DNA from: Prochlorococcus marinus XMU1408
Lineage (GTDB): Bacteria > Cyanobacteriota > Cyanobacteriia > PCC-6307 > Cyanobiaceae
Length of the DNA: 64,000 nt
Direction of reading: 5' to 3'
NCBI RefSeq assembly: GCF_003208055.1
Contig: NZ_QJUE01000002.1
Span: 620,001 to 684,000 of the forward strand
The notes under the pieces: model-generated
The model's database searches: none
What the model was told of the DNA's origin: nothing
Seen by the model: the letters and a program-made list of their open reading frames with translations, nothing else
Shown here: positions 1-64,000 of the stretch, in pieces
Numbering within the stretch: position 1 is the stretch's first letter
Layout: every line of letters starts with the position of its first letter
Translations under genes and position numbers: made by a program

Positions 1-681
1 AGCTGTTTCTCCTGCTGCCCTGGCGAGTGCTAATAATACACCTGTAGAAATTGAACTAAATGCAGCTGGCAATGTGATATTTGTTATCATTGTGAATTTT
101 GATGCACCAACTCCAAATGCAGCTCTTCTCATGTCATTTGGAACTAATTTAAGTGCTTCATCAGTAGTTTTAATTATTGTTGGAATCATTAAAATTGAAA
201 GTGATATTCCGCCTGCTATACCGCTGAACATTGATCCAAATAGTATTTTGGTAGAGACAATTATTGCGTATATAAATACACCAGCAATTATAGAAGGAAT
301 CCCAGCAAGTACATTTGATCCAAACCTTATAAATTTAGCAAACTTTCCAGATTTTGAATATTCGGCAAGATATATTCCACCTCCGACTCCAACAGGTATT
401 GATATGATTGAAGCAATAACAGACATTATAAAAGTCCCAGTAATTGCTGGCCCTATTCCTCCTGCTGAGAGAAGATCATCTCCTGGTGGCTCGGGTTCAA
501 GTATTAAGGTATCTAAGTTTATATAACTACCACCTTTAATTAATACATAGCTTATGACTAATATTAAAGGAAGTACAGAAATGATGGCAAAAAGAGCAGA
601 AGCTATTGTTAAGGCTTTGTTCCCAATATTTCTTGTTAGAGAGGGATTATAAGTTAGTGATTTTTGTGAAGTATAATTCAT
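1..681 (-). CDS. pstA: Phosphate ABC transporter permease PstA (C-terminal part cut by window edge)
   Basis: Inner-membrane permease subunit of the high-affinity phosphate importer PstSCAB; it forms the channel with PstC. The visible 227 codons begin MNYTSQKS and contain several hydrophobic segments. They reach the region around MRRAAFGVGASKFTM and LARAAGETA, which matches the cytoplasmic EAA-type loop that contacts the ATPase PstB in this family. The start ATG lies directly after the pstC stop codon with no gap, so the two are almost certainly co-translated. The remaining C-terminal residues, and probably pstB, lie beyond base 1. Identification is firm from the PstC neighbour and the conserved loop. 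Confidence 0.93.
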   Translation of the reverse strand, partial: MNYTSQKSLTYNPSLTRNIGNKALTIASALFAIISVLPLILVISYVLIKGGSYINLDTLILEPEPPGDDLLSAGGIGPAITGTFIMSVIASIISIPVGVGGGIYLAEYSKSGKFAKFIRFGSNVLAGIPSIIAGVFIYAIIVSTKILFGSMFSGIAGGISLSILMIPTIIKTTDEALKLVPNDMRRAAFGVGASKFTMITNITLPAAFSSISTGVLLALARAAGETA

Positions 682-1647
682 TTACTGATATTTTAAGCTT
701 AATCTTTTAACAATCCACTGAGCAAATACATTAACCAATAAAGTTAATATCATTAGGATTAATGCAGCATACATTAGAGAGGAGACTTGGCTTCCATCTG
801 CTTCACCAAATTGATTGGCAAGCATGGATGAAATTGTATATGAAGGAGCAAATATTGACCAACTAAAGTTATTTGAATTGCCAATAATCATTGTTACTGC
901 CATTGTCTCACCCATAGCTCTTCCTAGGGCAAGTAAAACTCCTCCTGTTATTCCAGAAATTGCGGCTGGAATAATAACTTTAAAAATAGTAGTCCATCTT
1001 GACGCTCCAATTCCATAGGCAGCTTGCCTAAGTTTTGATGGAACTTGATTTAGAGAATCTTTTGAAATCGATGTAATTATAGGTAATATCATTACCACAA
1101 GTATTAATATTGCTGGCATCATTCCAGCGCCCAAAGGTTGTGTGCCAAAAAATGGTATAAATCCAAATAGTTCGTAGATTATGTTCAAAAATGGTCTAAT
1201 AAAAGGTTCCATAATAAATACAGCCCATAGACCTAAAACTACTGATGGAATAGCGGCTAAAAGCTCAACCATTATTCCAATTACGTTTCTTATATATCCG
1301 GGAATTATATTTTCAGTTATAAATATTGCAGTGCCAACGCCCAATGGAATTGCAATTAATAATGAAGCAATCGATGTAAAAAGGGTTCCATAAATAGCTG
1401 TGAATGCACCGTACTCATCTGTAACTGGATTCCATGCAGAGCTAAAAAGAAACCTAAGTCCATATCTTGAAATCGATTCGGTTGATTCATAATAAACAAC
1501 TGCAAATATGGAAAAAAGCACTATTGCTACCATTGAAGCCATGGCAACAACAATATTTTTAAAACCAACATCTACCAACTTCTCTGAAGTTGGTCTTGTT
1601 CTCAGTGAAAATTTCGATGTCCTTGCTTTGTCCACGCGCAAACGCAA
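682..1647 (-). CDS. pstC: Phosphate ABC transporter permease PstC
   Basis: Second permease subunit of the phosphate importer. At 321 aa it is full length for the family, with about six membrane segments, the first near residues 33-52. The conserved loop QVPSKLRQAAYGIGAS followed by ALGRAMGETMAV is the PstB-docking EAA region. The reading frame opens just after an in-frame stop and has no ATG nearby. The longest start is TTG at 1647; GTG at 1635 is the alternative. The gene is divergent from dnaK, with about 138 bp between them. I looked for a clear Pho box upstream and did not find a convincing pair of repeats. Confidence 0.93.
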   Translation of the reverse strand: MRLRVDKARTSKFSLRTRPTSEKLVDVGFKNIVVAMASMVAIVLFSIFAVVYYESTESISRYGLRFLFSSAWNPVTDEYGAFTAIYGTLFTSIASLLIAIPLGVGTAIFITENIIPGYIRNVIGIMVELLAAIPSVVLGLWAVFIMEPFIRPFLNIIYELFGFIPFFGTQPLGAGMMPAILILVVMILPIITSISKDSLNQVPSKLRQAAYGIGASRWTTIFKVIIPAAISGITGGVLLALGRAMGETMAVTMIIGNSNNFSWSIFAPSYTISSMLANQFGEADGSQVSSLMYAALILMILTLLVNVFAQWIVKRLSLKYQ

Positions 1648-1718
1648 TATACATATGAATCTATATCTAATTTCAAATTTTTCACTAAGAGAGGGTTAAT
1701 GATTGGCTTTAAGTGTTG

Positions 1719-1748
1719 AAGGGTACATAATAAGTATTGAATACCCTT
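1719..1748. promoter_or_regulatory. Inverted repeat between pstC and dnaK1
   Basis: AAGGGTA and TACCCTT form a perfect 7-bp dyad separated by 16 bp, about 40 bp before the dnaK start and 70 bp before pstC. It could be an operator or a 5' UTR hairpin of dnaK. It does not match the CIRCE element or a Pho box, so function is a guess. Confidence 0.25.
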
Positions 1749-1785
1749 AAATGCTAGTTACTGTAGGGCTCAAATAAGTATTGCC

Positions 1786-3786
1786 ATGGGGAGAATAGTT
1801 GGCATTGACTTGGGAACGACTAATTCCGTTGTAGCGGTGTTGGAGGCTGGTAGGCCTGTTGTTATTGCTAGTGCTGAAGGAGCTAGAACTACTCCATCAG
1901 TAGTTGGCTTTACTAAGGAATCAGAATTATTGGTGGGTCAACTAGCAAGAAGACAGTTGGTTCTCAATCCTAAAAATACTTTTTCAAATTTAAAAAGATT
2001 TGTTGGTAGAGCATGGGATGAGCTTGAAGATACAAGCCTCTCAGTTCCTTATAGTGTTCGATCAAACGATCAAGGCAATGTTCGTATAACCTCTCCAATA
2101 ACCAAAAGAGAATATGCCCCCGAGGAATTGATAGGAAATATTATTAAGAAGTTAATAGATGATGCCGAAACCTATTTAGGAGAAAATGTTGATTCAGCTG
2201 TAATCACAGTTCCAGCTTATTTCAACGATTCACAAAGACAAGCGACTCGCGATGCTGCGATTTTGGCAGGCATCTCTGTTGAAAGGATCTTGAATGAGCC
2301 TACTTCAGCAGCTCTAGCTTATGGGTTTGATAAAAGCTCTTCTCGTAAAGTTTTGGTTTTTGATTTAGGTGGGGGCACATTTGATGTATCTTTAATGTCA
2401 ATTTCCAACGGCGTTTTTGATGTCAAAGCAACTTCTGGTGATACACAACTAGGTGGAAATGATTTTGATCAAAGAATTGTCGATTGGCTCGCTGAGGAGT
2501 TTTTAAAGAAACATAAAATAGATCTAAGAAGAGACAGGCAGTCTTTACAAAGACTTACTGAAGCGGCTGAGAAAGCTAAACAGGAACTTTCTGGTGTTCA
2601 AACCACTCCAATATCACTTCCTTTCATTTCTACAGGTAAAGATGGTCCATTACATATAGAGACTACTCTTAGTAGAAAAAACTACGAGGGTCTTTGCAAT
2701 GATCTTCTAGATAGATTATTTGATCCTGTTAATACTGTTATTGATGATTCAGGTTGGGATCCTGATGACATTGATGAAGTTGTTCTTGTCGGAGGCAGTA
2801 CACGTATGCCAATGGTAAAACAATTAGTTAAAACTTTAGTTCCAAACCCACCTTGTCAATCTGTCAACCCTGATGAAGTAGTTGCCATTGGTGCTGCAAT
2901 TCAAGGTGGGATTCTTTCAGGAGAGTTGAGAGACCTTTTATTAAATGATGTCACCCCCCTTTCTCTAGGACTTGAAACTGTTGGAGGTTTAATGAAAGTT
3001 CTTATTCCTCGAAATACCTCTATTCCAGTAAGACAATCAGATGTTTTTAGTACATCTGAGTCAAATCAATCATCTGTTGAAATTCATATCTGGCAAGGAG
3101 AGAGGCAAATGGCCTCAGACAACAAATCACTTGGTAAATTCAAATTAGCCGGTATTCCTCCTGCCCCAAGAGGAGTTCCTCAAGTTCAGGTTGCTTTTGA
3201 TATTGATGCCAATGGCTTATTAGAAGTCAGTGCTACTGATAGAACTACTGGAAGGAAGCAGTCTGTAAGTGTTACCGGAGGTTCAAACTTGAATCAAAAT
3301 GAGGTTAATAAATTGATCGAGGAGTCCAAAATTAAAGCATCTGAGGATAGAAAAAAACGAGCTTCAATTGATCAGAAAAATAATGCTTTGACGCTTGTTG
3401 CACAAGCTGAGAGGCGTCTAAGAGATGCATCACTCGAGTTAGGACCTTATGGCGCTGAAAGACAACAAAGGGCTGTAGAAGTTGCGATGAGGGACGTAGA
3501 AGATTTGCTTCAAGATAATGATTTGCAAGAACTTGAATATGCAGTCGGATCTCTACAAGAAGCATTATTTGGTTTGAATCGTCGCTTATCAGCGGAAAGA
3601 AAAACAGAATCTAATCCCATTCAAGGTATAAAAAATACTTTTGGATCTTTAAAGGACGAATTATTTTCAGATGATTACTGGGATGATGACCCATGGGATT
3701 ATTCCCAAAGAGGGCAAAACAGAAATGTCGACGATAATTATGGGAGAAGGGATATAGATCCTTGGGATAATGACTACTACCGTTGA
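1786..3786 (+). CDS. dnaK1: Hsp70 chaperone DnaK (DnaK1 type)
   Basis: ATP-dependent cytosolic Hsp70 chaperone, 666 aa. The N-terminal nucleotide-binding domain shows GIDLGTTNS at residues 5-13, the second phosphate loop DLGGGTFD at about 193-200 and [10 protein letters not shown] near 338. The substrate-binding domain follows ([11 protein letters not shown]), then a helical lid. The tail does not end in the canonical EEVD-like or glycine-rich sequence. It is Asp/Trp-rich instead ([11 protein letters not shown] and similar), as in the cyanobacterial DnaK1 branch rather than DnaK2. The next gene, a DnaJ-type co-chaperone, overlaps its end by 17 bp. The exact paralogue number rests on tail and context and is less certain than the family. 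Confidence 0.93.
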
Positions 3787-4699
3787 TCCTAATTATTGGT
3801 CATTATTAGGAGTCTCACCTGAATGCGATTCTAATGAACTTAAATCAGCCTTTAGAAAAGAGGCAAGAAAGTGGCACCCTGATTTAAACAAAAATGATGT
3901 TAATGCCGAAGAAAGATTTAAATTAATCAATGAAGCCTATGCCATTCTTAGTGATCCAAAGAAGAGAAGAGAATGGGAGAAAAAAATTTATAAAGAAAAA
4001 GATATCTTTGAGAATAGATTTCCAAGTTATGAGGAATATTTAGATGTTGTACTAGGAATTAAGACCAATATTGAAAATGAAGATGATATCGAAAGTCAGT
4101 TTGTTGATCTTACTGAAGATGAATATAAAAATTTTGATGAATCTGAAATAGATTTTAATCAAAATATTCCAGCTACGAGCGAACCATCTCCACCACCTAC
4201 TTTAATTTATGAAGATCAGGAATCAATTGTTGAAATAACACCAGAACAGGCACTATACGGTTCATCAGTTGATATTCAATTACAAGATGGAACACTTGTT
4301 GAAGTTTTAACCCCGCCTTTTGCGGGTGATGGCTGGAGATTAAGAATCGAAGGTGCAGCAATAGGTTGTCGTGATCATTTTGTTCAATTGAAAGTCCAAA
4401 CAGATGATGGTTTAAGAGTAGATGGATTAAGAGTTATGTACCGACTTGAGCTTTTTCCTCATGATGCTTTATTGGGCTGCGCAGTTGATATACCAACTCT
4501 TAATGGTAATGTAACTTTACAAGTACCTCCAAATTCTTCTACTGGTAGATTGTTAAGACTTAGAGGGCGTGGTTTGGAGTATGAAGATTATCGTGGTGAT
4601 CAAATTGTTGAAATTATTATTGTCTTACCTGACAGTTTAAGTGATTCCGAAATCGCATTGTATCAACGTCTAAATGAAATATCTTTGGAAAAATATTAG
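3770..4699 (+). CDS. DnaJ-type co-chaperone without zinc finger
   Basis: J-domain protein of 309 aa, expected to stimulate the ATPase of the DnaK encoded immediately upstream. The J domain occupies residues 8-70 with the essential HPD at 36-38. An acidic linker follows (about 75-150), then two beta-sandwich substrate-binding domains resembling DnaJ C-terminal domains ([15 protein letters not shown], then [21 protein letters not shown]). There are no CxxCxGxG zinc repeats and no Gly/Phe-rich region, so it is closer to type B (CbpA-like) than to DnaJ proper. Its ATG lies inside the 3' end of dnaK1 in another frame, implying translational coupling. Confidence 0.9.
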
Positions 4700-4755
4700 A
4701 AATATATTGTTTAATCTTTTTATATATTTATAATGAAAAAGATTGTTTAAATATT

Positions 4756-5148
4756 ATGTTGGTTCACGTCCTTTTGTATGAAGCGGGGACTGAAAGTGAG
4801 GGGATACATTCCCTAGAGCTAAAGGGTTCAACTGTAATCCTTATGTTCCAAGATAGGGACGATGCAGAAAGATATTGCGGTCTCCTCGAAGCTCAGGATT
4901 TCCCAACTCCATCAGTCGAGGAATTGACTCGAGTTGATATTGAGGCATTTTGCGTTGAGGCTGGATATGAAGCTCGTTTTGTCGAGAAGGGTTTTATTCC
5001 AAGTACTGATGAAGAGCGACTTATGATTTCTCCACCTCTTTCTAATTTAGAAGTAGGAAACTGGAATAATCAAGAAAATATAATAGATAAATCTACCTCT
5101 AATGATCAACTCGATGATATAAAAAAACGTTTGGAAAATCTTTTATGA
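4756..5148 (+). CDS. DUF3110 family protein
   Basis: Cyanobacterial protein of 130 aa. Residues 1-85 carry the DUF3110 pattern (MLVHVLLYEAG at the start, VILMFQDRDDAERYCGLLEAQDFP, then RVDIEAFC). These describe a small alpha/beta fold of unknown function, also found in plastid-containing eukaryotes. The C-terminal 45 residues are polar and variable. Its stop overlaps the murQ start in an ATGA junction, so the two are probably one transcript. No enzymatic motif is visible. Confidence 0.85.
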   Translation: MLVHVLLYEAGTESEGIHSLELKGSTVILMFQDRDDAERYCGLLEAQDFPTPSVEELTRVDIEAFCVEAGYEARFVEKGFIPSTDEERLMISPPLSNLEVGNWNNQENIIDKSTSNDQLDDIKKRLENLL

Positions 5149-6071
5149 TTAATTCAGTAAATGATAATTATCGAATATTAACCGAGCATATTAATTTAAC
5201 TTCAATAGATTTAGATACTAAATCGACTAATGAAATAGTAAAGATTTTTTCAGAAGCTGATAAAGAACCTCAAAAGGCTGTCGAGAATTCAATTCCAGAA
5301 ATAGTTAAAGCAATTGATTTAATTACATTGAGGCTTCAGGATAATGGTAGATTGTTTTATATTGGTACTGGTACATCAGGAAGATTAGGTGTACTAGATG
5401 CCTCAGAATGCCCTCCAACTTTTTGTACGAATCCAGATTTGGTTCAGGGAATAATCGCTGGAGGTATACCATCCTTAACAAGAAGTTCTGAATCTTTAGA
5501 GGATATATCAGAGATTGCAATCTCTGATCTTAAAGATAGAAATTTTTCAAATCGAGACGTCTTAATAGGTATAACAGCAAGTGGCAGAACTCCATATGTT
5601 TTCGGAGCATTAAACTATTCTAAAAGTATAAATGCACTAACTATTTCTATTTCATCAGTTCCAGAAACTGATTCAACTTTAGATAATGATATCGATATTA
5701 GACTCATTACTGGACCAGAGGTTCTTGCTGGTTCCACAAGATTAAAAGCTGGAACGGCTACTAAGATGGCTTTAAATATAATTTCTACATCTGTGATGAT
5801 CAAATTAGGAAAGGTTTATGGCAATAGAATGATTGATTTATCAGTGAGTAATGATAAATTAATTGATCGAGCAATTGGCATCCTATTTGATATTGCCTCA
5901 GTTGATAAAGAAACTGCTGTTCAACTTTTAAAGGATACAAACGGATCTGTAAAATTATCTTTATTAATCGCTTTGTCTGGTATGGATGTTATTGATGCTA
6001 AGCAATTACTTAATGATTCAAAGGGCAATTTAAGAACAGCACTAACTACGCTAAATGTTATTAAATTATAG
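5145..6071 (+). CDS. murQ: N-acetylmuramic acid 6-phosphate etherase
   Basis: Cytosolic lyase that removes the lactyl ether from MurNAc-6-phosphate, giving GlcNAc-6-phosphate during peptidoglycan recycling. The 308-aa protein has a SIS sugar-phosphate fold: GTGTSGRLG at residues 74-82, DASECPP with the likely catalytic Glu at 88, and GITASGRTP near 141. The end (LSGMDVIDAKQLLNDSKGNLRTAL) matches the family's C-terminal helical subdomain. It overlaps DUF3110 by four bases. No MurNAc kinase or transporter sits next to it. Confidence 0.93.
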   Translation: MINSVNDNYRILTEHINLTSIDLDTKSTNEIVKIFSEADKEPQKAVENSIPEIVKAIDLITLRLQDNGRLFYIGTGTSGRLGVLDASECPPTFCTNPDLVQGIIAGGIPSLTRSSESLEDISEIAISDLKDRNFSNRDVLIGITASGRTPYVFGALNYSKSINALTISISSVPETDSTLDNDIDIRLITGPEVLAGSTRLKAGTATKMALNIISTSVMIKLGKVYGNRMIDLSVSNDKLIDRAIGILFDIASVDKETAVQLLKDTNGSVKLSLLIALSGMDVIDAKQLLNDSKGNLRTALTTLNVIKL

Positions 6072-6153
6072 TTAAACTAAACTTTTAATAATACTAAGAT
6101 ATTTTCTGCATTAAATTTTAAAAGGAGTTATTATAAAAAAAATTATTTGAGCT

Positions 6154-6594
6154 ATGTCTAAAGTATTGATGAACACAGATAAAGGCCAATTGACTATTGA
6201 CCTGTTTGATAATGATGCACCCAAAACTGTAGATAACTTTTTGAAGTTAGTTAAAGAAGGTTTTTACGATGGACTTTCTTTCCACAGAGTAATTAATGGC
6301 TTTATGGCTCAAGGCGGATGTCCGAATACTAGAGAGGGATCAAGAGGGATTCCTGGAACTGGTGGGCCTGGATATTCTATTGATTGTGAAATAAATTCTA
6401 ACAAACATGTTGCTGGTTCTCTTTCTATGGCTCACGCAGGAAAAGATACTGGCGGCAGCCAATTCTTTTTAGTTCATGCTCCACAACCTCACTTGGATGG
6501 AGTACATACTGTCTTTGGTAAAACTGAAGATATGCAAATCCTTCTATCTATTACTAATGGTACAAAAATTAATAGTGTAAGTCTTTTAAAATAG
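6154..6594 (+). CDS. ppiB: Peptidyl-prolyl cis-trans isomerase, cyclophilin type
   Basis: Cytosolic proline isomerase of 146 aa with no signal peptide. Hallmarks of the bacterial PpiB-like cyclophilins are present: FHRVINGFMAQGG, GPGYSIDCE, and SMAHAGKDTGGSQFF. It is close to the usual minimal length (about 145-165 aa). A good ribosome-binding site (AAGGAG) lies about 30 bp upstream, farther than ideal. The stop faces the end of ribBA only 15 bp away, so transcription from both sides converges here without an obvious hairpin terminator. Confidence 0.93.
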   Translation: MSKVLMNTDKGQLTIDLFDNDAPKTVDNFLKLVKEGFYDGLSFHRVINGFMAQGGCPNTREGSRGIPGTGGPGYSIDCEINSNKHVAGSLSMAHAGKDTGGSQFFLVHAPQPHLDGVHTVFGKTEDMQILLSITNGTKINSVSLLK

Positions 6595-6609
6595 AATTTT
6601 TATTTATTA

Positions 6610-8295
6610 TTAACTCCATTCAATAGTGCTTGTTTTATCTTTTAAATCCCAATCAAATAATGGCGAGTTTTCAAAATTTGAAAGTTCGCTAATTTCTTTT
6701 TCTTCAATTAATATGTTTTGAGAAGGATGTAAAAGCTGTTCATAATTATCCGTCTTAATTATTCCAACTCTTTCAGTATTTTTCCAATTGCTAAGTTCTT
6801 TAAGAAGTGATTCAAGTAATCTTTTATCTATTAAGTTTCCTTCTAAATGAGTCTTAATATCTCTATGTCTAACATTCCATATAAATAAAGGGTTTTCACA
6901 TAGAGCTATTAATCTAGGTGCATTTTGAATTGAAATATTTAAAAAATGATTTTCAGACCATTTATTTGCTTTATTTTCAAAATGTTTTAATTCATTATCA
7001 TGAACTTTTCCATCCCAATAGACTACTATATTTTGTCTTTCATTAGTTAAATTATTCTGAATATTATTACCTATTAAGTGACCAAGTTTTTCTCTTTTTA
7101 CTTCAAGATATGCTGCATTATGATCCCCAGGGCAAATCACTAATGGAACTCTCGATTCAACTTGAAGTCCATATCCTCCAAGACCAGCTATTTTTCTTGG
7201 ATTATTGGTTAATAACTTAAGCCTGTTTATTCCTAGATCTGTCAAAATTTGTGCACCTACTCCATAATTTCTTAGGTCTGCTGGAAAACCCAACTTCTCA
7301 TTGGCCTCAACCGTATCTAATCCTCCATCCTGGAGGTTATATGCTTTTAACTTGTTAACTAAACCTATACCTCTTCCTTCCTGTCTTAGATATACAACAA
7401 CTCCTTCACCTTCTTCAGAAATTCTTGATAAGGCAGCCTCTAATTGAGGCCTGCAGTCGCACCTTAATGATCCGAATGCATCTCCAGTTAGACACTCTGA
7501 GTGCATCCTTACTAAAACAGGCTCTTTTAATTTTTCTGGATCACCTTTAATTATTGCGACATGTTCTGAGCCATCCAATTCGTTCTTATAACCAATTGCC
7601 TTGAAATCACCAAATAGGCTAGGCAACTTTGCAATTGCTTGTCTGTAAACAAAACGCTCATTTTCGAGTCTGTAATGAATTAAATCTGCAATACTTATCA
7701 ACTTTAAATTTCTTTCCTTCGCGTATGTTTTCAATTCCGGCAGTCTTGCCATTGAGCCATCTTGATTTTGGATTTCACATATAACGCCTGCAGGAGATAG
7801 ACCAGCTAACAACGATAAATCTACTGCTGCTTCCGTATGTCCAGCTCTTTTTAATACTCCTCCTATTTTTGCTCTTAATGGAAAAATATGACCCGGTCTC
7901 CTCAAATCTATTGGTCTCGTTTGACTATTAAGAGCAACTTGAATTGTTTTAGCTCTATCTTCAGCTGATATACCAGTTGATACACCAAATTCAGGACCAG
8001 CATCGATACTTACAGTGAAGGCTGTTTGGTTTGAATCGGTATTTCTGTCGACCATTAAAGGGAGATCTAACTGGTCTAATCGTTCCCCTTGCATTGCTAG
8101 ACATATCAAACCTCTAGCTTCAGTTGCCATAAAATTTATTTGCTGAGGAGTTGCAAATTGAGCAGCACAGATTAAATCTCCTTCATTTTCTCTCTTTTCA
8201 TCATCAACTACAACAACACATTCACCGTTCCTAATAGCAGCAAGAGCATCCGCTATATCATCAAATTCAATTTCATAACAATCTTCGGATTTCAA
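6610..8295 (-). CDS. ribBA: Bifunctional riboflavin biosynthesis protein RibBA
   Basis: Two early riboflavin enzymes fused. Residues about 1-210 are 3,4-dihydroxy-2-butanone-4-phosphate synthase, with the acidic loop [11 protein letters not shown] and [11 protein letters not shown]. Residues about 210-420 are GTP cyclohydrolase II, with zinc cysteines in [14 protein letters not shown] and the RQEGRGIGL loop. The remaining roughly 140 residues form an extra C-terminal tail with no motif I recognise. Many bacterial RibBA proteins stop near 400 aa; long tails occur in cyanobacteria. Divergent from argC, with less than 90 bp for both promoters. Confidence 0.95.
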
Positions 8296-8382
8296 CTTAT
8301 TCCTCGTGTTTGTGGTGAAATGGTTCTTTGCTACTTATTCTCAAATGAATATCTCAACATTCTACGAAATAACCTTGATGTT

Positions 8383-9462
8383 ATGGCAATTAGTACATCG
8401 AAAGCTGGGAGGATCGCAATCATTGGAGCATCTGGATATGGAGGACTTCAACTCGTTAAATTGATTAATGAGCATCCAAACTTTGAGATTTCAACTTTAA
8501 ATGGAGAGCGATCAGTAGGTAAAAGCTGGAATGAAATTAATCCTTATATAAAACTTTTGAAGGATAAAGAGATAACAAAAAGCAATATTGATGAAATCGC
8601 ACAAGATTCTGATTATGCAATCTTGAGTTTGCCTAACGGCTTATCATCACAGTTAACCCCCTCATTATTAGAAAAAGGTATTAAGATACTTGATTTATCA
8701 GCCGATTACAGATTTAAATCATTAGATAAATGGAAGGAAGTCTATTCCAATGAAGCTGCTAAATATCAAAGACATGATTATGAATTATGTGAAGAAGCTG
8801 TTTATGGTTTTTCAGAGGAATTTAGTAACGAAATCGCAAAGTCTAGATTAATTGCTTGTCCAGGATGCTATCCAACGTCATCTCTAAGTGTACTTATTCC
8901 ATTCCTAAAACAAGGATTAATAGAAAGTGAGGGAATTATTATTGATGCAAAATCCGGGACATCCGGAGGCGGAAGAAATCCAAGCGAACAACTTTTATTG
9001 TCTGAATGCTCTGAATCTATTAAGCCCTATGGAGTGATTGGGCATAGGCATACGGCAGAAATAGAAGGTATCGCTAGTTACTTTGCTGGTCATGAAGTCA
9101 ATTTACAATTTACTCCTCATTTGGTGCCGATGGTTCGAGGGATTTTAACGACAGTTTACGCTCGTTTAAGAGATCCTGGCTTAACAGCAGAAGACTGCAA
9201 AACTCTTATTGAAGCTTTTTATAAAAATCAAACATTTATTGATATTTTGCCTGTGGGAACTTATCCAGCTACTAAATGGGTTAAAAATACTAATAAAGTT
9301 ATGATTTCAATTGAAGTTGATAAACGTAATGGAAGAATAGTACTAATGAGTGTTATTGATAATCTTCTAAAAGGTCAAGCAGGACAGGCTATACAAAATT
9401 TAAATATTATGCACGGACTTGAATCAGATATTGGGCTCCCAAAAATTACTTTTTATCCTTGA
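8383..9462 (+). CDS. argC: N-acetyl-gamma-glutamyl-phosphate reductase
   Basis: NADPH-dependent third step of arginine synthesis. The Rossmann start is IAIIGASGYGGLQLV. The catalytic cysteine is in ACPGCYPTS (about Cys162 from this start), and GHRHTAEIE supplies the conserved histidine region. The open frame extends 21 codons upstream to 8320. I chose the ATG at 8383 because it gives 359 aa, the normal family length, and because the upstream residues do not resemble ArgC. Its 3' end overlaps purN, on the opposite strand, by 17 bp. Confidence 0.93.
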   Translation: MAISTSKAGRIAIIGASGYGGLQLVKLINEHPNFEISTLNGERSVGKSWNEINPYIKLLKDKEITKSNIDEIAQDSDYAILSLPNGLSSQLTPSLLEKGIKILDLSADYRFKSLDKWKEVYSNEAAKYQRHDYELCEEAVYGFSEEFSNEIAKSRLIACPGCYPTSSLSVLIPFLKQGLIESEGIIIDAKSGTSGGGRNPSEQLLLSECSESIKPYGVIGHRHTAEIEGIASYFAGHEVNLQFTPHLVPMVRGILTTVYARLRDPGLTAEDCKTLIEAFYKNQTFIDILPVGTYPATKWVKNTNKVMISIEVDKRNGRIVLMSVIDNLLKGQAGQAIQNLNIMHGLESDIGLPKITFYP

Positions 9463-10147
9463 AGTTAGTTCTTATGTCCTTTGCTACTGTTGCTATCGCT
9501 AAAGGTAATATTATATGTTCCATTTTTTGAATTCTTTTTTTTAATGAATCTTTAGTATCTTGTTTTTTTATAGGGACTGCCGCTTGAATAATTATTGAGC
9601 CAGAATCAACTTCTTTTTGCACATAGTGAACTGTACAACCAGTAATAGTTACTCTATGATCTATTGCCTGCTGTATTGCATCAATACCTTTAAATGATGG
9701 TAAAATTGATGGATGAATATTAATTAGTCTGTTTTTATACATATTAATGATTTCCTTACCTACAATTCTCATCCATCCAGCCATAACAACTAGTTCAACT
9801 GATAATTCTTCAAGTTTTTTCATTACCAACATGTCATGTTCAACTCTCGAATCACAATCTCTATGATTTATAATCACATAAGGTATTTTGTATTTGATCG
9901 CTTTTTTTATTGCTAAGCAATTAGGATTATTGACAATTAATATAGAAATTTCAGCATTAAGTTGTTTGTTTTGAATGGATTTAATAATGTACTCGAAATT
10001 TGAACCATTACCTGAGGCAAGAATACCTAATTTTATTTTTGGCTCAAATAATGGGATTTCTGAATCTAAGGGACTAATTAGGTTCAGATCATTTAAATGA
10101 TAAGATAATTTCTTATCCGTATATTCTCTATTATCTTGTTTCATCAA
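9446..10147 (-). CDS. purN: Phosphoribosylglycinamide formyltransferase
   Basis: Folate-dependent purine enzyme converting GAR to formyl-GAR. Of 233 aa, the catalytic domain starts near residue 38 (LGILASGNGSNFEYI). It contains AGWMRIVGKEII and the active-site stretch INIHPSILPSFKG with its Asn and His, then the partner Asp downstream in VQKEVDSGSII. The first 35 residues are an extra, poorly conserved N-terminal segment, as often seen in cyanobacteria. The start could be shorter, but no alternative ATG lies close to the domain. It converges on argC with a 17-bp overlap. Confidence 0.92.
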   Translation of the reverse strand: MMKQDNREYTDKKLSYHLNDLNLISPLDSEIPLFEPKIKLGILASGNGSNFEYIIKSIQNKQLNAEISILIVNNPNCLAIKKAIKYKIPYVIINHRDCDSRVEHDMLVMKKLEELSVELVVMAGWMRIVGKEIINMYKNRLINIHPSILPSFKGIDAIQQAIDHRVTITGCTVHYVQKEVDSGSIIIQAAVPIKKQDTKDSLKKRIQKMEHIILPLAIATVAKDIRTNFKDKK

Positions 10148-10428
10148 ACAATCTATCTTTACTAATAAATATATGACCTTTAGAGGAAATTACAATATCT
10201 AAATATAAAGACATATTTAATAATTATTAATCTTAAATAAAATATAGATATATTCAACCTTATATAAAAATAACTATAAAGCGTATTTACATTCCTATTT
10301 GTCAATTACTAAACATTCGCCATTTGAAAACCATTCTTGACTAATATAAATTAAACCAATTTGTTTAATGGTTCTCATTTGAGAATTCCTGCTAACAGAA
10401 TTCATTAAGGAGTATTCTTTTATTAATA

Positions 10429-12027
10429 ATGACAATAACTGACATCTTACAGATGAATAACAAAGATAAATGGATAAGGTACTGCGACCTTTTATTTAGC
10501 GATGATTCATTAGGTTTTTGGCTAGATATAAGCAGAATGGATGTTGAGAAGAGCGATTTTGAAAAATTTAGGGACATTTATTCCAAAGCTTTTGATTCTA
10601 TAGAAAATCTAGAGAATGGTTCGATTGCAAATATGGATGAAGGTAGACAAGTTGGTCATTACTGGCTTAGAAATCCGCAAATCGCTCCAAGTGAGAAAAT
10701 TTCAGATTCTATTTCCAAAGAAATTAATGACATATCAAAGTTTGGTGCATCAATATTAAATGGAGAAATAACTAACAGCGATGGAAAAAAATATACAGAT
10801 GTTTTTTGGATAGGTATAGGTGGTAGCGGTTTAGGTCCCTTACTTATTAAAGAGTCATTTAAAAAAGAGTCAATCGGATTGAATCTACATTTTCTAGACA
10901 ATGTAGATCCTGAAGGTATTTCCCATAAATTAAATTCTATTCTTCCCAATATTGAATCAACTTTGTTTGTAATTGTCAGTAAATCTGGTGGAACTCCAGA
11001 ACCATTAATTGGAATGGAGCAAGCTATGAAGTTTGTTTCTGATAATAACCAAAACTGGTCATCTAGAGCTATTGCAATTACATCAAAGGGGAGCAAATTA
11101 GATCAACTAGCAGTTATTGAAAAATGGTTAAATATTTTTGATTTACCCGATTGGGTTGGTGGAAGGACAAGTATTACTGGTGCTGTGGGTTTATTACCTG
11201 CAGTCTTGATTGGTGCTGACATAAATAAGTTTTTAGATGGAGCATCTAAAATGGATGGACTGACAAGAGTAAAAGACATTAAAAATAATCCAGCTGCACT
11301 TTTATCCTTAGCTTGGTTCAAATCGGGAAACGGAAAAGGGCTAAGAGATATGGTTGTACTCCCTTATAGAGACAGATTAGAAGTTTTTAGTAGATATCTT
11401 CAGCAACTTGTGATGGAATCTTTAGGCAAGAAGTTAGATAGAGATGAAAATCAAGTTAATCAGGGTATCGCAGTTTATGGAAATAAAGGTTCTACGGATC
11501 AGCATGCATATGTTCAGCAATTAAGAGATGGCATAGATAATTTCTTTGTTAATTTCATTGAGATTCTTCGCGATCCAGCTGAGATAGTTGAAGTGAAAAA
11601 TAAAAGACCAGGTGATTATTTGTCCGGATTTCTACAAGGAACGCGTTCCGCTTTGACTGAGGGTGGCAGACAGAATTTGACAATTACATTTAAATCATTT
11701 GATGAATCAAGTCTTGGCGCTTTAATTGCATTATTTGAGCGAGCAGTAAGTCTTTATGCTGAATTGATTAATGTGAATGCCTATAATCAACCTGGAGTTG
11801 AAGCTGGGAAAAAGGCTGCTACAAATATAATTAATCTTCAGAAAGACATTGAGAAACTTTTGGATGATAAAAAAGAAAGAACTTTACGTGAGATCGATGA
11901 GGCTTTGTCTACTGATTCAACTGAGTCGATTTATTTAATTCTTAGGAAGCTTTCAGAAAATTCCGAACATTATTTTATGAATGGTAATCAATCAAATCCA
12001 GATGAACTAACTATATCAAAATGTTGA
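10429..12027 (+). CDS. pgi: Glucose-6-phosphate isomerase
   Basis: Cytosolic interconversion of glucose-6-phosphate and fructose-6-phosphate, linking glycogen turnover, the oxidative pentose phosphate route and the Calvin cycle. At 532 aa it is full length, with paired SIS domains. Substrate motifs include [36 protein letters not shown] and [15 protein letters not shown]. The first ATG is used; an in-frame ATG eight codons on (MNNKDKW) is possible. A 280-bp gap separates it from the divergent purN and should hold both promoters. Its stop is two bases from the end of leuS on the other strand. Confidence 0.95.
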
Positions 12028-12029
12028 TT

Positions 12030-14618
12030 TTAAATAACTATATTCACTAATTTATTCGGAACAACAATTATTCTTTTTGGTTCTTGTCCATTCATCCATT
12101 TTAGAGCTGCATCACTTTTAATAGCTATAGCCTCTAATTTTTCTTTAGAAAGGTTTTTACTAGCATCTATTGATCCTCTAACTTTTCCATTAATTTGAAT
12201 CATAAGTTTAAAAGTATCTTCTTCAATTGCACCTGGATCGAAATTTGGCCACATTTGAAGATGAATACTTTGAGTATTTCCGATTGTCTTCCATAATTCC
12301 TCTGCTATATGGGGAGAAAATGGGGAAGTTATTTTAACTAAAATAGAAATAACTTCATTTAGAGTTTCATTACTACAATAATTAACTATTGAATTTAGGC
12401 CATTAACAGCTTTCATTAGTTCAGAAATTGCTGTATTAAATTGAAGATTATCAAGATCATCTGTAATTTCTTTAATAGCTATATTAATTAGACGTAAAGC
12501 TTCTTCATCTTTAGCCTTTTCTGTTTCAATCTTTAATCTTGAATTACTCTTAGTTAGATCTAAAGTATTAATTACAAATTTCCATAGTCTTTGTATAAAT
12601 CTATATTGCCCTTCAACATCTGAGTCATCCCATTCTAAATCTTTTTCTGGAGGAGCTTTAAAAAGTATAAACATTCTAGCTGTGTCAGCTCCATATTTAT
12701 CTATCACTACAGATGGATCTACACCATTATATTTTGACTTAGACATCTTTTCATAGATGATTTCAATATTTTCTCCAGTAACTGGATCTCTTGGATCATT
12801 AATATCTTTAATTTGTTCTTTTGAAAAATATTTATTTGTATTGGGATTTTTAAAAGTAGTAGCTTGAACCATCCCTTGAGTTAATAGTTTCTTAAAGGGT
12901 TCATCTATATTGATTAATCCACAACTCTTCAAAGCCTTGGTTAAAAATCTTGAATAAAGTAAATGTAAAATTGCATGTTCGATACCTCCGACATACTGCT
13001 TAACTGGAAGCCATTTATCTATTTCGCTTTTAAGAAAAGGAATCTCATCATTACTAGGGTTTATATATCTTAAAAAGTACCAGGATGAACACATAAAAGT
13101 ATCCATTGTATCCGTTTCTCTTTTGGCTGCATTTCCACATTTAGGGCAACAAGTATTTATCCACTCCAATTTAGTAGTTAAAGGTGACTTACCTTTACCA
13201 GTTAATTTAATATCTATCGGTAGAGTAACAGGAAGATCTTTATCAGGGACTCTTACTTGTCCACACTTCTTACAATTGATAATGGGAATTGGGCAGCCCC
13301 AATAGCGTTGTCTAGATATAAGCCAATCTCTTAACTTATATGTGACCTTTGGCTTCGCCCAGTTAGCATTTGAACCAAATTCTAGTATTTGTGTTTTTGC
13401 GAAATCAGACTCAATTCCATTGAACCTATCTGAATTGATCATGATACCCTTATGAACATATTCAGCATTTAAATAGCTATCATCTTCATTATTATTGGGC
13501 TTTATTACATAATTAATTGGTAAATTATATGATTTAGCAAACTGATAATCTCTACTATCATGTGCTGGTACACCCATGACAGCTCCAGTTCCATATTCCA
13601 TAATCACATAATCGCCAATCCAAATAGGTATCTCTTTATTATTTGCTGGATTGACTGCATTTACTCCTAAATACATTCCAAGTTTTTTTCTACTATCTGA
13701 ATTACGTTCTAGATCACTTAACTTTTCTTGAGTTTTTCTGAATTCCTTTAATTGATCAATATCTTTAGTACTTATTAATTTATCGATTAATGGATGATTT
13801 GATGCTAAGACAAGATAACTTACTCCATATACTGTATCGATTCGTGTGGTGAAAGCGACTACTTTCTGGGGATTATTTTTTATATCAAATGTTATTTCAG
13901 CTCCGATTGATTTACCAATCCAATTTTCTTGCATAACCTTTACTCTTTCTGGCCAATCTTTAAGTTTAATTAAATCCTTATTTAAATCTTCTGCAAAACT
14001 AGTAATTCGTAAGAACCATTGATTTAATTCTTTTTTCTCTACTTTTGCACCAGATCTCCATGATTTACCATCAGCATCTACTTGTTCATTAGCTAGAACG
14101 GTTTGATCAATTGGATCCCAATTTACTGTTGCTTTTTTTTGATAGGCTAGATTATTTTTATGTAATTGATTAAATATATATTGAGTCCACTTATAATAAT
14201 CTTCTTTGCAGGTAGTAACTTCTTTAGACCAATCTATGGATAATCCAAGTCGATCTAATTGATCTTTCATTTGTGAAATATTTTTATCTGTCCAGTTTGA
14301 TGGACTTGTCTCTCTTTCTATTGCTGCATTTTCAGCCGGCAATCCGAATGCGTCCCACCCCATCGGATGAAGAACGTTATAACCTTGCATTCTTTTATAT
14401 CTAGCCAGTACATCTGTAATGACATAATTCCTCACGTGCCCCATATGTAAAGAACCGGAAGGGTATGGGAACATCGACAAAGCGTAAAAGGTATTATCTT
14501 TGTTTACATCCGTTCTTGTTTTATACAGCCCTAGATTTTCCCACTCTTTTTGCCAATAAGCTTCTACAACACGAGGCTCGTAACGCTGGTCAATAATCTC
14601 TGAAGTAGTATTATTCAA
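12030..14618 (-). CDS. leuS: Leucyl-tRNA synthetase
   Basis: Class I synthetase charging tRNA-Leu, 862 aa, bacterial type. The signature [11 protein letters not shown] is near residue 55 and KMSKSKYNG near 625. A Cys4 zinc ribbon sits in the ZN-1-like insertion ([12 protein letters not shown] and [10 protein letters not shown]), and the CP1 editing domain lies between about 220 and 420. The anticodon-binding domain and a short C-terminal domain finish it. All key motifs are intact. It converges with pgi with only two bases between stops. Confidence 0.96.
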
Positions 14619-14753
14619 GGAAGATCTCCTTCAGTAGTTGATTTGCCAATCAGATAATGTTCTCATAAATTGATGCCCAAAATGCGAATAGTTCTGAAAT
14701 TACTACCAATAAAGCTTTATTTTCTAAGAACATAGTTAAACAAACTTTAAATC

Positions 14754-15608
14754 ATGAAAAATAATTTCTCAAAATATCAAGGAATAGGTAATGATTTTAT
14801 TATCTTTGATGCTCGTGGTAATAAGATAGATAATTTATTTTCTGAAAATAAAGATAACTTAATTGAACATCTATGCAATAGAAATTTTGGCATCGGAGCT
14901 GATGGGATTATTCTTATATTAGAATCCAATAATAATTGTTTTGCGAGAATGAGGATATTTAATTCTGATGGTTCTGAACCAGAAATGTGTGGCAACGGTA
15001 TAAGATGCTTGATTTCTTTTTTAAATGATAATAATGAAATTACAGATAAGTCTGAGATTCGAATTGAAACTAAAGCAGGTAAGATTCTTACCTCTATTGA
15101 TGCTAATGAAAATATCAAAGTTAATATGGGCGAACCTATCCTATCTCCTGAAGATATACCTACTAAATTGTTAAAGAATAATTTAAAAGTTCCTAATGGA
15201 AGGATTACAATAAATGATCAAATATTGAATGTTTATGCTGCTAGTATGGGGAATCCTCATATGGTCATATTTGTTAATAAAATTGAAGATATACCGTTTC
15301 AAGAGTATGGCAGATACCTTGAAAAACATAATACATTTCCCAATGATACAAATGTACATTTTGTTGAATTAATTGATAAAGCAAATATTAAAGTTAAGGT
15401 ATGGGAAAGAGGTTGCGGGCCAACATTAGCTTGTGGTACAGGAGCTTGCGCATGCCTAGTCGTAGCATCCATGATTGGTAAAACTTTAAATAACGCTAAC
15501 GTTTATTTACCAGGTGGCAAATTAGTAATTGAATGGCCAAATCAATCAGGCCCAGTTTTTATGCAGGGACCTGCAATAAAAGTATTTAGTGGAGTTATAG
15601 ATATTTAA
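14754..15608 (+). CDS. dapF: Diaminopimelate epimerase
   Basis: Converts LL- to meso-diaminopimelate for peptidoglycan and lysine. The two catalytic cysteines are visible: one in GSEPEMCGNGIRC (around residue 82) and one in GPTLACGTGACA (around 226). The N-terminal FSKYQGIGNDFI is also typical. At 284 aa it is of normal length. The next gene (cysteine desulfurase-like) starts 12 bp after its stop, and the following two are also tightly spaced, suggesting a dapF-nifS-DUF1995-dacB transcription unit. Confidence 0.95.
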   Translation: MKNNFSKYQGIGNDFIIFDARGNKIDNLFSENKDNLIEHLCNRNFGIGADGIILILESNNNCFARMRIFNSDGSEPEMCGNGIRCLISFLNDNNEITDKSEIRIETKAGKILTSIDANENIKVNMGEPILSPEDIPTKLLKNNLKVPNGRITINDQILNVYAASMGNPHMVIFVNKIEDIPFQEYGRYLEKHNTFPNDTNVHFVELIDKANIKVKVWERGCGPTLACGTGACACLVVASMIGKTLNNANVYLPGGKLVIEWPNQSGPVFMQGPAIKVFSGVIDI

Positions 15609-15620
15609 AAATTTTTCAAT

Positions 15621-16802
15621 ATGAATAATATTTATCTCGATGCATCTGCGACCACACCGCCACATATAGATGTTATCAATAAAATAAAGGATATTCAATT
15701 TGAATGCTGGGGGAATCCATCAAGTATCCATAAAGTTGGGGTTATTGCAAGAGAGATTTTGGAAAGATCTAGATTATCAATAGCTAATAAATTAAAAGCT
15801 TCATCTGATGATATTTTTTTCACATCTGGTGCAACTGAATCAAATTATCTTTCTCTTAAAGTTGTATCTAATAATCTTGATAAAGGAAGACTTGTTATAA
15901 GTAGCGTTGAACACCCTTCTATTAACTTAATAGCCAATCAATTGCTTAATGATGGTTGGGATATTAAATACTGGCCCGTAGATCGTTATGGAATTATTGA
16001 CTTAGATCTTTTGGAGGAGATGTTATCTCCTCCAACAAAATTGGTTTCGATAATCTGGGGCCAAAGTGAGATTGGGTCCATTCAGCCCATAAATCTCATA
16101 GGTTTGGAATGTAAAAAACGAAATATACTTTTTCATACTGATGCTACACAGGTGCTGCCTAGCGGTCTTATTGATTGGAGTGATTTAAATGTTGATATGC
16201 TTAGTGCCTCAGCGCATAAACTTCAAGGCCCTAAAGGTATTGGATTATTAATGTTGAGAAAGGGTGTCCGAGATTTATTAATAAAGAATCCTTCATATGG
16301 ATTTAAGAATGGCTCTATAAGATCTGGTACTGAGTCAGTCCCCCTTATTGCAGGTTTTTCGACAGCAATTGACCTACTAAATGAATATATAGAAGTAAAT
16401 GCTAATCAAACTTTATTTCCTGAGAATAACGTTTCCAAAATGACTTCTCTTTTAAAAAGAAATCTAGTTAAGAATAAACAACTTACTTTTATTGGTCCTC
16501 ACAAACAACGACTACCGAATAATCTTTCATTTCTATGTCATACAAGATCAATGGTCCCAATTAATGGTAGAGAAATTGTTCGATTATTGTCACAACATGG
16601 TGTTTATATAAGTAGTGGTAGTGCTTGCTCATCATCTATTCAAGCTCCAAATCCCATACTGGTAGCAATTAATGTTGATAAACCACTTCAACAATGTGGA
16701 TTAAGAATAACTATTGGTCCCTGGATTTCAAATGATGATATTAGCTCAGTTTCAAATATAATATATGAATCATTGCAATCTATAGAACTCGAAAAACAAT
16801 GA
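15621..16802 (+). CDS. Cysteine desulfurase, NifS/IscS-like
   Basis: PLP-dependent aminotransferase class V enzyme that would release sulfur from cysteine for Fe-S clusters or thio-modified tRNA. The N-terminus IYLDASATTPP, the PLP lysine in SASAHKLQGPKG and the mobile-loop cysteine in SSGSACSSSIQ are all present. The Cys sits in a long loop as in the NifS/IscS group, rather than the SufS group. 393 aa. I leave the symbol blank because nifS, iscS and the tRNA-thiolation paralogue cannot be separated by reading. Confidence 0.9.
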   Translation: MNNIYLDASATTPPHIDVINKIKDIQFECWGNPSSIHKVGVIAREILERSRLSIANKLKASSDDIFFTSGATESNYLSLKVVSNNLDKGRLVISSVEHPSINLIANQLLNDGWDIKYWPVDRYGIIDLDLLEEMLSPPTKLVSIIWGQSEIGSIQPINLIGLECKKRNILFHTDATQVLPSGLIDWSDLNVDMLSASAHKLQGPKGIGLLMLRKGVRDLLIKNPSYGFKNGSIRSGTESVPLIAGFSTAIDLLNEYIEVNANQTLFPENNVSKMTSLLKRNLVKNKQLTFIGPHKQRLPNNLSFLCHTRSMVPINGREIVRLLSQHGVYISSGSACSSSIQAPNPILVAINVDKPLQQCGLRITIGPWISNDDISSVSNIIYESLQSIELEKQ

Positions 16803-16809
16803 TCATCAA

Positions 16810-17433
16810 ATGAATAATAAACTACCCTCAGATCTTAGAGAAGCAGAATCAAATGTATATGAATCAATTCAAAGTTATTTTTTAAGTAATTCTGAGCAAT
16901 CATTTCTTTCTATCAATCTTAAATTTGAGGGATTAAGAATCAATCCAATAATTTTTCGTTTATCTAATAAACTAACTGAAATTAAATTAGATAATATTTT
17001 ATTGTGGGCTGATGCTGGTGGAGCGGCTCTCGCTAAAAGAGATAATCCTAACTTGACTAATAAGATTTTTACATTTAAGGAGTTTATTAATTCTACAGAT
17101 TCTTTGAATTCAGTTTTATTAGTCTGTTCCCCCCAACCATATGATATTGAGACGTTTGAGCAGGTGTGTTCTCATACTAATTCATCCGTTATTATGATTA
17201 ATGGTAAGTTAGAAGATCCAATAGTAGGAATCGGAAGTGTCGGGAGGGAAATGAGAAAAAGATTTGCCAAAAAATGGCAAGTGCTTTATTTTATTCAACC
17301 ATTATCTATGGGTGCATTATTAAAAAGATATCCTTATAATTGGGAGCTTTTTAAATTAAACGCTAATGGATATTCTTTTGTTAAATCATTTGATAAACGT
17401 CCCGACGACGAAACTATAATTCTAAACTTATAA
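16810..17433 (+). CDS. DUF1995 family protein
   Basis: A 207-aa protein of the photosynthetic-lineage DUF1995 family. Visible features are LPSDLREAESNVYESI at the start, WADAGGAALAKRD near residue 57, VLLVCSPQPYDIE and a final segment NWELFKLNANGYSFV. The family is found in cyanobacteria and plastids, including LOW PSII ACCUMULATION 3-like proteins; the precise function here is unknown. No signal peptide or membrane helix is seen. Spacing of 7 bp from the upstream desulfurase and 4 bp to dacB suggests one operon. Confidence 0.8.
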   Translation: MNNKLPSDLREAESNVYESIQSYFLSNSEQSFLSINLKFEGLRINPIIFRLSNKLTEIKLDNILLWADAGGAALAKRDNPNLTNKIFTFKEFINSTDSLNSVLLVCSPQPYDIETFEQVCSHTNSSVIMINGKLEDPIVGIGSVGREMRKRFAKKWQVLYFIQPLSMGALLKRYPYNWELFKLNANGYSFVKSFDKRPDDETIILNL

Positions 17434-17437
17434 CTGA

Positions 17438-18673
17438 ATGTTCAAAAAATTATATCTATATATTGGTTTAATTATATTATCAACAAATATCGTTAATGGT
17501 AATTTATTCAGATTATATTCATACATAAGACAAAAAGTTAATATTAATACTATAAGTCCCGAAAAGTATAATATATGTGAGCTATTACAAAATAAACTTG
17601 AGGATTATACTTATAACTTTAATTCAAATATTAGCATTAGTATTTTAGATGATTCTGGTGACTTTATTGCAGATATTAATGGCCAAATACCTAGGATTCC
17701 TGCCTCTAATCAGAAGATACTTTCTAGTGCTTTCTCTTTAGATATTCTAGGACCTTATTATACTCTTAAAACATCTATTAAAGAGATAAATGATGGTAGC
17801 TTATATATAGATGCATCAGGTGATCCTGATTTTGATAAAAGTCATTTAGAGGAGTTAATTAGTGATCTTAATAATACTAATTATAATTTACGTTTGAAAA
17901 CGCCAATAGTCGTTAAAAAAAGCAATCCAAAAAATTGGTGGCCTTCAAGCTGGTCGTATGCCGATAGAAATGAAGAATATGGTGCACCTATTACTAAATA
18001 TTCAATAGCTAGTAATTCAAGTGTTAATTCTTTAAATAATCCAATTGATAATTTTATTTATGAGCTAGAGAATGCTCTAAGAAAAAAGAATTTATCAAAA
18101 AAATATTTTGTAAAATCAGTTAACGAAAACTATCCTATTGATTATATTTCGACAATTAAAGTTATAAATTCTGCTCCTTTATATATTTTACTAAACCTTG
18201 TTAATTCTGAGAGCCACAATTTTACTGCTGAAGTTATTTTCAGACATTCTATAAGTGATTGGTCTCATGACTTCCCTAATTTAAAATACAATAATTGGAT
18301 AAAAGAACAAAACTTTAATTCTGACAATTTTATTTTCTCAGATGCTAGTGGCTTATCGAGAAAGAATAGAGTAACAACTTATGGTTTATCTCAGTTTTTG
18401 AGAAGAATGAAACTTAATAGATATTCTGACTATTATTTCTCATCATTTTCTATATTAGGTGTTAGGGGCTCGTTAGCTAATGTAAAAGCTCCAGTAAACC
18501 TTAAGGGTAGAATTTTGGCTAAATCCGGGAGACTTAATAATGTTAGATCGGTTTCTGGTGTTATTTTAGGAGAAGGCAAATTTTTTAGTATTATAGTTAA
18601 CAATATGGATAATTCGACAAAACATATAATAAATATATTATCAATAGTAGATAATACTGATAATTGTAATTAA
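17438..18673 (+). CDS. dacB: D-alanyl-D-alanine carboxypeptidase, PBP4 (DacB) type
   Basis: Periplasmic class C low-molecular-weight penicillin-binding protein that trims or cleaves peptidoglycan peptides. The first 20 residues are a hydrophobic signal peptide. The three active-site motifs are recognisable: SxxK as SNQK (residues 90-93), SxN as SVN (about 195-197) and KTG as KSG near 365, a known variant. At 411 aa it is shorter than the enterobacterial protein (about 480), mainly in the inserted domain. Its last four bases overlap the end of coaD on the opposite strand. Confidence 0.88.
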
Positions 18674-19146
18674 TTAGTATTTAGTGCCATTAGATCTTTG
18701 GCTATAAACTCAGGAACCATATGACGAATCTCTCCACCAAATCTTGCGACTTCTTTAACTACAGAACTACTTAAAAAACTATGATGTGTTTCTGTCGCGA
18801 GAAAAATTGTTTCGTATTGATTATTTAAAGACCTATTTGTATGAGCAACCTGTAGTTCATATTCAAAATCACTCATAGCTCTTAAACCTCTTAAAATTAG
18901 ATCTGCATTATGTTCACGAGCACAATCCACAGTTAGACCTTTAAAAGCTATTGTTCTACAACCTGGTATATCTCTGGTAGCATTTTTAATCTGCTCTATT
19001 CTTCTCTCGCAGGAGAAAGTTGCCTTTTTCGAAGGATTTTCTAATACCGCAATGAGAACTTCTCCAAATAAATCACTTCCTCTTTGAATTAGATCAAGGT
19101 GTCCAAACGTTAAAGGGTCGAAGCTACCAGGATAAAGTGCCTTCAT
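18670..19146 (-). CDS. coaD: Phosphopantetheine adenylyltransferase
   Basis: Penultimate step of coenzyme A synthesis. The 158-aa protein is of family size. The nucleotidyltransferase signature [14 protein letters not shown] (residues 7-20) includes the HxGH-like TFGH, and [13 protein letters not shown] plus [11 protein letters not shown] are family hallmarks. All motifs are intact. It is convergent with dacB (4-bp overlap) and divergent from the flavin reductase gene, with 67 bp between the starts. Confidence 0.96.
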
Positions 19147-19213
19147 GGTTTTTTAACTTTAAAAAAGTCCATTTCTTTCATAGAATCTCATATATATAAA
19201 CGTATCAAAGCGC

Positions 19214-19696
19214 ATGACTCTTGATCAGGATGCCAAAAAAGTTCTTTTGCGCAAAATCCCTCATGGATTATTTATATGTGCAGTAAGAGAAGGAGATGAA
19301 ATAAATGGTTTTACTGCTAGCTGGGTAACACAAGGATCATTTACGCCACCATTAGTTGTAATGGCTGTTCGCGCTGATGGATCTAGTCATGGAATTATTC
19401 AAAGAACTAAGATGTTTTCTCTCAATGTTTTGAGAGAAGATCAAAAGGATCTAGCAGCTGTGTTCTTTAAGCCGCAAAAAGGATTAGGTGGACGATTTGA
19501 AGCTTGTAAATTCACTTATGGAGAGTTTGGTATGCCCTTAATCGAAGATGTAATTGGTGGAGTTGAATGTGAAGTTATTTCAGGCGTAGAACACGGTGAC
19601 CATACAGTCTTTGTCGCTGAAGTAAAGAGTGCAGTATTGAATAAAGATGGATCTGCCTTAAATTTAGCGAGTACAGGTTGGAACTATGGCGGCTAA
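19214..19696 (+). CDS. Flavin reductase-like FMN-binding protein
   Basis: A 160-aa single-domain protein of the flavin reductase (FMN-binding split-barrel) family. It has the typical start IPHGLFICAVREGDEINGFTASWVTQGSF, where the TASW stretch contacts FMN, and the C-terminal HGDHTVFVAEV with a His near the active site. The same domain forms the C-terminus of cyanobacterial flavodiiron proteins; here it stands alone. The partner and electron acceptor are unknown. uvrC starts 18 bp downstream on a GTG. Confidence 0.85.
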   Translation: MTLDQDAKKVLLRKIPHGLFICAVREGDEINGFTASWVTQGSFTPPLVVMAVRADGSSHGIIQRTKMFSLNVLREDQKDLAAVFFKPQKGLGGRFEACKFTYGEFGMPLIEDVIGGVECEVISGVEHGDHTVFVAEVKSAVLNKDGSALNLASTGWNYGG

Positions 19697-19714
19697 TTTA
19701 ATGAGACAAGATCG

Positions 19715-21637
19715 GTGGAATTAACGCCGTTAATTAAGGACAAGTCAAGACTATCGAATTTTTTGAAGGATATACCAAATGATCCTGGTTGTTATTTGAT
19801 GAAAGATCGTGAGGATAGATTGTTATATGTTGGTAAGTCAAAAAAGTTAAGAAATAGGGTTAGAAGTTATTTTCGAGCAAGTGATGAATTGAGTCCAAGA
19901 ATCTCTTTAATGGTTAGGCAAGTTGTAGATATTGAGTTGATAGTTACTGATACTGAAAGTGAAGCCTTAACGCTAGAATCAAATTTAATTAAATCTAATC
20001 AACCCTATTTTAATGTTCTATTAAAAGATGATAAGAAATATCCCTATATTTGTATAACTTGGGGTGATAAATATCCAAGAATCTTTTTAACTAGGAAAAG
20101 ACGGGAAAGACAGAAAAAAGATAAATATTATGGTCCATACGTTGATGTTTATTTACTTAGACAGACCCTATTTAGTATAAAAAAACTGTTTCCTCTTAGA
20201 CAAAGAAGAATACCGCTTTACAAAGATAGAACGTGTCTTAACTATTCAATTGGAAGATGTCCAGGCGTTTGTCAAGAAGAAATAAGTTCAGAAGATTATA
20301 AAAATACACTAAAAAGAGTTGAAATGATATTTCAAGGTAGAACTGAAGAATTGAGACTATTATTAGAAAAACAGATGCATTCTTTTTCAGAGTCATTGAA
20401 GTTTGAAGAAGCTGGATCTGTCAGAGATCAGCTGAAAGGTATAGATAGATTGTATGAATCTCAAAAGATGATTATTCCTGATTCATCTGTATGCAGAGAT
20501 ATAATCGCATTGGCATCAGAAGAGAATATATCCTCTATTCAAATTTTTCAAATGCGCTCAGGAAAATTAATTGGAAGACTTGGGTATTTCTCAGATAATA
20601 ATAATCTCAGTACTTCTCAAATACTTCAAAAAGTTGTAGAAAATCATTACTCAAATGTAGATCCGATTGAAATACCTTCAGAAATATTAGTTCAACATGA
20701 ATTACAAAATACCGATATAATATCGGATTGGCTAAGTGAACTAAAAAAACAAAAAGTTAATATAACAATCCCAAAAAGATCTAAGAAGGCGGAAATTATA
20801 AAATTAGTAGAAAAGAATGCAAATATGGAGTTGCAAAGAATTAGACAATCTAAGGATAAAAATTTAGTTGAGCTTGACGATTTAACCAATATACTTGAGT
20901 TAGTAAAAATTCCAAAAAGAATTGAATGTTATGATATTAGTCATATTCAAGGTAGTGATGCTGTCGCTTCTCAGGTAGTATTTATTGATGGTATTGCGGC
21001 TAGGCAACATTACAGAAAATATAAAATTAAAAGTTCAAATATAAAACTAGGACATAGTGACGATTTCGAATCAATGGCTGAAGTTATTACTAGGAGATTT
21101 AGAAGATGGGCTCGTTATAAAGATGATGGTGGTGATATGAATCAACTATCAAGTAATGAATCTAGTGTATTAGACAAGGATAATTTGAATGACTGGCCTG
21201 ATTTGGTCGTAATAGATGGAGGTAAAGGGCAATTAAGTTCGGTATTAGAGGCTTTACAGCAGTTGAATCTTGATCAAAATATAAATCTTATATCTTTAGC
21301 TAAGAAGAAAGAAGAGATATTTATTCCAAATGTTAAACAATCATTAGACACTGAGCCAAATCAACCAGGAATGCTTTTATTACGAAGGCTTAGAGATGAA
21401 GCTCATAGGTTTGCAATTACCTTTCACAGGCAAAAAAGAAGTCAGCGTATGAAACGTTCACAATTAAATGAGATTCCTGGATTGGGGCCACAAAGAATTA
21501 AATTATTATTGGAGCATTTTAGGTCTATAGAAGCTATCCAAATGGCATCTCTCTCTGAACTTTCAACAACACCTGGCTTGGGAACATCTACAGCTGTTGT
21601 TATTAGAAATTATTTTCATCCTGATGAAAATAAATAA
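19715..21637 (+). CDS. uvrC: Excinuclease ABC subunit C
   Basis: Nuclease subunit that makes both incisions in UvrABC nucleotide excision repair. Order of domains: GIY-YIG endonuclease (about 18-100, with GCYLMKDREDRLLYVGKSK), a Cys-containing region (CLNYSIGRCPGVC), the UVR motif binding UvrB (about 210-245), the RNase H-like 3'-incision domain (ECYDISHIQGSDAVAS to DLVVIDGGKGQL), and tandem helix-hairpin-helix (IPGLGPQRIKLLL, TPGLGTSTA). 640 aa, complete. The start is GTG; there is no better ATG upstream in frame. Confidence 0.96.
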   Translation: MELTPLIKDKSRLSNFLKDIPNDPGCYLMKDREDRLLYVGKSKKLRNRVRSYFRASDELSPRISLMVRQVVDIELIVTDTESEALTLESNLIKSNQPYFNVLLKDDKKYPYICITWGDKYPRIFLTRKRRERQKKDKYYGPYVDVYLLRQTLFSIKKLFPLRQRRIPLYKDRTCLNYSIGRCPGVCQEEISSEDYKNTLKRVEMIFQGRTEELRLLLEKQMHSFSESLKFEEAGSVRDQLKGIDRLYESQKMIIPDSSVCRDIIALASEENISSIQIFQMRSGKLIGRLGYFSDNNNLSTSQILQKVVENHYSNVDPIEIPSEILVQHELQNTDIISDWLSELKKQKVNITIPKRSKKAEIIKLVEKNANMELQRIRQSKDKNLVELDDLTNILELVKIPKRIECYDISHIQGSDAVASQVVFIDGIAARQHYRKYKIKSSNIKLGHSDDFESMAEVITRRFRRWARYKDDGGDMNQLSSNESSVLDKDNLNDWPDLVVIDGGKGQLSSVLEALQQLNLDQNINLISLAKKKEEIFIPNVKQSLDTEPNQPGMLLLRRLRDEAHRFAITFHRQKRSQRMKRSQLNEIPGLGPQRIKLLLEHFRSIEAIQMASLSELSTTPGLGTSTAVVIRNYFHPDENK

Positions 21638-21729
21638 TCTATTTATAAAATATTAAGGAATTAGGGACAGCTAATCTTTATTATAGTAATGTATAGAGTG
21701 ATATGAATGCACGAAACATTTAATAGAAT

Positions 21730-22293
21730 ATGATTTTTTCGCCGGAGACATATTTATGGTTTAAATCCTTTCATATTATCGGTGTAGTAGTTTGGTTCGC
21801 AGGCTTATTTTATTTAGTCAGGTTATTTATTTATCATGTAGAAGTACAAAGTGAGAATGAAGAAATTAGGGATTTATTTAACAAGCAATATACATTAATG
21901 GAGAAAAGACTAGCTAATATTATAACAACGCCTGGAATGATTTTAGCTGTCATCATGGCATCTGGATTATTATATATGCAGCCTTCATATCTTTCTCAGG
22001 CATGGATGCAGATTAAACTATTGTTTGTTTCTTTTTTACTTATATATCATTTTTATTGCTATAAAATCATGAATGAATTAACAAACAATCAGTATAATTA
22101 TAGTGGCCAACAACTACGAGCTTTGAATGAGTTGCCAACACTATTATTGGTAGTTGTTGTTATGCTTGTTGTATTCAAAAACCAGTTCCCTACAAGTGCA
22201 GCTAGCTGGTTAATATTTGGATTGATTCTCTTTATGGCAGCAAGTATACAATTTTATGCAAAATGGAGAAGGAATAGGAAACAACTTACTTAA
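21730..22293 (+). CDS. hemJ: Protoporphyrinogen IX oxidase HemJ
   Basis: Membrane enzyme (UPF0093 family) oxidising protoporphyrinogen IX to protoporphyrin IX for heme and chlorophyll. It has 187 aa with four to five membrane helices. The first helix carries KSFHIIGVVVWFAGLFYL with the conserved His, and later helices contain the family's conserved Lys in WMQIKLLFVSFLLIYH and the ALNELPTLLLV segment. Most cyanobacteria use HemJ rather than HemG or HemY, consistent with this lineage. A PHP-domain gene follows after 5 bp. Confidence 0.9.
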   Translation: MIFSPETYLWFKSFHIIGVVVWFAGLFYLVRLFIYHVEVQSENEEIRDLFNKQYTLMEKRLANIITTPGMILAVIMASGLLYMQPSYLSQAWMQIKLLFVSFLLIYHFYCYKIMNELTNNQYNYSGQQLRALNELPTLLLVVVVMLVVFKNQFPTSAASWLIFGLILFMAASIQFYAKWRRNRKQLT

Positions 22294-22298
22294 TTTAT

Positions 22299-22958
22299 AT
22301 GTCTAATATTGATTCTATTAAATTAAAAAAAATAATTAAATCAATTACAAAAGAAAGTTGTCCAAACACTATTAATTTCCATATTCATTCAACATATAGT
22401 GATGGAAGTTTGACTGCTAAAGAAATTTATAACCAGGCAATTGAGCTCAATATTGATCATTATGCAATCACAGATCATCATTCAGTTGATGCATATATTG
22501 AATTAAGTAAATTGGAAGACGCTACACTCAACTACAAATTAAGTTTTCCTAAACTTTGGACTGGTATAGAAATTACTTGTTTATTGAAAGGGTGTTTGGT
22601 TCATGTTTTAGGTCTTGGTTTTGATCATAAATCAAAATACTTATCACCTTATATTGACAATAAGTCTGCTATTGGTAATGAATTATTGGCTTCGACTGTG
22701 GTTGATTCGATTCATAAAGCTAATGGTATTGCTGTGTTGGCTCATCCTGCAAGATATAAGCTTCCATTTGATATCTTGATTGATGAAGCATCAAAACTTG
22801 GTTTTGATGCTGTTGAAACTTGGTATAACTATGAAAGAGCAAATAATTGGATCCCTTCAGAATTTGTCTGCGATAAAATATTTGATTGTGCAAACTCTTA
22901 TTCTTTATTATCAACATGTGGAACCGATAGCCACGGATTATCTCTTCTTAGACGTTGA
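22299..22958 (+). CDS. PHP-domain metal-dependent phosphoesterase
   Basis: A 219-aa PHP domain protein. Metal-binding histidines and aspartates appear in order: NFHIHSTYSDG (residues about 25-35), TDHHSV near 61, a central Glu in GIEITC, VLAHPARY near 147 and GTDSHG near 210. Relatives include 3',5'-nucleoside bisphosphate phosphatases and RNase AM-like enzymes, so a nucleotide or RNA-end substrate is likely but unproven. It follows hemJ by 5 bp, and its stop sits 5 bp from the end of cobN on the other strand. Confidence 0.85.
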   Translation: MSNIDSIKLKKIIKSITKESCPNTINFHIHSTYSDGSLTAKEIYNQAIELNIDHYAITDHHSVDAYIELSKLEDATLNYKLSFPKLWTGIEITCLLKGCLVHVLGLGFDHKSKYLSPYIDNKSAIGNELLASTVVDSIHKANGIAVLAHPARYKLPFDILIDEASKLGFDAVETWYNYERANNWIPSEFVCDKIFDCANSYSLLSTCGTDSHGLSLLRR

Positions 22959-22963
22959 ATGAT

Positions 22964-25900
22964 TTATAAATTATTTTTAGAAGAATAGGTTTCAATTTTA
23001 CTATCTACATCTGATAATAATGTTTTTATAGATGATATTTCTTCATTAGTTGGATTTGTCCAAAGTTTTCTATTAGATGCTTCTAGTAATCTTTCAGCGA
23101 TATCTCTTAAAGCCCAAGGATTATTATCACTAATAAAATTTTTCGTATCATTATTCTTTAACCAATTATTCAAAATAGATTGATAACACCAATTAGGAAC
23201 TAAGTTTGTAGTTGCATCAAAAGAGAATAAATAGTCAAGACTAGCTGACATTTCGAAAGCACCTTTATATCCATGTTTTTTCATCCCCTCTATCCATTTT
23301 GGGTTTAATAATCTGCTTCGAACGACTTTATCAATTTCTTTTGAGAGTTTATGAATTCTTGGACGTTGATACCTTGAATTATCGGCAAAATAAGCTTGAG
23401 GATCTGTCCCACTAGTTTTTTTTATCGCGGATATCAATCCACCTTGAAATTGATAGTAATCATCTGAATCAAGGATATCGTGTTCTCTATTGTCCTGACT
23501 ATGAAGTACTACTTTTACCTTTGACAAATTATTTTCTAATCCTTTTTTGTCTTTTATGATTTTATTTGAATCTTCATATCTCCATTTACTCCATTCGATA
23601 AAAGCATCAGCGAGTTCTGATTGATTCTCCCAAGATCCACTATTAATTATTTCTTGTAATCCTGCTCCGTATGATCCAGGTGCTGATCCATATATTCTTG
23701 ATTTTGTATTTCCATTTCTATATGACTCCGCAAGTGGATTCATAGAAGAGGATTCTTTTAAATTCCCAATAAGGTTTTGACCTCTTCGAATCAATTCAAT
23801 TATCTGAGGAAATGCATCCCTGAATAAACCAGAAATTCTTAATGTTACGTCTACTCTTGGCCTGTTCAATACACTGATGGGAATGACCTCTACGTCAACT
23901 ACTCTTCTTAAGGTCCCGTCCCATATTGGCCTTAAACCCATGAGAGCAAAAAGCTGACAAATGTCTTCTCCACCATTTCTCATTGTTGAAGTACCCCAAA
24001 TTGAAATAGCAAGATGTGAAAGGTGTTCTCCATTTTCTTGTAGGTAAAGTTCCATTATTTGTTCAGCGCTTCTTTTGCCTAAGTCCCAAGCTGTTTCAGT
24101 TGGTATTGCTCTTATATCTACAGAAAAGAAATTCTTACCTGTTGGTAAAACCTCTAATTTCCCTCTTGTAGGCGCTCCAGAAGGACCGCTAGAAATTCTT
24201 TTTCCTTCTAAAGCACTGAGAAAATTAGTTTTTTCGTTGTCTGAACTGGTTAATAGTTTGGGTAAAATATTATTTAATAAATGATTTATAAAAATATTAG
24301 GTTTTTCATGATCTAGGTAATTTAAGATTTTACTGTCAATTTTTATCTTCTTTTTTGACTTAATCTTGTAATTAAATATTTTAAAACAATGAAACTCTAT
24401 TATATATTTTCCGATGTCATTCAACCAGTCAACTACTTTACCGACTTTCCTAGCATTAATTGCTGTATAAGCTTTAAATAAATCAATGTCTACTTGTTTT
24501 AGGTTTTCACTCTCTTCATCACTCCAAGGGTCAAACGTAAAACCTAAATCTTCAGCTAAGCATTGAGTAAGACCGAGATTAGTTCCTGTCGGGACATTAG
24601 AAATTGTGAGTGTTAACTCTATTAATTTATCCATACTCTGATTGACTCCAAAAACATGAAGACCAGTTCTTATCTGGGAATTCTTAATTTCACATAAATA
24701 ACTCTCTGCGTTATCTATTAGATCTTGTATAATTAAATTTTCTTTTTCTGTTTTTAATTTATTTGATTCAATACCTGGCCATGAATTTTTAATTAAAAGA
24801 TCTACTATCTTTTTTTCTAATAATTCACTTCTATTATCATTAATTAGTTTAGATTCATAATATTCATCTATTAAGTTCTCAATTATTAGTAGGTCATTAA
24901 AACTCCCCGAATGAGACAATGGAGGAGTCAAATGATCTATAATAATTGCATGTGTTCTTCTTTTTGCTTGGGAGCCTTCGCCAGGATCATTTACAATAAA
25001 TGGGTATATATTTGGAATAGGAGGACAAAGAATAAATGGGAAACAATTATGACTTAAACCAACCCCTTTTCCTGGTAACCATTCTAAACTTCCATGTTTA
25101 CCCAGATGTACAATTGCATTCGCTTTAAATGTATTATATAGCCAACAATATTGTGCAATATATTTATGTGTAGGAGGTAAGTCGGGCGAATGTAAATCAG
25201 ATAAATTATCGCTCTCATAACCTCTATTTGACTGAATTAAAATTGTTATATTTCCAAAGTTTATTCCATTAATCGGAAATCCAGACTTTTCTAATTGAAA
25301 AGAATCATTTGGGTCTCCCCATCGATTTGATATCTTTTCTTTAACCTTAGATTCGAGTTTGTTCCAATAAATTAAATAATCTTGAATATTTAAATATGAT
25401 TGAGGTTCATTTGAGATTGTCTCTTCAGAATTAGTCCTATGACTTAATATAAGGTTAATTAATTCTTTACTATTATCAGGAATATCTTCATTTCCTAGAT
25501 TATATCCCTCGTCTTTAAGCCAGTTCAAAATATTTAAAAGGCTTTCGGGTGTATCTAAACCAACTCCATTCGCAATTCTTGAGTCTTTTACTGGGTAATT
25601 TGCTATTACCAGAGCTATCTTTTTATTTGAATTATTCGTTTGTTGTAGATAAGTTAGATTTTTTATATATTTTATGCACCATTCAATATGTTTTTCATAT
25701 GGCTCTGTTTTATATACAGCAATTGATAATTCATTATCTGTATAAGTAAGGTTTTTAAATGCAACTGGAATTGTACAGATTCGACCATCCACTTCTGGTA
25801 AAACAACTTGAATTGATAAATCAATGGGGTTAAGACCTACTGTGGATTCGTTCCATTCACTTATAGATGAGCTAGATATTAGTAATTGATATACAGGTAT

Positions 25901-26737
25901 ATTTAATCTATCCCACAAGTTTTTCTTCACATCATCATGTTTATATTCCACTGATGAAAATGAGGTTGTAGTTATTATTGCTTTTATGTTCTCTTTTTCT
26001 AATAAACTTATTATTTGATTCTCTATATTTTTAGATTTAAAACTTGTAATCCATATTATTTTAGCATTTAATTTGTATTTATTAGATATATCATTTATTT
26101 TATCAGCTATCTCTGTATTGCCCGATTGTAAAAGTGATTTATAGAGAAATACGGCAATAGATGGATTATCATTATTTTTCCATTTCCATTTTATTAACTC
26201 ATCATGATATTCAATTAAATCTGAATTTAAAGTAATTTCTTCAACATCAATTATTTTCTGTAAGGTTTGAAGCATATAATTATAGTTTTTTAGTCCTCCT
26301 TGATTTAAAAGTGTTTGAATTAACTCAACTTTCTCTTGATTTAAGCTACTAATTTCTTGAACATCATTTGCTGTACTTTCAATTCCAGAGACTACTATAA
26401 GATGTCTAGTTGGTTTCTCTAATTGCCATAAACCTAATTGTTCAAATCCATAAGACCAGTATGATCTTGACCCTAAAAACCTAACAAGAATAATTTCAGC
26501 TGTATTACATGTATTAGTTATATAATGATCAATTGATGCATTTGAAGATAAATAAGCTATAGGTAATGCTCTTATTTTATTTTTCCATTTACTATTGTCA
26601 GGGAGTTTTAATACTGTAGACAAACAGGTTATATCAGATGTAGCGCTAGTTAGGAAGATAACTGGAGCTGATGGCTGTTCGATAAATGTATTTTCTTCTT
26701 GAGGTTCATTCCCTGGAAGGGTGGAAATTCTATGCAT
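22964..26737 (-). CDS. cobN: Cobaltochelatase subunit CobN
   Basis: Large subunit (1257 aa) of the ATP-dependent chelatase inserting cobalt into the corrin ring in cobalamin synthesis. It shares the CobN/ChlH fold. Recognisable family segments include LGKHGSLEWLPGKGVGLS, IVNDPGEGSQAKRRTHAIIIDH, PTRGKLEVLPTGKNFFSVD and MNPLAESYRNGN near residue 990. The cyanobacterial enzyme usually borrows the ChlI/ChlD AAA subunits. The start ATG gives MHRISTLPG. ChlH is the main alternative, but the overall sequence and length (ChlH is about 1330 aa) favour CobN. Confidence 0.92.
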   Translation of the reverse strand: MHRISTLPGNEPQEENTFIEQPSAPVIFLTSATSDITCLSTVLKLPDNSKWKNKIRALPIAYLSSNASIDHYITNTCNTAEIILVRFLGSRSYWSYGFEQLGLWQLEKPTRHLIVVSGIESTANDVQEISSLNQEKVELIQTLLNQGGLKNYNYMLQTLQKIIDVEEITLNSDLIEYHDELIKWKWKNNDNPSIAVFLYKSLLQSGNTEIADKINDISNKYKLNAKIIWITSFKSKNIENQIISLLEKENIKAIITTTSFSSVEYKHDDVKKNLWDRLNIPVYQLLISSSSISEWNESTVGLNPIDLSIQVVLPEVDGRICTIPVAFKNLTYTDNELSIAVYKTEPYEKHIEWCIKYIKNLTYLQQTNNSNKKIALVIANYPVKDSRIANGVGLDTPESLLNILNWLKDEGYNLGNEDIPDNSKELINLILSHRTNSEETISNEPQSYLNIQDYLIYWNKLESKVKEKISNRWGDPNDSFQLEKSGFPINGINFGNITILIQSNRGYESDNLSDLHSPDLPPTHKYIAQYCWLYNTFKANAIVHLGKHGSLEWLPGKGVGLSHNCFPFILCPPIPNIYPFIVNDPGEGSQAKRRTHAIIIDHLTPPLSHSGSFNDLLIIENLIDEYYESKLINDNRSELLEKKIVDLLIKNSWPGIESNKLKTEKENLIIQDLIDNAESYLCEIKNSQIRTGLHVFGVNQSMDKLIELTLTISNVPTGTNLGLTQCLAEDLGFTFDPWSDEESENLKQVDIDLFKAYTAINARKVGKVVDWLNDIGKYIIEFHCFKIFNYKIKSKKKIKIDSKILNYLDHEKPNIFINHLLNNILPKLLTSSDNEKTNFLSALEGKRISSGPSGAPTRGKLEVLPTGKNFFSVDIRAIPTETAWDLGKRSAEQIMELYLQENGEHLSHLAISIWGTSTMRNGGEDICQLFALMGLRPIWDGTLRRVVDVEVIPISVLNRPRVDVTLRISGLFRDAFPQIIELIRRGQNLIGNLKESSSMNPLAESYRNGNTKSRIYGSAPGSYGAGLQEIINSGSWENQSELADAFIEWSKWRYEDSNKIIKDKKGLENNLSKVKVVLHSQDNREHDILDSDDYYQFQGGLISAIKKTSGTDPQAYFADNSRYQRPRIHKLSKEIDKVVRSRLLNPKWIEGMKKHGYKGAFEMSASLDYLFSFDATTNLVPNWCYQSILNNWLKNNDTKNFISDNNPWALRDIAERLLEASNRKLWTNPTNEEISSIKTLLSDVDSKIETYSSKNNL

Positions 26738-26808
26738 TCATTTATTATGTGTAATAAGAGCAGTAAAAACTAAAATGCTGATTGTTTTCATCTTAGCTGG
26801 AACTAATA

Positions 26809-27723
26809 ATGCATAATTTTCTTCCATTCGCTTGGTTTGAAGGGCAATGTATCCCATTTAATGAGGCGAAGCTATCCATAGCTACTCATGCTCTTCATTA
26901 TGGAACTGCAGCTTTTGGAGGAATGCGGGCTATTCCTGATCCAAATAATAGTAAATCATTTTTATTATTTAGAGCAGACAAACACGCAAAAAGATTATGT
27001 CAAAGTGCTAGATTTTTGATGACTGAATTAGATGAGGATTTTGTATTAAAGTCTCTTGAAGCATTTCTTGTTAAAAACAAACCAACTCAACCTGTATACA
27101 TCAGACCATTTGTATATACTAGTGACTTAGGAATTGCACCAAGGTTACATAATATAGAAACTAATTTCTTTATTTATGGAATAGAACTAGGTGATTATCT
27201 ATCACCTGATGGGGTTACTTGTCGCGTTAGTAGCTGGACTCGTCAGCAGGACAACTCACTTCCATTAAGAGGTAAAATTAGTGGAGCTTATATTACTAGC
27301 TCCTTAGCCAAAACTGAAGCAGTAAAAAGTGGATTTGATGAAGCACTATTATTAAATAGTCAAGGTAAAATCAGTGAAGCCAGTGGTATGAACATTTTTA
27401 TAGTACGTAATGGTGAATTAATTACACCTGGTGTTGATCAAGATATTCTTGAAGGTATAACTCGTTCAAGTGTTATAGAACTGGCAAAAAAAGAAGGTTT
27501 GAAAGTTATTGAAAGACCAGTAGATAAAACAGAATTGTTTATATCTGATGAAGTATTCCTTACAGGAACGGCGGCAAAAATTACTCCTATAAAAATGATT
27601 GAAACTACATCAATGAGCAAAGATATGCCAATAATGAATTCATTGAGAACAAAATTGACTAAAATTACAGAAGGTTTAGATCCTGAATATGAAAATTGGG
27701 TTAAACGTGTACATATAGATTAA
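26809..27723 (+). CDS. ilvE: Branched-chain amino acid aminotransferase
   Basis: PLP fold-type IV aminotransferase, 304 aa, carrying out the final transamination to Leu, Ile and Val. It shows ALHYGTAAFGGMRAI near residue 28, the PLP lysine in RGKISGAY (Lys156), SEASGMNIFIV around 190 and the phosphate-binding LTGTAAKITPI near 250. D-amino-acid transaminase and aminodeoxychorismate lyase share the fold; the length and the YGTAAFGGMR motif favour IlvE. Divergent from cobN with 71 bp between starts. Confidence 0.92.
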   Translation: MHNFLPFAWFEGQCIPFNEAKLSIATHALHYGTAAFGGMRAIPDPNNSKSFLLFRADKHAKRLCQSARFLMTELDEDFVLKSLEAFLVKNKPTQPVYIRPFVYTSDLGIAPRLHNIETNFFIYGIELGDYLSPDGVTCRVSSWTRQQDNSLPLRGKISGAYITSSLAKTEAVKSGFDEALLLNSQGKISEASGMNIFIVRNGELITPGVDQDILEGITRSSVIELAKKEGLKVIERPVDKTELFISDEVFLTGTAAKITPIKMIETTSMSKDMPIMNSLRTKLTKITEGLDPEYENWVKRVHID

Positions 27724-27786
27724 AATAAGATTATATAACTTATTTAAATTAATGATTTTCATTTTTATAAGTTAAATATATAATTT

Positions 27787-30700
27787 ATGAATGATTTTTT
27801 AGGCTATCTCAACTCTGAAAAGAGACCGATATTAGTCTTTGATGGCGCTACCGGCACGTCTCTGCAAGATCAACAACTTAATGCAGATGACTATGGCGGA
27901 GCTTCATTAGAAGGTTGTAATGAAAACCTTGTATTGACATCAGTCTCCAGCGTCGAAAAAGTACATGAATCATTTTTAAATGCAGGTTGTGATGTAATCG
28001 AAACAAATACATTTGGTGCTACTTCAATTGTTCTAGATGAATATGGAATTGGTAATAAAGCTTATGAGATCAATTTAAAAGCAGCACAAATAGCAAGGAA
28101 TGTAGCAAATAAATATCAATCAGAGGAAAAACCACGATTTGTAGCTGGATCTATTGGACCAACAACCAAGCTACCAACCCTAGGTCATATCAGTTTTGAT
28201 GAGCTAAAAAATTCTTATCTCGAGCAAGCTAAAGCACTAATTGAAGGTGGAATTGATCTTTTTATTATTGAAACTTGCCAAGATGTCCTTCAAATCAAGG
28301 CTGCTCTGCAAAGCGTAAATGAAGCTATTGGTTCTGGAAAGAGAATTCCATTAATGGTGTCTGTAACCATGGAAACGACCGGCCAGATGCTTATTGGTAG
28401 TGATATTTCTTCTATTACAACAATACTGGAGCCTTTTAATATTGACATTTTGGGCCTTAATTGTGCAACTGGCCCTGAAGAAATGAAAGATCATATTAAA
28501 TATTTATCGCAACATTCACCATTTCATATAAGTTGTATACCAAATGCAGGACTTCCAGAGAATGTAGGTGGCAAGGCTCATTATCGATTAACTCCAATGG
28601 AACTTAAGTTCCAACTTAGTCATTTTATTAATGATTTAGGAGTTCAACTAATTGGGGGTTGTTGTGGAACTAGACCGGAACATATTAAGCAACTTTCAGA
28701 TTTATCTAAAGAGCTTTTATGTTCTGAGCAAAGATTGGATACTCTTTCAAAAGAAAGATCAATAATTCCAGCTGCATCATCAATATATGAGTCTATTCCG
28801 TATGTGCAAGATAACTCTTTCTTGATCGTAGGTGAGAGATTAAATGCTAGTGGATCTAAAAAAGTAAGAGAACTCCTAAACGATGAGGATTGGGACGGAC
28901 TTGTTGGAATTGCAAAATCTCAACTGAAGGAAAATGCTCATGTATTAGATGTAAATGTTGATTTTGTTGGAAGAAATGGGATCGAAGATATGTCTATGTT
29001 AGTCAAAAGACTTGTTAATAATATTAATTTGCCTTTAATGCTTGATTCAACAGATTATGAAAAAATGGAGAGTGGGCTAAAACATGCTGGAGGAAAATGT
29101 ATTTTAAATTCTACTAATTATGAGGATGGACCAGATAGATTCTATAAAGTAATTGATCTTGCTAAACGATACGGGTCAGCGGTCGTAATCGGAACAATTG
29201 ACGAAGATGGAATGGCTAGATCTGCTGATAAAAAAGCAGAAATAGCTACCAGAGCCTATAAGGATGCGACTGATTCTGGATTAAAATCTTATGAAATTTT
29301 TTATGATCCGTTAGCATTACCTATCTCAACAGGATTAGAAGAAGATAGAAAGAATGGTTTAGAAACTATAAAAGCAATTAAGTTAATAAAAGATAAACAT
29401 CCAGAAGTTCATTTAATCCTTGGAATTTCAAATGTAAGTTTTGGTTTATCTTCTAGTGCAAGAATTGTTCTTAATTCTATCTTTCTTAATGAAGCAATTA
29501 AGGCCGGTCTTGATTCTGCAATTGTTTCTCCTTCAAAAATTTTACCTCTAAACAAAATAAGTGAAGAAGAGATAAAAATTTGCATTGATCTTATTTATGA
29601 TAGAAGAATATTTGAAAATAAAGTATGCACATATGATCCTTTAACAACCTTAACTAGTTATTTCGATGATTCAAAGACACTTTTAAATAAAAGTACTAAT
29701 AATGATGATATTAAATTACCAATAGAAGAAAAACTAAAGAATCATATTATTGATGGTGAAAAAACTAATTTACATTCAAATCTTGATTTCGCATTAAAGA
29801 AATATAAACCTTTGGTAATAATTAATGAATATTTATTAGATGGCATGAAAGTAGTTGGTGAATTATTTGGGTCGGGTCAAATGCAATTACCCTTTGTTCT
29901 CCAATCTGCGGAAACAATGAAATTTGCTGTTTCATATTTAGAGGATTTTATGGATAAATCTGAGGTTAATCAATCAAAAGGAAAATTTATTATCGCTACA
30001 GTTAAGGGTGATGTTCATGATATTGGCAAAAATCTAGTAGATATAATTTTATCAAATAACGGTTATGAAGTTATTAATTTAGGAATTAAGCAAGAAGTCA
30101 ATTCTATAATTAATGCTCAGAAAAAGCATAACGCTGATTGTATTGCCATGAGTGGACTACTAGTTAAATCAACTGCATTTATGAAAGATAATCTTAAAGC
30201 ATTAAATGAAGAAGATATATCTGTGCCTATTATTCTTGGTGGAGCAGCTCTGACTCCAAAATTTGTTAATCAAGATTGTGCAAGTGTTTATAAAGGCAAA
30301 GTTATTTACGGTAAAGATGCTTTTACAGATTTAAAATTTATGGATTCATATATGAAAGCAAAGGAATTAAATAATTGGGATAATTTCTCAGGCTTTAAAG
30401 AAGGTGCTCCCGAGGGGATTACTATTGGTAATTATAAAAATACAAATACTCATCAACAAATCAATCTCAACAAAATCAAAGAAAAGCCTATTGAAGATAC
30501 CTCAAGATCAAAAGATATATCTCAAATAGATCCTATTAAACCACCATTCATTGGCCCAAAGTTTTTACTAGAGAAAGACATAGATATAACTAAAGTTTAT
30601 AAATTCTTAGACCGTAATGCATTATTTGCTGGCCAATGGCAAATGAAACGTTCTAAGAAAATGTCTGCTTCGGATTATAAAGACTTTTTACTTAAGAAGG

Positions 30701-31335
30701 CAGAACCGAAATTAGATTACTGGATGAATAAAATAATAAATGAAAAACTAATTAATCCATCATTAGTTTATGGATATTTTCCATGTGGCAGAGTTGGTAA
30801 TAATTTAAATGTATATGATAAAGATCACAAAAGTTTGTTAGGTGATTTTTTATTGCCTAGACAAAGATCTGGCAAAAGATTTTGTATAGCTGACTTTTAT
30901 AATGACTTAAATAATAATCAGCCTACAGATTACTTGCCAATGCAGGCTGTAACAATGGGAGAATCAGCTAGTGAATATTCTCATAAACTATTTAGTCAAG
31001 ATTCTTACTCTGATTATCTATTTTTTCATGGTTTAACCGTACAACTAGCAGAGGCACTTGCTGAATATATACATTCTGTTATTAGGATTGAATGTGGATT
31101 TGAAGGCTGTGAACCAGCTAATATAAAAGATATCTTAGATGTTAAATATCGAGGATGTCGTTATTCTTTTGGGTATCCAGCTTGTCCTGAAGTTTCAGAT
31201 TCTAGAAAACAATTGTTATGGCTTGATGCTAAAAAAATTAATATCTCTATGGATGAAAGTGAGCAACTTCATCCTGAACAAAGTACAACTGCTATTGTTG
31301 CATTACATCCGATAGCCAAATACTTTGGTATTTAA
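27787..31335 (+). CDS. metH: Cobalamin-dependent methionine synthase
   Basis: Transfers a methyl group from 5-methyl-THF to homocysteine through methylcobalamin. The 1182 aa contain all modules. The homocysteine domain (about 1-320) has the zinc cysteines in GLNCATGP and [10 protein letters not shown]. The pterin domain (about 340-610) has [11 protein letters not shown]. The B12-binding module has the cobalt ligand His744 in GDVHDIGKN, with MSGLLVKST and LGGAALT. The C-terminal AdoMet reactivation domain ends [11 protein letters not shown]. No B12-independent MetE is in the window. An AT-rich hairpin follows the stop. Confidence 0.96.
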
Positions 31336-31344
31336 GATTTCAGC

Positions 31345-31371
31345 TAAATTGTTAATTATCAAAACAATTTA
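31345..31371. terminator. Bidirectional AT-rich hairpin between metH and the facing gene
   Basis: TAAATTGTT and AACAATTTA form a perfect 9-bp stem with a 9-nt loop, followed on the + strand by a T-rich run (ATTATTTATTTC). It sits just past the metH stop and at the stop of the gene on the minus strand. A shared intrinsic terminator is likely, though the stem is weak. Confidence 0.5.
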
Positions 31372-31683
31372 ATTATTTATTTCATTCATCGATTCTAAAA
31401 CCTCCATCTGAAATTCAGCCATTGACTCTGAATCACTTAAATCTATACCTTCTCCTGCTGCATTTTGAGTTAATTCCTGAAAGTGAAAAGCACCTTCACC
31501 GGTTGCCAAAAATTCCATAGGGGATGATTCTCCGCTTTCGCGAAAGGCATCACATAGAGCTAAGAATGCTCCGTCATCAGAAAAGTCCCAATCCATCGAG
31601 GACACATTACTGTTTGAGGTTTTAACTCCTTCCCCCCTGCTTTCGTCAACCTTATTTGACAATAATCCGAAACTATTTTGCAA
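31369..31683 (-). CDS. Conserved-looking acidic hypothetical protein
   Basis: I do not recognise a family. The longest frame is 104 aa from a TTG start. The first 28 residues are low-complexity and polar. The likely core starts at MDWDFSDDGAFLALCDAFRE (residue 30, position 31596). An AAGGAG lies about 20 bp upstream of a GTG at 31605, so the true protein may be only 75-78 aa. The core is acidic and probably helical, with a single Cys and no membrane helix or signal. It faces metH, and a 415-bp gap lies upstream. The normal codon pattern and compact acidic core argue that it is real. Confidence 0.65.
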   Translation of the reverse strand: MQNSFGLLSNKVDESRGEGVKTSNSNVSSMDWDFSDDGAFLALCDAFRESGESSPMEFLATGEGAFHFQELTQNAAGEGIDLSDSESMAEFQMEVLESMNEINN

Positions 31684-32097
31684 TTTGATAAATTTATTTT
31701 TTAATTGGAGCGCCTAAAAGTCTTCCTACACAATGGATATCAACGGCTAGAGGCTGAATGAACAAATTATGATAAAGCTCATTTTTTCAAGCGTTTTTTA
31801 TTTAGCTTCTTACTAAAAAAGTTTTATTATCAAAGCTCATCATCATTGAAGGCGTCATCGGACCTGTATGAGGCTTTAAATCGTCTCTAGTGCGTCAAAT
31901 TGATTATGGTTATCATTTAGCTTCTTTGCCCTACGAAAGCCTTGTTAGGCATGAATTCATACATAACAATTAAAATACTCAGCAATTTCATGAACCAAGA
32001 GAGTAATGATCATTTATTTGTTAAAAAGTTTTTATTTAACGTTTTAGATTTTAGATTAATATTTATATAATTAAAATACTGTTAAAGGTCTTTCGAT
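31684..32097. other. Gene-free divergent interval
   Basis: No ORF of useful length. On the minus strand there is a chain of very short in-frame peptides: MPNKAFVGQRS from near 31953, then an ATG overlapping its stop region, and an open stretch ending in SDDAFNDDEL near 31834. Their composition looks somewhat protein-like, but stops interrupt them. No riboswitch core, tRNA or known cyanobacterial small RNA could be recognised. Confidence 0.4.
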
Positions 32098-32970
32098 GTG
32101 AAGAAAGAATTAATATGGTCAAAAGCTCTTGAAACTAGTAGAAAAGCTGTAAATTCTGGAGCCGTAATCCCATTAGACACCATAAAATATAAAAATAATC
32201 ATGATAATTGTGATTATGAATTACGTTTTCTTAACAGTCCTATTCCAAAATATTTAATTGAATATGGTCCTAAAAATAATCCATTTATTCCATGGGATTC
32301 TAGACTTGAAATTCAACCTATAAATGACAAACATACGCTGATCCTAAATAAGTATCCTGTACAAATAGGACATATGTTATTGATAACAAATATCTGGAAG
32401 GCTCAAAATGGATGGCTTAATATTGATGATTTTAGAGCTATAGTAGATGTTGATAATGATACAACAGGTTTATGGTTCTTTAATAGCAGTAAAGAGGCTG
32501 GAGCAAGTCAGCCTCATCGACATTTTCAATTACTTCGCAGGCATACTAATGAGAGTATTTGTCCTAGATATAAATGGTTTTGCTCTTTATTAAATAACAA
32601 AAATAATATCAATTCTCTAATATCACATTGTATCTCAATAAAAGCACGAGTTAAAGATATAAATTCTCAAGCTAATGGTCTATATAAATCTTATAAATCT
32701 ATGGCAGTAAGTATGGGCTTAGGGGAAATAGGTAAGATTAATAAACCACGAAAAGCTTATAATTTACTTATTACCTCTGAATGGATTGCATTAATAACAC
32801 GAGAAAAAGATATATCAAATGGATTCAGTATAAATGCCCTTGGTTTTGCAGGATATTTTCTTGGAACAAAAAAATCAAATATTAATTATCTTATAAAATT
32901 TGGACCAGAAGAAATATTAAAAGATGTAGTAGAAAAATTAGATAAAAGGGAGGCTAACCTTCAATACTAG
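32098..32970 (+). CDS. Ap4A phosphorylase (ATP adenylyltransferase)
   Basis: HIT-superfamily nucleotidyl transferase that would phosphorolyse diadenosine tetraphosphate to ATP and ADP. The catalytic HxHxQ triad is visible as QPHRHFQLLRR at about residues 138-148 in a protein of 290 aa. The N-terminal part (NPFIPWDSRLEIQPI, TLILNKYPVQIGHMLLIT) matches the Ap4A phosphorylase N-terminal domain. The start is GTG at 32098; an overlapping ATG two bases earlier is immediately closed by TGA. It has a 17-bp convergent overlap with a small gene on the minus strand. Confidence 0.85.
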   Translation: MKKELIWSKALETSRKAVNSGAVIPLDTIKYKNNHDNCDYELRFLNSPIPKYLIEYGPKNNPFIPWDSRLEIQPINDKHTLILNKYPVQIGHMLLITNIWKAQNGWLNIDDFRAIVDVDNDTTGLWFFNSSKEAGASQPHRHFQLLRRHTNESICPRYKWFCSLLNNKNNINSLISHCISIKARVKDINSQANGLYKSYKSMAVSMGLGEIGKINKPRKAYNLLITSEWIALITREKDISNGFSINALGFAGYFLGTKKSNINYLIKFGPEEILKDVVEKLDKREANLQY

Positions 32971-33133
32971 AGTTGTTTACATTCATCTGCTCCTCAAGTT
33001 TAGTAATTGAAGCTGTTATGGCAGCAAGCTTTCTTTCATAAGATTCTTTGATTGAAATTAAAAAATTTAATTTCCTTGACTGAAAAAATTTTTTTCTTTC
33101 ACTCCAGTTTTGAGATGAATCGCAGAATTTCAT
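32954..33133 (-). CDS. Small protein of unknown function (59 aa)
   Basis: An ATG-started 59-aa frame beginning MKFCDSSQNWSERKKF. It is rich in Lys, Ser and Glu, with a predicted C-terminal helix (YERKLAAITASITKLEEQM) that has heptad-like spacing and could be a short coiled coil. No family is recognised. It converges with the Ap4A phosphorylase and overlaps it by 17 bp. The amphipathic helix and the typical codon pattern for this genome support a real gene. Confidence 0.6.
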   Translation of the reverse strand: MKFCDSSQNWSERKKFFQSRKLNFLISIKESYERKLAAITASITKLEEQMNVNNSSIEG

Positions 33134-33316
33134 TTCAGAATAGTATCTTATGAATCTTAAAAATAATACATAATAATATTGATCTATGTGGATATATCAT
33201 ATTTTTTTTATAAAATATCCAAATTCAAATATATTGACTAATTTAAGATAAATTATTTTAATTCTAAACTAAATGTTTGTTGAATATTAAAAGCCTATTA
33301 CTATGTGTCTAGTTAT

Positions 33317-34363
33317 ATGTCTATTGTGACGGAAGGAGAGGACAAGGAAGTTAAAAGAATTTCAATTGACTTACCGATTGAGCTAATAGACGGCGTAGAT
33401 CGTCTTCGAAAAGAGTGGGGATTAAGAAGAAGGGGACTAGTCTTTGAAAGGTTATTACAGGTAATTTTATCAAATGATATTGATGAGGAAGTAGCTGAAA
33501 ATGAGCAATTTGATTTCAAACAAAGTAGCAAACTAGACAATCTAACTGATAAAAATGGAAAAGCTAATAATAATAATGAAGAAAAAGCACTAGTTATATT
33601 TGGGAATAAGAATGTCGAAATAAAAAATGTAGTAGTTAATCAAGTAAAAACTAATGAGATGCGACCCGATCAAAAGGAATTGAGTTCCACAGGTATTGAA
33701 TTACCTGGTTTTATAAGGAAACAAACTACAAATCTAAAAAGAAGTTTGAGTAAAGATAAAACTATTAAAAACATGGAAGATACTTCTATTACCACTATTG
33801 ATATAAATGATTTAGTTAAAGCAAAAGATGCTGCAGAAAAACATTGGATCTACCTTTATGGGCAAAAACCTACTGAAAGTGTCATAGAGGCATCAATGAT
33901 TTGGTTTGCAAGGGATATTTGGCCTAATGTCGATGGTACTGAAAATATCCCTTTTACATGGAATGCGGCCTGTAAAATGCTTAATTCCTATTGTAATGAT
34001 TGGAAAATAGATTCTTTAACATTTGATCATGTAATTATTTTAGCTGGAGCATTAGAAGATCCCTTTTCAACTAAAAACTTAAGAAACAGAATACCGACAA
34101 TTATTCGCAGATTCGTAAATAAATTCAAACGTAGTCAAAATGTGACTTCATTCCAAACCCTTGAATCTACAATGACAGTTCATGGAGCACTAAAGTTATT
34201 GGGCTTACCCACAAAAGCTGGTTCTTCTCTAACTCTTTCATTCATAAGAGATGCCTACAAGGAAAAAGCACTCTCCAATCATCCTGATGCAGGGGGATCA
34301 AATGAAACAATGAGAAAACTAAACGAGGCTTACCAATTACTTAAGGATCTATACAAAAATTAA
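33317..34363 (+). CDS. Ribbon-helix-helix-like and J-domain fusion protein
   Basis: About 348 aa from ATG 33317; a GTG at 33305 would add four residues. Residues about 13-52 look like a ribbon-helix-helix DNA-binding unit (KRISIDLPIELIDGVDRLRKEWGLRRR): a short beta strand, helix, turn and basic helix. A polar linker (60-160) follows. Next comes a helical middle domain with several Trp (KHWIYLYGQKPTES, MIWFARDIWPNV). The C-terminal J domain has HPD in SNHPDAGGSNE (about 12 residues after its helix II) and ends RKLNEAYQLLKDLY. No zinc-finger or substrate domains. It may link Hsp70 recruitment to DNA binding; function is unproven. Confidence 0.85.
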   Translation: MSIVTEGEDKEVKRISIDLPIELIDGVDRLRKEWGLRRRGLVFERLLQVILSNDIDEEVAENEQFDFKQSSKLDNLTDKNGKANNNNEEKALVIFGNKNVEIKNVVVNQVKTNEMRPDQKELSSTGIELPGFIRKQTTNLKRSLSKDKTIKNMEDTSITTIDINDLVKAKDAAEKHWIYLYGQKPTESVIEASMIWFARDIWPNVDGTENIPFTWNAACKMLNSYCNDWKIDSLTFDHVIILAGALEDPFSTKNLRNRIPTIIRRFVNKFKRSQNVTSFQTLESTMTVHGALKLLGLPTKAGSSLTLSFIRDAYKEKALSNHPDAGGSNETMRKLNEAYQLLKDLYKN

Positions 34364-34370
34364 GCATCTC

Positions 34371-34427
34371 ATGCGTCTCATATGAATCTACACGTGAGTC
34401 TCCGTATGCAACTCATATGAGATACAT
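34371..34427. repeat. Long inverted repeat just after the J-domain gene
   Basis: TCTCATATGA (34376-34385) and TCATATGAGA (34413-34422) pair perfectly. Pairing extends outward to 15 positions with one mismatch and one wobble (ATGCG against TACAT), leaving a 27-nt loop. It begins 8 bp after the stop. No T-run follows, so it is not a classic terminator. It could be a 3' UTR structure or a palindromic protein-binding site. Confidence 0.6.
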
Positions 34428-34700
34428 TGGATAGTATTTAGTTTAGATTTTAAATTTAGATCTAACTAATTCGGAAATATTTGTTTATCAGCCAATTTGA
34501 TTGGTTGAATATCGATTTAAAATAATTTAATTGATTGAGAACTCCTTAATGACAATTTAAAATGATTGTTTTTTTTATTTTAAATATTTAGAATTCCTAG
34601 AAAGCATGCCAATTAGTAGATTAGAAATTTACTTGTCCAAAACTCGTCCATTTTAATTAGCTCCCATATAAAACCTTTCACTGTAAGCATTTTTGAGCTT

Positions 34701-34746
34701 GCATAACTGCTTTAAAGACAGTTATGCCTATGTTAATGATTTTTTT
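34701..34746 (+). terminator. Hairpin followed by T-run
   Basis: GCATAACTG and CAGTTATGC pair perfectly (9 bp) around a 9-nt loop. A run of seven T begins about 13 nt later. The gap between stem and T-run is long for an intrinsic terminator, so it may instead be the 3' end of a small RNA or an upstream element. Confidence 0.35.
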
Positions 34747-35004
34747 GTTTCTACTTGAATACGTATATACTCGGAGAAGGGCGTCTCAACTATCTATTGC
34801 TGGACTCATTGTTAGTCCTAAGATGATTTGAATACAAGACTATATAGATCTATGTATTGCGATGAACGTATAGCGCTGAGTTTTTTTACAAAAAAGACAG
34901 TTTCTTGAATTGATTTAATAAAGAACATATTAAAAAACCTAAAACGGTGATATTTGAGGCCATTCTTCTTATGCGATATTTGTCTAAACAGTCTCAATAG
35001 AGTC

Positions 35005-35023
35005 TAGGTGCAAGTCTCACCTA
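35005..35023. repeat. Short stem-loop downstream of pheT
   Basis: TAGGTG and CACCTA form a 6-bp stem with a 7-nt loop, 25 bp beyond the pheT stop codon on the minus strand. It resembles a tRNA T-arm in shape but lacks the TTCRA loop. It may protect the 3' end of the pheT message. Confidence 0.35.
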
Positions 35024-35047
35024 AAGAAAAGAATAAGACCCGCGAGA

Positions 35048-37522
35048 CTAGCTTCTTAAGTCTGCTTTTAATTTCTCTTTAAGAGCTTTTCTTATCTTTT
35101 CATGTATGGGATTTATATCTTCTTCTACAAGAGTTTTTTTAGTATCTCTATATCTAATTCTAAAAGCCTGGCTAATCTCTTCTTCGGGAATCGATGATCC
35201 TTCGTAACGGTCGATCAATTCCACTTTTTCTAATAGTGGTCTTCCAAATTTTTTTATTAGATTGATAATTTCTAAGGATGTGTGCTTTTTTGAATGAATA
35301 AGTGCAATGTCTCGTTCCATGTAAGGAACAGTAGGATAATCTTTGTAAATTCTTGTCCAATTAGTTTTCCTCGTTGCAGCTTTTATCAATGGATCAAATT
35401 CGAGATTAAATAAATAAGTTTCTTTAATGAGATTAAATTTCTCAGATAGAGAAGGATGAATTTGACCAAAGAAACCGATACTTTTACCTTCAACAAATAA
35501 TTCAGCAGTTCTACCTGGATGCATGAAATGCTTATCAGTTAATTGTTTATCAATAGTTTCTATTGGTAAAACATCGAGAGATTGTTTTAGTTTTCCTCTT
35601 GCTTCAAAATAATCTATTGATAAATGTTTTGATGATACACCCCACTTACTAAGTCGTTTATTGCCAGTTATTGCACCTGATAATAAATTTGTTTCTACAA
35701 AAAATTCTTTATCTTTTTTATAAGTTTTAGCTATTTCAAAAATCCAACAGCCCTCAGCTCCAAAAGAAATATTCCTTTGGAGAATTTTTAGATGTTCATC
35801 CCATACATTTGTTCTTAATCTACTTGTTTCTGTTAGTAGTGGATTTTTGATCAATACAGCATTTTCACCAGAACTGTCAGGGCCAACAAGTGAAGATGTA
35901 ACTACTTCCTGAAAACCATTATGAATAAATGAATTTCTTAGACGTCTTTCAACTAATTTCGAGGGAGATAATACTCCAGGCTCAAGAGGATCAGGCATGT
36001 TCGAATCAAAATTATCATATCCAATTAGTCTCGCTATTTCTTCTATTAAATCAATTTCTCTTGTTAAATCAGATGATCTATAAGGAGGTATTTCTACATT
36101 CCAACCCCAGGAATTAGAGGTGATCTGGCAACCAAGTTTAGTTAGAAAAGTCTCAATCTCATCGTTATTAAGATAACGGGTTCTATTAGAACTTCTATCA
36201 TCAGATAGATTATTAGTGCTTATTAATTTACCAAGTATTCTATTTATTTTCTCAATCCTAAGACCAACACTAATACTTTTCCTTTTAAAATCATTATTCA
36301 CATGAGTCGATTTAATACTTCCTCCTAATTCTAAAGAAATAAGTTGACTAGCCCTTTTTGAAACTGCAATTGTCATATTTGAAGAGATTCCTTTTTCGTA
36401 CCTACTACTTGCATCTGTCCTGAGACCTATTTCTCTACTACTATTTCTAATTGATGTGGGTGTAAAAACAGCAGCTTCTAGCCATATTCTTGTAGTTTTA
36501 TCACTTACCGAACTATTGTTTCCACCAATAACACCAGCTATTGCAATTGGGATATCATTGCATGTAATTAAGTTTATATTAGGATTTAATTTATACTCTT
36601 TTTTATCAAGTGCTAAAAACAACTCACCTTCTTCACCATTTCTAATTCCAAAATCGTTAGGTTTAACTTTTCTACCGACAATCTCATCTAATAGATCTGC
36701 ATCAAAAGCATGTAGTGGTTGACCTTGTTCAAGCATTAAATAGTTTGTTATGTCAACAATTGGATTTATTGAGTTTTGTTTTAATGAACTTAATTTATTT
36801 AATATAGTTTTATTTATCTTGTCTGTATTATCTATACTATCAATATACGTAAGAGAGTAAATACAGTCTGATCCAAAAGACTGAATATTTTTTATCTTTG
36901 GTGTAAATTTATTAAAGTCATCATTGAAATCTAATTTTGGTAATGTTAATTTAGAATTTGTTATTGTAGATATTTCGCGGGCTATACCAACCATTGACAT
37001 ACCATCAGGTCTATTAGCAGTAATAGCTAATTCAATAATAGTGTCATTCAAACCAAGGTAATCAGCAGCATTTGTACCAATAGGGGGTACATTCGATTCA
37101 TTTTCCTCAAGTATTTCTATCCCTTCATTATTACTTTCTATCCCTAATTCTCCAAGCGAGCAAATCATTCCTTCGCTTTCGACACCACGCAAATTAGATA
37201 ATTTTATATGTAATGAATTTGCGGATAAATAGGCTCCTACCTTAGCCACTAGAACGTGATAACCGGCTTTTACATTTGGTGCTCCACAAACAATGCTTAA
37301 TTTTTTGGGTAAACCAACATCTACAGAACAAACTTTTAGCTTTTCCGCATTTGGATGCGGTTTGATTTCGTCAACAAAACCAATAACAACATTCCTTGCT
37401 CGTTCTGATAAATCTTCTAATGATTCAACCTCAAAGCCAGTCATTGAAAGCCTTTCAGCCAAATCGTCAATATCATTGTTAAATTCGACAAGATCTTTTA
37501 GCCAAGAAACTGATACCTTCAT
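35048..37522 (-). CDS. pheT: Phenylalanyl-tRNA synthetase beta subunit
   Basis: Beta subunit of the alpha2-beta2 enzyme charging tRNA-Phe, 824 aa. Domains in order: N-terminal tRNA-binding EMAP-like fold (about 40-150, VVIGFVDEIKPHPNAEKLKVC), B3/B4 editing domain (about 210-400, ANRPDGMSMVG leading in), B5 (about 410-500), the class II-like core, and the C-terminal ferredoxin-fold anticodon-binding domain (YKDYPTVPYMERDIALI near 725). Length and order are standard. pheS is not in the window. Divergent from the rpmG operon with about 117 bp between starts. Confidence 0.95.
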   Translation of the reverse strand: MKVSVSWLKDLVEFNNDIDDLAERLSMTGFEVESLEDLSERARNVVIGFVDEIKPHPNAEKLKVCSVDVGLPKKLSIVCGAPNVKAGYHVLVAKVGAYLSANSLHIKLSNLRGVESEGMICSLGELGIESNNEGIEILEENESNVPPIGTNAADYLGLNDTIIELAITANRPDGMSMVGIAREISTITNSKLTLPKLDFNDDFNKFTPKIKNIQSFGSDCIYSLTYIDSIDNTDKINKTILNKLSSLKQNSINPIVDITNYLMLEQGQPLHAFDADLLDEIVGRKVKPNDFGIRNGEEGELFLALDKKEYKLNPNINLITCNDIPIAIAGVIGGNNSSVSDKTTRIWLEAAVFTPTSIRNSSREIGLRTDASSRYEKGISSNMTIAVSKRASQLISLELGGSIKSTHVNNDFKRKSISVGLRIEKINRILGKLISTNNLSDDRSSNRTRYLNNDEIETFLTKLGCQITSNSWGWNVEIPPYRSSDLTREIDLIEEIARLIGYDNFDSNMPDPLEPGVLSPSKLVERRLRNSFIHNGFQEVVTSSLVGPDSSGENAVLIKNPLLTETSRLRTNVWDEHLKILQRNISFGAEGCWIFEIAKTYKKDKEFFVETNLLSGAITGNKRLSKWGVSSKHLSIDYFEARGKLKQSLDVLPIETIDKQLTDKHFMHPGRTAELFVEGKSIGFFGQIHPSLSEKFNLIKETYLFNLEFDPLIKAATRKTNWTRIYKDYPTVPYMERDIALIHSKKHTSLEIINLIKKFGRPLLEKVELIDRYEGSSIPEEEISQAFRIRYRDTKKTLVEEDINPIHEKIRKALKEKLKADLRS

Positions 37523-37639
37523 GATTTGCTCTCATACGAGTTAAACATAGATGTTCAAATGAATTTATTAAAAAGGGTGCTTAGCCTAGTAAGATTGTAC
37601 TTTGTTTCCTAGACTCACAAAAAGTTTAGCTAAGTTCAT

Positions 37640-37837
37640 ATGGCAAAAAAAGGAACCAGAATAGTGGTCACTTTAGAGTGTACTGAGTCTAGATCTGTAC
37701 CTAGCTCAGAAAAACGTTCTGCAGGAGTATCTAGATACACCACAGAAAAAAATCGTAGAAATACTACTGAGAGACTTGAACTTAAAAAATTCTGTCCTGA
37801 ATTAAACAAGATGACTATTCATCGAGAAATCAAATAA
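37640..37837 (+). CDS. rpmG: 50S ribosomal protein L33
   Basis: 65-aa ribosomal protein. The start [36 protein letters not shown] and the end [10 protein letters not shown] are the conserved L33 pattern. It is the Cys-poor form (two Cys), so not the full four-Cys zinc-binding variant. First gene of a likely rpmG-rpsR-RNase cluster. Confidence 0.96.
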
Positions 37838-37864
37838 TTATTTTCTTTTATAAACTTTTAAAAA

Positions 37865-38086
37865 ATGACTAATTCACTATTTAAACAAAAGCTTTCTCCT
37901 ATAAAGCCAGGTGATCCTATTGATTATAAGGATGTGGAATTACTTAAGAAATTTATTACCGATCGTGGAAAAATTTTACCTAGAAGACTTACAGGATTAA
38001 CAGCAAAGCAACAAAGAGATTTAACTACAGCTGTTAAAAGAGCAAGAATTATTGCTCTTCTACCTTTTGTTAATCCAGAAGGATAA
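37865..38086 (+). CDS. rpsR: 30S ribosomal protein S18
   Basis: 73-aa S18 with the conserved [23 protein letters not shown] and [24 protein letters not shown] segments that bind 16S rRNA and S6. It follows rpmG by 27 bp, a pairing also found in plastid genomes. Complete. Confidence 0.97.
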
Positions 38087-38100
38087 TTCTTATAGTAAAT

Positions 38101-38119
38101 ATTCTATTAATAATAGAAT
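38101..38119. repeat. Perfect palindrome overlapping a start codon
   Basis: ATTCTATTA and TAATAGAAT are perfect inverted copies around a single central A. The last two bases of the second arm are the A and T of the proposed start ATG at 38118. In mRNA the arms could fold only with a small loop at the cost of central pairs. As DNA it is a 19-bp dyad that could be an operator. Confidence 0.5.
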
Positions 38120-39389
38120 GTGCAAAAAAATAATAAATAGAGAAATTAATAATATAATATCTAAAAATAAGCAATCAAAAAATATAAACGATTCAGTTAA
38201 AGACCTTACTCACCTTAATACATATACCATTGACGAATCTCATACTATTGAAATAGATGACGCAATTTCAATAGAAAGAAAATCTGATCACTATAAATTG
38301 TGGGTTCATATTGCATCGCCTACTTCATATATTGAATATCAATCAGCTATTGATATGAAAGCTAGGCAACTTATTTCAACTTTGTATTTATCAACTAATA
38401 CTTTATACATGCTTCCTAAAGTTTTGATTAACAGTATCTTCAGTCTAAGTGATAAAGAAAAGAGAGTTTCAATAAGCCTAGGTGTTATTTTTAATGAAGA
38501 CGGTAGTATTAAATCATCAGAAATTGTACAGAGTTTAATAAAAGTAAACTATCAATTAGATTACGAAGAAGCAGATGAACTTATAGATTATGCACCTAAA
38601 GAAGAAGAAGATTTAAGTATTATATCAACTATTTTACAAAAGAGAAACTGTTGGCGGAGAAATTTAGGGGCCATTGAAATTCTCGAACCATATGGAAAAA
38701 TTATTGTTAATACTAACATTCCCAAGATTAAAATAATAGAGCCAACTATATCAAGACAATTAATAAGTGAAGCAATGATTTTATATGGAAATATAATTTC
38801 AGTTTTTACTGAAAATAATAAAATACCTGTTCCCTATAGAGTGCAACAATGTACTAATCAAGCTATTACAAATAATATTAAGAATTCGGAAGATAATGTT
38901 CTATATAATTTTTTACTAAAGAAAACAATGGGTAAGTCATATTATTCCATAAACCCACTGCCTCACTATAGTCTCGGGCTAATATATTATTTACATGCTA
39001 CATCCCCTATTAGAAGATATGCAGACTTAATAGTTCATTATCAATTAAATCGCTTTCTTAATAATAAAGCTCTAATATCTGAAGAGGAAATATATAAAAT
39101 TATAATAGATATAAATAATTTAAGTAAACAAAATATAATGAGATATAGAGAAGATCAAAAAATATGGCTTAATAAGTGGTTCGAAATTAACACGTTAATG
39201 GATTATCAAGTCACATTATTAAATTGGATAAATAGATATAAGGATATTTGTATTTTGTACTTTATTGAATATAAATTTTCTTCTATATGTAAATTGAAAT
39301 CAAAGACACATATAAAAGTCGGTGATAAATTTAACGTCAAAAATATAACTCAAAATTATAATGATATTATTTATTTTCAATTAATTTGA
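38118..39389 (+). CDS. RNase II/R family exoribonuclease, minimal catalytic form
   Basis: RNB-domain 3'-5' exoribonuclease of 423 aa from ATG 38118. The frame is open to 38052, but that would overlap rpsR. The metal site is recognisable as IDESHTIEIDDA (residues 38-49), with the plant/cyanobacterial Glu replacing one Asp. YLSTNTLYMLPKVLINSIFSLS and the later HATSPIRRYADLIVHYQLNRF match the catalytic core and RNA-binding arginines. There is no room for N-terminal cold-shock domains, and only a short C-terminal tail, so this is essentially the catalytic domain alone. It is in the rpmG-rpsR cluster. Contrast with the RNB homologue at 56508, whose site is lost. Confidence 0.88.
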   Translation: MCKKIINREINNIISKNKQSKNINDSVKDLTHLNTYTIDESHTIEIDDAISIERKSDHYKLWVHIASPTSYIEYQSAIDMKARQLISTLYLSTNTLYMLPKVLINSIFSLSDKEKRVSISLGVIFNEDGSIKSSEIVQSLIKVNYQLDYEEADELIDYAPKEEEDLSIISTILQKRNCWRRNLGAIEILEPYGKIIVNTNIPKIKIIEPTISRQLISEAMILYGNIISVFTENNKIPVPYRVQQCTNQAITNNIKNSEDNVLYNFLLKKTMGKSYYSINPLPHYSLGLIYYLHATSPIRRYADLIVHYQLNRFLNNKALISEEEIYKIIIDINNLSKQNIMRYREDQKIWLNKWFEINTLMDYQVTLLNWINRYKDICILYFIEYKFSSICKLKSKTHIKVGDKFNVKNITQNYNDIIYFQLI

Positions 39390-39465
39390 TCATCAACATA
39401 AAAGAAAATTAGCAGTATGCAAAAGTTTTAAAAATATAATATAATAATCAGAATATATAATAAAT

Positions 39466-41004
39466 ATGAAATACACAATTACAACACCGCTATATTATGT
39501 TAATGACAAGCCTCATCTAGGCAGTTCTTATACAACAATTGCTTGTGACGCGATTGCTCGATTTCAAAGACTAAAAGGAAATACTGTACTTTTTCTTACT
39601 GGTGTTGACGAACATGGACAAAAAATTGAACGAACTGCAGAAAGTAAAAACCTTCAACCTCAACTACATTGTGATGATATAACTGAGAAGTATAAGTATT
39701 TATGGGACAAATTAAATATTAGCTATGATCGCTTTGTAAGAACAACATCTAAAGAACATACTTCTTTGGTATATGAATTCTATTCCAAAGTTTTAAAATC
39801 CGATGATGTTTACATGGGAAGGCAAAGTGGTTGGTATTGTGTTGGTTGTGAGGAATATAAGGATGTTGAAGAGAATGATAAAAGTCCAATTTGTTCAATT
39901 CATAATAAGGAATTAGAATGGAGAGATGAGGAGAATTTATTCTTTAAATTATCAAAATATCAAGAACAAATTGAAAAACTAATCCAAATTGATGGTTTCA
40001 TTTCACCGAAAAGTAGAAAAAATGAGATTATAAATTTTGTCTCTAAGGGGTTAAGAGATTTCTCTATTTCTAGAGTAAACTTGAAATGGGGAATAAATGT
40101 TCCTGGAAATAAGGATCACACTTTTTATGTCTGGTTTGATGCTTTATTAGGTTATGTTAGTGGCTCTCTTCGTGATCAAAGTACTCCTGAATTAACCGAA
40201 GATTCCTTATGTAATTGGCCTGCAAATATGCACGTAATTGGTAAAGATATTCTCAGATTTCATGCTGTTTATTGGCCTGCAATGCTTCTTTCCGCTGGTA
40301 TGAAAACACCTCGAAGCGTCTTTGGTCATGGTTTTTTAACTCGAGAAGGTCAGAAAATGGGTAAATCATTAGGTAATGTACTAGACCCCATTGAACTTTT
40401 TGAATATGGGGGAATCGATGCTATGAGATGGTATCTTCTAAGAGATATTGAATTTGGTGAAGATGGTGATTTTCAAATGAGAAGATTTGTAGACATCGTC
40501 AATAGTGATTTAAGCAATACCATTGGTAATTTATTAAATAGAACAATAACAATGTCTAAGAAGTGGTTTAAGGATAGTATTCCTATAAATGATCCTTCTT
40601 TAATTAAATCCACCTTGCATGATGTATCGAGAATCAAAATAAAAGAATATATGTCTGCCTTTGAAACTAATAATTTTAAGCACTCTGCAAATTCAATAAT
40701 AGACTTTGCTAATAGTGCTAACCTATTTCTTAATGAACGAGCTCCATGGAAACTTATTAAGGATAATTCAAATAAAGAAATCGTAGCTCAGGATATTTAT
40801 TCTGTTTTAGAAGCATGCCGTATAATTGGAGTACTATTAAATCCATTTGTGCCGGATTTAAGTAATAGGATATTAAATCAACTAAATATTAGCTCCAACT
40901 TTATTACATTTGATAATTCATTAAAATGGGGCCTACTTGATCCAAAAAATAAACTTCAAGATCCCAATCCTGTAATGAATAAGATTGAATATGAAGTTAC
41001 ATAA
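39466..41004 (+). CDS. metG: Methionyl-tRNA synthetase
   Basis: Class I enzyme charging tRNA-Met, 512 aa. HIGH region PLYYVNDKPHLGSSYTT at the start, zinc-binding cysteines in WYCVGCEEY and PICSIHN (residues about 124-150, a CxxC/CxxH-like knuckle), and the KMSKS counterpart KMGKSLGN near residue 305. It stops after the anticodon-binding helices, so the C-terminal dimerisation domain of longer enzymes is absent, a common short form. The following lipoprotein gene overlaps its end by 14 bp. Confidence 0.95.
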   Translation: MKYTITTPLYYVNDKPHLGSSYTTIACDAIARFQRLKGNTVLFLTGVDEHGQKIERTAESKNLQPQLHCDDITEKYKYLWDKLNISYDRFVRTTSKEHTSLVYEFYSKVLKSDDVYMGRQSGWYCVGCEEYKDVEENDKSPICSIHNKELEWRDEENLFFKLSKYQEQIEKLIQIDGFISPKSRKNEIINFVSKGLRDFSISRVNLKWGINVPGNKDHTFYVWFDALLGYVSGSLRDQSTPELTEDSLCNWPANMHVIGKDILRFHAVYWPAMLLSAGMKTPRSVFGHGFLTREGQKMGKSLGNVLDPIELFEYGGIDAMRWYLLRDIEFGEDGDFQMRRFVDIVNSDLSNTIGNLLNRTITMSKKWFKDSIPINDPSLIKSTLHDVSRIKIKEYMSAFETNNFKHSANSIIDFANSANLFLNERAPWKLIKDNSNKEIVAQDIYSVLEACRIIGVLLNPFVPDLSNRILNQLNISSNFITFDNSLKWGLLDPKNKLQDPNPVMNKIEYEVT

Positions 41005-41668
41005 ACATTTGAGAAAAGTTTACTCATACATTTTTATCTTCATATCAATTCTTACCCTTTTAGGATGCCAAAAGAGTAAATATAAAATTCAGGAAATAGA
41101 TCAAAAAAGCTATATTAGTGATTTTGAGCTTTTACAAGAAAACCCTACAAATAAAAATAGTATAAGGATTACAAGCCCAAAGGCGATTATTGATCCTATA
41201 AAAAATGATATTGAAATATTTACCAGTAAAATTGAATTATTAAATAAAAGTAATATTGAACTATTAGTTAAATCAGGTAATTCTACTCTTAATAATGCTT
41301 TAAATATAATTAGAGTCTTTAATAATGTAAATATTACATTCCTAGAAGCACAAGACTATTATATAAAAACTGATTCTTTTAACTGGGATTTAAACAACTC
41401 TAATATTCTGTTAGATAGTCCGCTAGATATTAATTTTGATACTACTAAAATAATTTCGTCAGGTGGTTCGTATAATCTAAATACTGATATTTTATCGCTC
41501 AATAATAATAAACTAAATAGAAGTATATTTAATAATATTGGTATTGAGAAATATCAAATCGAAATTATTTCGGATAATATAGAATGGTTAAAAAATAACA
41601 ATACATTAGTATTTCAATCTAATAATAAACAGGTAGAGACTTATATTAATTTTCTAAGTATTAAGTAA
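40991..41668 (+). CDS. LptC-like outer-membrane biogenesis lipoprotein
   Basis: About 225 aa from ATG 40991; the longer frame would begin with TTG at 40985. A short basic stretch, a hydrophobic helix and the lipobox LTLLGC (Cys26) mark a lipoprotein. The rest is predicted beta-rich with repeats such as SNIELLVKSGNSTLNN and NWDLNNSNILLDSP, resembling the LptC beta-jellyroll that relays lipopolysaccharide across the periplasm. The family call rests on this pattern and on what is usual after metG in picocyanobacteria. It overlaps metG by 14 bp and the facing CCB4-like gene by 15 bp. Confidence 0.7.
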   Translation: MKLHKHLRKVYSYIFIFISILTLLGCQKSKYKIQEIDQKSYISDFELLQENPTNKNSIRITSPKAIIDPIKNDIEIFTSKIELLNKSNIELLVKSGNSTLNNALNIIRVFNNVNITFLEAQDYYIKTDSFNWDLNNSNILLDSPLDINFDTTKIISSGGSYNLNTDILSLNNNKLNRSIFNNIGIEKYQIEIISDNIEWLKNNNTLVFQSNNKQVETYINFLSIK

Positions 41669-42271
41669 ATCTGATAATTTATCAGACCAACCTGAAATCC
41701 ATTTCTCATCTGAATTTGTAAAAGCCCTTTTTGACCAGCCACCTACTATAGTTAGACCTCTATTAGAAAGTGGATAAACAATAACCGATGGTAGATCCTT
41801 TAATACGCAATCAAATTCTTCACTACCAGGAAATAAATCTGTATTTACTAAGGAAATCATTCTATTTTGCTCAATCGCTCTATTACAGATCTCTCCTGGT
41901 CTAAACAAATTATTAGTTATTAGACCTCTTCTAAGTACTACTTCATTATCCCAAACTATTAGAATAGTACTTGCGGCTGTAGCAGTTAATATTTGATGAC
42001 TTCCCCAAGCTAATTCATATTTTTGACCTTCAGATAAGTCCTCACTGATATCAAATCCTTCGATACCTTTTAATATAGCTTTTGTTGGCGGATTGGGTTT
42101 GATTTCAGTCCAGAGATAACCAATTGTTATTAATGCAATTGAAGCTATTCCAGATATAGTTTCTCCTCTTACTAATGATGGATTTAACTCAGTTGCTGTT
42201 ATGATATTAATAATTGATAGAACTAATAGAAATACCCCAAATAATATTACTAAATTAGAAATTTTATACAT
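41654..42271 (-). CDS. Cofactor assembly of complex C subunit B (CCB4-like, DUF2930)
   Basis: A 205-aa membrane protein. Two hydrophobic helices at the N-terminus (about 5-28 and 38-55, separated by ELNPSLVRGETISGIAS) are followed by a soluble domain with LAWGSHQILTATAASTILIVW and a final GLTIVGGWSKRAFTNSDEKWI. This matches the CCB2/CCB4 group needed to attach heme c-i covalently to cytochrome b6 in the b6f complex. Assignment between CCB2 and CCB4 by eye is uncertain. Confidence 0.75.
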   Translation of the reverse strand: MYKISNLVILFGVFLLVLSIINIITATELNPSLVRGETISGIASIALITIGYLWTEIKPNPPTKAILKGIEGFDISEDLSEGQKYELAWGSHQILTATAASTILIVWDNEVVLRRGLITNNLFRPGEICNRAIEQNRMISLVNTDLFPGSEEFDCVLKDLPSVIVYPLSNRGLTIVGGWSKRAFTNSDEKWISGWSDKLSDLLNT

Positions 42272-42404
42272 GTACTTTTAAAATTGAGTTGAATACTGAT
42301 TATATTAAATCTATATTATAAATATGATATTTATACTTTTATTTAGAATTATTATAATAGGTGATAATATTGAGTTAATAAAGAGAGATCTTACGTGTAA
42401 AAAT

Positions 42405-42962
42405 ATGCTAAAACCATTACAAGGGAATTTTAAAGGTCTTATTTTAATTAGTGGTCCGACAAATAGTGGTAAAAGCAAATTAGCTGAATTTTTAATAAAG
42501 GATCAGGAATCAATTACTTATATAGCCACATCAAAACCTAGAAAAAATGACCCAGAATGGCAAAAAAGGATAAATAATCACATTAAACGAAGACCAACTA
42601 AATGGAAATTGATTGAGTATCCGCAGAATATCTGTAAATTAATAAAATGTTTTGATAAAAACGAATCAATTTTGATTGACTCGTTAGGTGGCCTTGTTGA
42701 ACAATACCTAATACATGATGATGATCAATGGAATATTTTCCAAAATGAATTTGTTAGTAGCCTTTTAAATAATGATACTGGATTTATTATTGTAGCTGAG
42801 GAAATAGGATGGGGAATTGTGCCAGCCACTCCCATTGGTCATTTATTTCGAGAAAGATTAAGTAAATTTTTGCAATTACTTAATTCTCATGCATCTAAAA
42901 AGTGGTTAGCTATTAATGGTATAGCAATAGATTTAGATAATATTGGTTGCACAATTCCATGA
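42405..42962 (+). CDS. cobU: Adenosylcobinamide kinase / cobinamide-phosphate guanylyltransferase
   Basis: Late cobalamin synthesis enzyme that phosphorylates adenosylcobinamide and adds GMP, preparing the nucleotide loop. 185 aa from ATG 42405. The open frame extends 27 codons upstream, but that part is a hydrophobic, unlike segment. The P-loop is GPTNSGKS (residues 17-24). YIATSKPRKNDPEWQKRINNHIKRRP and IVAEEIGWGIVP carry the conserved His region and a later family motif. Length agrees with enterobacterial CobU. It overlaps trmL in an ATGA junction. Confidence 0.88.
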   Translation: MLKPLQGNFKGLILISGPTNSGKSKLAEFLIKDQESITYIATSKPRKNDPEWQKRINNHIKRRPTKWKLIEYPQNICKLIKCFDKNESILIDSLGGLVEQYLIHDDDQWNIFQNEFVSSLLNNDTGFIIVAEEIGWGIVPATPIGHLFRERLSKFLQLLNSHASKKWLAINGIAIDLDNIGCTIP

Positions 42963-43462
42963 ATTCAATAAGAAATCAATTTAGACCACGTGTGGCACTC
43001 TTTGAACCAAGAATTCCACAAAATACTGGAACAATTGGTAGGTCATGCCTTGCGTTTGAGCTCTCATTAGACATTATTAAGCCTACTGGTTTTAGTTTTG
43101 AAGATAAATATTTAAAGAGAGCGGGCTTAGATTACTGGTCAAATGTTGATTTACATTTATATGAATCATTTGAAGAATATAAGAAAAAGTTTATTACTTC
43201 AAGATTTATTGCCTTGACCAAAAAAAGTGATAATTCAATATCTAATATAACCTTTAAAAATACAGATATTCTTTTATTTGGAAGGGAAGATACTGGATTA
43301 CCAGATAAAATTATGAGAGAATGTGAGATTATTTCTGGAATACCAATGCCTGGAGGAGAAAAAGAATTTAAGACTGGTGGAGTTAGAAGCTTAAATCTTT
43401 CTGTGGCTTGTGGTATTGTTTGTTATGCTGCATGCCTTCAGCTAAATCTATTAAATAATTAA
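42959..43462 (+). CDS. trmL: tRNA (cytidine/uridine-34-2'-O-)-methyltransferase TrmL
   Basis: SPOUT-class SAM methyltransferase for the wobble ribose of tRNA-Leu. About 167 aa from ATG 42959. Motifs: ALFEPRIPQNTGTIGRSCLAF at the start, LKRAGLDYW, LLFGREDTGLP and the SAM-knot loop GVRSLNLSVACGIVCYAA. A TTG four codons earlier is an alternative start. Overlaps the cobU stop by four bases. Confidence 0.9.
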   Translation: MNSIRNQFRPRVALFEPRIPQNTGTIGRSCLAFELSLDIIKPTGFSFEDKYLKRAGLDYWSNVDLHLYESFEEYKKKFITSRFIALTKKSDNSISNITFKNTDILLFGREDTGLPDKIMRECEIISGIPMPGGEKEFKTGGVRSLNLSVACGIVCYAACLQLNLLNN

Positions 43463-43464
43463 TA

Positions 43465-43650
43465 TTATCCAAGATAATTGCAATATAAAACTCCATCATT
43501 AATAACATTAGTTTCATCAACTTCTAACCACTCCTTATACTCATCATACAGGGCCTCTCTATTCATACCTTTCAAATCGTCAAGCCTTGCTAAAGACCTG
43601 TTGAGCATAACCTCAACAGACTGTATAGCTCCAGATTGCCTTGAAGACAT
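43465..43650 (-). CDS. Small protein of unknown function, paralogue A
   Basis: 61 aa from ATG (MSSRQSGAIQSVEVML). It shares a clear pattern with the small gene at 43883: VEV, an N-x(3)-L-x-RL-x(2)-L helix, a KEWLE/KEWIE block and an Asn-Asp/Val-Leu ending. No named family is recognised. Predicted mostly helical and acidic, soluble, without Cys pairs (single Cys). It ends 2 bp from trmL on the other strand. Conservation with its divergent neighbour strongly supports a real protein. Confidence 0.8.
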   Translation of the reverse strand: MSSRQSGAIQSVEVMLNRSLARLDDLKGMNREALYDEYKEWLEVDETNVINDGVLYCNYLG

Positions 43651-43882
43651 AAAAATTATTTATTTTTTTTAATATATATCTTTCTGAGATTTAATTCGGT
43701 TTCATTTTTTACATAATAAGAAATATTGGTTAAAACATAAAAACATCAGAAAATAAAAACTCACATATTTTATTTAAAGTCGTGAAATATTTAAAAATTG
43801 TCTAATGTATGTAAGACATACGGTATTTACTAATTCTCAAAGAATTTAAAAAAATTTATATTTATAAAAATTAATTTTATTC

Positions 43883-44065
43883 ATGTCCAAAACTCGTTTA
43901 ATTGGAACTGTAGAAGTGACAATTAATGATATCTTAAATAGGCTATCAAAATTAGACGGTGAGGATAAACAATCACTTCAGGAAGAATTTAAAGAATGGA
44001 TAGAGGCTGTTGGAGACGATACCAATAATTATGATGTCCTTTTTATTAATAGAATTAGTAATTAA
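43883..44065 (+). CDS. Small protein of unknown function, paralogue B
   Basis: 60 aa from ATG (MSKTRLIGTVEVTIND). Aligned to the gene at 43465, TVEVTINDILNRLSKL matches SVEVMLNRSLARLDDL, EEFKEWIE matches DEYKEWLE and DVLFINRI matches GVLYCNYL. Probably an ancient local duplication with inversion, since the two are divergently arranged around 232 bp. Acidic and helical, no membrane segment. Function unknown. Confidence 0.8.
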   Translation: MSKTRLIGTVEVTINDILNRLSKLDGEDKQSLQEEFKEWIEAVGDDTNNYDVLFINRISN

Positions 44066-44518
44066 TTAATTCTTCGAAGTTCGATGATAAAATCTTGAAA
44101 TAGAATCAATGAGAATTGATATAAATATAATTCATAATTATTTAGAAGCATTTAATAAACACATATTTTAAATTCGAAAAAGTAAGAACTAGTTGTATTT
44201 TAATTTTTATAACTCAAAATAGCTATAATACAAAAGAGGGTGAAGGGTTATTTAGAAATACTTTATTATTTTAACTTGAACTACTCGGTGTAAACATTTT
44301 TTATTTTAAAACTAATATAAACCGATAAAACACTAATTAAATTACTCAGACAAAAGTCATAAATTTTACAGAAAATATTATTACAATCTATTATTATTGA
44401 TATAAAATAAAATTATTGCTTTTACCAGATAGAATTTTTTCATAACAGAGCTTTAACATGGCATACTTTAAATAAAATAATAGAATAAGATAATGATAAT
44501 CAAAGGAGCAACTGACAT
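44066..44518. other. AT-rich gene-free interval
   Basis: No supported coding frame. It is very AT-rich with scattered TATAAT-like strings. The only definite signal is at its right edge, a strong ribosome-binding site (AAAGGAG) before the gene at 44519. Confidence 0.5.
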
Positions 44519-44734
44519 ATGAAACCTATACTAATAAATATCAAAAACCTCCTTCCCTATCTATTACTAATAATTATATATTTCTTATTTATTAACATTG
44601 AGGCACGCAATAACAAAGGCAAAAAAATTGATGATAATAGAATAATTGAGCCAATATTAAATAATAGTGAAGAGAAATCCAATTCTACTAATAAAAAGAA
44701 AAGAATAAAAATACCTGTCATTCCATATAATTAA
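44519..44734 (+). CDS. Small secreted or membrane-anchored protein (71 aa)
   Basis: Unknown family. Residues 1-29 form an uncleaved anchor or signal peptide (basic start, then LLPYLLLIIIYFLFI). The remainder is polar and basic with Asn/Lys/Ser runs, ending KKKRIKIPVIPYN. AAAGGAG lies about 10 bp before the ATG, the best ribosome-binding site in this region, which makes translation credible. Confidence 0.65.
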   Translation: MKPILINIKNLLPYLLLIIIYFLFINIEARNNKGKKIDDNRIIEPILNNSEEKSNSTNKKKRIKIPVIPYN

Positions 44735-44739
44735 ATCTT

Positions 44740-44850
44740 CTACCTAATAATTAATTTCGTACTCCTTTCCTTAAATAAATCTGCTTGCATTCTTTCGGCT
44801 CTATCTAGCTGTTTTTGTAATTCCACGCAGTGCTGGCAGTTACAAGTCAT
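44740..44850 (-). CDS. Tiny Cys-rich protein (36 aa)
   Basis: MTCNCQHCVELQKQLDRAE continuing to 36 residues. Three cysteines and a histidine are packed in positions 3-8 (CxCxHC), followed by an amphipathic helix. This could bind zinc or a cluster, perhaps as a dimer. It converges with the gene at 44519, five bases apart. No family is recognised. The composition is unlike random AT-rich sequence, which rarely encodes clustered Cys and Gln. Confidence 0.5.
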   Translation of the reverse strand: MTCNCQHCVELQKQLDRAERMQADLFKERSTKLIIR

Positions 44851-45108
44851 TTTATGAGATGTTGTGAAAAACTACTTTTGTCAATTTTATATCTATTGAA
44901 CTCACAAACAAGTCAATAGAATTTTGATAATTGTTTTCAATTTTAATCTAGCAAATATAAAAATAAAAACAAGTTGGCATTTATAAATGTTGGATCAATT
45001 GTAAATTTAAAGGATAGTATGATAGAAGTTAAGAAATCACTTGAATGATATTGTACCTATTAGTTTTAAAAATTTAAAGTAAAATTATTACTTATAATAT
45101 TAACACTA

Positions 45109-45222
45109 TTATTTTTGTAGAGCATTCTCATAATAGAGATCTAATGTTGAATTTAAATCATCCATTAATTTGTTTATCCTCAACTCTGTTTTAGATTTTA
45201 TTTTAACATTAATGTTAATCAT
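45109..45222 (-). CDS. Possible tiny protein (37 aa)
   Basis: ATG-started frame MININVKIKSKTELRINKL ending LYYENALQK. It has a plausible charged helical profile but no family and no strong ribosome-binding site. Random occurrence is possible in sequence this AT-rich, so this is tentative. Confidence 0.35.
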   Translation of the reverse strand: MININVKIKSKTELRINKLMDDLNSTLDLYYENALQK

Positions 45223-45490
45223 AGGTAATAGCAAGAAGATTAGATTTATTTATAAGAACTAATAAAAATAGCTTATTAGAATAAAAGTTCTTATTTTTTT
45301 TGTTGATAATGCGATAATATTACTAAGATCAGCCTTTATACATGAATTAATATTGTTCGGTTAACATTAAGTCTAGATATATTGGTTAATGGTAGAAGAT
45401 TAAGTATGTATGAGAATTCTAGTATTAAATGATGAATTTATTTAATTGTTTTCTTTAATGTATTAGAATAAAAAAAACATTATTAGAATC

Positions 45491-45682
45491 ATGGAGCGAA
45501 AGTTATTTGATTTAGGCAATAAGAGTTCCTTTTCATTGATAGGTCTTGATAAAAGAGCTGCTTTAGCCATACAAAATCATTTTAAACTTAGCAATTATCA
45601 AATGCTTATTTTGAGTTGGATAAAGGGATTGTGGACAGGGATTTTAGTTTGCCTTATCCTTCATTATTTAATTCGTCACTAA
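45491..45682 (+). CDS. Small single-helix membrane protein (63 aa)
   Basis: Unknown. The N-terminal 40 residues are soluble and mixed (MERKLFDLGNKSSFS, DKRAALAIQNHFKLSNYQ). The C-terminal 20 form one membrane helix (GLWTGILVCLILHYLI). The balanced composition, including Trp, Gly and His, supports coding. Isolated, with about 270 bp before and 600 bp after. Confidence 0.6.
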   Translation: MERKLFDLGNKSSFSLIGLDKRAALAIQNHFKLSNYQMLILSWIKGLWTGILVCLILHYLIRH

Positions 45683-46290
45683 GGTGATTATATTTACTGA
45701 TTCTTTAAAGCTTATTAAAATCAACAATTGAAATTATATAAATAAATCGGTAATTTTTTCCTTCAAACAAAGATAAGTCTCACCTATTATTTCTTTTATA
45801 ATGTTTACATAATACTGAATATACTCTCTATTTTAATTACATATTATATACTATTTAATTTAAATATATTGTGCTAATTAATAAATAATATTATCTTATT
45901 ACGTGTTTAATCGTTTTTATTAAGTTATTTATTAATTAAAAAGCTGTCTTTTCACTCTCACACAATTAATAACTATATTATGTAGAATAAAATTAAAATT
46001 ATAACTACATTATTCAATAATCAAGTCCAAATATTTTTTTGGTATTATATTGATTGTCCCAGGAATTATTATTACGGCGGCAACAAATTATAAATATAAA
46101 AACGTAAGAGAGTTAGACAAAAAAAGTGATATCTAGATTGCACTCCCAAAACCAGATATTTTTTTTACTTATAGATTTATATTTAATTATGGTTTAACTT
46201 TATGATTAAAAAATTAAATAAAGTTATATAATTTTATTTTTTGTCTTTTTGTACATGAACAACATAATAATGATTCCAAAAGACAATATT
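45683..46290. other. AT-rich interval with a possible gene remnant
   Basis: No complete ORF. At 46050-46136 (+) a frame from TTG reads MIVPGIIITAATNYKYK and on to KKSDI, a hydrophobic patch then a charged tail. It stays open upstream for about 14 codons but has no ATG. It looks like the end of a small membrane protein whose start has been lost, or one using TTG. Confidence 0.4.
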
Positions 46291-46446
46291 TTAAATATTA
46301 TTAGCCTTTTGAATGACTTTTTGGGTTTCTTCCCTTGAGAGTGAGGCTTCTATTTGGGCTAGGACTTGCTGCAATTCTGCTGATCTATGTAATGAATTTT
46401 CTGCCATGGCCCTTAGCTTTTTAAGCTCTTTTGATGCTGTTTTCAT
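46291..46446 (-). CDS. Small helical protein (51 aa)
   Basis: Start chosen at ATG 46446 (MKTASKELKKLRAMAEN). The frame runs 14 codons further to a TTG, but that part is a Phe/Ile-rich run without support. The protein is a continuous amphipathic helix rich in Ala, Leu, Glu, Gln and Ser, likely a coiled coil or helical hairpin, ending TQKVIQKANNI. Unknown function. Confidence 0.65.
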   Translation of the reverse strand: MKTASKELKKLRAMAENSLHRSAELQQVLAQIEASLSREETQKVIQKANNI

Positions 46447-46705
46447 AGAGAAAATGAAAAAAATCAATTTTTCCGTGGAAATTTGCAATTGCTGTATCTA
46501 TGAATGTAGTCTTCCTAGACACACGATCAAATTTGCCAAATATTCTCTCTATGTCAAGAGGTTAGTTTAAAACCAATTGATTATGTTTATTTAAAAAAAT
46601 TGAGTATATAAAAAAAAGAACATAAATCACAACTGATCTATGTTCTTAAGAAAAATAAAGTATCTTTAATTCATTACAATAACTAATCTAATAGTTAACT
46701 AATGA

Positions 46706-46765
46706 TTAATTGTCTTTACCTTTTTTTTCAGAATCCACTGGGCGAACTGGCTTAGGCAAAAGCAT
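46706..46765 (-). CDS. Possible 19-residue peptide
   Basis: MLLPKPVRPVDSEKKGKDN. Proline-rich then charged. It is mentioned because the GC content rises locally and the residues are not those favoured by random AT-rich DNA. Very short, so the call is weak. Confidence 0.25.
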   Translation of the reverse strand: MLLPKPVRPVDSEKKGKDN

Positions 46766-46867
46766 GATAAAAAACTAGTCTCTATATTCATTTATAGTTC
46801 GTTTTCAACAGACGTAAATAAGAATTAAAGGTTTGAAACTTCTTGATACATGAAAAACCATTAGTTT

Positions 46868-47014
46868 TTAGACTTTTTCAGAAAAAATTAGATATTCATG
46901 GCGTGATATGTCCAAATCAATTTTTGCTGTTATTTTTTGTGTTTGAGCAGTTTTGCAAAATGTAGATTTGGCCTTCGCTCTATATTTTTGAATTTCTTCT
47001 GATGAATCTTTCAT
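46868..47014 (-). CDS. Small basic protein (48 aa)
   Basis: MKDSSEEIQKYRAKAKSTF onward, ending SRHEYLIFSEKV. Lys-rich N-terminal helix, one Cys, then a strand-like end. Unknown family. Composition and an ATG start support a real gene. The upstream bases are AT-rich with no clear ribosome-binding site. Confidence 0.5.
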   Translation of the reverse strand: MKDSSEEIQKYRAKAKSTFCKTAQTQKITAKIDLDISRHEYLIFSEKV

Positions 47015-47148
47015 ATTTTAAAAAGTTATCATTTGAGCTAGGTTCATTTAAGTAAATGAAGAAACCAAGACACTATTAACTTTCTAAAAGCTAATATCTG
47101 ATGGATGACGAAAAATTCCATAACCTATCTTTATAAAGGAGATATTTT

Positions 47149-47355
47149 ATGACTGAAGAATGGAAACCAGTAGATTCTCAAGTTTTAGTGGACGCTTGGG
47201 AGGAAATAAAAGACTGTGCTGAGGGTATTCAGAAAGATCTTGCATGCCCAGATGAAACCATTTCAAAAATGCTTAGATCAGTTGCCGAAACTTTTGATAA
47301 TACAGTTGAAGATATTCTCAATAAAGCAGAAGAAGAGTGGGAAGAAGATAAATAG
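47149..47355 (+). CDS. Small acidic protein (68 aa)
   Basis: MTEEWKPVDSQVLVDAWEEI at the start and a very acidic end (KAEEEWEEDK). Four Trp, two Cys and long helical stretches. AAAGGAG lies 8 bp before the ATG, a near-ideal ribosome-binding site, so it is very likely expressed. No family known to me. The next tiny membrane gene starts 15 bp downstream and may be co-transcribed. Confidence 0.75.
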   Translation: MTEEWKPVDSQVLVDAWEEIKDCAEGIQKDLACPDETISKMLRSVAETFDNTVEDILNKAEEEWEEDK

Positions 47356-47370
47356 ATGTATTATTGAGTC

Positions 47371-47511
47371 ATGATTCCAGACTTCTTCCAACCACCAGAG
47401 CCAATAAATCAAATTAGCGCCTGGAAAACAATAGTAGGTATATTAATAGTACTATTTGCAACTTTTGTTGGAGTTGAAATTAGGTTAGGTAATGATGACG
47501 AAGAAATTTAA
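47371..47511 (+). CDS. Single-span membrane peptide (46 aa)
   Basis: MIPDFFQPPEPINQISAW, then one membrane helix (TIVGILIVLFATFVGVEI) and a short acidic tail. The shape resembles small photosynthetic-complex subunits, but it matches none I recognise. It follows the acidic 68-aa gene by 15 bp. Confidence 0.6.
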   Translation: MIPDFFQPPEPINQISAWKTIVGILIVLFATFVGVEIRLGNDDEEI

Positions 47512-47589
47512 TATAACAATATAGTATATTTATGATTAGATTATATTCGTAGATGATTTATTATTAATCAATTAAATTATAAATTTATT

Positions 47590-48156
47590 TAGCAACAATT
47601 ATCAAATACTTCCTTGATTAGTTCAGATTAAAATCTCAGAATAATGAATCTAATCTTCATTCCAATAGTTTGCTTCAATTAGCAACTGTTAGTCATGATA
47701 GTAGGCCAAGATTAAGAACAGTAGTTTTTAGAGGATGGACAGATTCTTACAATATGAAAATTTATTTAGATAAAAGAAGTAGGAAATTCTAAGGAATTAA
47801 TATAAATAATAATATAGAAATATGTTGGATATTTCCTGGTTCTAAATATCAATTCATATTACGCGGAATAGCCACTATAGATAAAGGGACTAATCCTTTT
47901 GATCAATGGAACAAATTAAATAATGAAGCAAAATCAAAGTGGATTTGGCCTAATCCTGGTGAATAGTTTGAATCTGAAAAAAAGTCAAGTATAAACTTAA
48001 TTCAAAAGAAAAAGAGGAATAGATAACTTTGTTTTATTAAAAATGAAAATCTTCCATGTTGATCAATTACTTCTTCAGAAACCTATTTATTTTAGAAGGC
48101 AATGGTTAAGAAAAAATTATTGGATAGAAGAAAGTAAAAACCTAAAAAATAGTTGA
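47590..48156 (+). pseudogene. Decayed pyridoxamine 5'-phosphate oxidase-like FMN-binding protein
   Basis: Translation shows a family signature broken by stops. In one frame LLQLATVSHDSRPRLRTVVFRGW runs to KRSRKF, then TAA. The same frame resumes with IEICWIFPGSKYQFILRG and SKWIWPNPGE, then TAG. The C-terminal HVDQLLLQKPIYFRRQW to IEESKNLKN follows in another frame. This order matches the Alr4036-type PNPOx-like FMN-binding proteins, with the final part matching the usual C-terminal dimerisation segment. The N-terminal start is also lost (a TGA sits where a Trp is expected). At least three stops and one frameshift make it non-functional. Confidence 0.8.
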
Positions 48157-48163
48157 GGATGAC

Positions 48164-48187
48164 GAAGCTTGCTGTTGGGGAAGCTTC
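48164..48187. repeat. Hairpin after the pseudogene
   Basis: GAAGCTT and AAGCTTC pair perfectly around a 10-nt loop, eight bases beyond the last pseudogene codon. No T-run follows. Probably the old terminator region or a chance dyad. Confidence 0.3.
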
Positions 48188-48329
48188 TAAATGTTCCAAT
48201 CACCCTCAAATAATTAATAGCAAATTTGTTCTACTTTGGCAATAAATTTAAATCGTAATAGAAGAATTTCATATTTACTTACTATTTATAGGCAAGATAT
48301 AAAAAAGAATTCTTAATATACTATCCACT

Positions 48330-48515
48330 TTATGAAAACTGGTTTGGTATTACATCGTTTTGCCCCCAGGTTTTGTGCTTTCTATCTAAATCAGAAATCG
48401 AATTACTCTGTGCCTTCAATTTTAATAAATATGAGACTTTAGAAATTTTGGTTGAGTATATTTTTTCTGATTCATTAACAAGAGATTGGTAAGCTTGTAA
48501 GTAGTCTGAACTCAT
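48330..48515 (-). CDS. Small protein of unknown function (61 aa)
   Basis: MSSDYLQAYQSLVNESEKIY from an ATG. Helical first half, then KTWGQNDVIPNQFS. No family recognised and no membrane helix. Composition and ATG start favour a real gene. Confidence 0.5.
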   Translation of the reverse strand: MSSDYLQAYQSLVNESEKIYSTKISKVSYLLKLKAQSNSISDLDRKHKTWGQNDVIPNQFS

Positions 48516-48936
48516 TTTTTACAGCATATGGTTTTTTCTTTCTACTAAATATTCAAACTAAGTATAAAATTTTTAATAATCTCTTCCTCTTTCCTTTACA
48601 AGAGAGGTATCATTTAGAGAATTTATCCCATTTAAGTAATTATACTATAAATTAACTTTTTTAATTCAGGATAAGACAAGTTGATTGTTTTCAAGCTGTG
48701 TAAGTATTTATTTAAAATAATCAATTTAAATTTTTAAAAAACTATATGATTATCGAGTAGAGTTTTTACCATTAGCAAAGCTGTCAATTAATAAAATAGA
48801 TGTTTTATCCCAAAATAATGTATTAAATAAATTGGAATTTGAGGGATTTCTTCCTTACAAGGCCATACTGAATTAATATAGAAAAGGAGCACCTACGGAC
48901 ATCAGATGAAAAACAAGGCATTTCAATGTTTTTTAC
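48516..48936. other. Intergenic stretch with an orphan open frame
   Basis: No complete gene. On the + strand a frame open for about 48 codons reads DYRVEFLPLAKLSINK and ends EFEGFLPYKAILN at 48877-48879. It has no start codon and an upstream stop. It may be the fossil end of a gene or chance. Confidence 0.35.
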
Positions 48937-48965
48937 TTGAATAGACCCCTTTTAGTCTGTAAAGT
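48937..48965 (+). promoter_or_regulatory. Putative promoter of tRNA-Met
   Basis: TTGAAT, a 17-bp spacer and TAAAGT match a sigma-70 promoter, with the -10 box ending about 15 bp before the mature tRNA. Spacing is ideal; the -10 has two deviations from TATAAT. Confidence 0.45.
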
Positions 48966-48980
48966 CAGATTGTTCCAATT

Positions 48981-49054
48981 GTCAGTGTAGCTCAGCTGGT
49001 TAGAGCACAGCATTCATAACGCTGAGGTCGAGAGTTCAAGTCTCTCCACTGACA
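48981..49054 (+). tRNA. tRNA-Met (CAT anticodon, elongator type)
   Basis: A complete 74-nt cloverleaf. Acceptor GTCAGTG pairs fully with CACTGAC, with discriminator A and no encoded CCA. The D-arm is GCTC...GAGC, the anticodon CAT is at 49015-49017 in the loop TTCATAA, and the T-arm is GAGAG-TTCAAGT-CTCTC. The fully paired first base pair argues against initiator tRNA. A lysidine-modified tRNA-Ile2 also has CAT, but the anticodon stem CAGC..GCTG is that usual for elongator Met in cyanobacteria. Confidence 0.92.
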
Positions 49055-49118
49055 CTATGATTTTTAACCAGTAAAACTGCTACTAAAGTTAAAGCAGTAA
49101 GATTTGTGAAAAGTGTCT

Positions 49119-49532
49119 TTATTTAAGATCTATTTGATCTAGTCGCTCTTTAAACGTTGAGGTTGAAGAATCATTATTTTCAGTATTTGATTCTATTAAT
49201 GCACTTTTTATCTCATCCTTGGGGAAATCATTATTATGATTATAAATAGAAAAATTCTTAGCATTATTAAAACTCACAGTAGATTTTTTGGTAGGCAAAT
49301 CATTACTAACATTCGAATTAATAGAAGATATTAATTCACTATCAATTTTTTTTGTATTATCTTTACTTTTAGTCTCAAATTTACTATCTTTACTTATATT
49401 TGAAGATAAATTATTTTTCTTTTTTAAAGGGTACTTTATAACTTCACTTCTTAATTGATTTATCAATTTTAAATGGTTTGATGAACTAAATTTTTTTACA
49501 AGGGAAGCATCCCAACTTTTTTGTTCATTCAT
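49119..49532 (-). CDS. Conserved hypothetical with variable middle (137 aa)
   Basis: The N-terminus SWDASLVKKFSSSNHLKLINQL and the C-terminus FKERLDQIDL look like two short conserved blocks. They flank a long, Ser/Asn/Lys-rich, low-complexity linker (about 45-120), which suggests a disordered tether with docking motifs at each end. I recognise no domain. Divergent from the peroxiredoxin gene. Confidence 0.7.
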   Translation of the reverse strand: MNEQKSWDASLVKKFSSSNHLKLINQLRSEVIKYPLKKKNNLSSNISKDSKFETKSKDNTKKIDSELISSINSNVSNDLPTKKSTVSFNNAKNFSIYNHNNDFPKDEIKSALIESNTENNDSSTSTFKERLDQIDLK

Positions 49533-49592
49533 TTGTAGGTATTATGGCAGTTAAGCTTAAAGAATAATTTTCTTTGTGCTTACATGATAAAT

Positions 49593-49598
49593 TATAAT
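49593..49598 (+). promoter_or_regulatory. Putative -10 box of the peroxiredoxin gene
   Basis: A perfect TATAAT about 57 bp before the chosen start. No good -35 at 16-18 bp, as is common in this genus. Confidence 0.3.
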
Positions 49599-49654
49599 TA
49601 GGAAAAGGGGAAGTTCTCTTGCCTCTAAACCAATCAAAATACCCATCAATTTCC

Positions 49655-50251
49655 ATGACGACAAATGAATGCCTAAGAGTTGGCATGCAAGCACCTGACT
49701 TTTCAGCCACTGCAGTCGTTGATCAAGAGTTTAAAGACATAACCCTATCTCAGTACAGAGGTAAGTACGTGGTTTTATTCTTCTATCCGTTAGATTTCAC
49801 ATTTGTATGCCCAACTGAAATTACGGCATTCAGTGACAGATATACTGATTTCAACAGCAAAAACACAGAAGTTTTAGGTGTATCAGTAGATAGCAAATTT
49901 ACACATTTAGCTTGGATCCAAACCCCTAGAAATGAAGGAGGAATTGGTGATATTAACTATCCATTAGTATCAGATCTTAAGCGAGAAATTTGCACAGCAT
50001 ATAATGTACTTAATGATGATGGAGAAGCCGATAGAGGATTGTTTATAATCAACCCAAATGGTGTGATTATGCATTCAACAATCAACAAAGCTCCAGTTGG
50101 TCGAAATATTGATGAAACACTAAGAATTTTACAGGCTTATCAGTACGTAGAATCTCACCCAGATGAAGTCTGCCCAGCGGGTTGGACTCCAGGTGACAAA
50201 ACAATGAAGGAGGATCCTAAAGGAAGTAAGGAATATTTTTCAGCTCTATAA
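49655..50251 (+). CDS. 2-Cys peroxiredoxin
   Basis: Thioredoxin-dependent peroxidase, typical 2-Cys (AhpC/Prx1) class. 198 aa from ATG 49655; the frame extends 12 codons to a TTG, which is less likely. The peroxidatic Cys52 is in DFTFVCPTE and the resolving Cys173 in EVCPAGW. The [13 protein letters not shown] stretch (GGLG motif region) and the C-terminal KEYF (YF motif) suggest a eukaryote-like, over-oxidation-sensitive enzyme. Detoxifies hydrogen peroxide in the cytosol. Confidence 0.95.
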
Positions 50252-50266
50252 ATTAATTACTAGTTA

Positions 50267-51994
50267 TTAATTACTCGATAGATAAGAGTTAAGTTTTTCA
50301 ATAATATATTCACCTTCAAGTGTTTCTTTATCTATTAGCTCATTAACAAGTAAATCCATTAGTGGAACTTTATCTAATAAAAGTTTTATTGCATGGTTAT
50401 TAGCTTTGTTTGCTATAGCTATAATTTGCTTATCAATTTGTTTACTAGTTTTCTGAGAGTATTCTTTTTTATTTTGCATAAAATCTCTGCCAAGAAAAAT
50501 AGAATCGTTTTGTGAATCATAAGCAATAGGGCCAAGTTCAGAAAATCCAAATTTTGTAACCATTTGATTTGCCCAAAAATAAACATCTTCAAGATCTCTT
50601 TGTGATCCTTGGGTTACTTCTTTTTCTCCGAATATAATTATTTCTGCCGCTCTAGATCCAAGTGAAATGACAATTTTATTGTATATATAGCTTCTAGTTA
50701 AAAGTCCGCTATCAATTGTCTCTTCGTCAGGAGTTAAATAAGATATTCCGTTCAAACTTCCAGGTGATTTAAACAGTGAAATTTTTTCTAATTTATCTTC
50801 AGATGGTATTAATAATGCTACTAAAGTTTTACCTATAATCTGATATGCGATTTGCCTTTTTTTTGTGCTATCAGTAATTGGTCTAGAAAGTAAACCAAAC
50901 CGTGTTTTTTCTAGTGCTCTATCAAGCTCTATGCTGCTGATGTTTTTTTTATCTTTTCTTGCAGCATAAATAGCAGCCTCATTTAGCAAATTTTGCAAAT
51001 CTGCTCCTGAAAATCCAGGAGTCTTAGCTGCCCAATCCATAAGATTTACTGAATCGGCTAGAGGTTTTGTCCTGGCATGAACAGACAAAATTTTATATCT
51101 AGCTTTTCTATCTGGAAGTAAAATATCTATTCGGCGATCAAACCTTCCTGGTCTAGTAAGAGCTCGATCGAGTATATCTGGCCTATTAGTAGCAGCAATT
51201 ACAATCACTCCGCTATTAGATGCGAATCCATCCATTTCTGTCAAAAGTTGGTTAAGCGTTTGTTCTCTTTCATCATTTCCTCCACCTATACCTGCACCTC
51301 TTTGACGGCCAATGGAGTCAATTTCATCTATGAAAACAATGCATGGTGATTTGGCGGTTGCACTTTTAAAAAGATCTCTAACTCTTCCAGCACCAACGCC
51401 TACAAACATTTCAACAAATTCTGATGCTGATATTGAGAAGAATGGAACATTTGCCTCACCTGCAATTGCTCGAGCCAATAATGTCTTACCTGTACCAGGA
51501 GGTCCAACCAATAAAACACCTTTTGGAGTAATTGCTCCAAGATCAATAAGGACCTGTGGATTTTTTAAAAAAGTAACAATTTCTCTCAATTCCTCAGATT
51601 CTTCACTTAATCCAGCGACATCATCAAAAGTAATTGTATCAATTTCATCTTGTTTAACCTGAGATGATCTTCGAGAAAAACTCTGCATATTATTAATTAA
51701 CTTTGAGGACCTTCTGATTAAAAAAGAGAGAGAGAATATAAATATCAAAACAAGACCTAGTCCACTAATTAAATTAGCTAAACGTTGTTCAGATCTTAAA
51801 TCTTTAACTGTAAGAGGAACGTCAAATTGTTCAGATATTCGAAGTATTTTTTGGTCATTATAAAAAATAGGAATAGATTTTTTTTCTCCATTCGTAAATT
51901 CAACAATTACTTCTCTTCTATTTGGAATTAAAATAATAGAAATTATTTCTCCATTTTCAATATCCTTTAATAATTGACTATAACTTTTACTCAT
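50267..51994 (-). CDS. FtsH-family AAA protein lacking the zinc-protease motif
   Basis: 575 aa. The N-terminal part ([14 protein letters not shown]) is the FtsH periplasmic domain, but the usual first membrane helix is missing. One helix follows (about 73-93). The AAA domain is intact: Walker A GPPGTGKT (164-171), Walker B IVFIDEID (219-226) and second region of homology [19 protein letters not shown] with its arginines. In the M41 domain the position of HEAGH in AYHEAGHALV reads [10 protein letters not shown] (QIIGK, 385-389). Both zinc histidines and the catalytic Glu are therefore gone, while the distal Asp region (QGSQRDLED) remains. It should hydrolyse ATP but not peptides, like plant FtsHi proteins. 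Confidence 0.9.
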
Positions 51995-52167
51995 TAGATA
52001 ATTAATTCAAATAATTCAGTAGAATTTATAGATAAACTATAGTCAAATTGGATCTTAACTTCAGTTTATATAGAAAAAGAGACAAGAAGTTAGTTTTTCC
52101 TCAAATCACTTTTGTTAAATTGGTGCTTGACGTTATAAAATACAAATATTAGTAAATGTTGTGAAAA

Positions 52168-52347
52168 ATGGCGGTACCCAAGAAAAAGACCTCTAAAGGG
52201 AAAAGAAATCAAAGACATGCAATATGGAAAGGTAAAGCTGCTATAGCGGCAGAGAAGGCTTTATCAATAGGCAAATCAGTACTCACAGGTAGGGCGCAAG
52301 GCTTTGTTTATCCAATGAATGAGACTTCAGAAGAAGATTCTGAATAG
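52168..52347 (+). CDS. rpmF: 50S ribosomal protein L32
   Basis: 59 aa. [20 protein letters not shown] is the invariant L32 start, and the chain continues to an acidic tail. There are no zinc-binding cysteines, the usual cyanobacterial form. The frame is below 60 codons, so it is easily overlooked. It converges with ycf20, six bases apart. Confidence 0.95.
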
Positions 52348-52353
52348 TCTTGA

Positions 52354-52683
52354 TTAAGAACCTAGCTTAAAAGCCTCGAGTATGAGTGCATAAGTTGAAC
52401 CAATTCTAAAATTATTAATTGAAAGTATTAATATATATATTTTTAAGAATTTAGTAAAAAATAATAATCTAACTGACAATTCCATTATTAATAAAATTGA
52501 TATTGCCAGAAAGATTGTATTAACTGATTTATCCAGTAAATATGAAATCAGACTATTAGTAAAATAAAAACCAGACAATAGTGAAAGCAATAAAATACTT
52601 CTCTTACTCCAAGAACCAGAGATAATAGGATTTAAAAATAATAAAAATGATTCAATAGATTTCCAAAATTTAGTTTTCTGCAT
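52354..52683 (-). CDS. ycf20: Ycf20-like membrane protein (DUF565)
   Basis: 109 aa with about three hydrophobic helices and the diagnostic C-terminus FRIGSTYALILEAFKLGS of the Ycf20 family, conserved from cyanobacteria to plastids. In green algae and plants, members affect non-photochemical quenching and light-harvesting. Its role in cyanobacteria is not settled. It lies 4 bp after the HAD gene on the same strand, likely co-transcribed. Confidence 0.85.
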   Translation of the reverse strand: MQKTKFWKSIESFLLFLNPIISGSWSKRSILLLSLLSGFYFTNSLISYLLDKSVNTIFLAISILLIMELSVRLLFFTKFLKIYILILSINNFRIGSTYALILEAFKLGS

Positions 52684-52687
52684 TAAA

Positions 52688-53434
52688 TCAATTATTAAGT
52701 TTGTTTAGATACGCAAAATCAACATAATTACTAATAAGTGGTTTGCCATAAAACAATTTTGTACAATTATTATCATTACCAAGACCATCAACACATGCAG
52801 TAGCTTTATCTGTTATGTTTTGAAAATTATTTGACCATGGTGGCAAAGTCATAAGGCAATTTATATTTGCGGCTTTAGCGGCCTCAACACCAACATTGGA
52901 ATCCTCAATGGCAATACAATTTAAATTAGAATTTTGACTTAATTTTACTGCCAAGTTATAGGCATCAGGAAAGGGCTTATGGTTAATTACATCCTCATAA
53001 GTAATTATTTTAGAAAAATAATTTAAATAAGAATTTAATGCTTTATGCAAAAAGGGTTCCAATGAATTTCTCCCACTAGTAGTAACAATAAATTGCTCGA
53101 CATTAAATACTGCAAGTTCATGTATAAGACGGTAAACTCCCTCCCTAACTTTGATCTCTCCCGCATCTATTAATTCTTTATAATGAAAAGCCTTTCTTGA
53201 TTGAATTTTTACACAGAGATCATCTGTGATGTCACTATATATTTCATTCCGATAGTTGATTATTCTATTTAAGCCGCCTGATATTCTCAAAAGATCTAAA
53301 TATTTAGACTTATCCCAATACCAATTTAAATCAAAATCTTTAAAAGCTAAATTAAATGCAACTCTATGCCCACAAAGCTCTGTGTCAGCTAATGTTCCAT
53401 CAACATCCCAGAAAACAGCGGATAATTTATTCAT
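52688..53434 (-). CDS. HAD-superfamily hydrolase, CbbY/beta-phosphoglucomutase-like
   Basis: 248 aa. Motif I FWDVDGTLADTE (nucleophile Asp and acid/base Asp), a helical cap (about 20-85), motif II FIVTTSGRNS, Lys in INHKPFPDAY and motif IV IAIEDSNVGVEAAKAA. Fits the CbbY group, which in phototrophs can dephosphorylate sugar phosphates such as xylulose-1,5-bisphosphate that inhibit Rubisco; the substrate is inferred only. Divergent from recJ with 47 bp between starts. Confidence 0.88.
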   Translation of the reverse strand: MNKLSAVFWDVDGTLADTELCGHRVAFNLAFKDFDLNWYWDKSKYLDLLRISGGLNRIINYRNEIYSDITDDLCVKIQSRKAFHYKELIDAGEIKVREGVYRLIHELAVFNVEQFIVTTSGRNSLEPFLHKALNSYLNYFSKIITYEDVINHKPFPDAYNLAVKLSQNSNLNCIAIEDSNVGVEAAKAANINCLMTLPPWSNNFQNITDKATACVDGLGNDNNCTKLFYGKPLISNYVDFAYLNKLNN

Positions 53435-53481
53435 ATTTTCCTATTATAATTATGATGACAATAGAATCAAGGGATTAAGCT

Positions 53482-55371
53482 TTGAGAAATGAATACAATC
53501 AAATCAAGAAATGGATATTACCTAAACCTATAGATAAAGATGAGATTATTAATTGCGAAATAAATTATACATTACAGAAAATCTTAACTAGGAGGGGAAT
53601 AGATGTAGAAGAAGAATTGAAAGAATTTATTACACCATCTCAACTTCCAAATCCAAATGATCATTTCATTGAATTGGACAAAGCGACTAAAAGGATAATT
53701 GAAGCTTGTCAAAAGAATGAAACGATAGCTATTTGTGGGGATTATGACGCTGATGGCATAACGAGCACAGTACTTTTAGTTGAGTTATTTACCAATTTAG
53801 GTGCAAATGCTATAGCATTTATTCCTTCAAGACAAAACGATGGTTACGGTCTAAATAAAAAAATAATAAATGAAATATATAATAAACAAATAAAGCTTAT
53901 TATCACTGTTGATAATGGTATTTCAGCCCTTGACGCAATAGAAAGATCAAATGAACTTGATATTGATTTAATAATCACAGATCATCATAAAATACCGAAA
54001 AATGACATTGATATTTTTGCATTAATTCATCCAGAACTTACCCCTAATAATTCTCCTTATAAATATTTAGCTGGAGTTGGAATTGCTTATATGCTAGCTA
54101 AATATATATGTGATAAGTTAAATTATAATATAGATCAAACAACAGCAAAGGTATTATTTTGTATAGGAACAGTAGCTGATATGGCTCCACTAGTTGGAGC
54201 CAATAGAAAATGGCTAAAAGAGTACTTACCTAGAATTTCGTCTACAAATAATAATGGCATTAAGGCAATTATCAGTAGATTGGGAATAAATGGTATTGAA
54301 ATTACTTCTGATGATATAGGCTACAAAATAGCACCATTAATTAATGCTGTTGGAAGGATAGGTGATACTAAATTAATAATTGATCTTTTAACTAATTCCT
54401 CTGAGAGTTCTGTAAAAAAACTCATGAAAGAATGTTTTGCCATTCATGCCGAAAGAAAAAAGTTGACAGCAAATATTGAGGTGGAAGCAATTGAAATCGC
54501 ACAAAAAGAATATAATAATAATAAAAAGTTTCTTGTCATAACAAAACGTGACTGGCATCCTGGAATAATAGGAATCGTAGCCGCAAGAATACTTGAAAAA
54601 TTTAACTTACCAACCGCAATATTATCTGAAGCAAAAAAAAACATATTTACGGGATCTATAAGATCCAACAACTTATTAAAGGTAAATTTGGCTTTAGATG
54701 AATGCAAAGAGATTCTAATTTCTCATGGTGGTCATTCAGCAGCAGCAGGTTTTTCAATAAAAGAAGAAAATATACCTGAGCTAAATGAAAGGCTAAATAA
54801 TATTGCAAAAAGAGAAATGAAAAATTGTGATATATGTAAATCAATCAAGCCAGATGCTTACGTCTGTTTTAAAGATATTAATTATGATTTTTTTAGGCAA
54901 TTGATGTATTTAGGACCATTTGGGGTTAAAAATCCTGCTCCAATATTTTGGACTAGAAAATGTAGAGTTATAGACCTATACTTAATAAAAGGAAACCATT
55001 TAAAAATCACATTGGATGATGGTTCAGCCTTAATTGAAGCAATACATTGGAATTCATCAACTAAATTAAGGAAGAATGATTTAATAGATATTGCTTTTTA
55101 CATTGAAATGAACAATTGGAAAAGACTAGAAAAGCTACAATTAAATATATTAGATATAAGAAAATATTCTAAGATAATTGAATTACAATTACATAATAGA
55201 ATCTACAAATGTGAATTAACAAAAAACAAAAAAATAATAATAACAAATACAAATGGAGATTCTATAACCTCAGATTTATCAGGAAGCATTAAGAAAAATA
55301 AAAAAGCTCAAAATATTTATGTTCAAAAGATACTTAGCTTTGCCGAGATTGCACTAGGTACAGCTGCGTGA
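53482..55371 (+). CDS. recJ: Single-stranded DNA exonuclease RecJ
   Basis: 5'-3' exonuclease used in recombination and mismatch repair. 629 aa. DHH phosphoesterase motifs: ICGDYDADGITST near residue 82, TVDNG near 150, TDHHK near 169 and GTVADMAPL near 230. The DHHA1 motif ISHGGHSAAAGFSI is near 415, followed by the OB-fold (YLGPFGVKNPAPIFW). The start is TTG with an AAGGG eleven bases upstream; no nearer ATG is in frame. Complete. Confidence 0.92.
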   Translation: MRNEYNQIKKWILPKPIDKDEIINCEINYTLQKILTRRGIDVEEELKEFITPSQLPNPNDHFIELDKATKRIIEACQKNETIAICGDYDADGITSTVLLVELFTNLGANAIAFIPSRQNDGYGLNKKIINEIYNKQIKLIITVDNGISALDAIERSNELDIDLIITDHHKIPKNDIDIFALIHPELTPNNSPYKYLAGVGIAYMLAKYICDKLNYNIDQTTAKVLFCIGTVADMAPLVGANRKWLKEYLPRISSTNNNGIKAIISRLGINGIEITSDDIGYKIAPLINAVGRIGDTKLIIDLLTNSSESSVKKLMKECFAIHAERKKLTANIEVEAIEIAQKEYNNNKKFLVITKRDWHPGIIGIVAARILEKFNLPTAILSEAKKNIFTGSIRSNNLLKVNLALDECKEILISHGGHSAAAGFSIKEENIPELNERLNNIAKREMKNCDICKSIKPDAYVCFKDINYDFFRQLMYLGPFGVKNPAPIFWTRKCRVIDLYLIKGNHLKITLDDGSALIEAIHWNSSTKLRKNDLIDIAFYIEMNNWKRLEKLQLNILDIRKYSKIIELQLHNRIYKCELTKNKKIIITNTNGDSITSDLSGSIKKNKKAQNIYVQKILSFAEIALGTAA

Positions 55372-55374
55372 CTT

Positions 55375-55458
55375 TTACACACCTCTTCTATAGTAGATCA
55401 AAGCAACAATGGCTGGTCCAGCAAGAAAGACGGCTACTAGAGGCAAAAGGTTTCCCAT
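55375..55458 (-). CDS. Tiny membrane peptide, possibly photosystem II Psb30 (Ycf12)
   Basis: 27 aa, MGNLLPLVAVFLAGPAIVAL then IYYRRGV. One membrane helix with a Gly-Pro-Ala-Ile-Val centre and a basic RRG end, the pattern of Psb30/Ycf12 (usually ending AGPA(I/V)... R(R/K)GNL). Psb30 is a peripheral PSII subunit near PsbE/F. The match is short and the final NL is absent, so another small photosynthetic subunit is possible. It converges on recJ, with three bases between the stops. Confidence 0.55.
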   Translation of the reverse strand: MGNLLPLVAVFLAGPAIVALIYYRRGV

Positions 55459-55521
55459 GTCAATTTAAAAACTTTTAATATAGTACTAAACAAACAGACA
55501 TTGGTTCACAATATTTAAAGA

Positions 55522-55572
55522 AATTTGATCTTCTCTCGATTAAACCTCAGCTTTAATCGATTAGATCAAATT
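55522..55572. repeat. Nested two-stem hairpin
   Basis: Outer arms AATTTGATCT and AGATCAAATT (10 bp) enclose inner arms TCGATTAAA and TTTAATCGA (9 bp) with a 7-nt loop, separated by small bulges of 4 and 2 nt. It lies 64 bp upstream of the Psb30-like start and could be a bidirectional terminator, a 5' UTR element or a small RNA. No long T-run on either strand. Confidence 0.6.
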
Positions 55573-55770
55573 ATTATGAATAGGCAACAAGAAGAAAACT
55601 ACGCTGATGGAATGATCTTTTGATTTTCGTCAAGTATATTCTTCAGACCTCTATAAATGAATTTTAGGGTATGCTGGATAAATTCACAACTTGATTATTT
55701 AGATGTTTTTTATATAAGATATATATTGTTCAAACATAACTGTAAAGATAACATCAGTCCTTCGGAAGTA

Positions 55771-56124
55771 ATGGGTCAACCTAATTCAAATTCTAATAAT
55801 AAGATTAGTGACCAAAAGGATTCATCAACTTTTATCAGTATATTAATTACTTCATTTAGTACAATTTTTCTTGCAGAGTTAGGAGATAAGACACAGCTAG
55901 CGACTCTAATGCTTTCAGCTCAGTCGGGAAGACCAATAATTATTTTTATAGGTGCTGGTCTTGCCCTTATCTCAACTAGTCTGATTGGTGTACTACTTGG
56001 ACAATGGATAGCAAATAATTTTCCAAGACAACGATTTACAGTTGTATCAGGGATAATTATGTTAAGTTTAGGATTATACCTAGTATCACAAGGTTTTATA
56101 GAATTTCTAAAAGTTAGAAATTGA
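55771..56124 (+). CDS. UPF0016 (GDT1/Mnx) cation transporter, first half
   Basis: 117 aa from ATG 55771. The frame extends 38 codons upstream but lacks family similarity there. Three membrane helices and the signature FLAELGDKTQLATLML (residues about 35-50), which forms one side of the cation pathway. In the single-chain family this motif occurs twice. Here each half is its own gene, so the active transporter is probably a heterodimer with the next product. Cyanobacterial relatives export Mn2+ (Mnx). The N-terminal 25 residues are polar. Confidence 0.87.
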   Translation: MGQPNSNSNNKISDQKDSSTFISILITSFSTIFLAELGDKTQLATLMLSAQSGRPIIIFIGAGLALISTSLIGVLLGQWIANNFPRQRFTVVSGIIMLSLGLYLVSQGFIEFLKVRN

Positions 56125-56132
56125 ATTAATTT

Positions 56133-56426
56133 ATGCTACTCACGCTCCTTTTTACAACTTTTTTCACAGTTTTTCTGGCTGAGATGGGAGACAAAACTCA
56201 GTTAACAACAATAACTTTAAGTAGTACAACCAATAAACCAATAGCGGTATTTATTGGATCGTCAATTGCTCTTATTTTGGCTACCCTTTTAGGAGCATTG
56301 GCTGGCGGCTCAATAGCTAGCTTAATACCTGCTTTCTTGTTAAAACTGCTTTCTGGGATAGTATTCTTAATTCTAGGGATTAAACTTCTTGCACAAAGCA
56401 GTAAAGAAACTACTAGTGAAAGCTAG
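56133..56426 (+). CDS. UPF0016 (GDT1/Mnx) cation transporter, second half
   Basis: 97 aa, three membrane helices with the second signature FLAEMGDKTQLTTITLS (about 14-30). It starts 8 bp after the first half ends, in another frame. Equal copies of E-x-GDKTQ in the two products support pairing. Likely manganese or calcium/proton exchange in the plasma or thylakoid membrane; the metal is inferred from the family. Confidence 0.87.
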   Translation: MLLTLLFTTFFTVFLAEMGDKTQLTTITLSSTTNKPIAVFIGSSIALILATLLGALAGGSIASLIPAFLLKLLSGIVFLILGIKLLAQSSKETTSES

Positions 56427-56507
56427 TATTAAATTAATTATTCTAAATGAACTATTATTATTAAAGAATTAGATCCTATGAATTTACATTAATTAGCATT
56501 CGAGATT

Positions 56508-58817
56508 ATGACTACAGTTTCAAAGATACTAGAAAATCTTGAAAAAGAAGATGGATTAGAAGTACCTAGACTAGAAAAGTCTTTGAAACTTTCAAGAAAA
56601 ATTGATAGAGATAATTTAGAGATAGCAATCAAAGCTCTAACAAAACTTGGAATAGTTAAAAGCATTGAAAATGAGAAGTTAGTTATCAATAAAGAAATTG
56701 ATTTTGTTCGAGGTAGAGTTCGTTGCAGTAGTAAAGGCTATTGTTTTGTTGTTAGAGAAGATGAGGGTGAAGACATTTATATTAGAGAAACAAATTTAAA
56801 TAATGCCTGGCATGGAGATTCTGTTATTGTATTAATTACAAAAGAGGCTCTTAAGAGAAGAGCCCCTGAAGGTTCAATACAATGTGTTTTACAAAGATAT
56901 AATGAGACCTTGTTGGCAAAGATTGAAAAGGATAATGCTAATGGAAATTTAAAAGCTTATCCATTGGATGACAGGATACCTGCAATTATTGATGTTGAAG
57001 ATGGTGAAGAAATTATTACTAATTTATCGAATAAAGATTTTATTTATGAAATAGAAATAAGTAAATATCCAATCGCTCAATTTAAAGCAATAGGAAAAAT
57101 TATTAGAGAATTTCCATTAAATGCAGGAGTCGAAGGTGATGTTGATATATTACTTTCGAAAAATAATATTTCTAGAAATATTGATCCTCCAAAAGTATCT
57201 CCTAAAAAAATTCAATTAAAAGGCAGAGAGGACTTGACATGCCAACCCTCCTTGTTATTTAGCAGTTGGGAATGCAAAAATTCTCCATCTTTACCCGCAT
57301 TATTTGCTCAACCTTATGAAGGTGGAAATAGAATATGGATTCATTCTCCTAGCGTATCAGAAAGGTTAAATATTGGAGGTAAATTGGACAAATATCTCAT
57401 GGATAAAGGTGAAGCAATATGTTTAGGAAATAATTGGCTTGAGTTCTTAAATGAAACATTAGTTTCAGCATCTGCCTTCAAACTTAATGAAGAACGTGAA
57501 GCTATTTCTTTAATGATTGATATAGATAGCAAAGGTATAGTAATTGATTGGAAGTTTTCACTAAGCATCATTAAACCTGTAAAAGAAGTGACAGATAAGC
57601 ATTTACAAACTATTAATAATAGAAAAGCAACATCCAAATCTATACCAATTGCACTTAAATCATTAAAAGAAAATCTAGAAGTTATTTACACTATTATTCA
57701 TTCATCAAAACTAATTAATCAGATAAATAATAGTTCTATTAAATTAGATCAGCATATTCCCAATTTAGAAAGGCTAAGTGAATTACAAAAAGCTTTTCCA
57801 AGCAGAGACTTTCATGGATGGACAAAATCATATGACAGCTGTGATCCGCAATCAATATTAGATATATATATCAGATTATCAAATAATATTCTTGCTAAAC
57901 ATTTATATGAATATAAGCTACCTTTTATATTTAAAGAACATGAAGGAATTGAACAATCATCTATAAACGAGCTAACCAAATCAGCCTTAGTACTTGATAG
58001 TGACATAACAGTGAAATTAGACGGATCACAATCTGCAAACGATTTAATAAAATCATTCGACTCTAGCTCTGAAAAGAAAATCCTTCATAAATTAGTAAAA
58101 CATATTATACCTGGTATTCATTTAAAACTTTTTAATCACGCTGATAGTATTAATTATGATGAATTAAATAAAAAGTCATTCATTAGTAATGTTGAATCTC
58201 CGTGGTGCTGTCCATCATTAAATTATTGGAATATATTTAATCAATTTATTATCAGTTTGCTATTAAATGATGGTAAAAGTAAAAATTCTAGTAGAAGTAA
58301 AGATTCCGTAAATTTAGGTCAGAAAGATAGTTGGAAAGATGTCTCATGGAAAATTTTTAGTTCTAAAATCAATGAAATTATTGAGAAGCAAGCAAATTTA
58401 AAATTAATACAACATTTAAATGATAGAAGGAAACAATCAAAATCTTTTAGGAACAATATTATTTCAATAGCACAAGGAAGAGAAGCTCAAAAAATTATTG
58501 GTAAAGAAGTACCAGCTATTATTACTGGCGTCCAAAGCTATGGTTTTTTTGCAGAAATAAACGAGTTAACTTCAGAAGGGTTAGTTCATGTAAGCACTCT
58601 TGGTGATGATTGGTACGAATACAGGTCACGACAAAACCTTTTAATTGGACGTAAAAATAAAAAGACTTATCAACTTGCACAAAAAATAAATGTTAGAGTT
58701 TTAAAAGTTGACATCTTAAAAAATCAAATTGATTTAGAATTGATCAAAAATGAAGATAGTGATTTAATTAATAATAAGAAAATGACTAGTGAAAATAGAT
58801 CTGATGATAAAGAATAA
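56508..58817 (+). CDS. RNase II/R-family (Zam-like) protein with degenerate RNB active site
   Basis: 769 aa. N-terminal winged-helix-like segment (1-60), a cold-shock OB fold (VRGRVRCSSKGYCFVV, about 65-130), a long RNB-like region (about 235-610) and a C-terminal S1 domain (665-745, GKEVPAIITGVQSYGFFAEI). The fold continues through WIHSPSVSERL (equivalent of WVHIADVS), but the Asp motif (normally IDPxxAxDxDDA) is replaced by LPALFAQPYEGG and the SPxRRYxDL stretch by SPWCCPSLNYW. The catalytic acidic residues and key Arg appear lost. It resembles the cyanobacterial Zam (acetazolamide-resistance) family. Perhaps an RNA-binding regulator. ubiX begins directly after its stop. Confidence 0.82.
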   Translation: MTTVSKILENLEKEDGLEVPRLEKSLKLSRKIDRDNLEIAIKALTKLGIVKSIENEKLVINKEIDFVRGRVRCSSKGYCFVVREDEGEDIYIRETNLNNAWHGDSVIVLITKEALKRRAPEGSIQCVLQRYNETLLAKIEKDNANGNLKAYPLDDRIPAIIDVEDGEEIITNLSNKDFIYEIEISKYPIAQFKAIGKIIREFPLNAGVEGDVDILLSKNNISRNIDPPKVSPKKIQLKGREDLTCQPSLLFSSWECKNSPSLPALFAQPYEGGNRIWIHSPSVSERLNIGGKLDKYLMDKGEAICLGNNWLEFLNETLVSASAFKLNEEREAISLMIDIDSKGIVIDWKFSLSIIKPVKEVTDKHLQTINNRKATSKSIPIALKSLKENLEVIYTIIHSSKLINQINNSSIKLDQHIPNLERLSELQKAFPSRDFHGWTKSYDSCDPQSILDIYIRLSNNILAKHLYEYKLPFIFKEHEGIEQSSINELTKSALVLDSDITVKLDGSQSANDLIKSFDSSSEKKILHKLVKHIIPGIHLKLFNHADSINYDELNKKSFISNVESPWCCPSLNYWNIFNQFIISLLLNDGKSKNSSRSKDSVNLGQKDSWKDVSWKIFSSKINEIIEKQANLKLIQHLNDRRKQSKSFRNNIISIAQGREAQKIIGKEVPAIITGVQSYGFFAEINELTSEGLVHVSTLGDDWYEYRSRQNLLIGRKNKKTYQLAQKINVRVLKVDILKNQIDLELIKNEDSDLINNKKMTSENRSDDKE

Positions 58818-59426
58818 ATGAAGAGAATAGTTATTGCTATTACAGGTGCCTCTGCTATGCAATTAGGAGAAAGATCTATACAATTATTATTAGAAAATGA
58901 TAAATCTGTAGATTTAATATTAAGTAAAGGTGCATACGAAGTTGCAAAAAGTGAGCGTAATATCAATATCCCTGTGGAACCAAAGGCTCAATCTGAATTC
59001 TGGAGAAATAAACTTCGTGTTGAATCAGGTGATTTGAATTGTTATAGATGGAATGATCATTCAGCTTCTATTGCTAGTGGAAGTCATAAAACAAAGGGTA
59101 TGGTAATTGTTCCTTGTTCAATGGGAACGTTGGGACGTATAGCATCAGGTTTTTCATTAGATTTAATAGAGAGATGTGCCGATGTCCATCTTAAGGAAAA
59201 TAGACCATTAATTATTTCTCCAAGAGAATCTCCTTTTAATTTAATTCATATAGAAAATATTAAGCGAGTGGCAACTGCTGGAGCTATCATTGTCCCACCA
59301 ATACCAGCTTGGTATACCAACCCAAAATCCATTGAAGATATAATTGATTTTATAGTTGTAAGACTTTTTGATTCTTTAGGTGAAGATTTAGATAATATAA
59401 AAAGATGGGTAGGTCCAAATAAATGA
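58818..59426 (+). CDS. ubiX: Flavin prenyltransferase UbiX
   Basis: 202 aa. Makes prenylated FMN, the cofactor of UbiD-type decarboxylases (in cyanobacteria, plastoquinone synthesis). ITGASAMQLGERSIQLL is the FMN-binding start, VIVPCSMGTLGRIASG and PLIISPRESPFNLIH are the conserved active-site stretches. Its ATG is directly adjacent to the stop of the Zam-like gene, and its end overlaps the next gene by four bases, so all three are probably one operon. Confidence 0.93.
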   Translation: MKRIVIAITGASAMQLGERSIQLLLENDKSVDLILSKGAYEVAKSERNINIPVEPKAQSEFWRNKLRVESGDLNCYRWNDHSASIASGSHKTKGMVIVPCSMGTLGRIASGFSLDLIERCADVHLKENRPLIISPRESPFNLIHIENIKRVATAGAIIVPPIPAWYTNPKSIEDIIDFIVVRLFDSLGEDLDNIKRWVGPNK

Positions 59427-59977
59427 AAATTATTAATCTATTAAAAATCATACCTTTTTTACTAACTTTTCTCGCATTATTTTATCTAAATATTAATAGC
59501 AATAGAGAAAACACTAAATTAAAAATACTTATTTGGAATACACCATCACTATCTTTAGGAAAGTACCTTGCATTCTCTACAGGAACTGGATTTCTCCTTT
59601 CTTATTTAGTAACCACAAAATTCATAAGAAGTAATCAATACAAATTGAATAGAGAAATTAAATATAAACCCGATTTTTCAAATAAAAAAACAGCTGTCAA
59701 AAAAGAAATAGATAATACATTTACATATGATAATACTTTGATAGAAAGAGATATAAGAGACCCCTCACCTACTATTAATGCAAACTTTAGAGTAATAAGT
59801 AGAAACAATAAAATGGATGATTCATCCTACAATATACGAGAACAAGAATTTGATACATCTGGATTCATAGATGATTCTGATGATATGTATTTTAAAAAAG
59901 AAACAAACAATGATTTTGAATACCTAAATGAACCAGCTTTAAATGATTGGGATGATGATACATATTCAAAATGGTAA
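59423..59977 (+). CDS. LapA-like (DUF1049-type) membrane protein
   Basis: 184 aa. Two membrane helices: about 7-24 (LLKIIPFLLTFLALFYL) and about 46-66 (GKYLAFSTGTGFLLSYLV), separated by a short loop with ILIWNTPSLSLG. This resembles LapA/DUF1049 small membrane proteins. The rest is a long, Asp/Asn-rich cytosolic tail with no domain, ending NDWDDDTYSKW. Function unknown; overlaps ubiX by an ATGA junction. Confidence 0.6.
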   Translation: MKIINLLKIIPFLLTFLALFYLNINSNRENTKLKILIWNTPSLSLGKYLAFSTGTGFLLSYLVTTKFIRSNQYKLNREIKYKPDFSNKKTAVKKEIDNTFTYDNTLIERDIRDPSPTINANFRVISRNNKMDDSSYNIREQEFDTSGFIDDSDDMYFKKETNNDFEYLNEPALNDWDDDTYSKW

Positions 59978-60001
59978 AATTAAAATAAAATGTTTTAATT
60001 T
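59977..60001 (+). terminator. Hairpin terminator after the Zam-ubiX-LapA-like unit
   Basis: AAATTAAAA and TTTTAATTT pair over 9 bp with a 7-nt loop directly at the stop codon, followed by an AATTTTAATT run. The stem is all A/T and hence weak, but its place is right for operon end. Confidence 0.45.
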
Positions 60002-60044
60002 AATTTTAATTATCATATTTGAGTCGTTTTGCTAAAGTAACTAT

Positions 60045-60500
60045 ATGGAAAACACTTCAGCTGCCAACAACATAACAACAAAAAATGAAAATTCTAATGT
60101 AGACAAAACAGACATTCCCAAAAAACCTGTCAAACCTCCCAAATTAGAAGATAAACCTTTTGAGGAATTTGTATCAGATCACTTAATTCCTGGATTGAAA
60201 AAATCAATCCAAGATAAAGGATCTATCGTCAGAAATATTGATTTAATTGCAGGAGATAGACCAGTTGTAGGAGGTAAATGCTGGATGGTATTTTGTGAAC
60301 TAGCAGACGATAGAAAGTTCTGGCTTTGCTTTAACAAAAAACTAATCACTTCAGATAAGACTATATTATTAGCTGAATCAAATTCTGCTCCAAGTATAGT
60401 AGAATCATTCTTAATTGACGAAAAAAAGACTACTTTACCCCTACTGATTTCCCGAGTTCTTCAGAGATTAAATGGACAGAAATGGATTGGTGCAAATTAA
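60045..60500 (+). CDS. DUF2996 family protein
   Basis: 151 aa. A polar, Lys/Pro-rich N-terminus (1-40) is followed by the DUF2996 domain: EDKPFEEFVSDHLIPGL, CWMVFCELADDRKFWLCF and a C-terminal LISRVLQRLNGQKW. The family occurs in cyanobacteria and plastids, including the plant LPA2-type or related proteins; the role here is unknown. No signal peptide. Confidence 0.85.
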   Translation: MENTSAANNITTKNENSNVDKTDIPKKPVKPPKLEDKPFEEFVSDHLIPGLKKSIQDKGSIVRNIDLIAGDRPVVGGKCWMVFCELADDRKFWLCFNKKLITSDKTILLAESNSAPSIVESFLIDEKKTTLPLLISRVLQRLNGQKWIGAN

Positions 60501-60598
60501 AACTAGATTAATTTATTACATTAAAAATGCTTGAATTAATATTCTATTAAATGATTTAATTACAATTAAATATAATATTAATTTAGTAATACGCACTT

Positions 60599-62080
60599 AT
60601 GCCTGTTAAATGCCATAATAATAAAAAAAAAAAATTGACTAATTCATTATTGACTAAACAGAGTGAAAATCTATTATTTCATACTTTTGATGAAACATTA
60701 AAACCTCAAATTGAAGATTTGTTATCCCTAGGTAAATCTGCTGGTGCTGACATTGTTGAAATTTTTCTTGAAAAATCAGACAATATTTCACTTTTAGCAG
60801 AACAAGATGCCATTTCAAGTGTCAGTCCATCCTTTGGAATAGGAGCTGGTATTAGAGTGTTTCTTGGAAAGAAAGACGGCTTTGTAAGTACAAACGATTT
60901 ATCAAAAGCTGGGCTGTTGTTTGCTCTTACTCAGGCGTTGGGGATGTTAGGGCTCGAAATTGGATCCCAAAACAAAAATAATTTTGAAGGCTTAAAGAAC
61001 TTAAAAGATTTTGGAATAGATAAAAATACTTGGCTAAATGATTCACCGGATCTAAACGAATCAACAATTAAGTTACTGGAATCTACGAAATTACTTGCTA
61101 GCAAAAACAAAAATCTCCAGGTTCGAAGAGCTAGTTATTCTAGAAATTGGCAAGAAGTAATTGTTGCAGCTACTGATGGAGTTTTTGCTAGAGATATTCG
61201 TCTCCATCAAACAGTTGGAATTAACGTAATAGCTATCAAAGACAAACACAGATCAACCTCTGCCAGAAGATATGGAAGTTCTGGAAACCCAAACGATTTA
61301 AGAAACTGGGACATTGATAAAAGTTCTTGTGATTTAAATGAAAGTGCACAAAAAATGCTTCATGCTGAATATGTTGAGGCAGGTCAAATGCCTGTAGTAC
61401 TCGCAAACAAATTTGGAGGAGTTATTTTTCACGAAGCTTGTGGTCATCTATTAGAAACTACTCAATTAGAAAGAGGGACTTCTCCATTTCACGACAAGGT
61501 TAATAAGCAAATCGCCCATAAAGCAGTTAGTGCTGTGGATGAAGGACTTTCAAATTATGCTTTTGGATCAATATCTATGGATGATGAGGGTATGGAACCT
61601 CAAAATACTCTTTTAATTGAAAATGGAATTTTAAAAAAATTCCTTTCAGATAGAGCAGGTTCATTGAGAACTGGTCATCCAAGAACTGGAAGTGGAAGAA
61701 GACAAAATTTTTCTTTTGCCGCTGCAAGTCGTATGAGAAATACATATATTAAAAAAGGAAATTATTCGCCAGAAAAATTAATAGAAAGTATTGAAAATGG
61801 ACTTTACTGCAAATCAATGGGAGGAGGAAGTGTAGGGCCCACAGGCCAATTTAACTTCTCAGTAGAAGAAGGTTATTTAATTAAAAAAGGCAAACTTGAT
61901 AAACCCGTAAAGGGTGCGACCTTAATAGGAGAAGCAAAAGAAATACTCCCAAGAATATCTATGTGTGCAAATGATTTAGATCTAGCTGCTGGTTTTTGCG
62001 GCTCGGTAAGTGGCAGTGTTAACGTAACCGTTGGTCAACCACATATAAAAGTAGATTCAATCACAGTAGGAGGTAGATAA
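60599..62080 (+). CDS. tldD: Metalloprotease TldD
   Basis: 493 aa subunit of the TldD/TldE peptidase, which unfolds and trims peptides such as microcin or other ribosomally made peptides. The zinc motif HEACGH is seen at about residue 279 (HExxxH), with later GSGRRQNFSF and SMGGGSVGPTGQFNF glycine-rich stretches and the conserved C-terminal GFCGSVSGSVNVTVGQP. The first 20 residues are Lys/Asn-rich and may start later, but no alternative ATG is near. tldE-like follows 2 bp later. Confidence 0.93.
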   Translation: MPVKCHNNKKKKLTNSLLTKQSENLLFHTFDETLKPQIEDLLSLGKSAGADIVEIFLEKSDNISLLAEQDAISSVSPSFGIGAGIRVFLGKKDGFVSTNDLSKAGLLFALTQALGMLGLEIGSQNKNNFEGLKNLKDFGIDKNTWLNDSPDLNESTIKLLESTKLLASKNKNLQVRRASYSRNWQEVIVAATDGVFARDIRLHQTVGINVIAIKDKHRSTSARRYGSSGNPNDLRNWDIDKSSCDLNESAQKMLHAEYVEAGQMPVVLANKFGGVIFHEACGHLLETTQLERGTSPFHDKVNKQIAHKAVSAVDEGLSNYAFGSISMDDEGMEPQNTLLIENGILKKFLSDRAGSLRTGHPRTGSGRRQNFSFAAASRMRNTYIKKGNYSPEKLIESIENGLYCKSMGGGSVGPTGQFNFSVEEGYLIKKGKLDKPVKGATLIGEAKEILPRISMCANDLDLAAGFCGSVSGSVNVTVGQPHIKVDSITVGGR

Positions 62081-62082
62081 AG

Positions 62083-63471
62083 ATGATGACTTCAGAAAAT
62101 AAAACAACTATCGGAGAATTAAATCCAGCTTTACTAAATAATCTTTTAGAAAAGTATAGTAAAGAGTCTAAAATCTCAAAATGGGATCTTGGAGCATCAT
62201 CAAGTAAAGATATATCAGTTCAAGTCCAAGATGGAAATGCTAAACAGCTTAAGGGTTCTCAACGTAATTCATTGACATTAAGAGTATGGAATACTAATAA
62301 TAAAGTTGGAATAACGAGTACATCTGATTTAACAAGTGAAGGTATTAAAAAAGCCATGAAAGGTGCAATTGAAGCTAGCAGATTTGGTAATTATAAAGAG
62401 ACTCCTGAATTTTCTAGTTTAGCAAAATCACCATTAAAAAATATTAAATCAACTGTTAAGAATAATCATAGAATAGATGAATTATTAAGTATTTTAAAAC
62501 AAGCAGAAAAAAAGCTAATAGAAACACACAAATCTATAGATTCGGTTCCTTATAATGGGTTAAGTGAGAATTATATAGAGAGGTTATATATAAATAGTGA
62601 TGGAGCAAATAGATATATGAAATTATCTCAATCATCAATATACTTATATGCTAAGGCGCAAGAAAAAAATAAAAAACCAAGAAGTGCTGGTGGCATAAGA
62701 ATAAATTCAAACTTAGAGGAACTGGATATCGAGGCATGTATCGATGAAACATCAAATAAGTTAATTAGTCATCTTAATTATCAACCTATTGAAACTAAAA
62801 AATATTTGATTTGTTTTACACCTGATGCATTTCTTCAATTGATAAATGCATTTAGTTCAATGTTTAATGCTCGTTCAATTATAGATGGATTAAGCTTAAT
62901 GAACGAAGAATCCTTAGGTACACTAGTAGCAGTAAAGAATCTGAACATAAGCGACGAAGGATTACATCCAGAGAATGTTGGGGCATTCAGTTTTGATGGA
63001 GAAGGTACTCCTACACAAAATATTAATTTGATAAAATCAGGTGTTTTGCTTAATTTGATTCATTCTGAAGCAACAGCTAGAAAGTTTGGAGTTAATCCTA
63101 CCGGCCATGCAGGACTTGGAGCCAAAGTCTCTGTTTCTCCAGATTGGCTAGTTGTTAGCAAGTCTGATAATGAAATTGATAAAGATGAAACTTTAAGTGT
63201 AAAAACAACATTAAAAGAATATATTTTAATAGATGAATTATCTGCACTTCACTCCGGAGTAAAAGCAAGCCAAGGCTCATTTTCCTTGCCATTCGATGGA
63301 TGGATTGTTAAAGATGGCAAGAAGACATCCATAGAAGCTGCAACAGTTGCTGGAGATATATTAAAAGTACTTAAAAATATAATTAAAATTGAGAATGAAC
63401 AGATTGTTACTCATCAAGGGATAAGCCCACATATCTGGGTTGATAACATATCTATTACTGGAGAAGCGTGA
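62083..63471 (+). CDS. tldE: TldE (PmbA)-family protease partner
   Basis: 462 aa. Non-catalytic partner of TldD in the TldD/TldE heterodimer. Family features: [20 protein letters not shown] at the start, the substrate channel stretch [21 protein letters not shown] and [19 protein letters not shown]. There is no HExxxH, as expected. It follows tldD by two bases and overlaps fmt in a GTGA junction. Confidence 0.92.
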
Positions 63472-64000
63472 AAATAATTTTTTGGGGAACACCAAAATAT
63501 GCAGCGGATAATTTATTAACTTTAATTAGTTCTGGTCACGAAGTAACTGCTGTAGTAACTCAACCTGATAGAAAACGAGGAAGAGGAAAAAATATGTCTC
63601 CATCACCAGTGAAAAAAGTGGCAGAAGAATATGACATTCCTGTATTTACAACTAAATCAATCAGAAATGATCAAATCACAAAAGATAAAATCATTAATTT
63701 GAATGCAGATGTTTATGTAGTTGTGGCCTTTGGTCAAATTCTTCCAATAGAGATATTAAAAAGGCCCAAACTTGGCTGCTGGAATAGTCACGCATCCTTA
63801 CTACCAGAATGGAGAGGAGCTGCTCCGATCCAGTGGAGCATAATTAATGATGACTCAAAGACTGGAGTTTGCATTATGGCTATGGAATCAGGACTAGATA
63901 CAGGTCCGGTTATTGCAAAAGAATCAACAGAAATTGATGATAAAGATAATCTCGAGATACTTACAAATAGATTATCTAAAATGTCTTCAGAGTTGATAAT
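63468..64000 (+). CDS. fmt: Methionyl-tRNA formyltransferase (3' part beyond window)
   Basis: Formylates initiator Met-tRNA. The first 177 codons are visible from a GTG start that overlaps the tldE stop. The N-terminal Rossmann fold [15 protein letters not shown], the loop [14 protein letters not shown] and the active-site stretch [15 protein letters not shown] with its Asn/His region, followed by LDTGPVIAK, all match. The C-terminal tRNA-binding domain lies beyond base 64000. Confidence 0.95.

Follow-up and report, generated by a model that had tools for sequence, protein, structure and literature searches.

The open reading frame at positions 56508-58817 of the window, a 64,000-nucleotide stretch of the Prochlorococcus marinus XMU1408 genome (1.80 Mb), encodes an RNase R-like protein, the Zam orthologue of Prochlorococcus, which has retained the fold and domain order of the family and has lost the catalytic residues of the nuclease active site. 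The core observation, a Zam with a degenerate active site, is already known and was published in 2022 (PMC9145284), and as a discovery the zam gene of the window is ordinary, an orthologue of a published pseudonuclease. What is new here is the graded erosion of the site among cyanobacteria, the conserved sequence that has replaced it in Cyanobiaceae, a second RNB protein, Rnb, that is trimmed rather than bare, and the widespread pairing of zam with ubiX.

Identity and fold of Zam

The frame starts with ATG, ends with TAA and contains the following regions.

56508..58817, + strand: zam, RNase R-like pseudonuclease, 769 aa (sequence; family published in PMC9145284)
56508..56693, + strand: N-terminal region of Zam, residues 1-62, probably winged-helix-like (helices and strands in the model; residues from 15 onward align with the RNase R N-terminus)
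56712..56882, + strand: Zam CSD1 / OB_RNB, residues 69-125 (Pfam, 65.0 bits)
57225..58268, + strand: Zam RNB domain without catalytic residues, residues 240-587 (Pfam, 112.9 bits; RNase R fold)
58497..58739, + strand: Zam S1 domain, residues 664-744 (Pfam, 35.4 bits)

In a phylogeny of 134 proteins (FastTree, LG+gamma), the window protein fell in a Zam clade that was separate from all Rnb proteins. When this tree was midpoint-rooted, E. coli RNase R and RNase II grouped with each other, on the same side of the root as Rnb, and not with Zam; the tree reported in PMC9145284 groups Zam with RNase R. The closest named relatives found came from 14 Prochlorococcus records and had 64-74% identity.

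The RNB match was far above the Pfam cut-off of 29.3 bits, while CSD2, at 25.8 bits, was 0.4 bit short of its cut-off of 26.2. Pfam and the structure model together gave the order CSD1, CSD2, RNB, S1. The score against the RNase R equivalog TIGR02063 was 182.1 bits, below the cut-off of 597.85, and the best PDB sequence relatives were RNase R. The model (mean pLDDT 88.7) superimposed on RNase R 7dcy with Z 35.3 and an rmsd of 3.9 Å over 608 aligned residues, spanning residues 67-746. The cold-shock and S1 domains and the RNB backbone that the first-pass annotation had recognized were thus confirmed by the Pfam matches and by the RNase R fold of the model. Its designation of the protein as an RNA-binding pseudonuclease also agrees with the sequence, in that the site is gone and the domains with predicted RNA binding are retained, but the idea is not new, having been put forward in PMC9145284.

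Loss and conserved replacement of the active site

The residues that corresponded to the catalytic center of the E. coli enzymes lie in three places.

57246..57308, + strand: former four-Asp metal motif, residues 247-267, now PSLLFSSWECKNSPSLPALFA (alignment, conservation)
57420..57422, + strand: Zam Cys305, at the Tyr253 column (58 of 63 Cyanobiaceae Zam)
58197..58244, + strand: former SPxRRYxDL stretch, residues 564-579, now SPWCCPSLNYWNIFNQ (alignment, conservation)

Alignment with E. coli K-12 RNase II and RNase R placed Ser, Pro, Leu and Pro of the window protein at the columns of Asp201, Asp207, Asp209 and Asp210, a Cys at that of Tyr253 and a Leu at that of Arg500, and the TSPIRRYPDL stretch of the E. 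coli enzymes became SPWCCPSLNYWNI; the column assignment within these eroded stretches depends on the alignment. As a control, D201, D/E207, D209, D210, Y253 and R500 were present in 88/88 Rnb-type proteins in the same alignment. The combination taken to mark an active RNase R or RNase II, four Asp (one of which may be Glu) and Arg500, is absent from the window protein. Replacement of Asp209 by Asn is reported to abolish the activity of RNase II (PMC3293843), the only relevant paper among those found in a literature search on RNase II Asp207 mutants.

Acidic residues that compensate for the lost ligands in the metal site had been named in the first-pass annotation as one observation that would overturn this interpretation. 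Eight columns of the RNB domain were at least 90% Asp or Glu in Cyanobiaceae Zam, and none of these was in the two former motifs, so there is no hint of compensation at the level of the sequence. A cysteine-rich metal site was also considered and rejected; C305 (58/63), C567 (49/63) and C568 (45/63) are each missing in several genera and, consequently, an obligatory cysteine site is unlikely.

The two motifs had been described as replaced by unrelated residues. All of the catalytic residues were indeed replaced, but the new residues are not arbitrary. When conservation was followed among 63 Cyanobiaceae orthologues, a check suggested at the outset, W254 (61), P260 (63) and L262 (62) in the first motif and P565 (60), W566 (61), N578 (63) and Q579 (63) in the second were near-invariant, which argues that the replacement is not mere drift. 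Columns with at least 95% identity, 26 in the 348 positions of the RNB domain, accounted for 7/37 former-motif positions and 19/311 of the rest (one-sided Fisher P = 0.013, a post hoc value, the motif borders having been picked after viewing the alignment). The proportion of columns that were at least 90% identical was 44% in CSD1 (residues 63-125), 50% in S1 (residues 661-746) and 14% in RNB, in a sample that is uneven, 22 of the 63 proteins being the window Zam and its closest relatives. Conservation of Zam in this alignment is highest in CSD1 and S1.

Cysteines and predicted RNA contacts of CSD1

Three cysteines in or adjacent to CSD1 were followed.

56724..56726, + strand: Zam Cys73, first of the published redox pair (177 of 182 Zam; function from PMC9145284)
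56742..56744, + strand: Zam Cys79, second of the published redox pair (177 of 182 Zam; function from PMC9145284)
56883..56885, + strand: Zam Cys126, third Cys (63 of 63 Cyanobiaceae Zam, 0 of 119 others)

Both Cys73 and Cys79 were present in 174/182 Zam, the window protein included. One or both were missing in the other 8, four from Cyanobiaceae and four from elsewhere, two proteins of family f18 having neither, so the redox switch is not universal. In PCC 7002 Zam, changing either Cys to Ser is reported to phenocopy the deletion, and the redox mobility shift and the acetazolamide and pigment phenotype are described for both PCC 7002 and PCC 6803 (PMC9145284). The CSD1 residues that could be mapped to RNA contacts from the text of the same paper were R72 (182/182), K76 (180/182) and F80 (180/182).

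Graded erosion among cyanobacteria

The complete set consisted of 182 distinct Zam proteins from 40 families, 63 from Cyanobiaceae and 119 from others. None has an acid at the 207 column, so no Zam has a complete site (0/182), and Asp207 at least was lost in all 40 families sampled. D201, D209, D210 and R500 were all kept in 36/182 proteins (30 in family f5, five in f40 and one in f8), and the loop of the f40 proteins has canonical spacing with Asp207 alone changed. Another 12 retained D209, D210 and R500, while in 56 all four positions were non-acidic and R500 was absent; the others were mixed. Neither D209 nor D210 was retained in any of the 63 Cyanobiaceae proteins, 17 of which had Asp or Glu in the 201 column. 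By alignment, therefore, erosion of the active site is graded across cyanobacteria, and the description "dead" may fail for the Zam family as a whole because 36 of its members keep three of the four Asp as well as Arg500.

On an RpoB tree of 31 genomes, in which many nodes were weak, the less eroded Zam families were nested, and Dollo parsimony, applied by hand with no statistical test, gave 8 losses of the Asp209/210 pair. The midpoint-rooted Zam tree, with the least eroded proteins at the base of the clade, would need fewer losses than the RpoB tree. This gradient may be relevant to the reported degradation of unstructured RNA by Anabaena Alr1240. It also offers a testable refinement of the published view, in that no Zam is canonical, yet in those of f5, f8 and f40 each of the four Asp except Asp207 is present, as is Arg500; as natural intermediates of enzyme death, these proteins could help to settle why PCC 7002 Zam is described as inactive and Alr1240 as active.

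The second RNB protein of the window

38118..39389, + strand: rnb, RNB protein of 423 aa, active site intact, N-terminal part of the full-length form missing
38232..38261, + strand: rnb metal motif D39..E45.D47D48 (alignment)
39186..39386, + strand: rnb C-terminal OB/S1-like barrel, about residues 357-423 (model and VIA-align)

The gene lies behind two small open reading frames, which we take to be rpmG and rpsR, and ahead of another, presumably metG. The active site is intact, with Glu at the Asp207 position. Pfam detected no RNA-binding domain, and the model (mean pLDDT 92.6) has a C-terminal β barrel that aligns with solved RNase II/R structures (2r7d, RNase R) to the last residue. The earlier view of a minimal RNB protein with an intact motif and no RNA-binding domains was therefore correct with regard to the site, but the absence of such domains is true only for the N-terminus because the modeled chain ends in this barrel.

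A full-length Rnb from another family (L191, family f7) has clear Pfam CSD_RNase_II, wH_RNase_II and HTH_RNase_II domains ahead of RNB. In the full-length Cyanobiaceae proteins L145, L146, L077 and L073, the N-terminal CSD, wH and HTH domains were weak or absent in Pfam, so the loss in Prochlorococcus is known from the length and from a search with the N-terminus, not from domains. The possibility that the missing part is encoded by a split gene was rejected; none of 8 genomes with a trimmed Rnb was matched, while all 5 with a full-length Rnb were, one being that of the query itself and the other four matching at 32-36% identity, so that a very diverged copy could be missed.

An Rnb match was listed for 119 of the 121 genomes of the family Cyanobiaceae. 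The open frames, read from stop to stop, were long (675-737 aa) in 80/119 and at most 502 aa in 39/119. Of the short frames, 30 were in 11 Prochlorococcus-like genera and 7 in genus g78, while 2 (G152, G191) were apparently broken or at a contig edge. The tree indicated that Rnb was trimmed in the Prochlorococcus-like genera and separately in g78, both of which have small genomes, and judging from these genome sizes the trimming probably follows genome reduction. Genus g5 has a full-length Rnb; as in Prochlorococcus, phycobilisome matches were few in the one g5 genome tested. Zam was found in 120/121 genomes, the exception (G186) being 94% complete.

Since 80/119 Rnb proteins are full-length while none of the 63 Cyanobiaceae Zam keeps D209 or D210, the Zam site was lost before Rnb was trimmed. 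Consequently, the division of labor proposed in the first-pass annotation is not supported as an evolutionary coupling of the two losses; the Zam site is gone in genera with a full-length Rnb, and the trimming came later, in two lineages.

Genomic context

58818..59426, + strand: ubiX, flavin prenyltransferase (TIGR00421, 184.4 bits, cut-off 108.9)
55657..56426, + strand: two GDT1 genes upstream of zam, 55657-56124 and 56133-56426 (Pfam GDT1, 81.2 and 79.8 bits)

The first-pass annotation had presumed that zam is co-transcribed with ubiX; in the sequence, the TAA of zam (58815-58817) directly abuts the ATG of ubiX at 58818. Where 650 or more downstream bases were available, ubiX was the next gene on the same strand in 46/50 Cyanobiaceae Zam loci and in at least one locus in 22 of the 36 families tested, the family totals being summed by hand. 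The pairing is not obligatory; four g2 genomes that have Zam gave one flavoprotein match each, in a frame of 429-431 aa that, by its length, is CoaBC-type. GDT1 was upstream of zam in 49/50 Cyanobiaceae loci and was not seen there in other families, in which often less than 800 bases upstream were examined. A promoter scan was uninformative (29 found, 26.5 expected).

The prenyl-flavin cofactor used by UbiD-type decarboxylases is the product of UbiX, which would connect UbiX with plastoquinone. A functional connection to a redox-controlled Zam is speculative; the literature search found no paper on zam and ubiX in cyanobacteria. The window genome also encodes RNase E (PF10150, 311 bits). It has 2 phycobilisome-family matches, compared with 13 in a control genome (G133), and because Zam is kept in a genome with so few, what it does in general probably goes beyond phycocyanin synthesis.

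Possible functions of Zam

On balance, the window protein is probably a pseudonuclease that binds RNA under redox control and modulates RNase E, an interpretation drawn by analogy from the literature on other Zam proteins. Zam would bind RNA, RNase E or both via CSD1 and S1. This binding would be switched by Cys73 and Cys79, which the photosynthetic redox state would set either as a disulfide or as thiols, and RNA turnover driven by RNase E would thereby track the redox state. Zam itself would cut no RNA, nor would its RNA-binding domains serve the trimmed Rnb.

Thomas et al. 2022 (PMC9145284) proposed that Zam activates RNase E under redox control; theirs was the only paper found in literature searches on Zam as a cyanobacterial RNB protein and on Zam and acetazolamide in Synechocystis. 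According to a review (PMC10989914), Anabaena Alr1240, which PMC9145284 identifies as Zam, binds RNase E and enhances its cleavage; the same review reports the degradation of unstructured RNA by Alr1240 and, if Alr1240 is Zam, this contradicts a "dead" protein. Among the matches listed in the literature search, cyanobacterial locus tags occurred only in PMC10989914 and PMC10287535. The purified PCC 7002 protein, described as aggregation-prone, is reported to have neither nuclease nor RNA-binding activity, as data not shown (PMC9145284). The failure of purified Zam to bind RNA in the 2022 work speaks against the favored interpretation.

It is possible, though rather unlikely, that Zam acts alone as an mRNA-binding regulator like yeast Ssd1, through an outer face of the cold-shock domains and without RNase E. 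Zam and Ssd1 belong to the same family and have the same kind of site loss with conservation of the CSDs, and the Zam model matches Ssd1 (7am1) with Z 29.4 over 611 residues, although this is lower than the match to RNase R. In Ssd1 the funnel is described as blocked and RNA as having an alternative site (PMC8934651), and fungi are reported to have lost the active site on at least four occasions with the second function persisting (PMC8097288). However, S1 of Zam is constrained at least as much as CSD1, the binding of RNase E is reported for Alr1240 (PMC10989914), and no binding was seen with any of the RNAs offered to purified Zam (PMC9145284). The latter result, together with the conserved Cys pair, would suit a redox sensor that does not act on RNA at all and whose fold is kept for protein contacts only, but the conservation of R72, K76 and F80 and the reported link of Alr1240 to RNase E make such a role quite improbable.

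That some or all Zam proteins still cut RNA slowly with leftover acids is likewise improbable. The 36 proteins that keep D201, D209, D210 and R500, the f40 loop in which only Asp207 is changed, and the reported activity of Alr1240 (PMC10989914) are in its favor, but the window protein has none of the four Asp, no R500 and no conserved acid in the former motifs, and in RNase II the change of Asp209 to Asn is reported to abolish activity (PMC3293843). A division of labor, with Zam as the RNA-binding partner in trans of a trimmed Rnb, is very improbable. Both genes are present in the window, and the N-terminal part of Rnb is gone with no other copy in 8/8 trimmed genomes tested; nevertheless, the Zam site is also lost where the Rnb of the genus is full-length, Rnb is predicted by the model to retain a C-terminal barrel, and the trimming occurred in two separate lineages, both with small genomes.

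Comparison with known systems

Zam of Synechocystis PCC 6803 (Sll1910) and of PCC 7002 (A1543), as described in PMC9145284, resembles the window protein in architecture, in its degenerate site and in occurring beside an Rnb. The PCC 7002 protein has Cys73 and Cys79 at the same numbers. Unlike the published Zam proteins, those of Cyanobiaceae have conserved new sequence in the former motifs and an invariant Cys126. Where PMC9145284 stresses poorly conserved and highly degenerate sites, the present set has no complete site in 182 proteins and 36 in which, of the four Asp and Arg500, Asp207 is the one residue missing.

E. coli RNase R and RNase II have the same domain order and fold as Zam; their four Asp, Tyr253 and Arg500 are all absent from the window protein. 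The closest counterpart of the window Rnb is different, the Deinococcus radiodurans protein 2r7d, which also has RNB and a C-terminal barrel (Z 42.4, rmsd 2.3 Å, 392 aligned residues) but is only 23% identical, and the Prochlorococcus Rnb has a short, helical N-terminus.

Yeast Ssd1 and the fungal Dis3L2 pseudonucleases are, like Zam, members of the RNB family in which the CSDs are conserved and the site is eroded (PMC8934651, PMC8097288). Ssd1 is reported to descend from Dis3L2 and to have insertions in CSD1 and S1 that block the funnel (PMC8934651, PMC8097288), whereas the published tree places Zam with RNase R, and CSD1 of Zam carries a redox Cys pair (PMC9145284). By analogy, fungal Ssd1 can serve as the closest model of how a Zam-like protein might work. 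Tentatively, Zam could be the bacterial counterpart of Ssd1, in which a second, redox-gated regulatory function of CSD1 and S1 was fixed early and the active site then decayed repeatedly and stepwise among cyanobacteria. The proteins of f5, f8 and f40 would perhaps still have two functions, and in marine picocyanobacteria the dead site may have been rebuilt as a conserved pocket lined by Trp, Pro and Cys with a new role, such as ligand, redox or partner binding.

The zam locus

In the window, the ubiX start codon follows immediately on the zam stop codon (58815-58818). The two genes were neighbours in 46 of the 50 Cyanobiaceae loci compared, and 22 of the 36 families tested had one or more loci with this arrangement. 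Stand-alone UbiX was not found in four Zam-bearing genomes of genus g2 (G245, G180, G101 and G202), where the sole flavoprotein match was a frame of 429-431 amino acids.

The upstream neighbours of zam in the window were:

55657-56426, two tandem single-domain GDT1 genes

Of 50 Cyanobiaceae loci, 49 carried GDT1 upstream of zam; it was not seen at the zam loci of families outside the Cyanobiaceae, where the upstream sequence covered was short. Within Zam itself, Cys126 (56883-56885) was present in all 63 Cyanobiaceae proteins and in none of the 119 others.

A terminator-like hairpin of 10 pairs was also noted on the minus strand at 56843-56867, within the zam coding sequence.

Distribution of Zam and other RNB proteins

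Zam was not found in either of the two genomes tested from family f50 (G333 and G341), whose sole matches were Rnb-type (L259 and L261), nor in G305 and G262, fragmented assemblies that gave only Rnb-type matches. If these absences are genuine, Zam is not universal among the cyanobacteria.

The N-terminus of Rnb was lost in genus g78 (L147 and L148), the genomes of which are small and fragmented, separately from the loss in Prochlorococcus. Families f6, f9, f10, f13 and f22 contained third RNB proteins (L171, L173-L177, L181, L182 and L204) in which the active site is intact, and those included in the tree formed a clade of their own.
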